32,599 bases of DNA from Opitutia bacterium Tous-C1TDCM (GTDB lineage Bacteria > Verrucomicrobiota > Verrucomicrobiia > Opitutales > Opitutaceae): contig NEUS01000041.1 in the NCBI GenBank assembly GCA_002288455.1, forward strand, positions 1 through 32,599. Direction: 5' to 3'. A program made the position numbers and the translations under genes. Below, one piece after another: positions 1 to 32,599 of this stretch (positions are counted from its first letter, which is position 1; every line of letters starts with the position of its first letter). The notes beneath the pieces were generated by a model. It was not told the DNA's origin. It saw only the letters and a program-made list of their open reading frames with translations, and did not search any database.

Positions 1-156
1 CGCCTGGACCCGCCAGACGCGCAGGTAGGATTCCTGCACGACGTCCTCGACGTCGCGCACGGCCGGATACGCGCCGCGCAGATAGGCCTTCAGTTCCGCG
101 TCGTGCGGATGGACTTCGGCGGCAAACCATTTCGCTTGTTCGGTGTGGGGTGGCAT
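1..156 (-). CDS. ECF-type RNA polymerase sigma factor, N-terminal fragment (cut by window edge)
   Basis: The first 52 codons are visible on the minus strand, starting at ATG 156-154 and running off the left edge. The peptide begins MPPHTEQAKWF and reaches DVEDVVQESYLRVWR. That stretch matches the conserved part of sigma region 2 (the D-x-x-D-x-x-Q-E/D-x-x-x-R-x-W pattern) of extracytoplasmic-function sigma factors, which bind core RNA polymerase and recognise the -10 element. Regions 3/4 and any anti-sigma gene would lie outside the window. In Verrucomicrobiota such factors often occur with FecR-like anti-sigma proteins and TonB receptors; whether this one controls the polysaccharide locus to the right cannot be seen. 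It diverges from the XylR-like regulator. Confidence in the family is good despite the short length. Confidence 0.8.
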   Translation of the reverse strand, partial: MPPHTEQAKWFAAEVHPHDAELKAYLRGAYPAVRDVEDVVQESYLRVWRVQA

Positions 157-348
157 CGGGTCGGACAGCGCGCGGGACGCGGGCGCCGCGGCAAGGGGTT
201 GGGCCGGCGCGGGGTTCGGCCGGTGGGCCGCGGGGACGTCCCGGCGCAGGACCATAGCAGCAAGGCGGCGGAACGGGGATGAGATTTTCCCCATTATTCC
301 TGAGAATTTGCGTCGCCGGCCGGAGCCGGGGCGCCCAACCTGCCGCCC
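157..348. promoter_or_regulatory. Divergent intergenic region between sigma factor and XylR-like gene, with a dyad
   Basis: These 192 bp separate two divergent genes and should hold both promoters. The only AT-richer stretch is about 281-312. A small dyad, GGGGA-N8-TCCCC, lies at 275-292, about 55 bp before the regulator start. It could be an autoregulatory operator, but nothing beyond the symmetry supports this. No convincing -35/-10 pair or Shine-Dalgarno site was found. Confidence 0.25.
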
Positions 349-1533
349 ATGCCGGCGCCGCGCAAAGTCGCGCTTCTGATCGAAACCTCCAACAGCTACG
401 CCCGTGAGCTGCTGCAAGGCGTGCAGGCCTGGGTGCGCGAAAACGGCGGGTGGACGATCCGCCTCACCGAGCAGGGCCGCGGGGCCGCCGTCCCCGCCTG
501 GTTGCGGTCGGGCTGGGACGGGCACGGCGTCATCGCCCGCGTCGAGAGTCCGGGCATCGCCCGCCGGCTCCGGGCCACGGGGTTGCCCGTGATCGACGTG
601 AGTGCGGCTCTGCCGCGACTGGTCTTTCCGCGCGTGGCGACCGAGGCCGCCGGCGTCGCCGGGCTGGCCGCCGACCACCTCGCGCAGCGCGGCTTCGCAA
701 GCTTCGCCTACTGCGGCGACCGGCGTTACCATTGGGCGCGCCGACGCGGCGAGGCCTTCGCCGCCGCCGTCCGCAAATCGGGCGGCACCTGCTCGCTGTA
801 CAGTCCCGAGCCCGGCGCGGTGGACGACGAGATCGGGGCGATCGCCCGCTGGCTGCCGACGTTGCCGCGGCCCGTCGGCGTGCTGGCCTGCCTCGATGGG
901 CGCGGGCAGCAGGTTCTGGCCGCCTGCCGGCAGGCGGGGCTGCGCGTGCCCGATCAGGTCGCCGTCATCGGCGTGCACAACGACGAGTTGCTCTGCGAGC
1001 TTTGCGACCCGCCGCTCTCGAGCGTGATTCCCAATGCCCGCCGCGCCGGGCACGAGGCCGCCGCCCTGCTGGCGCGCGCGATGCGGGGCCGGAGCGTGCC
1101 GGTGGCGTTGCACGAGATCCCGCCTCTGGGCGTGGCCGCCCGGCAGTCGACCGATCTCCGGGCGGTGGGCGACGCGAAGATCGCGGAGGTCCTGCGCGTG
1201 ATGCACGAACGAGCGGCCAGCGGCGTCAATGTGGCCGACGTGCTCCGCGCCGTGCCCATGGCCCGCACCGCGCTCGAGCGGCGCTTCAAGGCCCTGCTCG
1301 GGGTGGCGCCTCACGCTCACCTGCGGCGCCTGCGGATGGAGCGCGTGCGCGAGTTGCTGGTGCGCACGAGCCTGCCCGTCGGCGAGATCGCCGCCGCCAC
1401 TGGGTTCGAGCACGCGGAGTACCTCAGCGCGATGTTCCGCCGGGAGTGCGGGCTGACGCCGCGCGACTACCGCGCCCGCCATGCTGCCGGCGGGATCGCG
1501 ATCGCGTTGCCGCCGGGACCGGCCGCGACCTGA
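349..1533 (+). CDS. XylR-like transcriptional regulator (LacI-type sugar-binding domain plus AraC HTH)
   Basis: This is a 394-residue transcription factor, about the length of E. coli XylR (392). Residues 5-270 resemble the periplasmic-binding-protein-like sensor fold of XylR, including VALLIETSNSYARELLQGV at the start and PDQVAVIGVHND near 201-212. Residues 275-380 form an AraC-type double helix-turn-helix, with LERRFKALLGVAPHAHLRRL and IAAATGFEHAEYLSAMFRRE as the two helix regions. The family binds a sugar in the N-terminal domain and activates transcription through the C-terminal one. XylR-like proteins are greatly expanded in Opitutaceae and usually regulate neighbouring glycan genes, so xylose need not be the ligand. 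It converges on the MFS gene at the end of the leftward glycan locus. ATG 349 was chosen because the sensor fold starts immediately; no clear Shine-Dalgarno precedes it. Confidence 0.88.
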   Translation: MPAPRKVALLIETSNSYARELLQGVQAWVRENGGWTIRLTEQGRGAAVPAWLRSGWDGHGVIARVESPGIARRLRATGLPVIDVSAALPRLVFPRVATEAAGVAGLAADHLAQRGFASFAYCGDRRYHWARRRGEAFAAAVRKSGGTCSLYSPEPGAVDDEIGAIARWLPTLPRPVGVLACLDGRGQQVLAACRQAGLRVPDQVAVIGVHNDELLCELCDPPLSSVIPNARRAGHEAAALLARAMRGRSVPVALHEIPPLGVAARQSTDLRAVGDAKIAEVLRVMHERAASGVNVADVLRAVPMARTALERRFKALLGVAPHAHLRRLRMERVRELLVRTSLPVGEIAAATGFEHAEYLSAMFRRECGLTPRDYRARHAAGGIAIALPPGPAAT

Positions 1534-1556
1534 CCGCCGGGCACCGGCGGCGGTCA
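1531..1556. terminator. Hairpin spanning both convergent stop codons
   Basis: TGACCGCCGG and its near-complement lie 3 nt apart; the right arm carries an extra CGG that would bulge. The stem includes the TGA of the XylR-like gene (1531-1533) and the TGA of the MFS gene (1556-1554), so one structure could end both transcripts. There is no T-tract on either side, so intrinsic termination is only a possibility. Confidence 0.45.
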
Positions 1557-2960
1557 AATCCGCTTCGCCGCTCGGGCCTGGGCGGCCGCGACGACCGCGG
1601 GGGTGACCCGATAGCCGGCAATCAGCCATGCTGCGAGGCCGGCGAAGACGAGCGTGCCGCCGGCAAAAACAACCCGCATCGCGAAAAACGTTTCGGCGCT
1701 CTGGTTTTCCTTCAAGCCGGTGACCCAGCCCGTCGCGGCCAGCACCCAGCCGGAGAGGAAGATCGAACCCGAGAGCGCGACCTTGATCGCCCACGCGAGC
1801 ACCGCGTTGTACATGCCCTCGCGGCGCGCGCCGCTCTCGGCCGCATCGAGGTCGCAGATATCGGCGGTCATCGAGGGGATGAGCACCAGCACGGCGACGA
1901 GCCCCGGCGCCATCAAGGCGGACGGCAGCAGCAGCCACCACCCGGCGCCGGGCACGTAGCAAAACCACTTGGCGATGCCGCCGACTCCCAGCAGGGTGAT
2001 GCAGAGAAGCAGGGTCTGTTTCTTCCCGATGCGGCGCGAGAGCCGCACGATAAACGGAACCGCCAGCATGCCGCCGGCCTGCATCGCGGTGCCATACCAG
2101 CCCTTCATCCATGCGCCGGTGCCCATGCTGCCGCCGTTCACATAGAAGACGTTCAGGTAGAATCCGGTGTTATCGATCACGAGCAGGCTGGCAAAAATGA
2201 GGATCTGGGCGAGGCAAAGACGCACGAAATCGAAACGTCCGAGCGTGATGCGCCAGCTCTGCAGCAGCGAAACGCGCGGAGCCGCGGGCCCGTGGGCGGC
2301 GGCGGCACGCTCCGGCGTTTTCCAGACCGTGACGAGGCCGAGCAGGGCAATCGTGCCGCCGATGACCGGCGCGCAGAGGCGCCCGCCCGCGACGAGGTTG
2401 CCGCCGCCGGCGAGTTGCACCCATTTCAGGAGCCACTGGTTCACGATCCCGGACGCTTTGTGCAGCACCGACTTCGTCCCCATGAGCCGGGTGCGTTCGT
2501 GGTAGTCGGACACCAATTCCAGTCCGAGCGCGCCGTAGGGCACAATCAAGATGCTGTAGGCGACGGCCATCGCCGCCGAGCCGAGCGCGAGCCACCAGAA
2601 ATAGAACGCGGGCGTGCGGTCCGCGGGAAAGTACCACATTGCCGTCGCCACGGCCGCGGCGAGCACGGCGCCGACGAGAATGAACGGCTTGCGGCGCCCC
2701 CAGCGGGAGCGCAGCCGGTCGCTCCAGCCGCCGACGAGAGGATCGAGAAACAAATCCAGCAAGCGCGGCAGCGCCAGCGCGACGCCCACCAGCACCGGAC
2801 TGACGAGGAGCGTGAGATTGAAGACGGCGAACGCGAGTTGGTTGATCGAGTTGATCGCCAGGTTTTCGCCGAAGGCGGAGGCGCCGTAGGCGATGCGGGG
2901 GCCGAGCCCGAGCTGGGCGGGCGCCCCGGCGGCGGGAGCGCTGGCGAGCGGCGGGCTCAC
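1554..2960 (-). CDS. MFS transporter of the GPH (glycoside-pentoside-hexuronide:cation symporter) type
   Basis: This is a 468-residue inner-membrane protein with about twelve hydrophobic segments. Residues 73-82 read DPLVGGWSDR and are followed by RWGRRKPFI, the signature loop between helices 2 and 3 of the MFS_2/GPH family (MelB, XylP, UidB relatives). Members import sugars or sugar acids with H+ or Na+. The start is taken as GTG 2960-2958, because its GTGA overlaps the TGA of the upstream sulfatase by 4 nt; the longer open frame upstream lies inside the sulfatase and lacks transporter character. The overlap implies translational coupling. As the last gene after a lyase and a sulfatase, it probably imports the (still sulfated) oligosaccharide or monosaccharide product; the substrate itself is inferred only from context. 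Confidence 0.87.
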   Translation of the reverse strand: MSPPLASAPAAGAPAQLGLGPRIAYGASAFGENLAINSINQLAFAVFNLTLLVSPVLVGVALALPRLLDLFLDPLVGGWSDRLRSRWGRRKPFILVGAVLAAAVATAMWYFPADRTPAFYFWWLALGSAAMAVAYSILIVPYGALGLELVSDYHERTRLMGTKSVLHKASGIVNQWLLKWVQLAGGGNLVAGGRLCAPVIGGTIALLGLVTVWKTPERAAAAHGPAAPRVSLLQSWRITLGRFDFVRLCLAQILIFASLLVIDNTGFYLNVFYVNGGSMGTGAWMKGWYGTAMQAGGMLAVPFIVRLSRRIGKKQTLLLCITLLGVGGIAKWFCYVPGAGWWLLLPSALMAPGLVAVLVLIPSMTADICDLDAAESGARREGMYNAVLAWAIKVALSGSIFLSGWVLAATGWVTGLKENQSAETFFAMRVVFAGGTLVFAGLAAWLIAGYRVTPAVVAAAQARAAKRI

Positions 2961-4432
2961 GGGCGCACGCCCCCTTGGCCGAAATCGGTGACGCCCCGCG
3001 CAAACTGGCGGATGCGCCCGCGCGGGAACGGCTCGAACGGCAGTGCCTTCAGCGCGCCGGCCGCGAGCGCGGGCGCGGTGAAATCGCGCGCCCCGACGAC
3101 GCGCACGGCCTCCGCCCGGAGCGCGGCCAGCTCGCCGGGCGCCGCCGGGGAGTAGTCGCGCGACTCCCCGGGGTTCTCGCGGAGATGGAAGAGGAGTTCG
3201 CGGCCGCCGTTGGCGAGCCAGATGTATTTCCAGTCGCCGCGGCGGACCATACACTTGAAGTGCCGCGTGCCCGGCGCACCGAACATGCCGATGAGCGATT
3301 CACGCGCGGGCGCGGCGCCTTGCAACGCCCCGAGCAGGTCGTGCCCGTCGCGCAGCTCGGGCGCGCCGCTCGCCGACGTCGCGAGCCCGAAAAGATCGGT
3401 CAGCGCGGTGAGGCCGACGTGGCGGGTCCCGGCGGGGATCTTTCCCGGCCAGCTCACGAGGTAGGGCACGCGGCAAGCGGCCTCGAAGAAGCCTTCCTTC
3501 TGCCAGGCCCCGTGATCGCCCATGTGGTCGCCGTGATCGGAGAAAAACACGATGAGCGTGTTGTCGGCGTCGGGCCGCGCCTCCACGGCGTCGAGGATCC
3601 GGCCGATGCACGCGTCGATGAACGTGATCGAGGCGCAGTAGCGCGCGCGCAGCTGGCGCGCCTGCGCGGGCGAGATGTCCTCGGCCCACACGGCGTGGTT
3701 CATCCACGCGAGGTAGTCGTCGGCGGTGTCGATCGCGGGGTCGCCGTGGACGGGACTCGGCATGTCGTCCGGGTCGAACATCCGGTTGTAAGGAATCGGC
3801 GGCGCGATCGGCGGATGCGGGGTGATGAAGGAGACGAACCCGAACTGCGGCCGCGGGTCGGCGCGGCCCAGTTCCTCGACGGCACGGGTCGCGAGCCACG
3901 CTTCGACCGTGAGCGCGGCCGGCATGGCGCGCGTCTGCGGCACGTAGTACATGTCGGTCCGTTCGCCGTGGACCTGCTCGAGATGCGCGAACGCCGGCGC
4001 CCGCGCGCGCAGCCACTGCACGTAATCGTCGCCGAGAAACTCCGCCTCGGTGGGAAACAGCTCCTCGCTGCGCTCATGGACCTCGAAGCCCAACGGCTCA
4101 AGGCGCGGCTCGGTGTGGAATTTCCCCAGCCCCCAGGTGCGGTAGCCGCGCGCGGCGAGCGTTTCCGCGAGATACGGGCCGCAGCGTTGGCTCACGCTGT
4201 TGCCCGGCACCCAGTTGCTCAGCCAGCTCGTCCGCGACGGCTCGCAGCCCGTCATGATCGAGTAGCGCGCCGGCACGCAGACCGGACAGGTCGAGTAGGC
4301 GTTGGTACACGCCGCGCCGCGCGCGACGAGGCGGTCGAGATTCGGAGTGCGGACATGCGGGTGGCCGAGCGCAGCGATGGTGTCGAACCGCTGCTGGTCG
4401 GTCATCACGAACAGGATATTGGGTGGAGGCAT
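2957..4432 (-). CDS. Sulfatase (family S1, cysteine-type) without signal peptide
   Basis: This 491-residue protein belongs to the alkaline-phosphatase-fold sulfatases. PNILFVMTDQQRFDT near residues 4-18 supplies the N-terminal metal ligand (Asp12). CVPARYSIMTG at 52-62 is the C-x-P/A-x-R signature in which Cys52 becomes formylglycine. FFSDHGDHMGDHG later in the chain supplies further metal ligands. Unlike the lyase before it, it begins MPPPNILF with no signal peptide, so it is predicted to be cytoplasmic and would act after import by the adjoining transporter. It starts 4 nt after the lyase stop and its TGA overlaps the transporter GTG. The maturation enzyme is not in this window. Glycan specificity cannot be assigned from the sequence alone. 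Confidence 0.9.
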   Translation of the reverse strand: MPPPNILFVMTDQQRFDTIAALGHPHVRTPNLDRLVARGAACTNAYSTCPVCVPARYSIMTGCEPSRTSWLSNWVPGNSVSQRCGPYLAETLAARGYRTWGLGKFHTEPRLEPLGFEVHERSEELFPTEAEFLGDDYVQWLRARAPAFAHLEQVHGERTDMYYVPQTRAMPAALTVEAWLATRAVEELGRADPRPQFGFVSFITPHPPIAPPIPYNRMFDPDDMPSPVHGDPAIDTADDYLAWMNHAVWAEDISPAQARQLRARYCASITFIDACIGRILDAVEARPDADNTLIVFFSDHGDHMGDHGAWQKEGFFEAACRVPYLVSWPGKIPAGTRHVGLTALTDLFGLATSASGAPELRDGHDLLGALQGAAPARESLIGMFGAPGTRHFKCMVRRGDWKYIWLANGGRELLFHLRENPGESRDYSPAAPGELAALRAEAVRVVGARDFTAPALAAGALKALPFEPFPRGRIRQFARGVTDFGQGGVRP

Positions 4433-4436
4433 CTCG

Positions 4437-7034
4437 TTAAGGAGCGATCGAACCAAGCCGGCGACCATCGGGCAATGCGAGGGTCGCCGGGGCGGAGGCG
4501 ATGAGGGTCGGCGTGGCGCCGGAGAATTCGGCAAAGGCCGCGGAGCGCGTGGTGAGCGCATGGCCGCGGACGCGGAGAACAGTGCCTTCACCGACGTAAA
4601 GCGAGGCGACGGCATCGCGGTCACCGAGCGTGATCACGGCGTAGCGGCCGCGGAACGAGAGACCAAGGGACGCGTCGGCGTAGTCGCCGTCGGGCGCGGG
4701 AGAAACCAGGATGAGCTGGGTGAGCGCGCGTCCGGCGAGCCGGCTGGTGACTTTGAAGCCGGCGAAGCGGCCGGCGCTCGCGAGGGCGGCGACGGCCTGG
4801 ATGCCGTCGGCGTCGCCGGTGGTCGGCGCGGAGCGCGGCTCGTAGATCGCGGCGAAGGGACGGTCCCACGCCTCGCCGCGCTGGCGGACGACGAGAACGG
4901 GCGTGGGGGCCTTGTCGTAGGGCGCCGGAGCTTCCTTTGTCTCGGGCGCGACCGCCGCCGAGTAATCGCGACCGGCGGCGCCCGGAAAGTGGAGGCGCAT
5001 CGCGGCGGGCGCGGGCTGCAGTTGGGCGGCGGGAAATTCGGCGACGAGATCGCCGGAGAAATCGGCGACGGTGCGGGTCGCCTTGAAGACATGCCAGCCG
5101 GGGAAGAGGTAACTGCGGTTGCGCGACCACGCCGTGCCGGCGGCGGGGCGGAAGCGGTCGGGCGTGGCGGCGAGGGCGAGCGGCCGGCCCGCGGCGGAGA
5201 GCGCGACGGTGTCGCCGACATTGCGATAAAGGTAGTCGTGGGATTGCCCGGCCTGCGCCGTGCGGGAGCGGAAGACGTCGACGTAGTATCCGGTGGTCGG
5301 CGAAGTGCGCACGATGCCGACGAGGCGCTCTTGCTCGGCCTTCGTGCCACCGGCGGAGGCATCGGTGAAGCGGGTGAGCGTGAACGAGTGATGCGGTGAG
5401 ACCGGCGGGGCGCCGACGGCCGGCTCGAGCGCGACGGGGCGCACGGTATCGATCCCGAGATTGACCCAGCCGCCGGCGCTGCGGGAGGCGCCGTTGACTA
5501 TGACGCTGTTGTGGGCCGCAAAGAGCCGGCGGTGGTTTTCGTGTTCGTCCGTGGTGTAGGTACCCTTCCCGGCGTTGGCGCCGAGGACGTGGCCGGCGCC
5601 GTAAAGCTCGAGGGCCATGCCCGACGCGTGGCTGTGGACGTAGGACGCGCCGCCGACGGCCGCCATCAGGGCGTGCGCGGGATCGTGCGTGGGCGAGAGA
5701 TTGCGCTGGAGCACGATGCCGGCGAAGGGCAACGCGTCGGTCGTGCGCGGCGATGGGGCCGGCGCGGATGCACCGAGGATTTCGGGCGCAAACCAGAGGA
5801 GCTGGAGTGGCCCCTGGTAACTTTCGGCGCCGCCGGTGTAGCCGTGAGGGCGGGCGCGGTCGTATCTCCCCTCGGCGAGTCCGCGCCGGAGGAGGCCGCC
5901 GAAGGTGCGCTGGAGCGCGGTATCGCCCTCGCGCAGGGCGAGCGCGTAGGCGATCTCGAGGGCGTCCCACGGCTGGCCGGAGCGGCGGGGGCCGTCGCCC
6001 ACGCGGATATTCTCGCCGTTGGGGAAACGAAAGTCGGTGAGGCGCACGAGCGAGAGCGGGAAACGCTCGAAGCCCTCGCGCGGGAGCGCGGGCGGGTCCT
6101 GGCGGCGGAGAAGCGCCGCGAGATACGTGACGCGCGCGGAGACGCCGACGGAATACTGGAACGACTCGGGCCAGATCCCGCCGGCCTGGGCGAAGACGCG
6201 CATGACCTTTTGCAGCGAGTCCTGATGCTTCGTGTCGCGGGAGACGAGGTGCGCGAGATACGCGGCGCGCTCGGCGGGGGCGTCGAGGGCGAGGGCGTTG
6301 AGCGCGAGGCACGGCATCTCGAGCACGGGGTGGTTGCTGTCGATCTGGCCGTGCTCGACAACGAGGCGCGCGTAGGCGCGGAAGACCTGCTGGGCGCGGG
6401 CAAAGGAAAACGGGACCGCTTGCTTCGCCACGAGATCATGGACGGTCGCGCCGCCGCGCAGCCAGCCGTGCAGAAAGTCGTAGATGACGGGGAGCTGGGC
6501 GCCGATCGCGCGAGCCTCGTAGAGAACATCGCCCGGATAGACGATGCCGCCGCTCCCGGTGGCGTCGTGGCGCGGCATCAGCGCGAGGGCCGAGGTGGAC
6601 GTCGCGAGAATATCCGCGGCGCAACGCGCGTAGGCTTCGTCGCCCGTGAGGTAATACAGCACCGCGCAATCGGTGCCGACCTGGAGGAAGCGTTGCAGAC
6701 TGTGGCGCCGGCCCGATTCGGGCGTGCCGGCCATGTTGCCCCCGATGAGGGCGAAAGTCGGGTGGAGCATGGCATCGGTCGGGGACGGCACGAGCGGCAG
6801 GCCGCGGAGGAACGCATCGGGGTCGCGGGCGTGGGCCGCGACGGAATCGGCGACGCGCGCCCGCATCGCGGCGAAGACCGTGCGGGCCCAGGGCTGCGCG
6901 GCGATTTTCGCGAGAACCGGGGCGCGGTCGGCCGCCGTGACCCAGATCATCGGGCGCACCGGCGCCGGCTCGGCGGCGGGGAGGGAGGGAAGAAGCAGCG
7001 CGCAGCCGAGCGGGATAAAGCGGAAGAGTTTCAT
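4437..7034 (-). CDS. Secreted heparinase II/III-type polysaccharide lyase
   Basis: This is an 865-residue protein with a clear signal peptide (MKLFRFIPLGCALLLPSLPA, then AEPAP). Residues about 30-380 look like the alpha/alpha-toroid half of heparinase/alginate lyase proteins. They include SNHPVLE at 233-239, where the family keeps an Asn/His, and WPESFQYSVG at 288-297 with a candidate catalytic Tyr294. From about 430 onward comes the Heparinase_II/III beta domain with VHSHASGMALELYG at 466-479 and AAHNSVIVNG near 506-515 (His467, His469, His508). Such lyases beta-eliminate uronic-acid polysaccharides such as heparan, alginate or ulvan. The adjacent sulfatase and sugar symporter suggest a sulfated, uronate-containing glycan. 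It is followed by the sulfatase after only 4 nt. The exact PL family is not assigned here. Confidence 0.85.
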   Translation of the reverse strand: MKLFRFIPLGCALLLPSLPAAEPAPVRPMIWVTAADRAPVLAKIAAQPWARTVFAAMRARVADSVAAHARDPDAFLRGLPLVPSPTDAMLHPTFALIGGNMAGTPESGRRHSLQRFLQVGTDCAVLYYLTGDEAYARCAADILATSTSALALMPRHDATGSGGIVYPGDVLYEARAIGAQLPVIYDFLHGWLRGGATVHDLVAKQAVPFSFARAQQVFRAYARLVVEHGQIDSNHPVLEMPCLALNALALDAPAERAAYLAHLVSRDTKHQDSLQKVMRVFAQAGGIWPESFQYSVGVSARVTYLAALLRRQDPPALPREGFERFPLSLVRLTDFRFPNGENIRVGDGPRRSGQPWDALEIAYALALREGDTALQRTFGGLLRRGLAEGRYDRARPHGYTGGAESYQGPLQLLWFAPEILGASAPAPSPRTTDALPFAGIVLQRNLSPTHDPAHALMAAVGGASYVHSHASGMALELYGAGHVLGANAGKGTYTTDEHENHRRLFAAHNSVIVNGASRSAGGWVNLGIDTVRPVALEPAVGAPPVSPHHSFTLTRFTDASAGGTKAEQERLVGIVRTSPTTGYYVDVFRSRTAQAGQSHDYLYRNVGDTVALSAAGRPLALAATPDRFRPAAGTAWSRNRSYLFPGWHVFKATRTVADFSGDLVAEFPAAQLQPAPAAMRLHFPGAAGRDYSAAVAPETKEAPAPYDKAPTPVLVVRQRGEAWDRPFAAIYEPRSAPTTGDADGIQAVAALASAGRFAGFKVTSRLAGRALTQLILVSPAPDGDYADASLGLSFRGRYAVITLGDRDAVASLYVGEGTVLRVRGHALTTRSAAFAEFSGATPTLIASAPATLALPDGRRLGSIAP

Positions 7035-7477
7035 CCGGCAAGAGCGCGTGGAGCGGTCGCCGGCACCGGGCGCCGCCACGGCGGCCAGGCGGAGGTGGGA
7101 GGGCAGCTCGCGCCGGTTCGTCGGCTGCGGCGTCTACCCAGCCCGCGGTGGGCGCGGGTAAGTTCGGTGCGCCCCGGGGCGAGATTGCAGCGCTGCGCGA
7201 GGGAGGAACCGGCAGAGTCCTCGCTGCGGGTGACGACGGCGATCTCGACGGAGCCGGCAGTCCTTTCGTCCGGAAGCGGCACGAAGGACGGGGTGGTGTT
7301 CGAAGGAAAAATGAAGAGCGCGATCCGGGCGTTGGAGCCGCAGGGGCGGGTGGGGCCGGCGCCGGGCGGACGGGCGGCGAATGCGACAACGGCCGAAGCG
7401 GGGCGGGATGGCACGGTGGGGGCTGGGGCGGGAGTGGAAAGGGACGGGGCCGCGGGGATGTTTGCCGGGATGACGGC
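7035..7477. other. 443-bp gap between receptor and lyase; possible decayed or small proline-rich ORF
   Basis: No recognised gene lies here. On the minus strand one open frame runs from GTG 7414 to TGA 7031, and its stop overlaps the lyase ATG as ATGA. It would encode 127 residues, proline- and arginine-rich at both ends, with a more protein-like middle (ALFIFPSNTTPSFVPLPDER) where third codon positions are mostly G or C. It has no signal peptide and matches no family I know. It may be chance in GC-rich DNA, a remnant of a gene, or a small coupled gene. A promoter for the lyase operon may also lie here. Confidence 0.3.
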
Positions 7478-10400
7478 CTAGAAGTCGAACTTGGAGGTGA
7501 GAGTCCAGCCGCGGGGCGAGCGGAGAAAGTAGGAGGTGGGCGTCGCGGTGTCGCTCGACGGCACGGGCGTGCCGGGCGCGAGGATGACGGTTTGGCGGCG
7601 GCGAACGAGGGGGGCTGTCTCGTCGAGGACGTTTTGCACGTTGAGCTGAAACACGACCGCCGTGCGCCGCAGCCACGGCAGGCGCGTGCGGTAGCGCAGG
7701 CCGCCGTCGAGATCGAAGGTGCTCTGGCCGAAGTGCGGGAGGGTCGCGACGAGCCGGCCGCCGGCGACACCGCCCTCGCGGACTTCGAAGGCGCCGGTGT
7801 AGGCGCCGGACTTGTAACGCGTGGCGAGGGTGAAGCCGAGGCCCTTCAGGCGACGCTGGAAGTCGTAGCTGAAGACCAGATTCGCATTGAGCTTGCCGCC
7901 GCCGAAGTTGTTCGAGAGCGAGTCGATCGCGTTGTCGAGGCGCTGGTCGAGAGCGTCGAGGCTGCTCGCGACGGTGACGGCCGGGTTGGCGGCGGTGGCG
8001 AGGTTGCCGACGTTGACGCCCGGATTCTTCGTCTGGAGATCGGCGATGTAGGCGCGGAGTTGCACGGCCATCGGGGCGGTGAAGCGGTAAAGGTTTTCGC
8101 GCTCGCGGGCGGTCTTGGAGAACGTCGCGCGGAGCCTCATTCCGCGCATCGGATTGGCGGTGATGCGCGCCTCGTAGCCGCGGCTGGCCTGGTCGAGCAT
8201 GTCGGCGTTGGCGTTGTAGGCGGGGACGAGCAACGGGAAACGCGTGCGGAGATCGGCGACGGCGGCGGCGCTGGCGGAGTTGAAAAGCGGCGCGGCGCCG
8301 ACGGGATTGTTGAGGATCGGGAAGACGGCGTTGTACGCGCCGCGGATGCTGTCGGCGGAGTTGAGGTTGAGCGTGAGGACCTCGGTGACGTCGTTGTTGG
8401 ACGTGTCGAAGTAGCCGAGGTCGAGGGCGACCTTGTTGCCGAAAAATTCGAACTTGAGCCCGGCGTCGAGGCCCTCGCCGGCGGTGTTGGGCGGGGTGAC
8501 GGCGTCGGGACCGACGGTGTTGCCGCGGGGCGGGCCGAAGTTGGTACTCTTGTTGGCATAGACGCGCATCCAATCGAAGATTCGCACGACGCCGCCGACG
8601 GTGCGCGTGGGGCCGGAGGTGCTGGTCTTCCGGACATTGGTGCGATCGAGACCGAGGAGGCCGTTGCTCGCCTCCCAGCCGGGCGGGCGCACGCGGGTCT
8701 GGCCGTAGACGTAGTCGGTGGCGTCGTCCTCGCGGAGGCCGGCGGTGACGATGAGGCGGCGGTTGAAGAACTGGCTCTGCGTGGCGGCGAGGTAGGAGAC
8801 CTGGCGGGCGTGGCGGAGATTTTCGCCCTCGGTGACCCAGCCGGAAGTGATCGGTCCGCGCGTGGGGTGGTTCCAGGTGAGCGCGGGAAACTGACGCCAG
8901 TCGGGCACGTGGAAGCCGCCGGCGTCGAGCGGCGAGGCATAGTGGCGGCGGGTGACGCCGTTGCTGGTGTTGGTGGGATCGTTGTTGAAGGGGGCGAAGA
9001 GCCACGAATCGCGGAAATTTTCGCTGCCCGAGGAGCGTTCCCAGTAGGAACCGGTCGCGACGACACGGTGGCTGCCGAGCCACTTGCCAAGGTCGAACTG
9101 CCAGGCGGCGGTGGCCTGCACGACCTCGCGCGTGCTTTCCTGGGTGCGATGCAGCCAGCGGCTCTGGGTGAAGAACTGGCCGGCAAACGGATTCACCAAC
9201 TGGCCCGCCGCGTTCGTGGCGAGCGGGCGGGTGCCGAGGTTGAGCGTCTGCGCGGAGTTGGTGAGCGTGCCGGCGCCGTCGACGAGGATCGTCGCGCCGC
9301 TGGCGGCGCCGTTGGCGAAAGCCTGGTAGGTGTCGGCCTCGCCGTCCTCGCGCGAGGCGGAGACGTTCACGTAGATGTGGTCGCTCACCTTGTGGTCGAT
9401 GGCGAGGGCGACGATGCTGCGCTCGACGCCCTTGGTGCCGCCGGGGCCGTTGATGTTGCCGCGCGGGTTGAAGAAGCGTGGATCGACGGTCTGGCGGTTG
9501 GTGTTGTCGTTGCTGCCGAGGCTGGCGTTGGAGAAGAGCGAGGTGGCGGCGTTGAAGATGTAGGCTTGGTCGCCGTTTTGCACGACGACGGGGCTGACGC
9601 CGGCGCCGACGTAGTTGAACACGACGGGCGAACCCGCCGGGTTGACGAGGGCGTTGCGCTGCGCGGCGGTGAGCGTTTCCCAGTTGGTCGGGAGCGCGTA
9701 GGTGGGCGAGCCGCGGGCGAGCCAGTTGGTGACGTAGGGATTGGTGAGGTGCGGGCCGGGGTAGGCGACGCTGCCGCCGATGCGGGCGACCTCGTATTCG
9801 GCACGGACCTCGGTGCGATCAGAGGCGCGCCAGGTGGCGGCGAAGTGGACGCCGTCGGTCTTGTCGGTGAAATTCGCGCGATACCGTTTGTTGCGCTCGG
9901 CGATGGCGTTGACGCGCAAGGCGAGACGCTGCGGGACGAGCACCTGGTTGACATCGGCGGCGACGCGGCGGCTGCCGTACGTGTCGGTGAAGAAGTCGAG
10001 GCCGTAGGCGGGGCGCGTGAGCTTGGCGCGTTTGGTGGTGATGTTGGCGATGCCGCCGGCGCTGCCGAGGCCGAAGAGGATGGAGTTGGGGCCGGAGGAG
10101 TTGTCGATGCGCTCGACGGTGTAGAAAGCGGGGCGGAAATCGGTTTCGAGGTAGTTGCGCGCGAGGGTGCCGCCGAGACCACGGGTGCGGAAATTGAGGC
10201 CGGCCTGCGAACCGGGGAAGACGGTGTTGATGACGCCCTGGCTGTCGAAGTCGCCGGCGTCGCTCGCGAAGTTGGCGGAGAACTCGAGTGCCTGCTCGAG
10301 TGTGGTGGCGCCGATGTCGTCGAGAAATTCTTTGGTGAGCACATCGAGCACGCCGGGCGTGTCGCGCAGCGAGGAGTTGAGGCGCGAGCCCGCGAGAGTG

Positions 10401-10594
10401 TTCTGCGCGAGGTAGCCGACGTCGGTGTCGGAGACGACGGTGAAGGGGCTGAGCTGGACGGGGGCGGTTTCGGCGGGCGGTGCGCCGGAGGGTGGTGCAA
10501 GGGTCTGGGCGACGCCGGAGGCAGCACCCGCAACGAGCGGGAAGAAGTAGTGCCGGATGGCTTGGCCGAGACGGTGGGGAGGCTGGGTAGTCAT
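7478..10594 (-). CDS. TonB-dependent outer-membrane receptor
   Basis: This is a 1038-residue protein with an N-terminal export signal (hydrophobic YFFPLVAGAASGVAQ after a charged start). It is followed by LSPFTVVSDTDVGYLAQ at 48-64 and TLAGSRLNSSLRDTPG at 66-81, the usual opening of verrucomicrobial TonB receptors. The plug domain covers about 70-190 (VLTKEFLDDIGATTLEQALEF) and the remainder is the 22-strand barrel. The protein ends ...LTSKFDF, with the C-terminal phenylalanine recognised by the BAM machinery. It imports large ligands, here presumably glycan fragments, driven by TonB-ExbBD. No SusD-like lipoprotein accompanies it. It starts 31 nt after the oxidoreductase stop, and GGAAAA 6-7 nt before ATG 10594 is a weak ribosome-binding candidate. 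An open frame continues upstream into the oxidoreductase but lacks export features. Confidence 0.9.
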   Translation of the reverse strand: MTTQPPHRLGQAIRHYFFPLVAGAASGVAQTLAPPSGAPPAETAPVQLSPFTVVSDTDVGYLAQNTLAGSRLNSSLRDTPGVLDVLTKEFLDDIGATTLEQALEFSANFASDAGDFDSQGVINTVFPGSQAGLNFRTRGLGGTLARNYLETDFRPAFYTVERIDNSSGPNSILFGLGSAGGIANITTKRAKLTRPAYGLDFFTDTYGSRRVAADVNQVLVPQRLALRVNAIAERNKRYRANFTDKTDGVHFAATWRASDRTEVRAEYEVARIGGSVAYPGPHLTNPYVTNWLARGSPTYALPTNWETLTAAQRNALVNPAGSPVVFNYVGAGVSPVVVQNGDQAYIFNAATSLFSNASLGSNDNTNRQTVDPRFFNPRGNINGPGGTKGVERSIVALAIDHKVSDHIYVNVSASREDGEADTYQAFANGAASGATILVDGAGTLTNSAQTLNLGTRPLATNAAGQLVNPFAGQFFTQSRWLHRTQESTREVVQATAAWQFDLGKWLGSHRVVATGSYWERSSGSENFRDSWLFAPFNNDPTNTSNGVTRRHYASPLDAGGFHVPDWRQFPALTWNHPTRGPITSGWVTEGENLRHARQVSYLAATQSQFFNRRLIVTAGLREDDATDYVYGQTRVRPPGWEASNGLLGLDRTNVRKTSTSGPTRTVGGVVRIFDWMRVYANKSTNFGPPRGNTVGPDAVTPPNTAGEGLDAGLKFEFFGNKVALDLGYFDTSNNDVTEVLTLNLNSADSIRGAYNAVFPILNNPVGAAPLFNSASAAAVADLRTRFPLLVPAYNANADMLDQASRGYEARITANPMRGMRLRATFSKTARERENLYRFTAPMAVQLRAYIADLQTKNPGVNVGNLATAANPAVTVASSLDALDQRLDNAIDSLSNNFGGGKLNANLVFSYDFQRRLKGLGFTLATRYKSGAYTGAFEVREGGVAGGRLVATLPHFGQSTFDLDGGLRYRTRLPWLRRTAVVFQLNVQNVLDETAPLVRRRQTVILAPGTPVPSSDTATPTSYFLRSPRGWTLTSKFDF

Positions 10595-10625
10595 TGGTTT
10601 TTCCGCGATCGGGAGGGAAGGGACT

Positions 10626-12224
10626 TCAAGGTTGCAAAACCTGTTTCGCGGCGAGCAGACGCTCGCGCAGGAGCGGGTAGGCGACGTCCTGCACGCCGGT
10701 GTTCCGGTCGAGAGCCACACCGGCGGCGAGGGCGGCGCTTTGGCCGAGTGCCATGAACACGGGCTCCATGCGGATCGAGCCATGCGCGACATGGGTGGCG
10801 CCAACACAGACCGGCGAGAGCAGATTTTCGCACTCGCCCCGGCGGGGGACAATCGAGCGGTAGGAGATGCCGTAGGGTTGGGGCGGGACGCGCCAGATGA
10901 CACCGTCGCCCAGGACGTAGCCCTGCTCGGACACGAAGTGTTGCACCATGTGGGAGTCCATCCCGAAGGAGCCGAGGCCGACCGCATCGGGGGCGGTGCG
11001 CTTTCCTTCGCAGTCGTGCTGCGTCATCACGTAGTCCGTCACCATGCGACGGGCTTCGCGGATGTAGATCATCCACGGCCAGCCGCCGTTGTCGGCAAAC
11101 TCGTCCTTGGCCAGCCCGTAGGCGCCGACTTTCGCGCGGATCGCGGCCGGGACGCGCGGGCTGTGCGCGAGCGTCCACAGGAAGCCCCGGATGTAAACCT
11201 CATGCTCCTGCTCAATCGCGCGGCGGCGCTCGTAGGTGGCTTCCGGGTAGTCCCAGTTGGCGCCGGGGAGATCGGAGCCGACGGCGTGCATGTTGTTCCA
11301 GTCCACCTTCGATCCTTGGCCGGCGAGCGGCTCGATCAAGGCGGGCAGCCGATCGTCACCGGCTTCGAAATTGCGGAGCAACAGCTCGTGGTCGATTTCG
11401 CGGTACCCGGCCGGTTTCCCGATCGGGATGCGGAGCACGGGATCGGTGGTAAGACAGACGCGGTAGTTGTAGGCTTGGATCTTGCGGTCGCCCTGTCCGT
11501 TGGCGAGGCCTTCGATCCGGAAAACGTAGGGCAGCAGGCCGCTGGCGGGCTGTCCGGGCGCGACATAGGGATCCACGTTCTTGATGAAGTGATCCTTGTC
11601 GCGCTGGGTGTAGTGAACGCGCGGCTTGGTGTCGCCGCGCCGCACGCCGGCCATGTCTTCTCCATATTGGCTCTCGGCTTCCCGACCGACACGGTAACTC
11701 ACGCCGGCGGCAGCCAGCAAATCGCCCACATACGTTGCGTCGATGAACATTCGGCCGCGATAGGTCTTTCCGCTGAGCGTGGAGAAGGCGGTGATCCGCT
11801 TGCCGTCCATCACAACGCCCTTTCCCGGGGTGCGGTCGAGTTGTTCGTGGAACACGACTGCCACACCGGCGTCCGCGATCATTTTATCAAACACCCGGCG
11901 GCCGACGTGGGGCTCGAAACTGCGGATGTATTTTTCGCTGTAGGCGGCGGCGATGGCGTCGTAGAATTCAGAGGCGATGCCGCCGAAGGTATGGCGGCGA
12001 CCGAGGAAATCGCTGGCGCCGAGCCCGCTGGCGCTCATGCCGCCGAGGAAGCCGGTGGGATTGACGAAAATCACCGAGCGCCCGTCGCGCTTTGCCGCGA
12101 TGGCGGCAGTGACCGCGGCGGATGAGTCGCCGTAAACGACGACGTCATAGATGGGCGGCGCGTCCACTGCGGACAAGCGGAGGCCCAGCAGCAAGACGGC
12201 GCAGATGGCGATCGCGCGCGGCAT
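10626..12224 (-). CDS. Secreted FAD-dependent oxidoreductase (PF12831-type)
   Basis: This is a 532-residue protein. After a signal peptide (MPRAIAICAVLLLGLRLSAV) it has YDVVVYGDSSAAVTAAIAA at residues 26-44, the Rossmann FAD-binding segment of the FAD_oxidored family. The usual G-x-S/T-x-G form is altered here to GDSSAA. FIDATYVGDLLAAAG further on is the conserved second dinucleotide motif. Family members sit in Planctomycetes/Verrucomicrobia glycan clusters; their substrates are mostly unknown, though oxidation of sugars or polyols is often proposed. It lies between two TonB receptor genes and probably shares a transcript with the downstream one (31-nt gap). ATG 12284 would add 20 residues and is an alternative start; ATG 12224 gives a compact signal peptide. 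No clear Shine-Dalgarno site was seen for either. Confidence 0.83.
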   Translation of the reverse strand: MPRAIAICAVLLLGLRLSAVDAPPIYDVVVYGDSSAAVTAAIAAKRDGRSVIFVNPTGFLGGMSASGLGASDFLGRRHTFGGIASEFYDAIAAAYSEKYIRSFEPHVGRRVFDKMIADAGVAVVFHEQLDRTPGKGVVMDGKRITAFSTLSGKTYRGRMFIDATYVGDLLAAAGVSYRVGREAESQYGEDMAGVRRGDTKPRVHYTQRDKDHFIKNVDPYVAPGQPASGLLPYVFRIEGLANGQGDRKIQAYNYRVCLTTDPVLRIPIGKPAGYREIDHELLLRNFEAGDDRLPALIEPLAGQGSKVDWNNMHAVGSDLPGANWDYPEATYERRRAIEQEHEVYIRGFLWTLAHSPRVPAAIRAKVGAYGLAKDEFADNGGWPWMIYIREARRMVTDYVMTQHDCEGKRTAPDAVGLGSFGMDSHMVQHFVSEQGYVLGDGVIWRVPPQPYGISYRSIVPRRGECENLLSPVCVGATHVAHGSIRMEPVFMALGQSAALAAGVALDRNTGVQDVAYPLLRERLLAAKQVLQP

Positions 12225-12552
12225 TCGATGGCGGAGCGGGACGTGGATTTTCAGGGTACTGGGAGCTGCGGGGGGGCGAAACATCACCGTGGTCGCAATG
12301 CCCAGCGTGCCCGGGGAGTTGGCCGCCGACGCTTCCGGATCGAGGCGGCCGCTTTTTCTCTTCTCGTCCGAATGCGCAAGCGTGGTCAGGGCCATCGAAT
12401 TCGCGGACCTCCGGGCTGAGTCGGCCGGCGCGAGCGCGAAGCACGCGGAGCGGAGAGCAATCAGGCGAAGCGACCCCGGCGGGTTCATGGGGTCAGCGAT
12501 TCGCGTGCATCCACGGGAAAAACGTCCGTAAGCCGCGGTTCGATCGTCGCGA
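12225..12552. other. 328-bp gap without a recognisable gene
   Basis: The frame of the oxidoreductase stays open upstream to ATG 12488, but the implied peptide is arginine/serine/alanine-rich and lacks homology signs, so it is treated as untranslated. The stretch probably contains the promoter or processing site separating the second TonB receptor gene from the oxidoreductase. No clear terminator, tandem repeat or tRNA was found. Confidence 0.4.
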
Positions 12553-15500
12553 TTAGAATTCGAAGGAGTTCGACAATTCGTAGGCGCGCGCCGGCGACAT
12601 GGCCCAGATGGGCGAGCCGTCGGGATTGGCGGCGAAGACGCGGAGCCCGTGCTCGCCGAACAGATTCTGGGCGTTGAGCTGCACGCGCCAGTTCACCTTC
12701 CCGTTGAAGATGCGGCGGCTGTAGGTCGCAAACATGCCGCCGGAGAGCTGCGCGGCGCCGCGATATTCTTTGGACGTGTCGGAAGCGCGGCCGGGGTAGT
12801 TGGAAAGACCGCCGAAGTTGAAGGTCGTGTCCTTTTGCGCGTAGCCGAGGACCTTCCCGGATTCCCAGCGGAGGTTGCTGCCGATGCTGAGGCCCTTGAA
12901 GCGGCCTTCGTTGAATTTGTAGCGGCCGACGAGGCGCGCGGTGTATTCGGAGATGCCGCGGTTCGAGATGCCTTCCTTGAGGATTTCGTTCACATAGTTG
13001 GCGGCGACGTTCGTGGCGAACGTGTCGATGAGGCGCGTCGAGGAGGCGGTGGTCGTGGTACCGTCCGCGCGAAGACCCTCGTCGAAATACTTTTTGTAGA
13101 ACGGGGCGCGGACCGCGAAGAACTCGGCGAGCTCGCGGCCGACGCGGGTGGTGACGTTTTCCAGCCGGTCCACGCCGACGACCATGTCCCAGTTGCGATT
13201 CGGGCGGAACGAGACTTCGAGGGACTCGCCGTTGGAGACGAGATTCTCGGTGGTGGCCGCGTTGTTGGGGCGCAGGTAGAGGACGTTGGTCGGTTGGCCG
13301 AACTCGTCGATGGTGGTGTATTCGGACAGGCGGCCGGCGTTGGCGAGCGCGTTGTAGAGTGCCGCCTCGAAGGGCGGGACGCGGAGCCCCGCGACACCGC
13401 TGGCGCTGGTGGCGCCGATCTGCGAGGACCTGAATGCGGTCGCGCGCACATCGAGGCGGCCATCGAGCAGCGTAAGGCCGAGGCCGTAATCCTTGGTCTC
13501 GCCGCTCTGGGGCGCGATGGGGCGGTAAAGGTTGTCCTGTCGCGGCGTGGTGGCGGCGAAATTCTCGGAGCGGTTGGCGAAGACGCGGAGTTTTTCCGTG
13601 ACCTTGAAGACGAGGCCCTGCGTGCCGGTGGTGGCCTGGTTGTCGAATTTGCTGCCGCCGGGCAAATAGTCGGAACGGCTCGCGCCGGCGGTGATCGGGA
13701 AGGGGAACTCCGCGGCGTTGCGGAGGACGCCCTGCGTGCTCTCCACCTTGTCCTCGCGCCAGCCAAAGAGTGTCACGAGGCGGCGTTTCCAGAAGAAGCT
13801 TTGGAGCGAAACGCCCACGCCGTCGTTTTTCTGGATCGTGAAGGTGCGGCCGCCGCCGACGAGCTGTCGGCCGACGTGGGCCTGGGTGGATGCGTTCTGC
13901 CAAACTCCGGGCGCGGGCGTGGCGGTGTTGTTGAAGAAGCGGTAGTCGTAGGAACGGTTGTTGTGTGCCGCGAGCGTCGACGGGAATCCGGTGAAGCGCA
14001 GGCCGGTGTCGCCGACTTGCACGGGATCGCCGACATACCAGAGCTGCATCGCCCAGCGTTGACTGGCACCGGCGTTGATGGCGGCGGCGGTCAAGGCGCC
14101 CGGGATGTCGTTGTCGATTTGGTAGTGCCAGCGGTAGCCGAGGCGATCGACCTTGGCCGTGGTGTAAACGGACGTGAGGCGGTGCGAGCCGAGCCAGCCG
14201 ACGCGCGGGAGTTTTTTCGCGAAGTCGAAATCGTAGTTGGCCTGCGCGACGAAATTCTTCGCGGTGGAGTCGGAGAACTCGCCGAGGTTGCGGCCGTAGA
14301 TGAAGGGACGGAGGAAATTCGGGTTGGCGCGGCCGTCGGGCAGGCGCCGGTTGATGTCCACGGAAATCTGGTTGGTCTGCGTGATGGTGGCGAAGGACTG
14401 CTCCTGATTGCGCTTCTCGTATTGGAAACTGGCGGACACGTATAGGTCCTCGGCGAGGCGCTGGTCGAGCGTGAGGAAGAGCTTGTCGTCGTCCTCCCAG
14501 CGGTAGTTGCCCGGCAGCGCGCCGATTTCGACGGTGCGGTAGGGGAAAATGCGCTCGTCCGTGACCTGAGGGTCGGCGGAAAAGAGGGCGCTGTTCTCGC
14601 GAGCGGCGCCGGTGCGGGCGAATTGGCTGCGGGCGGTGGCGGGGTTGACGGCGCCGCCGGCGACGGTGCGGTTCGAGGCGATGGTGACGATGTTATCGAG
14701 CGGATTTTGCCACTGGCCGGGGCTGTAGTAAAACACGGTGGCGGTCGCGAGGGTGTCGAGGGGACGGCGGATGAGACCCAGGTTGACGGAGGTGCCGTTG
14801 GCGAGCGGGACGATGGAATCAGGCGCGATGCCGTTGGCGCTGGGCGCGGCGGGATCCCAGTAGAAGGCCTGCGCGATCTGGGCGGCGGTCATCTGCGGGG
14901 CATAGCGGTTGTAGGCCGCCAGCCATTCGGAGACGTTGTCCTGCACGGTGCGGAAATTCGGACGGCGCCCGTTGGAGTTCACGCGCTCGACGTAGCCGCG
15001 CAGCGTGGTGTGCTTGAACGGCTGGTAGGTGATCGTCGCGAAGTAGCGCTGGTCCTTTTGGAAGGCGCTCTCGACCTGATATCGCTGGCGGTTGTCGAGC
15101 AGCACCCCGCGGACGGCGAGGTTGCCGGGTATAAGCGTGCGGTTGACGTCGAAGACGTAGCGCTGCGAGCCGAACTGGTCGAACTTGGTTTCGAGTTTCG
15201 CGAAGTTGCGGCGGAGCTGCGCGACCTTGGTGGACGAGTTGACGAGACCCGCGGGCTCGGCGAGGCCGAAGAGGATGGAGTTGGCGCCGCGGAGGAATTC
15301 GGTGCGGTCGGTATTGTAGCGATCGGTGGAGCCGAGCACTTCGATGTAGTTGATCGTGGTGCTGGCGCGGCCGAGGCCGCGCACGCGGACCTCGCCGGAG
15401 CGGTTGTTGTTGTCGCCGAAATCGCCGCCCACGTAGCCATTGGCGCCGCCGAGGGCCGCGATGGATTCCTGATGGTAGGTCTGGTCGTTCTCGGCACCGG

Positions 15501-15792
15501 ACACGAAGGCGAGCGCGGTGGCGACATCATTGGCCGCGAGGTCGTTCATGAACTCCTCGGTCAGCACGCTGACGGAGGCGGCGATGTCCTTGAGATCGGT
15601 CTTGAGCCGGCTGCCGGCAAGCGTCGAGGTGGCTTGGTAGCCACGGTCGCCGGAGGTATCGACGACGAACGGCGAGAGCACGACGGTGTCTTTCGTGCCG
15701 GCGGCGGCGGGCGGAGTGGCGGGGGCGGTCTGGGCGAAGGCCGGCGCGCCGCAGGCGAGCGCGACGAAGAGACGCGGAAACAGGGTAGTCAT
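12553..15792 (-). CDS. TonB-dependent outer-membrane receptor
   Basis: This is a 1079-residue protein. Signal peptide MTTLFPRLFVALACGAPAFA is cleaved before Q21. LSPFVVDTSGDRGYQATSTL at 39-58 followed by AGSRLKTDLKDIAASVSVLT repeats the N-terminal signature of the other receptor in the locus. The plug covers about 60-200 (EEFMNDLAANDVATALAF) and the barrel ends ...YELSNSFEF with a terminal Phe. It should transport a glycan ligand across the outer membrane using TonB. The two receptors share the architecture but are clearly diverged, so they may take different ligands or oligomer sizes. It is the first gene of the leftward locus, divergent from an AraC regulator 77 bp away. ATG 15792 was chosen over ATG 15840 because it starts directly at the signal peptide and leaves room for promoters. 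Confidence 0.9.
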   Translation of the reverse strand: MTTLFPRLFVALACGAPAFAQTAPATPPAAAGTKDTVVLSPFVVDTSGDRGYQATSTLAGSRLKTDLKDIAASVSVLTEEFMNDLAANDVATALAFVSGAENDQTYHQESIAALGGANGYVGGDFGDNNNRSGEVRVRGLGRASTTINYIEVLGSTDRYNTDRTEFLRGANSILFGLAEPAGLVNSSTKVAQLRRNFAKLETKFDQFGSQRYVFDVNRTLIPGNLAVRGVLLDNRQRYQVESAFQKDQRYFATITYQPFKHTTLRGYVERVNSNGRRPNFRTVQDNVSEWLAAYNRYAPQMTAAQIAQAFYWDPAAPSANGIAPDSIVPLANGTSVNLGLIRRPLDTLATATVFYYSPGQWQNPLDNIVTIASNRTVAGGAVNPATARSQFARTGAARENSALFSADPQVTDERIFPYRTVEIGALPGNYRWEDDDKLFLTLDQRLAEDLYVSASFQYEKRNQEQSFATITQTNQISVDINRRLPDGRANPNFLRPFIYGRNLGEFSDSTAKNFVAQANYDFDFAKKLPRVGWLGSHRLTSVYTTAKVDRLGYRWHYQIDNDIPGALTAAAINAGASQRWAMQLWYVGDPVQVGDTGLRFTGFPSTLAAHNNRSYDYRFFNNTATPAPGVWQNASTQAHVGRQLVGGGRTFTIQKNDGVGVSLQSFFWKRRLVTLFGWREDKVESTQGVLRNAAEFPFPITAGASRSDYLPGGSKFDNQATTGTQGLVFKVTEKLRVFANRSENFAATTPRQDNLYRPIAPQSGETKDYGLGLTLLDGRLDVRATAFRSSQIGATSASGVAGLRVPPFEAALYNALANAGRLSEYTTIDEFGQPTNVLYLRPNNAATTENLVSNGESLEVSFRPNRNWDMVVGVDRLENVTTRVGRELAEFFAVRAPFYKKYFDEGLRADGTTTTASSTRLIDTFATNVAANYVNEILKEGISNRGISEYTARLVGRYKFNEGRFKGLSIGSNLRWESGKVLGYAQKDTTFNFGGLSNYPGRASDTSKEYRGAAQLSGGMFATYSRRIFNGKVNWRVQLNAQNLFGEHGLRVFAANPDGSPIWAMSPARAYELSNSFEF

Positions 15793-15869
15793 GGGGTTGA
15801 ACCGATCGTAGCAGCGCGCCCCCGGGAAAAAAATGGACAAGTGGGGATTGGCATGTCGTCTTGCGGACG
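15793..15869. promoter_or_regulatory. Compact divergent promoter region between TonB receptor and AraC regulator
   Basis: Only 77 bp separate the two divergent starts. A run of seven A residues (in GGGAAAAAAATGG, about 15827-15839) is the sole AT-rich part. On the minus strand TGCTACGAT at 15804-15812 resembles an extended -10 element close to the receptor ATG. The short shared region suggests the AraC protein controls both directions. The sites are tentative. Confidence 0.35.
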
Positions 15870-16817
15870 ATGCGCACCCTTCGTCGGCCGGAGGATCCCG
15901 CCGCCTCCGAGTTTGCTCCCGCGATTTGCCGCGCCGGCAATTTCCAGTTCTCGGAGCGGCAGACTTTCGTCAACGGATGCGTGCAAAGCCGGGGCCTCTT
16001 CTGGTGCCGGAGCGGATGCGGAACATTCGAAGTGGACGGGGTCGCCCACCGTCTCGAGCCGCACGATCTTTACGTGCTGCCCTGGGGCCGCCGGATTTGC
16101 TACCGCCCTTCCGCGGACGATCCGATGTTCACGTCGCACGTGCATCTGGTGCCCTGGTACCGGCCGGGGTCGCGTTGGGTCGCGAACGTGCCGCACGAAT
16201 TCGGCGAACCCGAATACAACTCGCCCGATCGCCGGGATGTGGAATGGCCCGATCTCACTGGGGTTGTGCGTTTGCGGATGGCGGCGGACCGACCCTTGGC
16301 GCGGCTGATCGATTACACGGTGCGCTGGTATCTGCATTCGCCGCGCGACGAGGCGGAAGCGCGGGCGCTCGGGCTGCTGCTGGTACGCGAACTGCGGCGC
16401 AAGGCCGCCCTGCCGGCCGCGCAGGCCGCTTCGCGCCCCGCGGAACTCGAACGTCTGCTGGCGCATGTGGAACGCGGTTTCCAACTCGGGCTGCGCATCG
16501 AGGAACTGGCCGGGCTGGTTGGGCGCAGCCGTTCCCATGTCCTGAAACTGTTCCGCCGCCATCTGGGCGTTTCCGCCAAACAGCATGTGATCGATCGCCA
16601 GTTGCACGAGGCGCGGGAGCTGCTCCTGAGCACGACCTTGTCGATAGCGGAGGTCGGCAGAGCGGTCGGTCTTTCCGACCCGTTCCATTTCTCGAAGTTG
16701 TTCAAGCGGCACGTCGGGGTTCCGCCCAAGGAGTTTCGGCTTGCGAACGGACCGTTTTCAGCGCCGCCCAAGCCCTCGCGCCATCAGGCTCGGCCGCCGG
16801 GGCCGCAGCGCGATTGA
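15870..16817 (+). CDS. AraC-family transcriptional regulator with N-terminal cupin sensor
   Basis: This is a 315-residue regulator. Residues about 40-100 form an AraC-type cupin (GCGTFEVDGVAHRLEPHDLYVLP), the usual sugar-sensing arm. Residues 192-292 hold the double helix-turn-helix: IEELAGLVGRSRSHVLKLFRR at 210-230 and IAEVGRAVGLSDPFHFSKLF at 259-278, followed by the conserved GVPPKEFR. A basic, proline-rich tail follows. It is transcribed away from the first TonB receptor gene and is the best candidate for the specific activator of the glycan locus. ATG 15870 is preferred; a TTG three codons upstream is possible. The ligand is unknown. Confidence 0.87.
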   Translation: MRTLRRPEDPAASEFAPAICRAGNFQFSERQTFVNGCVQSRGLFWCRSGCGTFEVDGVAHRLEPHDLYVLPWGRRICYRPSADDPMFTSHVHLVPWYRPGSRWVANVPHEFGEPEYNSPDRRDVEWPDLTGVVRLRMAADRPLARLIDYTVRWYLHSPRDEAEARALGLLLVRELRRKAALPAAQAASRPAELERLLAHVERGFQLGLRIEELAGLVGRSRSHVLKLFRRHLGVSAKQHVIDRQLHEARELLLSTTLSIAEVGRAVGLSDPFHFSKLFKRHVGVPPKEFRLANGPFSAPPKPSRHQARPPGPQRD

Positions 16818-17161
16818 ACGCGTGCGGGAACGCCACGCCAGGGGCCAGGCCGTCGGTTTGATCCTGCGGGCGAAGGCTGCCGGGGAGGGGCGCTGTCCTG
16901 CGCGACTGCGGCCCGCGGGCGCCATCGCTGGCTTCCATCGGTCCCCGGTCGTCGCCGCCGTTTGCTTCGGTTCGCTCCGGAAGATCCGCGCCAGACCACC
17001 GCCCGGAAAGTCTTCCGATCCGGGAGCGACCAAGCCGTGTGGCTGGAGCTCGGCGCGAGAACCTCCGTCGGTGGCGCCGATTCGTTGATCGCACGTGTTC
17101 CAGACCAAACCGGCGACCTGCAATGGAATCCCGCACCGATCGGTTCTTGATACGGTAAAAA
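16818..17161. other. 344-bp gap without a recognisable gene
   Basis: Open frames exist on both strands, but their peptides are arginine- and proline-rich, as expected by chance in this GC-rich DNA, and none has a family motif. No tandem repeat, hairpin with T-tract or RNA gene stands out. Part of it will serve as 3' flank of the AraC regulator and of the tRNA. Confidence 0.4.
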
Positions 17162-17251
17162 TGGCGGAAGGGGTGGGATTCGAACCCACGGTGAGCTTTC
17201 ACCCACGCCAGTTTTCAAGACTGGAGCCATAAACCACTCGGCCACCCTTCC
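17162..17251 (-). tRNA. tRNA-Ser (anticodon UGA), CCA encoded
   Basis: The minus strand reads GGAAGGG at the 5' end and CCCTTCC-G-CCA at the 3' end, a perfect 7-bp acceptor stem with discriminator G and an encoded CCA. The anticodon arm has stem CCAGT/ACTGG and loop CTTGAAA, giving anticodon TGA for UCN serine codons. The T arm contains GTTCGAATC. A long variable arm (GTGGGTGAAAGCTCAC) gives the 90-nt type II shape expected for serine. It lies alone between the AraC regulator and the cyclic-nucleotide protein and shows no sign of an integrated element at its 3' end. Confidence 0.97.
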
Positions 17252-17367
17252 GGAATCGTGGCGCGAAGCGTGCGGCGCAGGCGTAGCCGGGCAAGGCTCA
17301 AAACCGGCGGCGGGCCGCGGCCGACGCGCGGTCAAACTTTTGCAGTCGAGTGAGCCAGGGGACCACG

Positions 17368-17391
17368 CCACTCGCTCACGCTCGCGGCTAC
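17368..17391 (-). repeat. Gene-end repeat, copy A (GTAGC..CGAGCG..AGCGAGTGG)
   Basis: On the minus strand this reads GTAGCCGCGAGCG then TGAGCGAGTGG. It matches copies at 17902-17928 and 30611-30635 and lies downstream of the cyclic-nucleotide-binding gene in the same orientation as that gene. It is not a clear hairpin and has no coding role here. Confidence 0.65.
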
Positions 17392-17410
17392 ACCGCGCCG
17401 GATCGGTCGC

Positions 17411-17431
17411 TCAACTTTCAACTCCCAACTG
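17411..17431 (+). repeat. Heptamer tandem repeat, three units of YCAACTN
   Basis: Three consecutive 7-nt units are present: TCAACTT, TCAACTC, CCAACTG. A second array of the same family, in the opposite orientation, is at 30523-30550. It lies just past the stop of the cyclic-nucleotide-binding gene. Confidence 0.65.
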
Positions 17432-17443
17432 CCTGCGGCCGGA

Positions 17444-17797
17444 TCAGGCCGGTTGCGCGGCGCGGCGCAGGCGCTCCGCCATCACGGTCATCAACTGCAG
17501 CGCGAAGAAGGGATTCTGCTGCACGAGAAACTGGAAACGGCGCCGGTCGATGCGCACGAGCCGGGCATCCGCGGTCACGGTCGCCGTCGCGGCGCGGGGA
17601 TTGTTGTCCACCAGCGCCATCTCGCCGAAGACGCCGCCCTTGGTCACCACCTCCACGCGGCGGCCGCGGATCGTCAGGTCGACCGCGCCTTCGAGCACAG
17701 CGAACATCTCGGTGCCGGCGTCGCCTTCGTTGAAGACCAAGGCGCCCGCGGCGAAGACTTCGGGATTCTGATCCTTGTCAAAAAGATGTATCTCCAT
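17444..17797 (-). CDS. Stand-alone cyclic-nucleotide-binding domain protein
   Basis: This 117-residue protein consists almost wholly of one cNMP-binding (Crp effector) domain: GALVFNEGDAGTEMFAVLEGAVDL at the start, then the phosphate-binding cassette GVFGEMALVDNNPRAATATV at 55-74, with the expected Glu59 and Arg68. There is no DNA-binding helix-turn-helix and no membrane part, so it is not a Crp-type regulator by itself. Similar single-domain proteins may act as regulatory subunits of partner proteins; no partner is obvious here. ATG 17797 is chosen because the fold starts there; the upstream open frame is low-complexity. The neighbours are unrelated and it appears to be a single-gene unit. 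Confidence 0.85.
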   Translation of the reverse strand: MEIHLFDKDQNPEVFAAGALVFNEGDAGTEMFAVLEGAVDLTIRGRRVEVVTKGGVFGEMALVDNNPRAATATVTADARLVRIDRRRFQFLVQQNPFFALQLMTVMAERLRRAAQPA

Positions 17798-17901
17798 CGC
17801 GCGCAGCTTTCCGCCGGGACCAACCGTGACAACTCCGCGGCGGGGCCGTTGCCCAATTGTAACGCAGGGCGCCTCCGGGAAGCCAATCGCCGGCGGGCGG
17901 A

Positions 17902-17928
17902 CCACTCGCTGGCGCTCGCGTTGCTACG
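17902..17928 (-). repeat. Gene-end repeat, copy B
   Basis: The minus strand reads CGTAGCAACGCGAGCG then CCAGCGAGTGG, matching copies at 17368 and 30611. It begins about 12 nt after the TAG of the secreted hypothetical protein, whose own stop lies in a second CGTAGC. Confidence 0.65.
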
Positions 17929-17940
17929 GGAAATTCGCGG

Positions 17941-18711
17941 CTACGGCGACTTGGGCGGGTCGCGTACGACGGTCGGGGTGCCGATGTGGACCTCGGTTTT
18001 GCGGCGGTCGGCATCCTCGACGAAGACGGGCAGGTCGTTGCGCGTGCCGAAATGCGGCGCGGCGCTCGCGAGCATGACGCGCAGGGATTCCGGCAACGAG
18101 GTGCGGCGGGCGTCGATCGAGATGCGCGTGCGCCAGGCGAGCACGCGCTTTTTCTGCAGGAGCGCGGCGGTGTCGAGGGCGCCGATCATGACGTAGAGCC
18201 GGTCGGTGCGGGCGGCATCGTTGATGCGGTCGGCCTCGGAGGTCATCAGCATTTTGCGCGCGGCTTTGTCGGCGCCGACGAGTTCGGCGATCTCGCGCCG
18301 GTTGAAGGCGATGGTCGACGTGGTGGTTTCCCCGGTGCCGGAATCGGTGTCGTTGATTTCGGCGGTCGCGAGGTTGGCGCTGCCGTAGGTGTAGACGATG
18401 ACGACGGAGGGCGCGGGGCCGCCGAGGACGGCGATCTTGTAACCCTGGGATTCGAGCGCGGCGACCACGGCGGCGCGAATTTCCTCGGGTTTGGGCATCG
18501 GCTCGCCGGCGTAAGCGTCGCCGAGGGTGAATTCCTTGCCGCCCATCAGGTGGACGTAAACCGGCCGGTCCTTCGTCGGTCGCAACGGGTAGGTCGGGTT
18601 GGCCATGGCGTCGGCCACGACGAGCACATCGGGACCCTCGGGCCGGCGCGGGGCGGCGGCGACGGCCAAGGCGGCCGTCAGAAGGAACGCGAGGCTGGCG
18701 AGGCGGAGCAT
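17941..18711 (-). CDS. Secreted protein of unknown function
   Basis: I do not recognise this 256-residue protein. It starts with a signal peptide (MLRLASLAFLLTAALAVAAA). The mature part opens PEGPDVLVVADAMANPTYPL, followed by VYVHLMGGKEFTLGD. It contains IRAAVVAALESQGYKIAVLG near residues 79-98 and PSVVIVYTYGSAN just after, a pattern seen in soluble periplasmic or envelope proteins of unknown role that combine an amphipathic helix with a beta strand. The C-terminal half has LYVMIGALDTAALLQKKRVLAWRTR, resembling an edge strand. No cysteine for lipidation follows the signal. It lies downstream of three sulfatases on the same strand, 98 bp after the last one, with a 9-nt repeat tract in its leader. 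A TTG four codons upstream is an alternative start. Confidence 0.7.
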   Translation of the reverse strand: MLRLASLAFLLTAALAVAAAPRRPEGPDVLVVADAMANPTYPLRPTKDRPVYVHLMGGKEFTLGDAYAGEPMPKPEEIRAAVVAALESQGYKIAVLGGPAPSVVIVYTYGSANLATAEINDTDSGTGETTTSTIAFNRREIAELVGADKAARKMLMTSEADRINDAARTDRLYVMIGALDTAALLQKKRVLAWRTRISIDARRTSLPESLRVMLASAAPHFGTRNDLPVFVEDADRRKTEVHIGTPTVVRDPPKSP

Positions 18712-18715
18712 GGGG

Positions 18716-18770
18716 ACGACCAAGACAGGGTACAGGAGGGACAGGAAGGACGGCGGGTGGAGGGACAGGA
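18716..18770 (-). repeat. 9-nt repeat tract (GTCCYTCCT-like) in the leader of the secreted hypothetical gene
   Basis: The minus strand contains GTCCTTCCT, GTCCCTCCT and degenerate neighbours such as GTACCCTGT, a 9-nt period matching the register of the repeats that encode the sulfatase signal peptides. Here it is untranslated, between the iduronate-sulfatase-like gene and this gene's ATG. Confidence 0.5.
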
Positions 18771-18809
18771 CGTCGGGGGCGGGGAAATCGTTGCGCGGGG
18801 GAGGGCGGT

Positions 18810-20354
18810 TTACTTGCGGGCGGGGACGGTGTTGGCGCGGACGGCTTCGGGGTGGCGGGCGAGGATGGCGCGCAGGCGGGCGACGACCTCGGGTTGGTCG
18901 GCGGCGAGGTTGCGGCGCTCGGCGGGATCAACTTCGTAGTCGTAGAGTTCGAACTCGGCGGTTTCGGGCGCGGCGCCGGGGCGTTTCCATTCCACGAGCC
19001 GGTGGCGTTCGGTGCGGATGGCGCGGCCCATGCGTTCGGCGCGCGGGTAGGCGTGGTAGGCGTGGTCGCGGAGACGCACGGACGGATCGCGCAGGGCGGG
19101 CACGAGACTTTGGCCGTCGATGGACTGCGGGCCGGCGGGCGCGGGCAGGCCGGCGAGTTCGGCGAGCGTGGGGAAAACATCGACGGTTTCGGCGGGCGTG
19201 CGGGCGACGCCGCCGGGGCGCGAGACGCCGGGGGCGGCGATCACGAGGGGGATGCGGTTGGCCTGCTCGTAGTTGGTGTGCTTGGTCCAGTAGCCGTGGT
19301 CGCCGAGGTGCCAGCCGTGGTCGCCCCAGAGGACGACGATGGTGTTTTTCGCGAGGCCGAGGCGGTCGAGCTCGTCGAGCACCTTGCCGACCTGCGCATC
19401 CATAAAGCTGAGACACGCATAGTAGGCGTGCAGGAGGGTGCGCTGCGTCTCGGCGGTGCGGAGACTTTCGACGGTGAGCGGATCGTAGTTCACGATTTCG
19501 CCGCCGCGTTTGCCGGCGTAGGCCGGAGCGCCGACGGGGTCGGTTTGGTCGGGAGCAAGTTGGAAAACGGCGGGATCGTAGAGGTCCCAGTAACGCTGCG
19601 GCGCGGTGAGCGGCAGGTGCGGTTTCACGAAACCGAGGGCGAGGAAGAAAGGCGTGTCAGGCTTTTCGCGCGCGGCGCGGAGACGGCGGATGCCTTCGGC
19701 GGCGATGCGGCCGTCGGCGTAGGCCTCGTCGGCAACGGCGAGTTTTTCCCAGGCGGCGCCGCGGGGGAGGGATTGGATTTCACCGAGTTTCTGGTTGGTG
19801 AAGAACGCTTCCTCGCGGGTGAGTCGGCCGCCGGCGGAATTCTTCGGGTCGAGGTACTCGACGACCTTTTCCTTCACGGCCGGGACGCTCCAGGAGGCGT
19901 CGTCGTCGTGGTTGCCGTGGCCGGTGTGGAGGATTTTGCCGATCGCTTCGGCGCGCCAGCCGTGGCGCATGAAGTGTTGCGTGAGGGTGACGGCGTCGGG
20001 GACGGCGAGGCGGAAATTGCGGTTGAGGCCGTAGATGCCGAGCGAGGTGGAGCGCGAGCCGAGCATCAGGTTGTTGCGCGAGGGGGCGCAGACGGACTGG
20101 TTGCAGTAGGCGAGGTCGAAGCGCGTGCCGCGGGCGGCGAGGCGGTCGAGGTGCGGCGTGCGCGCGAGGCGATCGCCGTAGGCGCCGAGGTTGGGCTTCA
20201 GGTCGTCGACGCAGAGCAGGAGGATGTTGGGGCGGGATGGGGCGGGCGCGGGGGCGGGGGCGGCGAGGAGGGTGGAAGAGAGGAGGTATAGGAGGGATAG
20301 GACCCAGAGGACGGATGGGACTGATGGGACGGATAGGTGGACGGCGGGGCGCAT
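18810..20354 (-). CDS. Exported sulfatase, iduronate-2-sulfatase-like
   Basis: This is a 514-residue S1 sulfatase. The signal peptide (residues 1-31) is built from a tandem repeat (MRPAVHLSVPSVPSV start). NILLLCVDDLKPNLGAYGD at 43-61 gives metal-binding Asp50/Asp51. CAPSR at 89-93 is the formylglycine motif (Cys89), preceded by YCNQSV as in iduronate-2-sulfatases (human enzyme: QAVCAPSR). GFVKPHLPLTAP and the following YWDLYDP are also hallmarks of that subfamily, and WGDHGWHLGDHG carries further metal ligands. Iduronate-2-sulfatases remove the 2-O-sulfate of uronic acids, but bacterial relatives also act on other sulfated glycans. It is last of three sulfatase genes, 5 nt after the previous stop (TGA-CCCCC-ATG), with no Shine-Dalgarno. 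Confidence 0.9.
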   Translation of the reverse strand: MRPAVHLSVPSVPSVLWVLSLLYLLSSTLLAAPAPAPAPSRPNILLLCVDDLKPNLGAYGDRLARTPHLDRLAARGTRFDLAYCNQSVCAPSRNNLMLGSRSTSLGIYGLNRNFRLAVPDAVTLTQHFMRHGWRAEAIGKILHTGHGNHDDDASWSVPAVKEKVVEYLDPKNSAGGRLTREEAFFTNQKLGEIQSLPRGAAWEKLAVADEAYADGRIAAEGIRRLRAAREKPDTPFFLALGFVKPHLPLTAPQRYWDLYDPAVFQLAPDQTDPVGAPAYAGKRGGEIVNYDPLTVESLRTAETQRTLLHAYYACLSFMDAQVGKVLDELDRLGLAKNTIVVLWGDHGWHLGDHGYWTKHTNYEQANRIPLVIAAPGVSRPGGVARTPAETVDVFPTLAELAGLPAPAGPQSIDGQSLVPALRDPSVRLRDHAYHAYPRAERMGRAIRTERHRLVEWKRPGAAPETAEFELYDYEVDPAERRNLAADQPEVVARLRAILARHPEAVRANTVPARK

Positions 20355-20370
20355 GGGGGTCAGGGAGTGG
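20268..20370 (-). repeat. 9-nt tandem repeat block encoding a signal peptide and the gene junction (copy 1)
   Basis: On the minus strand, units such as CCATCCGTC and CTATCCCTC repeat every 9 nt and are read as L-S-V, P-S-V, P-S-V, L-W-V, L-S-L, L-Y-L, covering residues 7-29 of the iduronate-sulfatase-like protein. With the start codon and the preceding gene's stop, the 103-nt block aligns without gaps to 21746-21848, about 91 identities by eye. Confidence 0.8.
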
Positions 20371-21832
20371 ATTTGCGTTTGGCGGGGTCGTTGCGCTCGG
20401 CTTGGGCGGCGCCTTGGCGGGTGTGGGCGACGAGTTCGGTCTCGAGGCCGCGGTCGCCTTGCTGGCGCATCCAGGCGTCGAGGCGGGCGGAGAGCCGGGC
20501 GCGGACGGCGGCGAATTGCGGATCGGCGGCGAGGTTGCGGTTTTCGAATTCGTCGGCGGCGAGGTCGTAGAGTTCCTCGGCGGGGCGGCGGAAGAGGCGT
20601 TCGATCCGGGCGGCGAGCGCGGGGTTGGTCTTGGCGTCTTCCTGCCAGGAGGCGATCGGCTGGCCGCGGTGGATGCCGCCGATCTCGTAGGTGTTTTGCG
20701 GGGCGAGATTGCGGATGTATTTGTAGCGGGCGTCGCGGACGGCGCGCATCGGATACGGATCCCGGTAACCGTTGATGCCGACGGTGGTGTGCTGGGCGAA
20801 GACGGCGTCGTGGTGCGTATCCGTTTTTCCGGACAGGACGGCAAGGAAGCTGCGGCCGTCGAAGCCGCGGGCGCCGAGGGCGTCGGGGCAGCCGGTGTCG
20901 ACGGCGGCGGGATCGAGGCCGGCCGCGGCGAGCAGCGTGGGGGGCACATCGGTGTATTGGAGCAGGGCGGACGAGGCGGAGCCGGGGGCGACGCGGCCGG
21001 GCCAGCGGACGAGGGCGGCGGTGCGGACGCCGTTGTCGTAGAGGCTCCATTTGCCGCCGTAGGGGAAGCCGCTGCCCTGTTCGCTGACGAACATCACGAG
21101 GGTGTCCGCGGCTTGGCCGGTTTCCGCGAGCAGGCGGAGCAGTTCGCCGACCTGCCGATCGAGCTGGGAGATCTCGGCGAAGTAGCCGGCGAGCATCTGG
21201 CGCGTGACGGCGTTGTCGTGGAGGTAGGGCGGGACGGTGATCCGGGCGGGATCGTAGAGTTCCTTGGGGCCGCGGGTGTAGGGGCCGTGCGGATCGTTGG
21301 AGGCGAAGACGAGGAGCCAGGGCTGCGCGGGATCGCGGGTCAGGAAGTCCCGGGTGGGGACGAAGTTGTCCTCGCCGCGTTTGGCGAGGTGCTCGTAGGG
21401 GAACGAGGCGGCGGGACCGACGTGTTCCTTGCCCTGGAGGCCGACGCGGTAGCCGGCGGCTTTGAGGTAGGTGAAGATGCTTTTGGTGCCGTCGTAGGCG
21501 CGCGTGTGGTTCGGGTAGGCGCCGGAGCGGATGCCGTGCAGGCCGGTGTAGAGGGCGTGGCGGGTGGGGGAGCACGTGGTCGCGGGCGTGAACATCCCGT
21601 GCAGCTGCATGCCCTCGCGGCGGAGGCGGTCGAGGTGCGGGGTCTTGACGTCGGGACTGCCGGTGAAGCCGAGGTCGCGCCAGTTCAGGTCGTCGGCGAC
21701 GATGAGGAGGAAGTTGGGGCGGGGGGCGGGGGCGGGAGCGGCGGGGAGGGTAGAAGAGAGGAGGAATAGGAGGAATAGGACCCATGGGACGGATGGGACC
21801 CATGGGACGGATAGGCGGGGGGAGGGGCGCAT
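20360..21832 (-). CDS. Exported sulfatase, sulfamidase (N-sulfoglucosamine sulfohydrolase)-like
   Basis: This is a 490-residue S1 sulfatase. Its signal peptide (MRPSPRLSVPWVPSVPW...) has a repeat-encoded core. PNFLLIVADDLNWRDLGFTG at 39-58 holds Asp47/Asp48, and CSPTR at 87-91 is the formylglycine motif (Cys87). LQGKEHVGPAASFPYEH and FASNDPHGPY resemble the GKKHVGP and FHDPH segments of human heparan N-sulfatase, so a sulfamidase-like subfamily is likely. FVSEQGSGFPYGGKW supplies the distal active-site residues. The real bacterial substrate could differ. The gene is second of three tandem sulfatases, 5 nt after the AtsA-like gene (TGA-TCCCC-ATG) and 5 nt before the next. No Shine-Dalgarno is visible; coupled translation is likely. 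Confidence 0.87.
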   Translation of the reverse strand: MRPSPRLSVPWVPSVPWVLFLLFLLSSTLPAAPAPAPRPNFLLIVADDLNWRDLGFTGSPDVKTPHLDRLRREGMQLHGMFTPATTCSPTRHALYTGLHGIRSGAYPNHTRAYDGTKSIFTYLKAAGYRVGLQGKEHVGPAASFPYEHLAKRGEDNFVPTRDFLTRDPAQPWLLVFASNDPHGPYTRGPKELYDPARITVPPYLHDNAVTRQMLAGYFAEISQLDRQVGELLRLLAETGQAADTLVMFVSEQGSGFPYGGKWSLYDNGVRTAALVRWPGRVAPGSASSALLQYTDVPPTLLAAAGLDPAAVDTGCPDALGARGFDGRSFLAVLSGKTDTHHDAVFAQHTTVGINGYRDPYPMRAVRDARYKYIRNLAPQNTYEIGGIHRGQPIASWQEDAKTNPALAARIERLFRRPAEELYDLAADEFENRNLAADPQFAAVRARLSARLDAWMRQQGDRGLETELVAHTRQGAAQAERNDPAKRKSTP

Positions 21833-21848
21833 GGGGATCAGGGAGTGG
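21746..21848 (-). repeat. 9-nt tandem repeat block encoding a signal peptide and the gene junction (copy 2)
   Basis: This has the same architecture as 20268-20370: P-W-V, P-S-V, P-W-V, L-F-L, L-F-L triplets from CCATGGGTC- and CCATCCGTC-type units, residues 7-29 of the sulfamidase-like protein. The block also includes CGCATGGGG and TCAGGGAGTGG (plus strand) across the start/stop junction, which is nearly identical at both sulfatase junctions. Confidence 0.8.
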
Positions 21849-23505
21849 CGGGGCGGGTCTTGGGGAGGACTTGGTGGGTCTCGGCCCAGGTTTGCCAAGC
21901 GGCGGTGAGTTCGCGGAGGCGGTCGGGGTGGGCGGCGGCGAGGTTGCGGAGCTCGGTGCGGTCGGTGGCGAGATCGTAGAGTTCCCAGGGGGAATCTTTC
22001 TCGGCGGGGCGCACGGCTTTCCAGTTGCCGTGGCGGACGGCCTGGTTGCCGTACTGTTCCCAGAAGAGCCAGCGGTCGCCGGCGGCAGGCTCGCCGCGGA
22101 GGGCGGGGACGAGGCTGCGGCCGGCGAGGGGCGTCAGCGGCTTGCCGTGGTGGGAAGCCGGATACGCGAGGCCGGCGAGCTCGAGGGCGGTCGGCATGAA
22201 GTCGGTGAGGTAGCCGGGCGTGCGCGCGATGGTGCCGGGCGCGGTGCGCAGGCCGGCGGGCCAATGGGCGATGAGCGGGGTGGCGATGCCGCCCTCGTGG
22301 AGGCGGGATTTGTAGCGGCGGAAGGGCGTGTTGGAGGCGTTGGCCCAGCCGGTGCCGTAGGACGAACCGTTGCGGCCGGCGTTGCGCCCGCCGGAGCCGG
22401 CGGCGGCGGGGTCGTTGATGGCGTCGGAGTGGCCGCCGCCGAGATCGGTGTAGGGTTCGGCGCAGGCGCCGTTGTCGGAGAGGAAGAGGATCAGTGTGTT
22501 CTCCAGTTGGCCGAGCGAGCGGAGGGATTCGACGAGGCGGCCGATGTTCCAATCCATGCGGTGGACCTGCGCGGCGTAGACGGCCATGCGGTAATCGAGA
22601 TCGGTTTTTTGCGCGGCGGTGAGTTCGTCCCAGGCGCGGGCGCCGTCGTCGCGGGGCGAGAGCGGGGCGGCGGGGCCGAGCAGGCCGGATTTTTCCTGGC
22701 GGGCGAAGCGCTCGGCGCGGAGGCGGTCCCAGCCGGCGAGGTATTGGCCTTTGAATTTCGCGATATCGCCGGGGCGCGCGTGGAGCGGCCAATGGGGCGC
22801 GTTGAAGGCGAGGTAGAGGAAGAAGGGCGCGTTTTTCGGATGCTCGCGGACGAATTGCAGGGCGTGGTCGGTGAAGGCGTCGGTCGTGTAGTAGTCGGGC
22901 GAGGACGGCGTCGGCTGAGGCTCGTTGTCGAGGGTGAGGCCGCGCGGATCCTTGGGGGTGAAGTAACTCGTGGCGCCGGAGATGATGCCGTAGAAGCGAT
23001 CGAAGCCGCGTTGGAGCGGCCAGTTCGCGCGGTCGTGGTAACCGAGGTGCCATTTGCCGGCGAGGTAGGCTTTGTAGCCGGCGGGTTTGAGGGCTTCGGC
23101 GATGGTAACGCAGCGGTCGTTGAGGAATTCCTGGTAGCCGGGGGCGGCGTTGGCGGGGGCGCGTTTGTTGGGATCTTCGGCGAGCGTGCCCATGCCGGCG
23201 CTGTGCGGGTCGAGACCGGTGAGCAGGGCGGCGCGGGTGGGCGAGCAGCGGGCGGTGTTGTAGAATTGGGAAAACCGCAGGCCGGAGCGCGCGAGGGCGT
23301 CGAGGTGCGGCGTGGGGATTTCCGAGCCGTAGCTGCCGATGTCGGAAAAGCCCATGTCGTCGGCGAGGATGATGACGAGATTGGGTTTGGGGGTGGGGGC
23401 GGCGGCGGGGGCAGCTGCGGCGGGGAGGGTGGAGGAGAGGAGGGATAGGACCCATAGGACGGATGGGACCGATGGGACGGATAGAAGCAGGGGACGGAGG
23501 CGCAT
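21838..23505 (-). CDS. Exported arylsulfatase, AtsA-like
   Basis: This is a 555-residue S1 sulfatase. Its signal peptide (MRLRPLLLSVPSVPSVLWVL) has a repeat-encoded core. PNLVIILADDMGFSDIGSYG at 41-60 holds Asp49/Asp50, CSPTR at 87-91 is the formylglycine motif (Cys87), and AALLTGLDPHSAGMGT follows as in Pseudomonas AtsA-type arylsulfatases. GKWHLG and FLSDNGACAEP carry more active-site residues. The length matches AtsA (about 530-560). It is the first gene of the three-sulfatase operon and diverges from the EF-hand gene, so the operon promoter should lie in 23506-23651. Its maturation by a formylglycine-generating enzyme must come from elsewhere in the genome. Confidence 0.9.
   Translation of the reverse strand: MRLRPLLLSVPSVPSVLWVLSLLSSTLPAAAAPAAAPTPKPNLVIILADDMGFSDIGSYGSEIPTPHLDALARSGLRFSQFYNTARCSPTRAALLTGLDPHSAGMGTLAEDPNKRAPANAAPGYQEFLNDRCVTIAEALKPAGYKAYLAGKWHLGYHDRANWPLQRGFDRFYGIISGATSYFTPKDPRGLTLDNEPQPTPSSPDYYTTDAFTDHALQFVREHPKNAPFFLYLAFNAPHWPLHARPGDIAKFKGQYLAGWDRLRAERFARQEKSGLLGPAAPLSPRDDGARAWDELTAAQKTDLDYRMAVYAAQVHRMDWNIGRLVESLRSLGQLENTLILFLSDNGACAEPYTDLGGGHSDAINDPAAAGSGGRNAGRNGSSYGTGWANASNTPFRRYKSRLHEGGIATPLIAHWPAGLRTAPGTIARTPGYLTDFMPTALELAGLAYPASHHGKPLTPLAGRSLVPALRGEPAAGDRWLFWEQYGNQAVRHGNWKAVRPAEKDSPWELYDLATDRTELRNLAAAHPDRLRELTAAWQTWAETHQVLPKTRPATP
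23425..23484 (-). repeat. 9-nt tandem repeat encoding the AtsA-like signal peptide core (copy 3)
   Basis: Units of the CCATCCGTC family encode L-S-V, P-S-V, P-S-V, L-W-V, L-S-L, then L-S-S-T-L, residues 8-27. Compared with copies 1 and 2 this array lacks exactly one 9-nt unit (the L-Y-L / L-F-L triplet), a typical slippage difference. Confidence 0.75.
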
Positions 23506-23651
23506 GGGGAGGGGGGGCCAGGGCAACGTGGGGGAGGGGCGGGGCGGGGGAAAGCCCGCAGTCCACACGTGGCGGCGACGAATTTCCACCTGCGCGAGCG
23601 CGTAACCCGGCGGCGGCGGGCTGCGTCATCGGGTCCGTTCCAACTGCAACC

Positions 23652-23948
23652 ATGAAAAAATATCTCTTCCTCGCCGCGGCCTCGGCCGCGTTGTTCACCC
23701 TCGAAGCCAACGCCGCCGAGGGCGGCAAGAAGAAGGCGCCCTTTGCGGCGGCCGACACCGACAACGACGGCAAAGTCAGCCAGACGGAGTTCGTCGCCGC
23801 GGTGAAGAACCGGATGGACGAAACCGCCGCGAAGGCGAAGTTCGCCGAGATCGATGCGGACAAAGACGGCTCGCTCACGCGGCGCGAATTCGCGGGCGCC
23901 GTGGCCGAGAAACGCGGCGGCAAGAAGAAGAAGGACGAGGCGAAGTAA
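23652..23948 (+). CDS. Small secreted EF-hand calcium-binding protein
   Basis: This is a 98-residue protein. Signal peptide MKKYLFLAAASAALFTLEANA is followed by a lysine-rich linker and two canonical 12-residue EF-hand loops: DTDNDGKVSQTE at 35-46 and DADKDGSLTRRE at 68-79, both with the Asp/Asp/Asp-Gly/Glu ligand pattern. The tail is GGKKKKDEAK. It should bind calcium in the periplasm or outside the cell; many sulfatases and lyases use calcium, but any link is inference. It diverges from the sulfatase operon and is followed after 58 bp by the esterase on the same strand. ATG 23652 begins exactly at the signal peptide, although the frame is open upstream. Confidence 0.88.
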   Translation: MKKYLFLAAASAALFTLEANAAEGGKKKAPFAAADTDNDGKVSQTEFVAAVKNRMDETAAKAKFAEIDADKDGSLTRREFAGAVAEKRGGKKKKDEAK

Positions 23949-24006
23949 GGCGGCGTAGCCGAGGGCGGCGTTGACTCCGGGAGCGGGGCATCGAGGCTGC
24001 GGCCCG

Positions 24007-24936
24007 ATGCCCCTTCCCCGTTTTGCAGGCGTGATTTTTTGCGCGAGCCTCGCCCTCGCGTCCTTGGCCGGAGCCGCCCAGCCGGTGCGGCCGGCCCTCG
24101 ACGAGCAGTATGTGCTCGGTCCCGATTCGCAGCCGCAGCCCGGCGTGCCCGAGGGCAAGGTGATGGAGTTCACGCTCGAGGATTCGAAAACGTATCCGGG
24201 CTTCCGGCGCCAGTGGTGGCTCTACATTCCGCCGGGCTACGACGGGAAGACGCCGTTGCCGGTGATGGTTTTCCAGGACGGCGGCGGCTATGTGCGGCGC
24301 GACGGGCAGTGGCGCGTGCCGGTGGTGCTGGAGAATTTGATGGCGAAGAAACAGCTGCCGAAGATGGCGGCGATTTTCGTGAATCCGGGCGATACGCCGC
24401 TGGCGCCGGGCGAGCCGCCGCGCAAACGGCCCGACGGCCGGCCGGCTTCGGCGCGCAACCGCTCGGTCGAGTACGACACGGTGAGCGACAAGTACGCGAC
24501 CTTCCTGCTCGAGGAGATTTTCCCGCTCGCGCGGCAGCACATCGTCATCACCGACGATCCGGCCGGGCGCGGCATCTGCGGTTCGAGCAGCGGCGGGATC
24601 TGCGCGTTCAGCGCGGCGTGGTTCCGGCCGGACCAATTCCGCAAAGTCTACACGACGATCGGCTCGTTCACGAATATCCGCGGCGGCAACGCGTATCCGG
24701 ATATGGTGCGGAAGGCGGAGGCGAAGCCGATCCGGGTGTTCCAGCAGGACGGTGCCAACGACATCGTGAACCAGTTCGGTTCCTGGCCCGAGGGCAACAA
24801 GGCGATGGCGGCGGCCCTGAAGGAAAAGGGCTACGACCACCTCTTCGTTTACGGCGAAGGCGCGCACAACGCGCGGCACGGCGCATCGATTCTGCCGTAC
24901 GCGCTGCGGTGGCTTTGGTACGACTGGGCCCGCTGA
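24007..24936 (+). CDS. Secreted alpha/beta-hydrolase esterase (Esterase D / CE1-like)
   Basis: This is a 309-residue protein with a signal peptide ([20 protein letters not shown], then AGAA). [20 protein letters not shown] at 67-86 and [10 protein letters not shown] just after form the opening strands and oxyanion region typical of enterochelin-esterase/feruloyl-esterase-like enzymes (PF00756). GICGSSSGG at 189-197 contains the nucleophile elbow with Ser194. An acidic residue in [10 protein letters not shown] and His in EGAHNARHG complete a plausible triad. In polysaccharide users such enzymes remove acyl or feruloyl esters from glycans, but no specific substrate can be claimed. ATG 24007 is preferred over TTG 23971 since it starts the signal peptide. 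It converges with the aminotransferase gene across a repeat-filled spacer. Confidence 0.85.
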
Positions 24937-25140
24937 GCGATAAGACCGGAGTGCGGAGACCGGAAACCGGAGGATAGAAACCGGAATGCGGAGACCGGAT
25001 ACCGGAAACGGAAGACCGGAGGCCGGAGACGAGAGCCGATATCGGAGGGGCTGATACGGGACCATCCGTCGGCGCGACGCCGTCACTCGGGTGGCCGCTC
25101 CTGTTTCCGGTCTCCGGTTTCCGAATTCCGGTTTTATCTA
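24937..25140. repeat. Heptamer (GGARACC) array and inverted copy between convergent genes
   Basis: From 24943 to about 25035 the plus strand is a degenerate 7-nt tandem repeat: GGAGACC, GGAAACC, GGAATGC, GGAGACC, GGATACC, GGAAACG and so on. At 25099-25136 the same family recurs in reverse complement. GATAAGACCGGA follows the esterase stop and, on the minus strand, GATAAAACCGGA follows the aminotransferase stop, so each convergent gene reads into a similar sequence. The two arms could pair as a long imperfect stem around a loop of about 125 nt and act as a bidirectional terminator. Confidence 0.7.
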
Positions 25141-26247
25141 TCAGCCGCGCCCGAGGATTGTGCGGAGGGCGGCGAGGACGAGGTCGACGTTGCGCACGGT
25201 GGCGCCGTGGCCCATGAGGCCGATGCGCCAGGCTTTGCCGGCCATGGGGCCGAGGCCGGAACCGATTTCGATGCCGTACTCCTCGAGCAGCCGCTTGCGG
25301 ACGCCGGCGTCGTCGGCTCCCGCGGGAATCGAGATGCAGTTCAGCGAATGCAGCGAGCGTTTCGGAATGTAGTTCAGGCCCATCGCTTCGAGGCCGGCGC
25401 GCAGGCGCTGGTGCATCGCGGCGTGGCGGGCGATGCGGGCATCGAGGCCTTCCTCGAGCACGATCGTGAGGGCCTCGTGCAACGCGTAGGTCATGTTGAT
25501 CGGCGCGGTGTGGTGGTACACGCGGCCGCCGCCGCCGCCGGTGTAATATTTCCGCAACATCGACACGTCGAGGTACCAGGATTGCACGTTGGTTTTGCGG
25601 GCGTCCATGCGGGCGAGGGCGCGCGGGCCGAAGCTGACGGGCGAGAGGCCGGGCGGGCAGCTGAGGCATTTCTGCGTGCCGCTGTAGATGGCGTCGATGC
25701 CCCAGTCGTCGACGCGCAGTTCGTGGCCGCCGAGGCTGGTGACGGCGTCGACCGCGAAGAGCGCGCCGCGGCTGTGGATCAGTTCGGCGAAGCCTTCGAG
25801 GGGCTGGTGCGCGCCGGTGCTGGTCTCGGCGTGGACGATGCCGACGAGTTTCACGTTCGGGTGCGCGTCGAGGGCGGCGCGGAGTTGTTCCAAGGTGAAG
25901 ACATCGCCCCAGGTGGTTTCGAGGGCGTGGACGACGGCGCCGCAGCGTTCCATGACGTCCTTCATGCGCGTGCCGAAGACGCCGTTGACGCCGACGATCA
26001 CTTCGTCGCCGGGTTCGACGAGATTGACGGCGACGCATTCCATGCCGGCCATGCCGGTGCCGCTGACGGGAAACGTGAGCGGGTTGGCGGTGCGGAAAAC
26101 CTGGCGGAGCATTTCGCAGACCTCGTCCATGATCGCGAGGTACTGCGGATCAAGGTGACCGAGGGTCGGCGCGCCGAGGGCGCGGAGGACACGTTGCGGG
26201 ACGGGGCTCGGACCGGGCCCGAGGAGGATGCGTTCGGCGGGGAACAT
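25141..26247 (-). CDS. PLP-dependent alanine/serine-glyoxylate (serine-pyruvate) aminotransferase
   Basis: This is a 368-residue fold-type I class V aminotransferase. [18 protein letters not shown] at 7-24 is the characteristic substrate-binding N-terminus of AGXT-like enzymes. SGTGMAGME at 62-70 binds the PLP phosphate, VDAVTSLGG at 166-174 contains Asp167, which contacts the pyridine nitrogen, and [17 protein letters not shown] at 189-205 holds the PLP-lysine Lys193. [11 protein letters not shown] near the C-terminus carries the carboxylate-binding Arg. The enzyme transfers the amino group from alanine or serine to glyoxylate or pyruvate in the cytoplasm; phosphonate (2-aminoethylphosphonate) or purine-linked relatives share this fold. 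No pathway partner is adjacent. Start ATG 26247 follows a long polypyrimidine leader made of an 8-nt repeat. Confidence 0.88.
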
Positions 26248-26249
26248 GG

Positions 26250-26457
26250 GGGAGGAAAAGAAGAAAGGGGGAAATTGGGAAATTGGGAAACGACGGAAAG
26301 GCGGGAGGCGGGGGAAGAAAGGCGGAAGGCGAAAGGCGAAAATCGGAAAAGCGGAAAAGCGGGAGAGGTGAAATCGCGAAAATCGAGAAACTGGGAAATT
26401 GGAAGATCGGGAATGCTGAAACCTAAAGATTGGAAAACGGGAAATTGGCGGGGCTGG
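26250..26457. repeat. Octamer (GGGAAATT / CGGAAAAG) degenerate tandem repeat
   Basis: About 200 bp of almost pure purines on the plus strand with a 7-9-nt (mostly 8) period: GGGAAATT twice, GGGAAACG, then CGGAAAAG, CGAAAATC and related units. It fills the space between the bicupin stop (26461) and the aminotransferase start (26247), so it is the 3' flank of one and the 5' leader of the other; on the mRNA it is a pyrimidine tract. No hairpin is expected from such strand asymmetry. Confidence 0.7.
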
Positions 26458-26460
26458 AAA

Positions 26461-27282
26461 TCAGGATTTCGCGGGGGGCTTCGGGGTTTCGGGGGTGATC
26501 ATGCGAATCACGTAATACGTGACGGGGGTGTCGCCGAGGTTGCGCATGCCGTGGAGGTCGTTGCTGGCGTAGAAGCAAACCGAGCCGGCGGGGGCGCGGT
26601 GTTTCGTACCTTCGAGGTCGATCTCGAGGGTGCCTTCTTTGACGACGATGACTTCGTCGTCGGCGTGGCGGTGCGCGGCGTGCGCGGCGAGGCCGACGTT
26701 CACGGTCGTCACGTGCAAGGTGAGGCTCTGCATCGTGACGGTGGAACCGTTGAGGATCTGGCGGCGGGCGCCGGTCTTGGTGACCTGCACGGGAATCTTT
26801 TCCCAATCGTGGACGGCGGACTTGAGCGAGGGCGCGGGATTGAATTTCGCGGGGTCGTGCGTGAGCGACGAGGCGAGGTTGATCACCCAGTACGTGGCGC
26901 GGGTGTCGCCGACGTTTTTCACGGCGTGGGCGTCGTTCGCAAGGTAGAGGAAGACGGAGCCGGGACCGGCGCGGGTTTCGACGCCGTTGATGTGAACTTC
27001 GAGCGTGCCCTCTTTGACGATGATGAGTTCTTCCTGCGGGTGGCGGTGCGGCAGGTGGGAAGCTTTGCCGGGATTGAGCGTGGTGATGTGGCACTCGAAC
27101 ACGCGGAGCGTGGGCGTGGCGTGGTTGGCGACATCGCGGCGTTCGCCGTTGGGCGTGGGCTTGGCGACCAGGGCGTCCCAGGCGAAAACCTTGGACCCCA
27201 TTTTCGGTTTCGGGGCCGGGGCGGCGGTCATGACGGTGGCGCAGGCGAGGGCGAGACAAAGCGGGACCGAAAGCAGATTCAT
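26461..27282 (-). CDS. Secreted bicupin protein
   Basis: This is a 273-residue protein. Signal peptide MNLLSVPLCLALACATVMTA is followed by two cupin_2 domains. The first has HLPHRHPQEELIIVKEG at 76-92 with His79/His81 and a Glu, closing with His119 in NDAHAVKNVG. The second has HAAHRHADDEVIVVKEG at 201-217 with His204/His206 and Glu210, closing with His244 in NDLHGMRNLG. Both therefore keep the full His/His/Glu/His metal site. Known bicupins include oxalate decarboxylase-like and sugar-binding proteins; this one lacks features pointing to a particular reaction. The frame is open far upstream, but ATG 27282 gives the signal peptide and is taken as start. It diverges from the membrane gene at 27377. 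Confidence 0.83.
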   Translation of the reverse strand: MNLLSVPLCLALACATVMTAAPAPKPKMGSKVFAWDALVAKPTPNGERRDVANHATPTLRVFECHITTLNPGKASHLPHRHPQEELIIVKEGTLEVHINGVETRAGPGSVFLYLANDAHAVKNVGDTRATYWVINLASSLTHDPAKFNPAPSLKSAVHDWEKIPVQVTKTGARRQILNGSTVTMQSLTLHVTTVNVGLAAHAAHRHADDEVIVVKEGTLEIDLEGTKHRAPAGSVCFYASNDLHGMRNLGDTPVTYYVIRMITPETPKPPAKS

Positions 27283-27376
27283 GGGGCGCGGCGAGTGAGG
27301 CAGCGCGGCCGGGCGGGTGCAACGCGGACTTTCGAGGTGACATCGCCGGACCGAGCAACCACGTTGCCCGCCCCCT

Positions 27377-27982
27377 GTGACGCTCTTCGCTTTCCACGTC
27401 GTTGTTATCGTGCTCGGCATTTTGAGCATGGGTTTCCAGCTCCTCGCCTCGCGGTTGCTGAATCCGCATTTCGGCTCGTCGATCATCGTGTGGGCCTGGC
27501 TGATCTCGACGTTCCTCGCGGCGTTCAGCATCGGCTCGATGGTCGGCGGCTGGATCAGCAATCTCGGACCGGTCGGGCGCCGCCGCGGCCAACTCATCGG
27601 CACGGGCACGGCGCTGGTGACGTTGGCGATCACGGCGCTGGCGGCGAAACCGCTGCTCAACCTGATCGAGGAGCACATCACGGACCCGAGTTGGTCGCTC
27701 TTCGTTTCCTGCGTCGGGATTTTCTTTCTGCCGGTCACGGCGCTGTCGACGTTCGGTCCGCAATGCGTGCAGTTCCTCGCCGGCCGCGGCACGCCGCCGG
27801 GCAAGGCCTCGGGCGTCGTGTACGGCGTGAGCACGCTGGGCAACATCGCGGGCGTGATGCTCACGGCCTTCGTGCTGATCCCGCATCTGCCGGTGTCGAC
27901 GTTGCTCTATCTGTGGCTGGGCGTCGCGGCCGTGAGCCTCGCCGCGCTCGTCGTCCTGCTGCGTCCCGCTTCCGCGTCATGA
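27377..27982 (+). CDS. Membrane half of a split fused-MFS/spermidine-synthase-like protein
   Basis: This is a 201-residue integral membrane protein with about six hydrophobic helices (roughly 4-26, 34-57, 74-92, 107-128, 147-167, 173-194). The N-terminus GFQLLASRLLNPHFGSSIIV with VWAWLI and GSMVGGWISN matches the membrane domain of 'fused MFS/spermidine synthase' proteins (pattern E-x-x-A-S-R-L-L-A-P-x-F-G-S). In those proteins a SpeE-like domain follows in the same chain; here it is a separate gene overlapping by ATGA. GTG 27377 is the start. Function is unknown; the family is often annotated as a polyamine enzyme or transporter without proof. Confidence 0.8.
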   Translation: MTLFAFHVVVIVLGILSMGFQLLASRLLNPHFGSSIIVWAWLISTFLAAFSIGSMVGGWISNLGPVGRRRGQLIGTGTALVTLAITALAAKPLLNLIEEHITDPSWSLFVSCVGIFFLPVTALSTFGPQCVQFLAGRGTPPGKASGVVYGVSTLGNIAGVMLTAFVLIPHLPVSTLLYLWLGVAAVSLAALVVLLRPASAS

Positions 27983-28899
27983 ACACTTTCCGCCTCCTGT
28001 CTTTGCTGCTTTTGCCGCTCGCGGTTTCCGCCGCCGTGCCGGCCGGCGATTTTGTCGAAAGCCACGACACGACCTACAACAGCCTGACGGTCGAGCGCCG
28101 CGGCAACCTTGTCGAGATGCGCGCGCGGGCCCGCGGCAGCGAGGCGTTGGAGTCGGCCATCGATCTCAACGATCCGCTCCGGTTGGTCGTGCACTACACG
28201 CGTTCGCTTTACGGCGCGCTCTTCATCCAGCCGCAGCCGAAACGCGTCCTGATGATCGGCCTCGGCGGCGCGGGTTTCCACCGCCTCTTCGCGGCGTCGT
28301 ATCCGGACTCGCTGCTGCACACGGTCGAGCTCGACGCCAAGGTGCTCGAGCTCTGCGAGCGCCGCATGGGTTTCACGCCGACGGCCAAGACGCCGGTCAC
28401 GATCATGGACGGCCGCATGTTCGTGAAACGGAACAAGGAGCAGTGGGATTGGCTGATTCTCGACGCGTTCCGCGGCGGGTTCGTGCCGCCGCACCTGAAG
28501 ACCGAGGAATTCTACCGCGAGTGCGCGGCGCGGCTCACGGACCGCGGCGTGTTCGTCAGCAACCTGCACGCGACGAGCCAACTTTACTTTTCCGACCTGA
28601 AGACGATCCGCGCGGTGTTTCCGCAGGTCGTGCTCTTCGAGACCCTCGGCCGCGGCAACGTCATCGCCGTCGCGGTGAAGTACAAGGACCCGATCATCAC
28701 GGATCCGGCGAAATGGCCGACGGCGGAAGCGCTGACGCTGCCGATCCACGCGGGGCGGCTCGACCTGAAGGAAGTGCGCAACGAGCTGACGCTGTTTCCC
28801 TCCGACCGGATGAAGACGGCGCGCGTGCTGACGGACGACTTCGCGCCGGTGGAATTTCTGGATACGTTGAAGGCGAACAACACGGACGCGAAGAAGTGA
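27979..28899 (+). CDS. Spermidine-synthase-like methyltransferase-fold protein with N-terminal signal or anchor
   Basis: This is a 306-residue protein. Its ATG overlaps the TGA of the membrane gene (ATGA). RVLMIGLGGAGFHRLFA at 89-105 is the glycine-rich nucleotide-binding loop, VELDA near 117-121 the acidic ribose-binding position, MDGRMF at 143-148 the next acidic motif, and WLILDAFRGGFVPPHL at 158-173 the strand-4 Asp segment. Bona fide spermidine synthases have a D-S/T-x-D-P-type motif here, which is missing, so polyamine synthesis is doubtful. The first 19 residues (MNTFRLLSLLLLPLAVSAA) look like a signal peptide or membrane anchor, odd for a SAM-type enzyme. They may instead be the seventh helix of the ancestral fused protein. 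Confidence 0.8.
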   Translation: MNTFRLLSLLLLPLAVSAAVPAGDFVESHDTTYNSLTVERRGNLVEMRARARGSEALESAIDLNDPLRLVVHYTRSLYGALFIQPQPKRVLMIGLGGAGFHRLFAASYPDSLLHTVELDAKVLELCERRMGFTPTAKTPVTIMDGRMFVKRNKEQWDWLILDAFRGGFVPPHLKTEEFYRECAARLTDRGVFVSNLHATSQLYFSDLKTIRAVFPQVVLFETLGRGNVIAVAVKYKDPIITDPAKWPTAEALTLPIHAGRLDLKEVRNELTLFPSDRMKTARVLTDDFAPVEFLDTLKANNTDAKK

Positions 28900-28983
28900 G
28901 CGGCGGGCGGGGCGGTGCGGCCGGGGCGTGACGCAGGTCCGGCTTGCTCCGCCGGCGCGAATTTGCGGCGATGCGGCTCCCCC

Positions 28984-30504
28984 ATGAGCCTTTTCATCGG
29001 CATCGATTCCGGCACCCAGAGCGTCAAAGCGGTCGTCCTCGACCTCGAAACCCGGCGCGTGGTCGCCGAAGCGCGGGCCCCGCACCGGCTGATCGACGGC
29101 CTGCCCGTCGGGCACATGGAGCAGCACCCGCAGGAATGGGTGTCCGCGCTCGACGCCGTGATCGCCGAGGTCTGCGGCAAGATCGACCGCGCCCGCGTGC
29201 GCGGCATCGGCGTTTCGGGCCAGCAGCACGGCTTCGTGCCGCTCGATGCCGAGGGCCGCGTGATCCGTCCGGCCAAACTCTGGTGCGACACGAGCACGGC
29301 GGCGGAGTGCGCGTTGATCACGAAGAAGCTCGGCGGTCCGAAGGCGGCGCTGCGGAAAACCGGAAATCTCATTCTGCCGGGATTCACCGCGCCGAAGATC
29401 CTCTGGTTGAAACGGCATGAGCCGAAAAATTACGCCAAGCTGCGGCACGTGCTGCTGCCGCACGATTATCTCAATTTCCATCTGACCGGGAACTACTTCA
29501 TGGAGTTCGGCGACGCATCGGGCACGGCGCTGATGGATGTGCGCCGCCGCACCTGGTCGAAGGAAGCGATCAACGCGATCGACCCGAAACTGGCGGCGTG
29601 GCTGCCGGCGTTGAATCCGTCGGATGCCGCGGCGGGCACGCTGCGGCCGGAGTTGGCGGCGCAGTTCGGGCTGTCGCCGGACGTCGTCGTGAGCGCCGGC
29701 GGCGGCGACAACATGATGGGTGCGATCGGCACGGGCAACGTGGCCCCGGGCACGATCTCGGCGAGTTTCGGGACCAGCGGCACGATCTACGCCTACGCGG
29801 CCAAGCCCGTCGTCGACCCCGCGGGCGAAGTCGCGGCCTTCTGTTCCTCGACGGGCGGCTGGCTGCCTTTGCTCTGCACGATGAACGTCACGACCGTGAC
29901 GGAGCAGGTGCGCGCGCTCTTCGGCTACGACCATGCGGCCCTCGAGGCGGCGGTGGCGGGCGCGCCGGCGGGGGCCAACGGTCTCGTGTTGCTGCCGTAC
30001 ATGGCGGGCGAGCGGACGCCGAATGTACCGGACGGCACGGGCGTGCTGCTCGGTTTGAACCAGGGCAGTTTCCACCGCGGCTCGATCGCGCGGGCGGCGA
30101 TGGAAGGCGTGACGATGGGCATGAACTACGGTCTGCGCCGGCTCGCGGAGCTCGGCGTGAAAGCGAAGGAAATCCGCCTCACGGGCGGCGGCGCGAAGTC
30201 GGCGGTGTGGCGCCAGATCATGGCGGACATCTTCGGCGTGCCCGTCGTGGGCATGGTCGAAGACGAGGGCGCAGCGCTGGGCGGCGCGTTGCAGGCGGCC
30301 TGGTGCGTGGCGCGCCGCGACGGCAAACGGAACGCGAAGCTGAGCGATTTCACCGACGGCGTCGTGGCGCTGAACGAGGCGACGCGCTGCGTGCCGAACA
30401 AGGCGAACGTCGCGCGCTACCGTCAGCAGCAGGCTTTGCAGGACGATCTGAGCGGGGCGTTGCGCGGCGTGTTTGCGCGGCACCGTGCGCTGGCGCGGGC
30501 CTGA
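28984..30504 (+). CDS. xylB: Xylulokinase
   Basis: This is a 506-residue FGGY-family sugar kinase, the usual xylulokinase length. IGIDSGTQSVKAVVLD at 5-20 is the first phosphate-binding loop. VSGQQHGFVPLD at 77-88 is the xylulokinase substrate loop (S-G-Q-M/Q-H-G). EFGDASGTALMD at 174-185 is also diagnostic, GGGDNMMGAIG at 239-249 contains catalytic Asp242, and LTGGGAKSAVWRQIMADIFG is the ATP-binding FGGY signature region. It phosphorylates D-xylulose to xylulose 5-phosphate for the pentose phosphate pathway. No xylose isomerase gene is adjacent. ATG 28984 is chosen from the family N-terminus; no Shine-Dalgarno is visible. It converges with the sugar-acid dehydratase gene. Confidence 0.9.
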   Translation: MSLFIGIDSGTQSVKAVVLDLETRRVVAEARAPHRLIDGLPVGHMEQHPQEWVSALDAVIAEVCGKIDRARVRGIGVSGQQHGFVPLDAEGRVIRPAKLWCDTSTAAECALITKKLGGPKAALRKTGNLILPGFTAPKILWLKRHEPKNYAKLRHVLLPHDYLNFHLTGNYFMEFGDASGTALMDVRRRTWSKEAINAIDPKLAAWLPALNPSDAAAGTLRPELAAQFGLSPDVVVSAGGGDNMMGAIGTGNVAPGTISASFGTSGTIYAYAAKPVVDPAGEVAAFCSSTGGWLPLLCTMNVTTVTEQVRALFGYDHAALEAAVAGAPAGANGLVLLPYMAGERTPNVPDGTGVLLGLNQGSFHRGSIARAAMEGVTMGMNYGLRRLAELGVKAKEIRLTGGGAKSAVWRQIMADIFGVPVVGMVEDEGAALGGALQAAWCVARRDGKRNAKLSDFTDGVVALNEATRCVPNKANVARYRQQQALQDDLSGALRGVFARHRALARA

Positions 30505-30523
30505 GCCCGGCACGGGCTCAGGC
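30499..30523. terminator. Perfect 11-bp hairpin at the xylulokinase stop
   Basis: GCCTGAGCCCG - GCA - CGGGCTCAGGC forms a perfect GC-rich stem with a 3-nt loop and contains the TGA stop. No T-tract follows on the plus strand; the heptamer array begins at the foot of the stem. It is likely a transcription end or RNA-stabilising structure. Confidence 0.6.
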
Positions 30524-30550
30524 AGTTGAGAGCTGAAAGTCGAGGGTTGA
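30523..30550 (-). repeat. Heptamer tandem repeat, four units of TCAACTN
   Basis: On the minus strand the units are TCAACCC, TCGACTT, TCAGCTC and TCAACTG, the same family as 17411-17431 (the last three units match that array at 19 of 21 positions by eye). It lies between the convergent xylulokinase and dehydratase genes. Confidence 0.65.
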
Positions 30551-30610
30551 GAGATCGACCCGCGGACGCACGCGATTGGCGGGCGGCTGCGGCGAAGGCT
30601 GGCGGATAAT

Positions 30611-30635
30611 CCACTCGCTGGCGCTCGTTGCTACG
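30611..30635 (-). repeat. Gene-end repeat, copy C, supplying the dehydratase stop codon
   Basis: The minus strand reads CGTAGCAACGAGCGCC then AGCGAGTGG. The TAG inside its first six bases is the stop codon (30633-30631) of the dehydratase. It is the third copy of the element also found at 17368 and 17902, again in the orientation of the preceding gene. Confidence 0.7.
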
Positions 30636-32592
30636 AGATCGTGGGCTGCGGGGTGGCGGCGGCGGCGCGTTCGGCGGCGGCGCCGAGTTCGAGCAGGTGG
30701 GCGACGCGGTCGGCGTCGTAGACGCAGCCGCCCCAGCTGCCGCCGCTGGCGTTTTGCAAAGCGGCCCAGAGACGCGTGTCGGCGGGGACGCGCGGGTCGG
30801 GTTGCAGTTGCGGGTGGCGGTCGCGGGTCGCGAGTTCGGCGGCGGCGGGGCCGACGACATCGACGGAGCCTTCGAGGGTGCGCGTGTCGATCATCAGGCG
30901 GATCAGGTCGCCGTCGCGGACCTGGGCGATGGGGCCGCCGGCCCAGGCCTCGGGGCTGATGTGGCCGATGCAGGCGCCGGTGGAGACGCCGGAGAAACGG
31001 CCGTCCGTGATGAGCGCGATGCGTTGGCCGTCTTTCACGTACTTCAGGGCAGAGGTGATTTGGTAGGTCTCGGGCATGCCGCAGCCGGGGCCGATGCCGA
31101 TGAGGACCATGACATCGCCGGCTTTGACGCGCGCGGCCTTCACGGCGGCGATGGCGTGGGCCTCGCTGGTGAAGACGCGGGCCGGGCCTTCGTGGCGGTA
31201 GACGCCGTCGGCGCCGACGAGTTGGGGCGAGATCGCGGTGCTCTTCACGAGCGCGCCCTCGGGGGCGAGGTTGCCGCGGAGGAACGTGATGGTGCTGGTG
31301 AGACCGCGTTCGCGGGCGCGGTCGGGGGCCATGATGACGTGGTCGGGATCGATGCCGTCGAGGTTGCGCAGTTTCTCGCGGAGGCGGCGGCGGCGTTCGG
31401 ACGTTTCCCACCAGGCGAGGTTTTCGCCTAGGCTGCGGCCGGAGACGGTGCGGGCGCCGAGCTTGAGGAGACCGGCGTCGCGCAGGTGCAACATCACTTC
31501 GGGTACGCCGCCGGCGAGGAAGACCTGGACGGTGGCGTAGTGCTGGGGGCCGTTGGGGAGAACGTCGACGAGGCGCGGGACGGAGCGATTGATGCGGGCC
31601 CAATCGTCGACGGTGGGGCGGCGCAGGCCGGCGGCGTGGGCGATGGCGGGGATGTGGAGGACGAGATTGGTGGAGCCGCCGAAGGCCGCGTGGACGACCA
31701 TGGCGTTGTAGATGGAGTCGTCGGTGAGCAGATCGCGCGTGCGCAGCCCCTGCGCTTCCATGGCCATGAGGGCGGAGGCGGAACGGCGGGCGAGATCGCG
31801 CCAGATTTCGGCGCCGGAAGGCGAGAGGGCGCCGTGCGGGAGGGAAAGGCCGAGGGCTTCGGCGACGACCTGGCTGGTGGCGGCCGTGCCCATGAATTGG
31901 CAACCGCCGCCGGGGGAGCCGCAGGCCTTGCAGCCCATTTCGGCGGCGTAATCGAGGGTGACCTCATCGCGGGCGAAACGGGTGGCGAGGGTTTGGACCT
32001 TGCCGGTGTCTTCGGCTTCCTCGGCGAGGAGGGTGACGCCGCCGGGGACGAGAATGGTCGGCAGATCAGGAATGCCGGCGAGGGCCATGAGCATGGCGGG
32101 GAGGCCCTTGTCGCAGGTGGCGATGCCGAGCACGCCCTTGCGCGTGGGCAGCGAGCGGATGAGACGGCGAAGGACGACGGCGGCGTCGTTGCGGTAGGGC
32201 AGGCTGTCGAGCATGCCGGCGGTGCCGTTGGTGCGGCCGTCGCACGGATCGCTGACGTAGCCGGCGAAGGGGACGCCGCCGGCGGCGGTGATCACGCGGG
32301 CGGCTTCCTCCATGAGCAGACCGACTTCCCAATGGCCGGTGTGGTAGCCGAGGGCGACGGGCGAGCCGTCGGGGGCGCGGATGCCGCCTTGGGTGCTGAG
32401 GATGAGGTATTGTTGGCCGCGGAGGAGTTCCGGTTTCCAGCCCATGCCGGCGTTCTGCGTGAGGCCGAAGAGATCGCCGCTGGCCATGTGGCGGAGCTGG
32501 TTGGGCTCGAGGGGCAATTTGCCGGCGGGACCGGCGGCAGTGGTGCGCAGCGCGTAGATGGCGTCGGAGGCGGAATCGAGGAGAGGGTCCAT
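30631..32592 (-). CDS. Sugar-acid (D-xylonate-type) dehydratase, YjhG/YagF family
   Basis: This is a 653-residue protein that resembles E. coli YjhG (655) along its whole length by recall, for example [14 protein letters not shown] at 39-52, [13 protein letters not shown] at 112-124, [19 protein letters not shown] and [18 protein letters not shown]. It belongs to the IlvD/Edd superfamily. Cys117, Cys160 (TCDKGLPA) and Cys231 (GGGCQF) are the expected iron-sulfur ligands, and Lys162 sits where the carbamylated lysine is expected. YjhG/YagF dehydrate D-xylonate to 2-keto-3-deoxy-xylonate, the entry to the Dahms or Weimberg routes; other aldonates are possible. The start ATG 32592 fits the family N-terminus, and only 7 bp lie upstream in the window. 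It is not IlvD of branched-chain synthesis, which is shorter (about 560-615). Confidence 0.9.
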
Positions 32593-32599
32593 CGGAAAA

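Follow-up and report, generated by a model that had tools for sequence, protein, structure and literature searches.

A 9-nt repeat that is scattered through the genome of Opitutia bacterium Tous-C1TDCM, mostly between genes, was probably captured as the export tag of three sulfatases and copied locally among them. The evidence comes from comparing the sequence of the window, by which we mean the whole 32,599-nt stretch analysed (contig NEUS01000041.1), with its source genome (G000), a sister genome (G007), other genomes of the genus and public sequences. The three genes, designated C, B and A in the order of transcription, are arranged in tandem (Table 1).

All three products match the type I sulfatase domain PF00884 and contain a C-x-P-x-R sequence, which we take to be the type I sulfatase motif (CAPSR, CSPTR and CSPTR in the three translations). 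The best PDB matches were, for C, 7all (4.8e-106) and 1hdh (1.1e-104), both titled arylsulfatase and the latter presumably Pseudomonas AtsA; for B, the S1_8A sulfatase 9bb9 (1.2e-37) and the N-sulphoglucosamine sulphohydrolase 4mhx (7.8e-35); and for A, the arylsulfatase 6hhm (1.9e-78) followed by the iduronate-2-sulfatase 5fql (3.6e-57). These matches agree with the subfamily labels given in an earlier note on this DNA (AtsA-, sulfamidase- and iduronate-sulfatase-like for C, B and A, respectively); none of the three reached the curated cut-off of an NCBIfam model. Overall protein identity is 26% between B and C and 30% between A and C, while A and B align in two pieces, one of 312 columns with 24% identity and one of 109 columns, including the tag, with 46%. 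Since the sulfatase bodies are only about 24-30% identical, recent gene duplication was rejected as the source of the common tag.

Table 1. Features of the sulfatase gene cluster (window coordinates; signal peptides are predicted).
Feature	Position	Strand	Remarks
Sulfatase A (iduronate-sulfatase-like), 514 aa	18810..20354	-	N-terminus MRPAVHLSVPSVPSVLWVLSLLYLLSSTLLAAPA; PF00884 1e-42
Predicted signal peptide of A	~20262-20354	-	First 31 residues
9-nt array of A, 6 units	20282..20335	-	Residues 7-24, read LSVPSVPSVLWVLSLLYL
B/A junction, direct repeat of C/B junction	20252..20370 (limits approximate)	-	Upstream gene end, start codon, array, cleavage region
Sulfatase B (sulfamidase-like), 490 aa	20360..21832	-	N-terminus MRPSPRLSVPWVPSVPWVLFLLFLLSSTLPAAPA; PF00884 1.3e-37
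Predicted signal peptide of B	~21740-21832	-	First 31 residues
9-nt array of B, 6 units	21760..21813	-	Residues 7-24, read LSVPWVPSVPWVLFLLFL
C/B junction, direct repeat of B/A junction	21733..21848 (limits approximate)	-	Junction comparison
Sulfatase C (AtsA-like), 555 aa	21838..23505	-	N-terminus MRLRPLLLSVPSVPSVLWVLSLLSSTLPAAAA; PF00884 1.7e-63
Predicted signal peptide of C	~23419-23505	-	First 29 residues
9-nt array of C, 5 units	23439..23483	-	Residues 8-22, read LSVPSVPSVLWVLSL

As the earlier note had proposed, an in-frame 9-nt tandem repeat encodes the predicted signal-peptide core of the three sulfatases, and the array of C is shorter than the other two by exactly one unit. Each clean array is followed by one extra degenerate unit (CTCTCTTCC type, read L-S-S), which together with the clean units accounts for about the residue ranges first reported (7-29 twice, and 8-27). 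The units within each array have diverged from one another. Sec signal peptides combine a positive n-region, a hydrophobic core and small residues at positions -3 and -1. On inspection, A, B and C all start with MR and have LLA or LPA before an Ala, as in SPase I substrates; the N-termini thus look like Sec signal peptides, with the array encoding their core in frame. The best 10-residue Kyte-Doolittle means are 2.44 (A), 2.72 (B) and 2.03 (C), compared with 2.08-3.20 for ten homologue signal peptides, so that C falls slightly under all ten. Also speaking against the reading as signal peptides, the hydrophobicity peak coincides with the degenerate 3' half of the array, and the P-S-V units are weakly hydrophobic.

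The unit can be written GGACNNATR, or YATNNGTCC on the coding strand of the sulfatases, and one of its three sense frames is hydrophobic, reading Leu/Pro - Ser/Trp/Phe - Val. Searching the 4.15-Mb source genome (85.8% complete, in 160 contigs) for three consecutive units returned 42 exact matches and 136 with up to 2 mismatches; the same pattern read backwards returned none, and the reversed-sequence array control in the G000 stretches fetched was also zero. Thus, the sulfatase arrays exceed chance. The repeat occurs with a period of 9 at many unlinked loci of this genome, and exact matches were found in just 2 of 27 genomes of the genus. Most arrays are intergenic, either direct and co-oriented or forming strong hairpins, and 4 of the 37 in the source genome belong to signal peptides. 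Signal peptides are therefore a minority use of the repeat, and the idea that the arrays are specific to them was rejected.

A possible alternative is that the arrays are kept for a role at the DNA or RNA level, for example as terminator-, Rho- or regulator-binding sites between cistrons, the coding of signal peptides being a by-product of a compact operon. Such a role is consistent with the orientation of direct arrays in co-directional gaps, which in 23 of 24 cases is that of the genes (one of the 23 being the BamB-like array considered below), and with the inverted arrays, since all five that were folded form strong hairpins (z from -5.06 to -9.22). The arrays of A and B lie 24 nt past the upstream stop codon, within the range of the intergenic arrays of G000 (1 to 1216 nt, median 65.5). 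When these two were folded, A gave a z of -0.43 and B a local hairpin with a z of -4.76. However, C has a divergent neighbour upstream and no co-directional gene before it. Moreover, the hydrophobic frame contains a stop codon in 0/7 signal-peptide arrays versus 27/44 other direct arrays, and in that frame the signal-peptide arrays are more hydrophobic than the rest (Mann-Whitney p 0.004, 5 versus 47, the copies being non-independent). On balance we consider this explanation unlikely.

In the sister genome, the counterparts of the sulfatases are 95-96% identical, but their arrays have 4 and 4 units as opposed to 6, 6 and 5 in the source genome. Segment 20246..21768, comprising gene B and one array, has no counterpart there, and C and A are adjacent; the blastn blocks stop at window position 20245 and restart at 21769 (20769 and 20777 in the joined G007 stretch). 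The B/A and C/B junctions, compared over stretches of 159 and 162 nt, share 133 identities with 24 mismatches. In a hand-made unit alignment of these short sequences, 5 substitutions and one 9-nt gap group the arrays by genome and none group them by gene. As all informative differences follow the genome, the tags appear to have been homogenised across genes that share about 24-30% identity in their bodies. Two further gene families have array-built predicted signal peptides. One encodes a BamB-like lipoprotein, in which the tag is present in both genomes, the array differs between them, and the lipobox cysteine is retained in 10/10 sequences, G000 and G007 among them. The other encodes an exported-looking protein of 164 aa, where the array is confined to the sister (MKSIRSLLSVPSVASVLSVLSLLAVPALAADKKHD in G007 versus MKVKSLVLPIIAALAVSLPAFAADKKHD in G015).

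The differences in unit number recall the suggestion, made in the earlier note, that expansion by slippage could tune signal-peptide length with the frame left intact. On this reading, a mutable array would be retained because the number of units sets signal-peptide length and hence export rate. Differences by whole units between the sulfatase arrays and the change in the BamB-like array argue for such tuning, as does a three-residue signal-peptide change in human APOB that is linked to a phenotype in the available part of PMC5586014. Against it, the units have diverged within arrays, and impure repeats are described as less mutable in the portion of PMC3899988 at hand. Furthermore, the number of units also varies between orthologous arrays in intergenic positions (two species compared, G000 and G007, one genome each), so that the variation requires no export function. 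An intergenic majority without frame preference had been named as the outcome that would speak against tuning: the majority was indeed intergenic, whereas a strand preference was present, yet the signal-peptide frame is closed in those 27 of 44 direct arrays elsewhere. Slippage tuning therefore strikes us as improbable.

Among sulfatase N-termini from other genomes of the genus (24 of 31 such loci fetched), the array was found in 0/26 (11 A, 10 B, 5 C), and nearly all of these begin with an ordinary signal peptide. Across the three gene families the array finder scored 0/63 homologue loci elsewhere, a few of them partial or paralogous (e.g. L095, L327 and L329, which lack the N-terminus), versus 8/9 from G000 and G007. 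Some array-free homologues also have CTC-TCC-GTC runs (e.g. PLSVSLALL in L312), as would be expected if Leu, Ser and Val codons in a GC-rich signal peptide merely looked repetitive; but the exact unit family is shared with intergenic arrays, and this very unlikely coincidence was rejected on the homologue counts and the reversed controls. That translation really starts downstream of the array, leaving the repeats intergenic here as they mostly are elsewhere, can be dismissed as hardly credible, since no ATG, GTG or TTG lies between array and catalytic domain in A, B or C (the next start codon comes 71, 49 and 27 codons on, respectively, within the PF00884 match) and the sulfatases would, unlike their homologues, have no signal peptide.

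A wider survey recovered 171 arrays in 119 public stretches, of which 51 were called as coding, 27 in sense and 24 in antisense orientation, with the unit imposed by the search pattern, no reversed control, and a gene caller that was self-trained on stretches of 2 to 8 kb and made some evident errors (e.g. L198, L230). For these reasons no broad N-terminal enrichment across phyla is claimed. The N-terminal arrays of L199, L259, L282 and L285 were inspected and left out of the counts; L173, L236, L199 and L282 had no Pfam match above cut-off. Similar N-terminal arrays were seen in two MAGs, one of Myxococcales, where the array ends in VSAC, and one of Prevotellaceae, where it ends in LLSC; the tag route may thus have been used more than once.

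Capture of the scattered repeat, the explanation we favour, probably proceeded as follows. Copies of the dispersed YATNNGTCC repeat, residing mostly in intergenic gaps of both genomes, would have replaced the ordinary core of the signal peptides in the C-A pair in the G000/G007 line, as the comparison with relatives indicates, and likewise that of the BamB-like lipoprotein and of the sister's 164-aa protein. Judging from their anatomy and the homologues, the arrays would now provide Sec signal peptides with their h-region. Site patterns suggest that the operon copies were later homogenised within each genome through local copying, for instance gene conversion between repeats. Sulfatase B would have been gained or lost by the operon between flanking copies, and these would leave the following gene in frame with an export tag; the indel itself is observed, and its direction and mechanism are inferred. 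Because the neighbour upstream of C is divergent, capture from the 3' flank of a preceding gene does not cover C. The idea that the repeat spread as a ready-made export tag thus gains support, the tag being common to three sulfatase subfamilies, apparently homogenised separately in the two genomes, and resembled by arrays in two further unrelated gene families. More tentatively, repeat-borne export tags may be interchangeable: a unit that is a multiple of three with one hydrophobic frame might serve unrelated genes and be kept alike by gene conversion even where the genes have little similarity, with whole genes joining or leaving an operon between copies and the next gene always keeping an in-frame tag.

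Signal peptides are loosely constrained in sequence. In the two sister species, three unrelated gene families appear to draw theirs directly from a scattered repeat, and the array-free homologues represent the before-state, so that one can see how export tags arise and turn over. Concerted evolution would be confined to the tag, with the enzymes themselves remaining distinct, and the arrays offer a natural series of core lengths (4, 5 and 6 units).

Bacteria carry intergenic short or REP-like repeats, and the present family resembles these in being dispersed, mostly intergenic and hairpin-forming when inverted; it differs in its unit, which is 9 nt long and varies freely at two positions. The earlier note knew of no description of such arrays. 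This holds for the 9-nt unit, which a string search did not find in the literature searched, but tandem repeats and 9-nt changes in signal-peptide regions are already known from Neisseria opa and human APOB. As far as the available parts of PMC3899988 and PMC3960869 go, the opa genes have a CTCTT coding repeat within the leader-peptide region that causes phase variation; that 5-nt unit shifts the frame and works as an on/off switch, whereas the diverged 9-nt units of the sulfatases stay in frame and belong to a genome-wide family. APOB rs17240441 is likewise a 9-nt, three-residue in-frame insertion/deletion in a signal peptide, with an associated phenotype, but it is one polymorphic site in one gene, and the accessible text of PMC5586014 mentions no dispersed repeat common to several genes. 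Rickettsia palindromic elements, in the part of PMC10969869 available, are dispersed repeats translated in frame within unrelated proteins; they are elements of about 150 bp encoding a conserved peptide, whereas the present arrays are short and direct, and those that are coding in G000 and G007 mainly form signal-peptide cores. Array-built signal peptides are of a kind known in parts.

The subfamily labels that the earlier note had given to the three tandem sulfatases, iduronate-sulfatase-like (A), sulfamidase-like (B) and AtsA-like (C), agree with the best PDB matches, and a Pfam search found the sulfatase domain PF00884 in all three. The in-frame 9-nt repeat described at their starts was recovered as well, with 6, 6 and 5 units of the type GGACNNATR/YATNNGTCC in the middle of the N-termini of A, B and C, respectively. 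In BLASTP comparisons, B and C are 26% identical and A and C 30%, both alignments taking in the tags; A and B align in two pieces, one 24% identical over 312 columns and the other, which takes in the tag, 46% identical over 109 columns. We infer that proteins tagged in this way are exported by the Sec pathway.

Sulfatase genes, arrays and other repeats discussed in the text (window coordinates, or coordinates within a locus L).
Feature	Position	Strand	Description
Sulfatase A	18810-20354	minus	starts MRPAVH-LSVPSVPSVLWVLSLLYL-LSS-TLLA
Sulfatase B	20360-21832	minus	starts MRPSPR-LSVPWVPSVPWVLFLLFL-LSS-TLPA
Sulfatase C	21838-23505	minus	starts MRLRPLL-LSVPSVPSVLWVLSL-LSS-TLPA
Array, L052 (G000)			called coding, at end of a 697-aa gene
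Array, L057 (G000)			called coding, within 317-aa gene
Array, L059 (G000)			called coding, weak gene call
Array, L063 (G000)			called coding, linker-like stretch of 1242-aa gene
Conserved array unit, L053	1076-1111		reads CCCATGGGTCC
Conserved array unit, L036	10714-10749		reads CCCATGGGTCC
Degenerate array copies, L052 (G000)	2570-8408		clustered within few kb, few genes called
Degenerate array copies, L038 (G007)	2901-4852		clustered within few kb, few genes called
Other tandem repeats, window	24942-25030, 26296-26362		units of the ACCGGAGA and GAAAGGC types, with periods of 7-8 or multiples of these

Searching the genome of the window (G000) with the pattern GGACNNATNGGACNNATNGGAC gave 42 exact matches, the identical 42 when R replaces the third N, and 136 at up to two mismatches; the reversed pattern gave none in any of these searches. 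Exact matches occur in only 2 of 27 same-genus genomes, G000 and its sister G007 (39 matches); at two mismatches G007 has 179 hits versus 2 in the reversed control. Outside the genus, 4 of 30 further genomes match, with 1 to 5 hits each; the one with 5 hits (G030), however, also has one reversed-control hit. An exact four-unit array was found in 9 of 384 genomes of a class-wide sample (control: one hit in one genome), and GTDB contigs hold at least 119 stretches with the pattern, from many phyla, a figure without a reversed-control counterpart. Among the matches listed, an Acidobacteria MAG (Centralia_MAG_134) has the most of any genome, on many contigs (L174, L186, L204 and others). The other tandem repeats of the window (Table) are possibly further dispersed families.

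Arrays were placed relative to genes called with a self-made codon model in stretches around hits in G000 and G007; since the census was built from the two-mismatch matches listed, its 37 and 33 arrays are lower bounds. Among these matches, 7 of the 37 arrays in G000 and 3 of the 33 in G007 lie mostly inside called genes. One additional G000 array precedes the called start of a BamB-like gene and counts as coding on the evidence of homologues, so that signal-peptide arrays total 4 of the 37. In gaps between co-directional genes, 23 of 24 direct arrays are oriented with the genes (13+10 versus 0+1), a count that includes the BamB-like array and orthologous pairs that are not independent, and omits direct arrays at convergent (4+3), divergent (1+1) and edge (4+5) positions. 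The lone opposite-pointing array, in L043, is one half of a split inverted pair. All five inverted arrays that were folded gave strong folds (z −5.06 to −9.22), and such arrays resemble terminators. Of three direct arrays folded, that of L052 (z 1.35) and that of sulfatase A (z −0.43) showed nothing beyond shuffles, and that of B a local hairpin (z −4.76). Long hairpins made from the repeat are seen in L031, L054, L055, L063, L067 and other G000/G007 loci, several between convergent genes.

By hand recount, the hydrophobic frame of the unit, which gives Leu/Pro-Ser/Trp/Phe-Val, contains a stop in 27 of 44 other direct arrays versus none of 7 signal-peptide arrays, which share ancestry and are therefore not independent trials. 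By unit, a stop-making pair occurs in 39 of 198 cases (38 real stops) versus 0 of 37. The initial labelling had given 28/47 versus 0/5; the recount moved two arrays (L292 3627 and L068 2806) to the signal-peptide class and dropped L292 6860 as a repeat of L046. A hydropathy test on the initial labels (5 versus 47) found the signal-peptide arrays more hydrophobic in this frame (p 0.004). A signal-peptide array would have been captured from a neighbouring intergenic one.

The repeat recurs at other N-termini. A 164-aa protein of G007 has MKSIRSLLSVPSVASVLSVLSLLAVPALAADKKHD, whereas a G015 homologue with 80% identity reads MKVKSLVLPIIAALAVSLPAFAADKKHD; no G000 match was found at 1e-15. A BamB-like protein (PF13360, 1.4e-43) reads ...LSVPSVPSVLSVLSLSFSLFLTGC in G000 and ...FSVPSVRSVLAVPFFLFLAAC in G007, and all 10 proteins compared, taken from 20 loci and including these two, have the cysteine; the start of the G000 protein is uncertain, because only a GTG and no ATG lies within reach upstream. 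As judged from sequence, a dispersed repeat is read in frame in three gene families with array-free homologues: an array finder was positive at 8 of 9 G000/G007 loci, the ninth (L307) being a paralogue, and at none of the 63 examined in other genomes, which include partial and paralogous loci. A further gene (L053/L036), presumably amidase-like, may in both genomes start at an ATG that lies within an array, the conserved unit supplying this codon and the first signal-peptide residues (MGPI...). Two public contigs, L173 from a Myxococcales MAG and L236 from a Prevotellaceae MAG, have an N-terminal array that continues into VSAC and LLSC, respectively; as neither gene has a Pfam family above cut-off, both rank as leads to further cases.

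Sequence comparison of the sister genomes revealed differences in unit number, a grouping of tags by genome, and an insertion or deletion of B. Over aligned parts, A is 96% and C 95% identical between G007 and G000; the G007 tags read MRSFRLSVLSVLSVAFVLSSALAAPA (A) and MRLPPFRLPLRLSVLSVLSVASVLFSSLPAAPA (C), with 4 clean units each. In a hand-made unit alignment of the four arrays, all 14 informative columns (5 substitutions and one 9-nt gap of 9 columns) pair A with C inside one genome, and none groups them by gene or crosswise. Gene conversion between arrays would have made the tags alike within each genome. Orthologous intergenic arrays keep their place and also differ in units. Slippage would be a hypothetical way of tuning signal-peptide length, as the earlier note suggested. 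Window positions 20246-21768 have no counterpart in the G007 region, the flanks aligning at 90-93%, and B has no match in G007 at 1e-140. The junctions either side of B repeat each other in direct orientation, with 133 identities and 24 mismatches. The simpler reading is that the G000 line gained B, since more distant genomes also have C next to A without B between: in G015, G017 and G020 C adjoins A, with signal peptides of ordinary type, and B lies about 7 to 12 kb off on the same contig in G017 and G020 and has no match at cut-off in G015. Possibly, B was instead gained before the G000/G007 split and then lost in G007 through recombination between arrays.

The earlier note knew of no description of such a case. 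This held for the unit itself, six strings of which had no match in papers of the literature library searched, and for the titles and abstracts listed in searches on repeats of this kind in Verrucomicrobia and on signal-peptide repeats in bacteria, none of which describes such a case; it needs qualifying for the parts. Excerpts of published work provide precedents in the CTCTT repeat of opa (PMC3899988, PMC3960869), a 9-nt signal-peptide indel in APOB (PMC5586014) and the palindromic elements of Rickettsia (PMC10969869). Given these precedents and the outcome of the literature search, parts of the arrangement are familiar from elsewhere, and it is their combination that makes a new variant.
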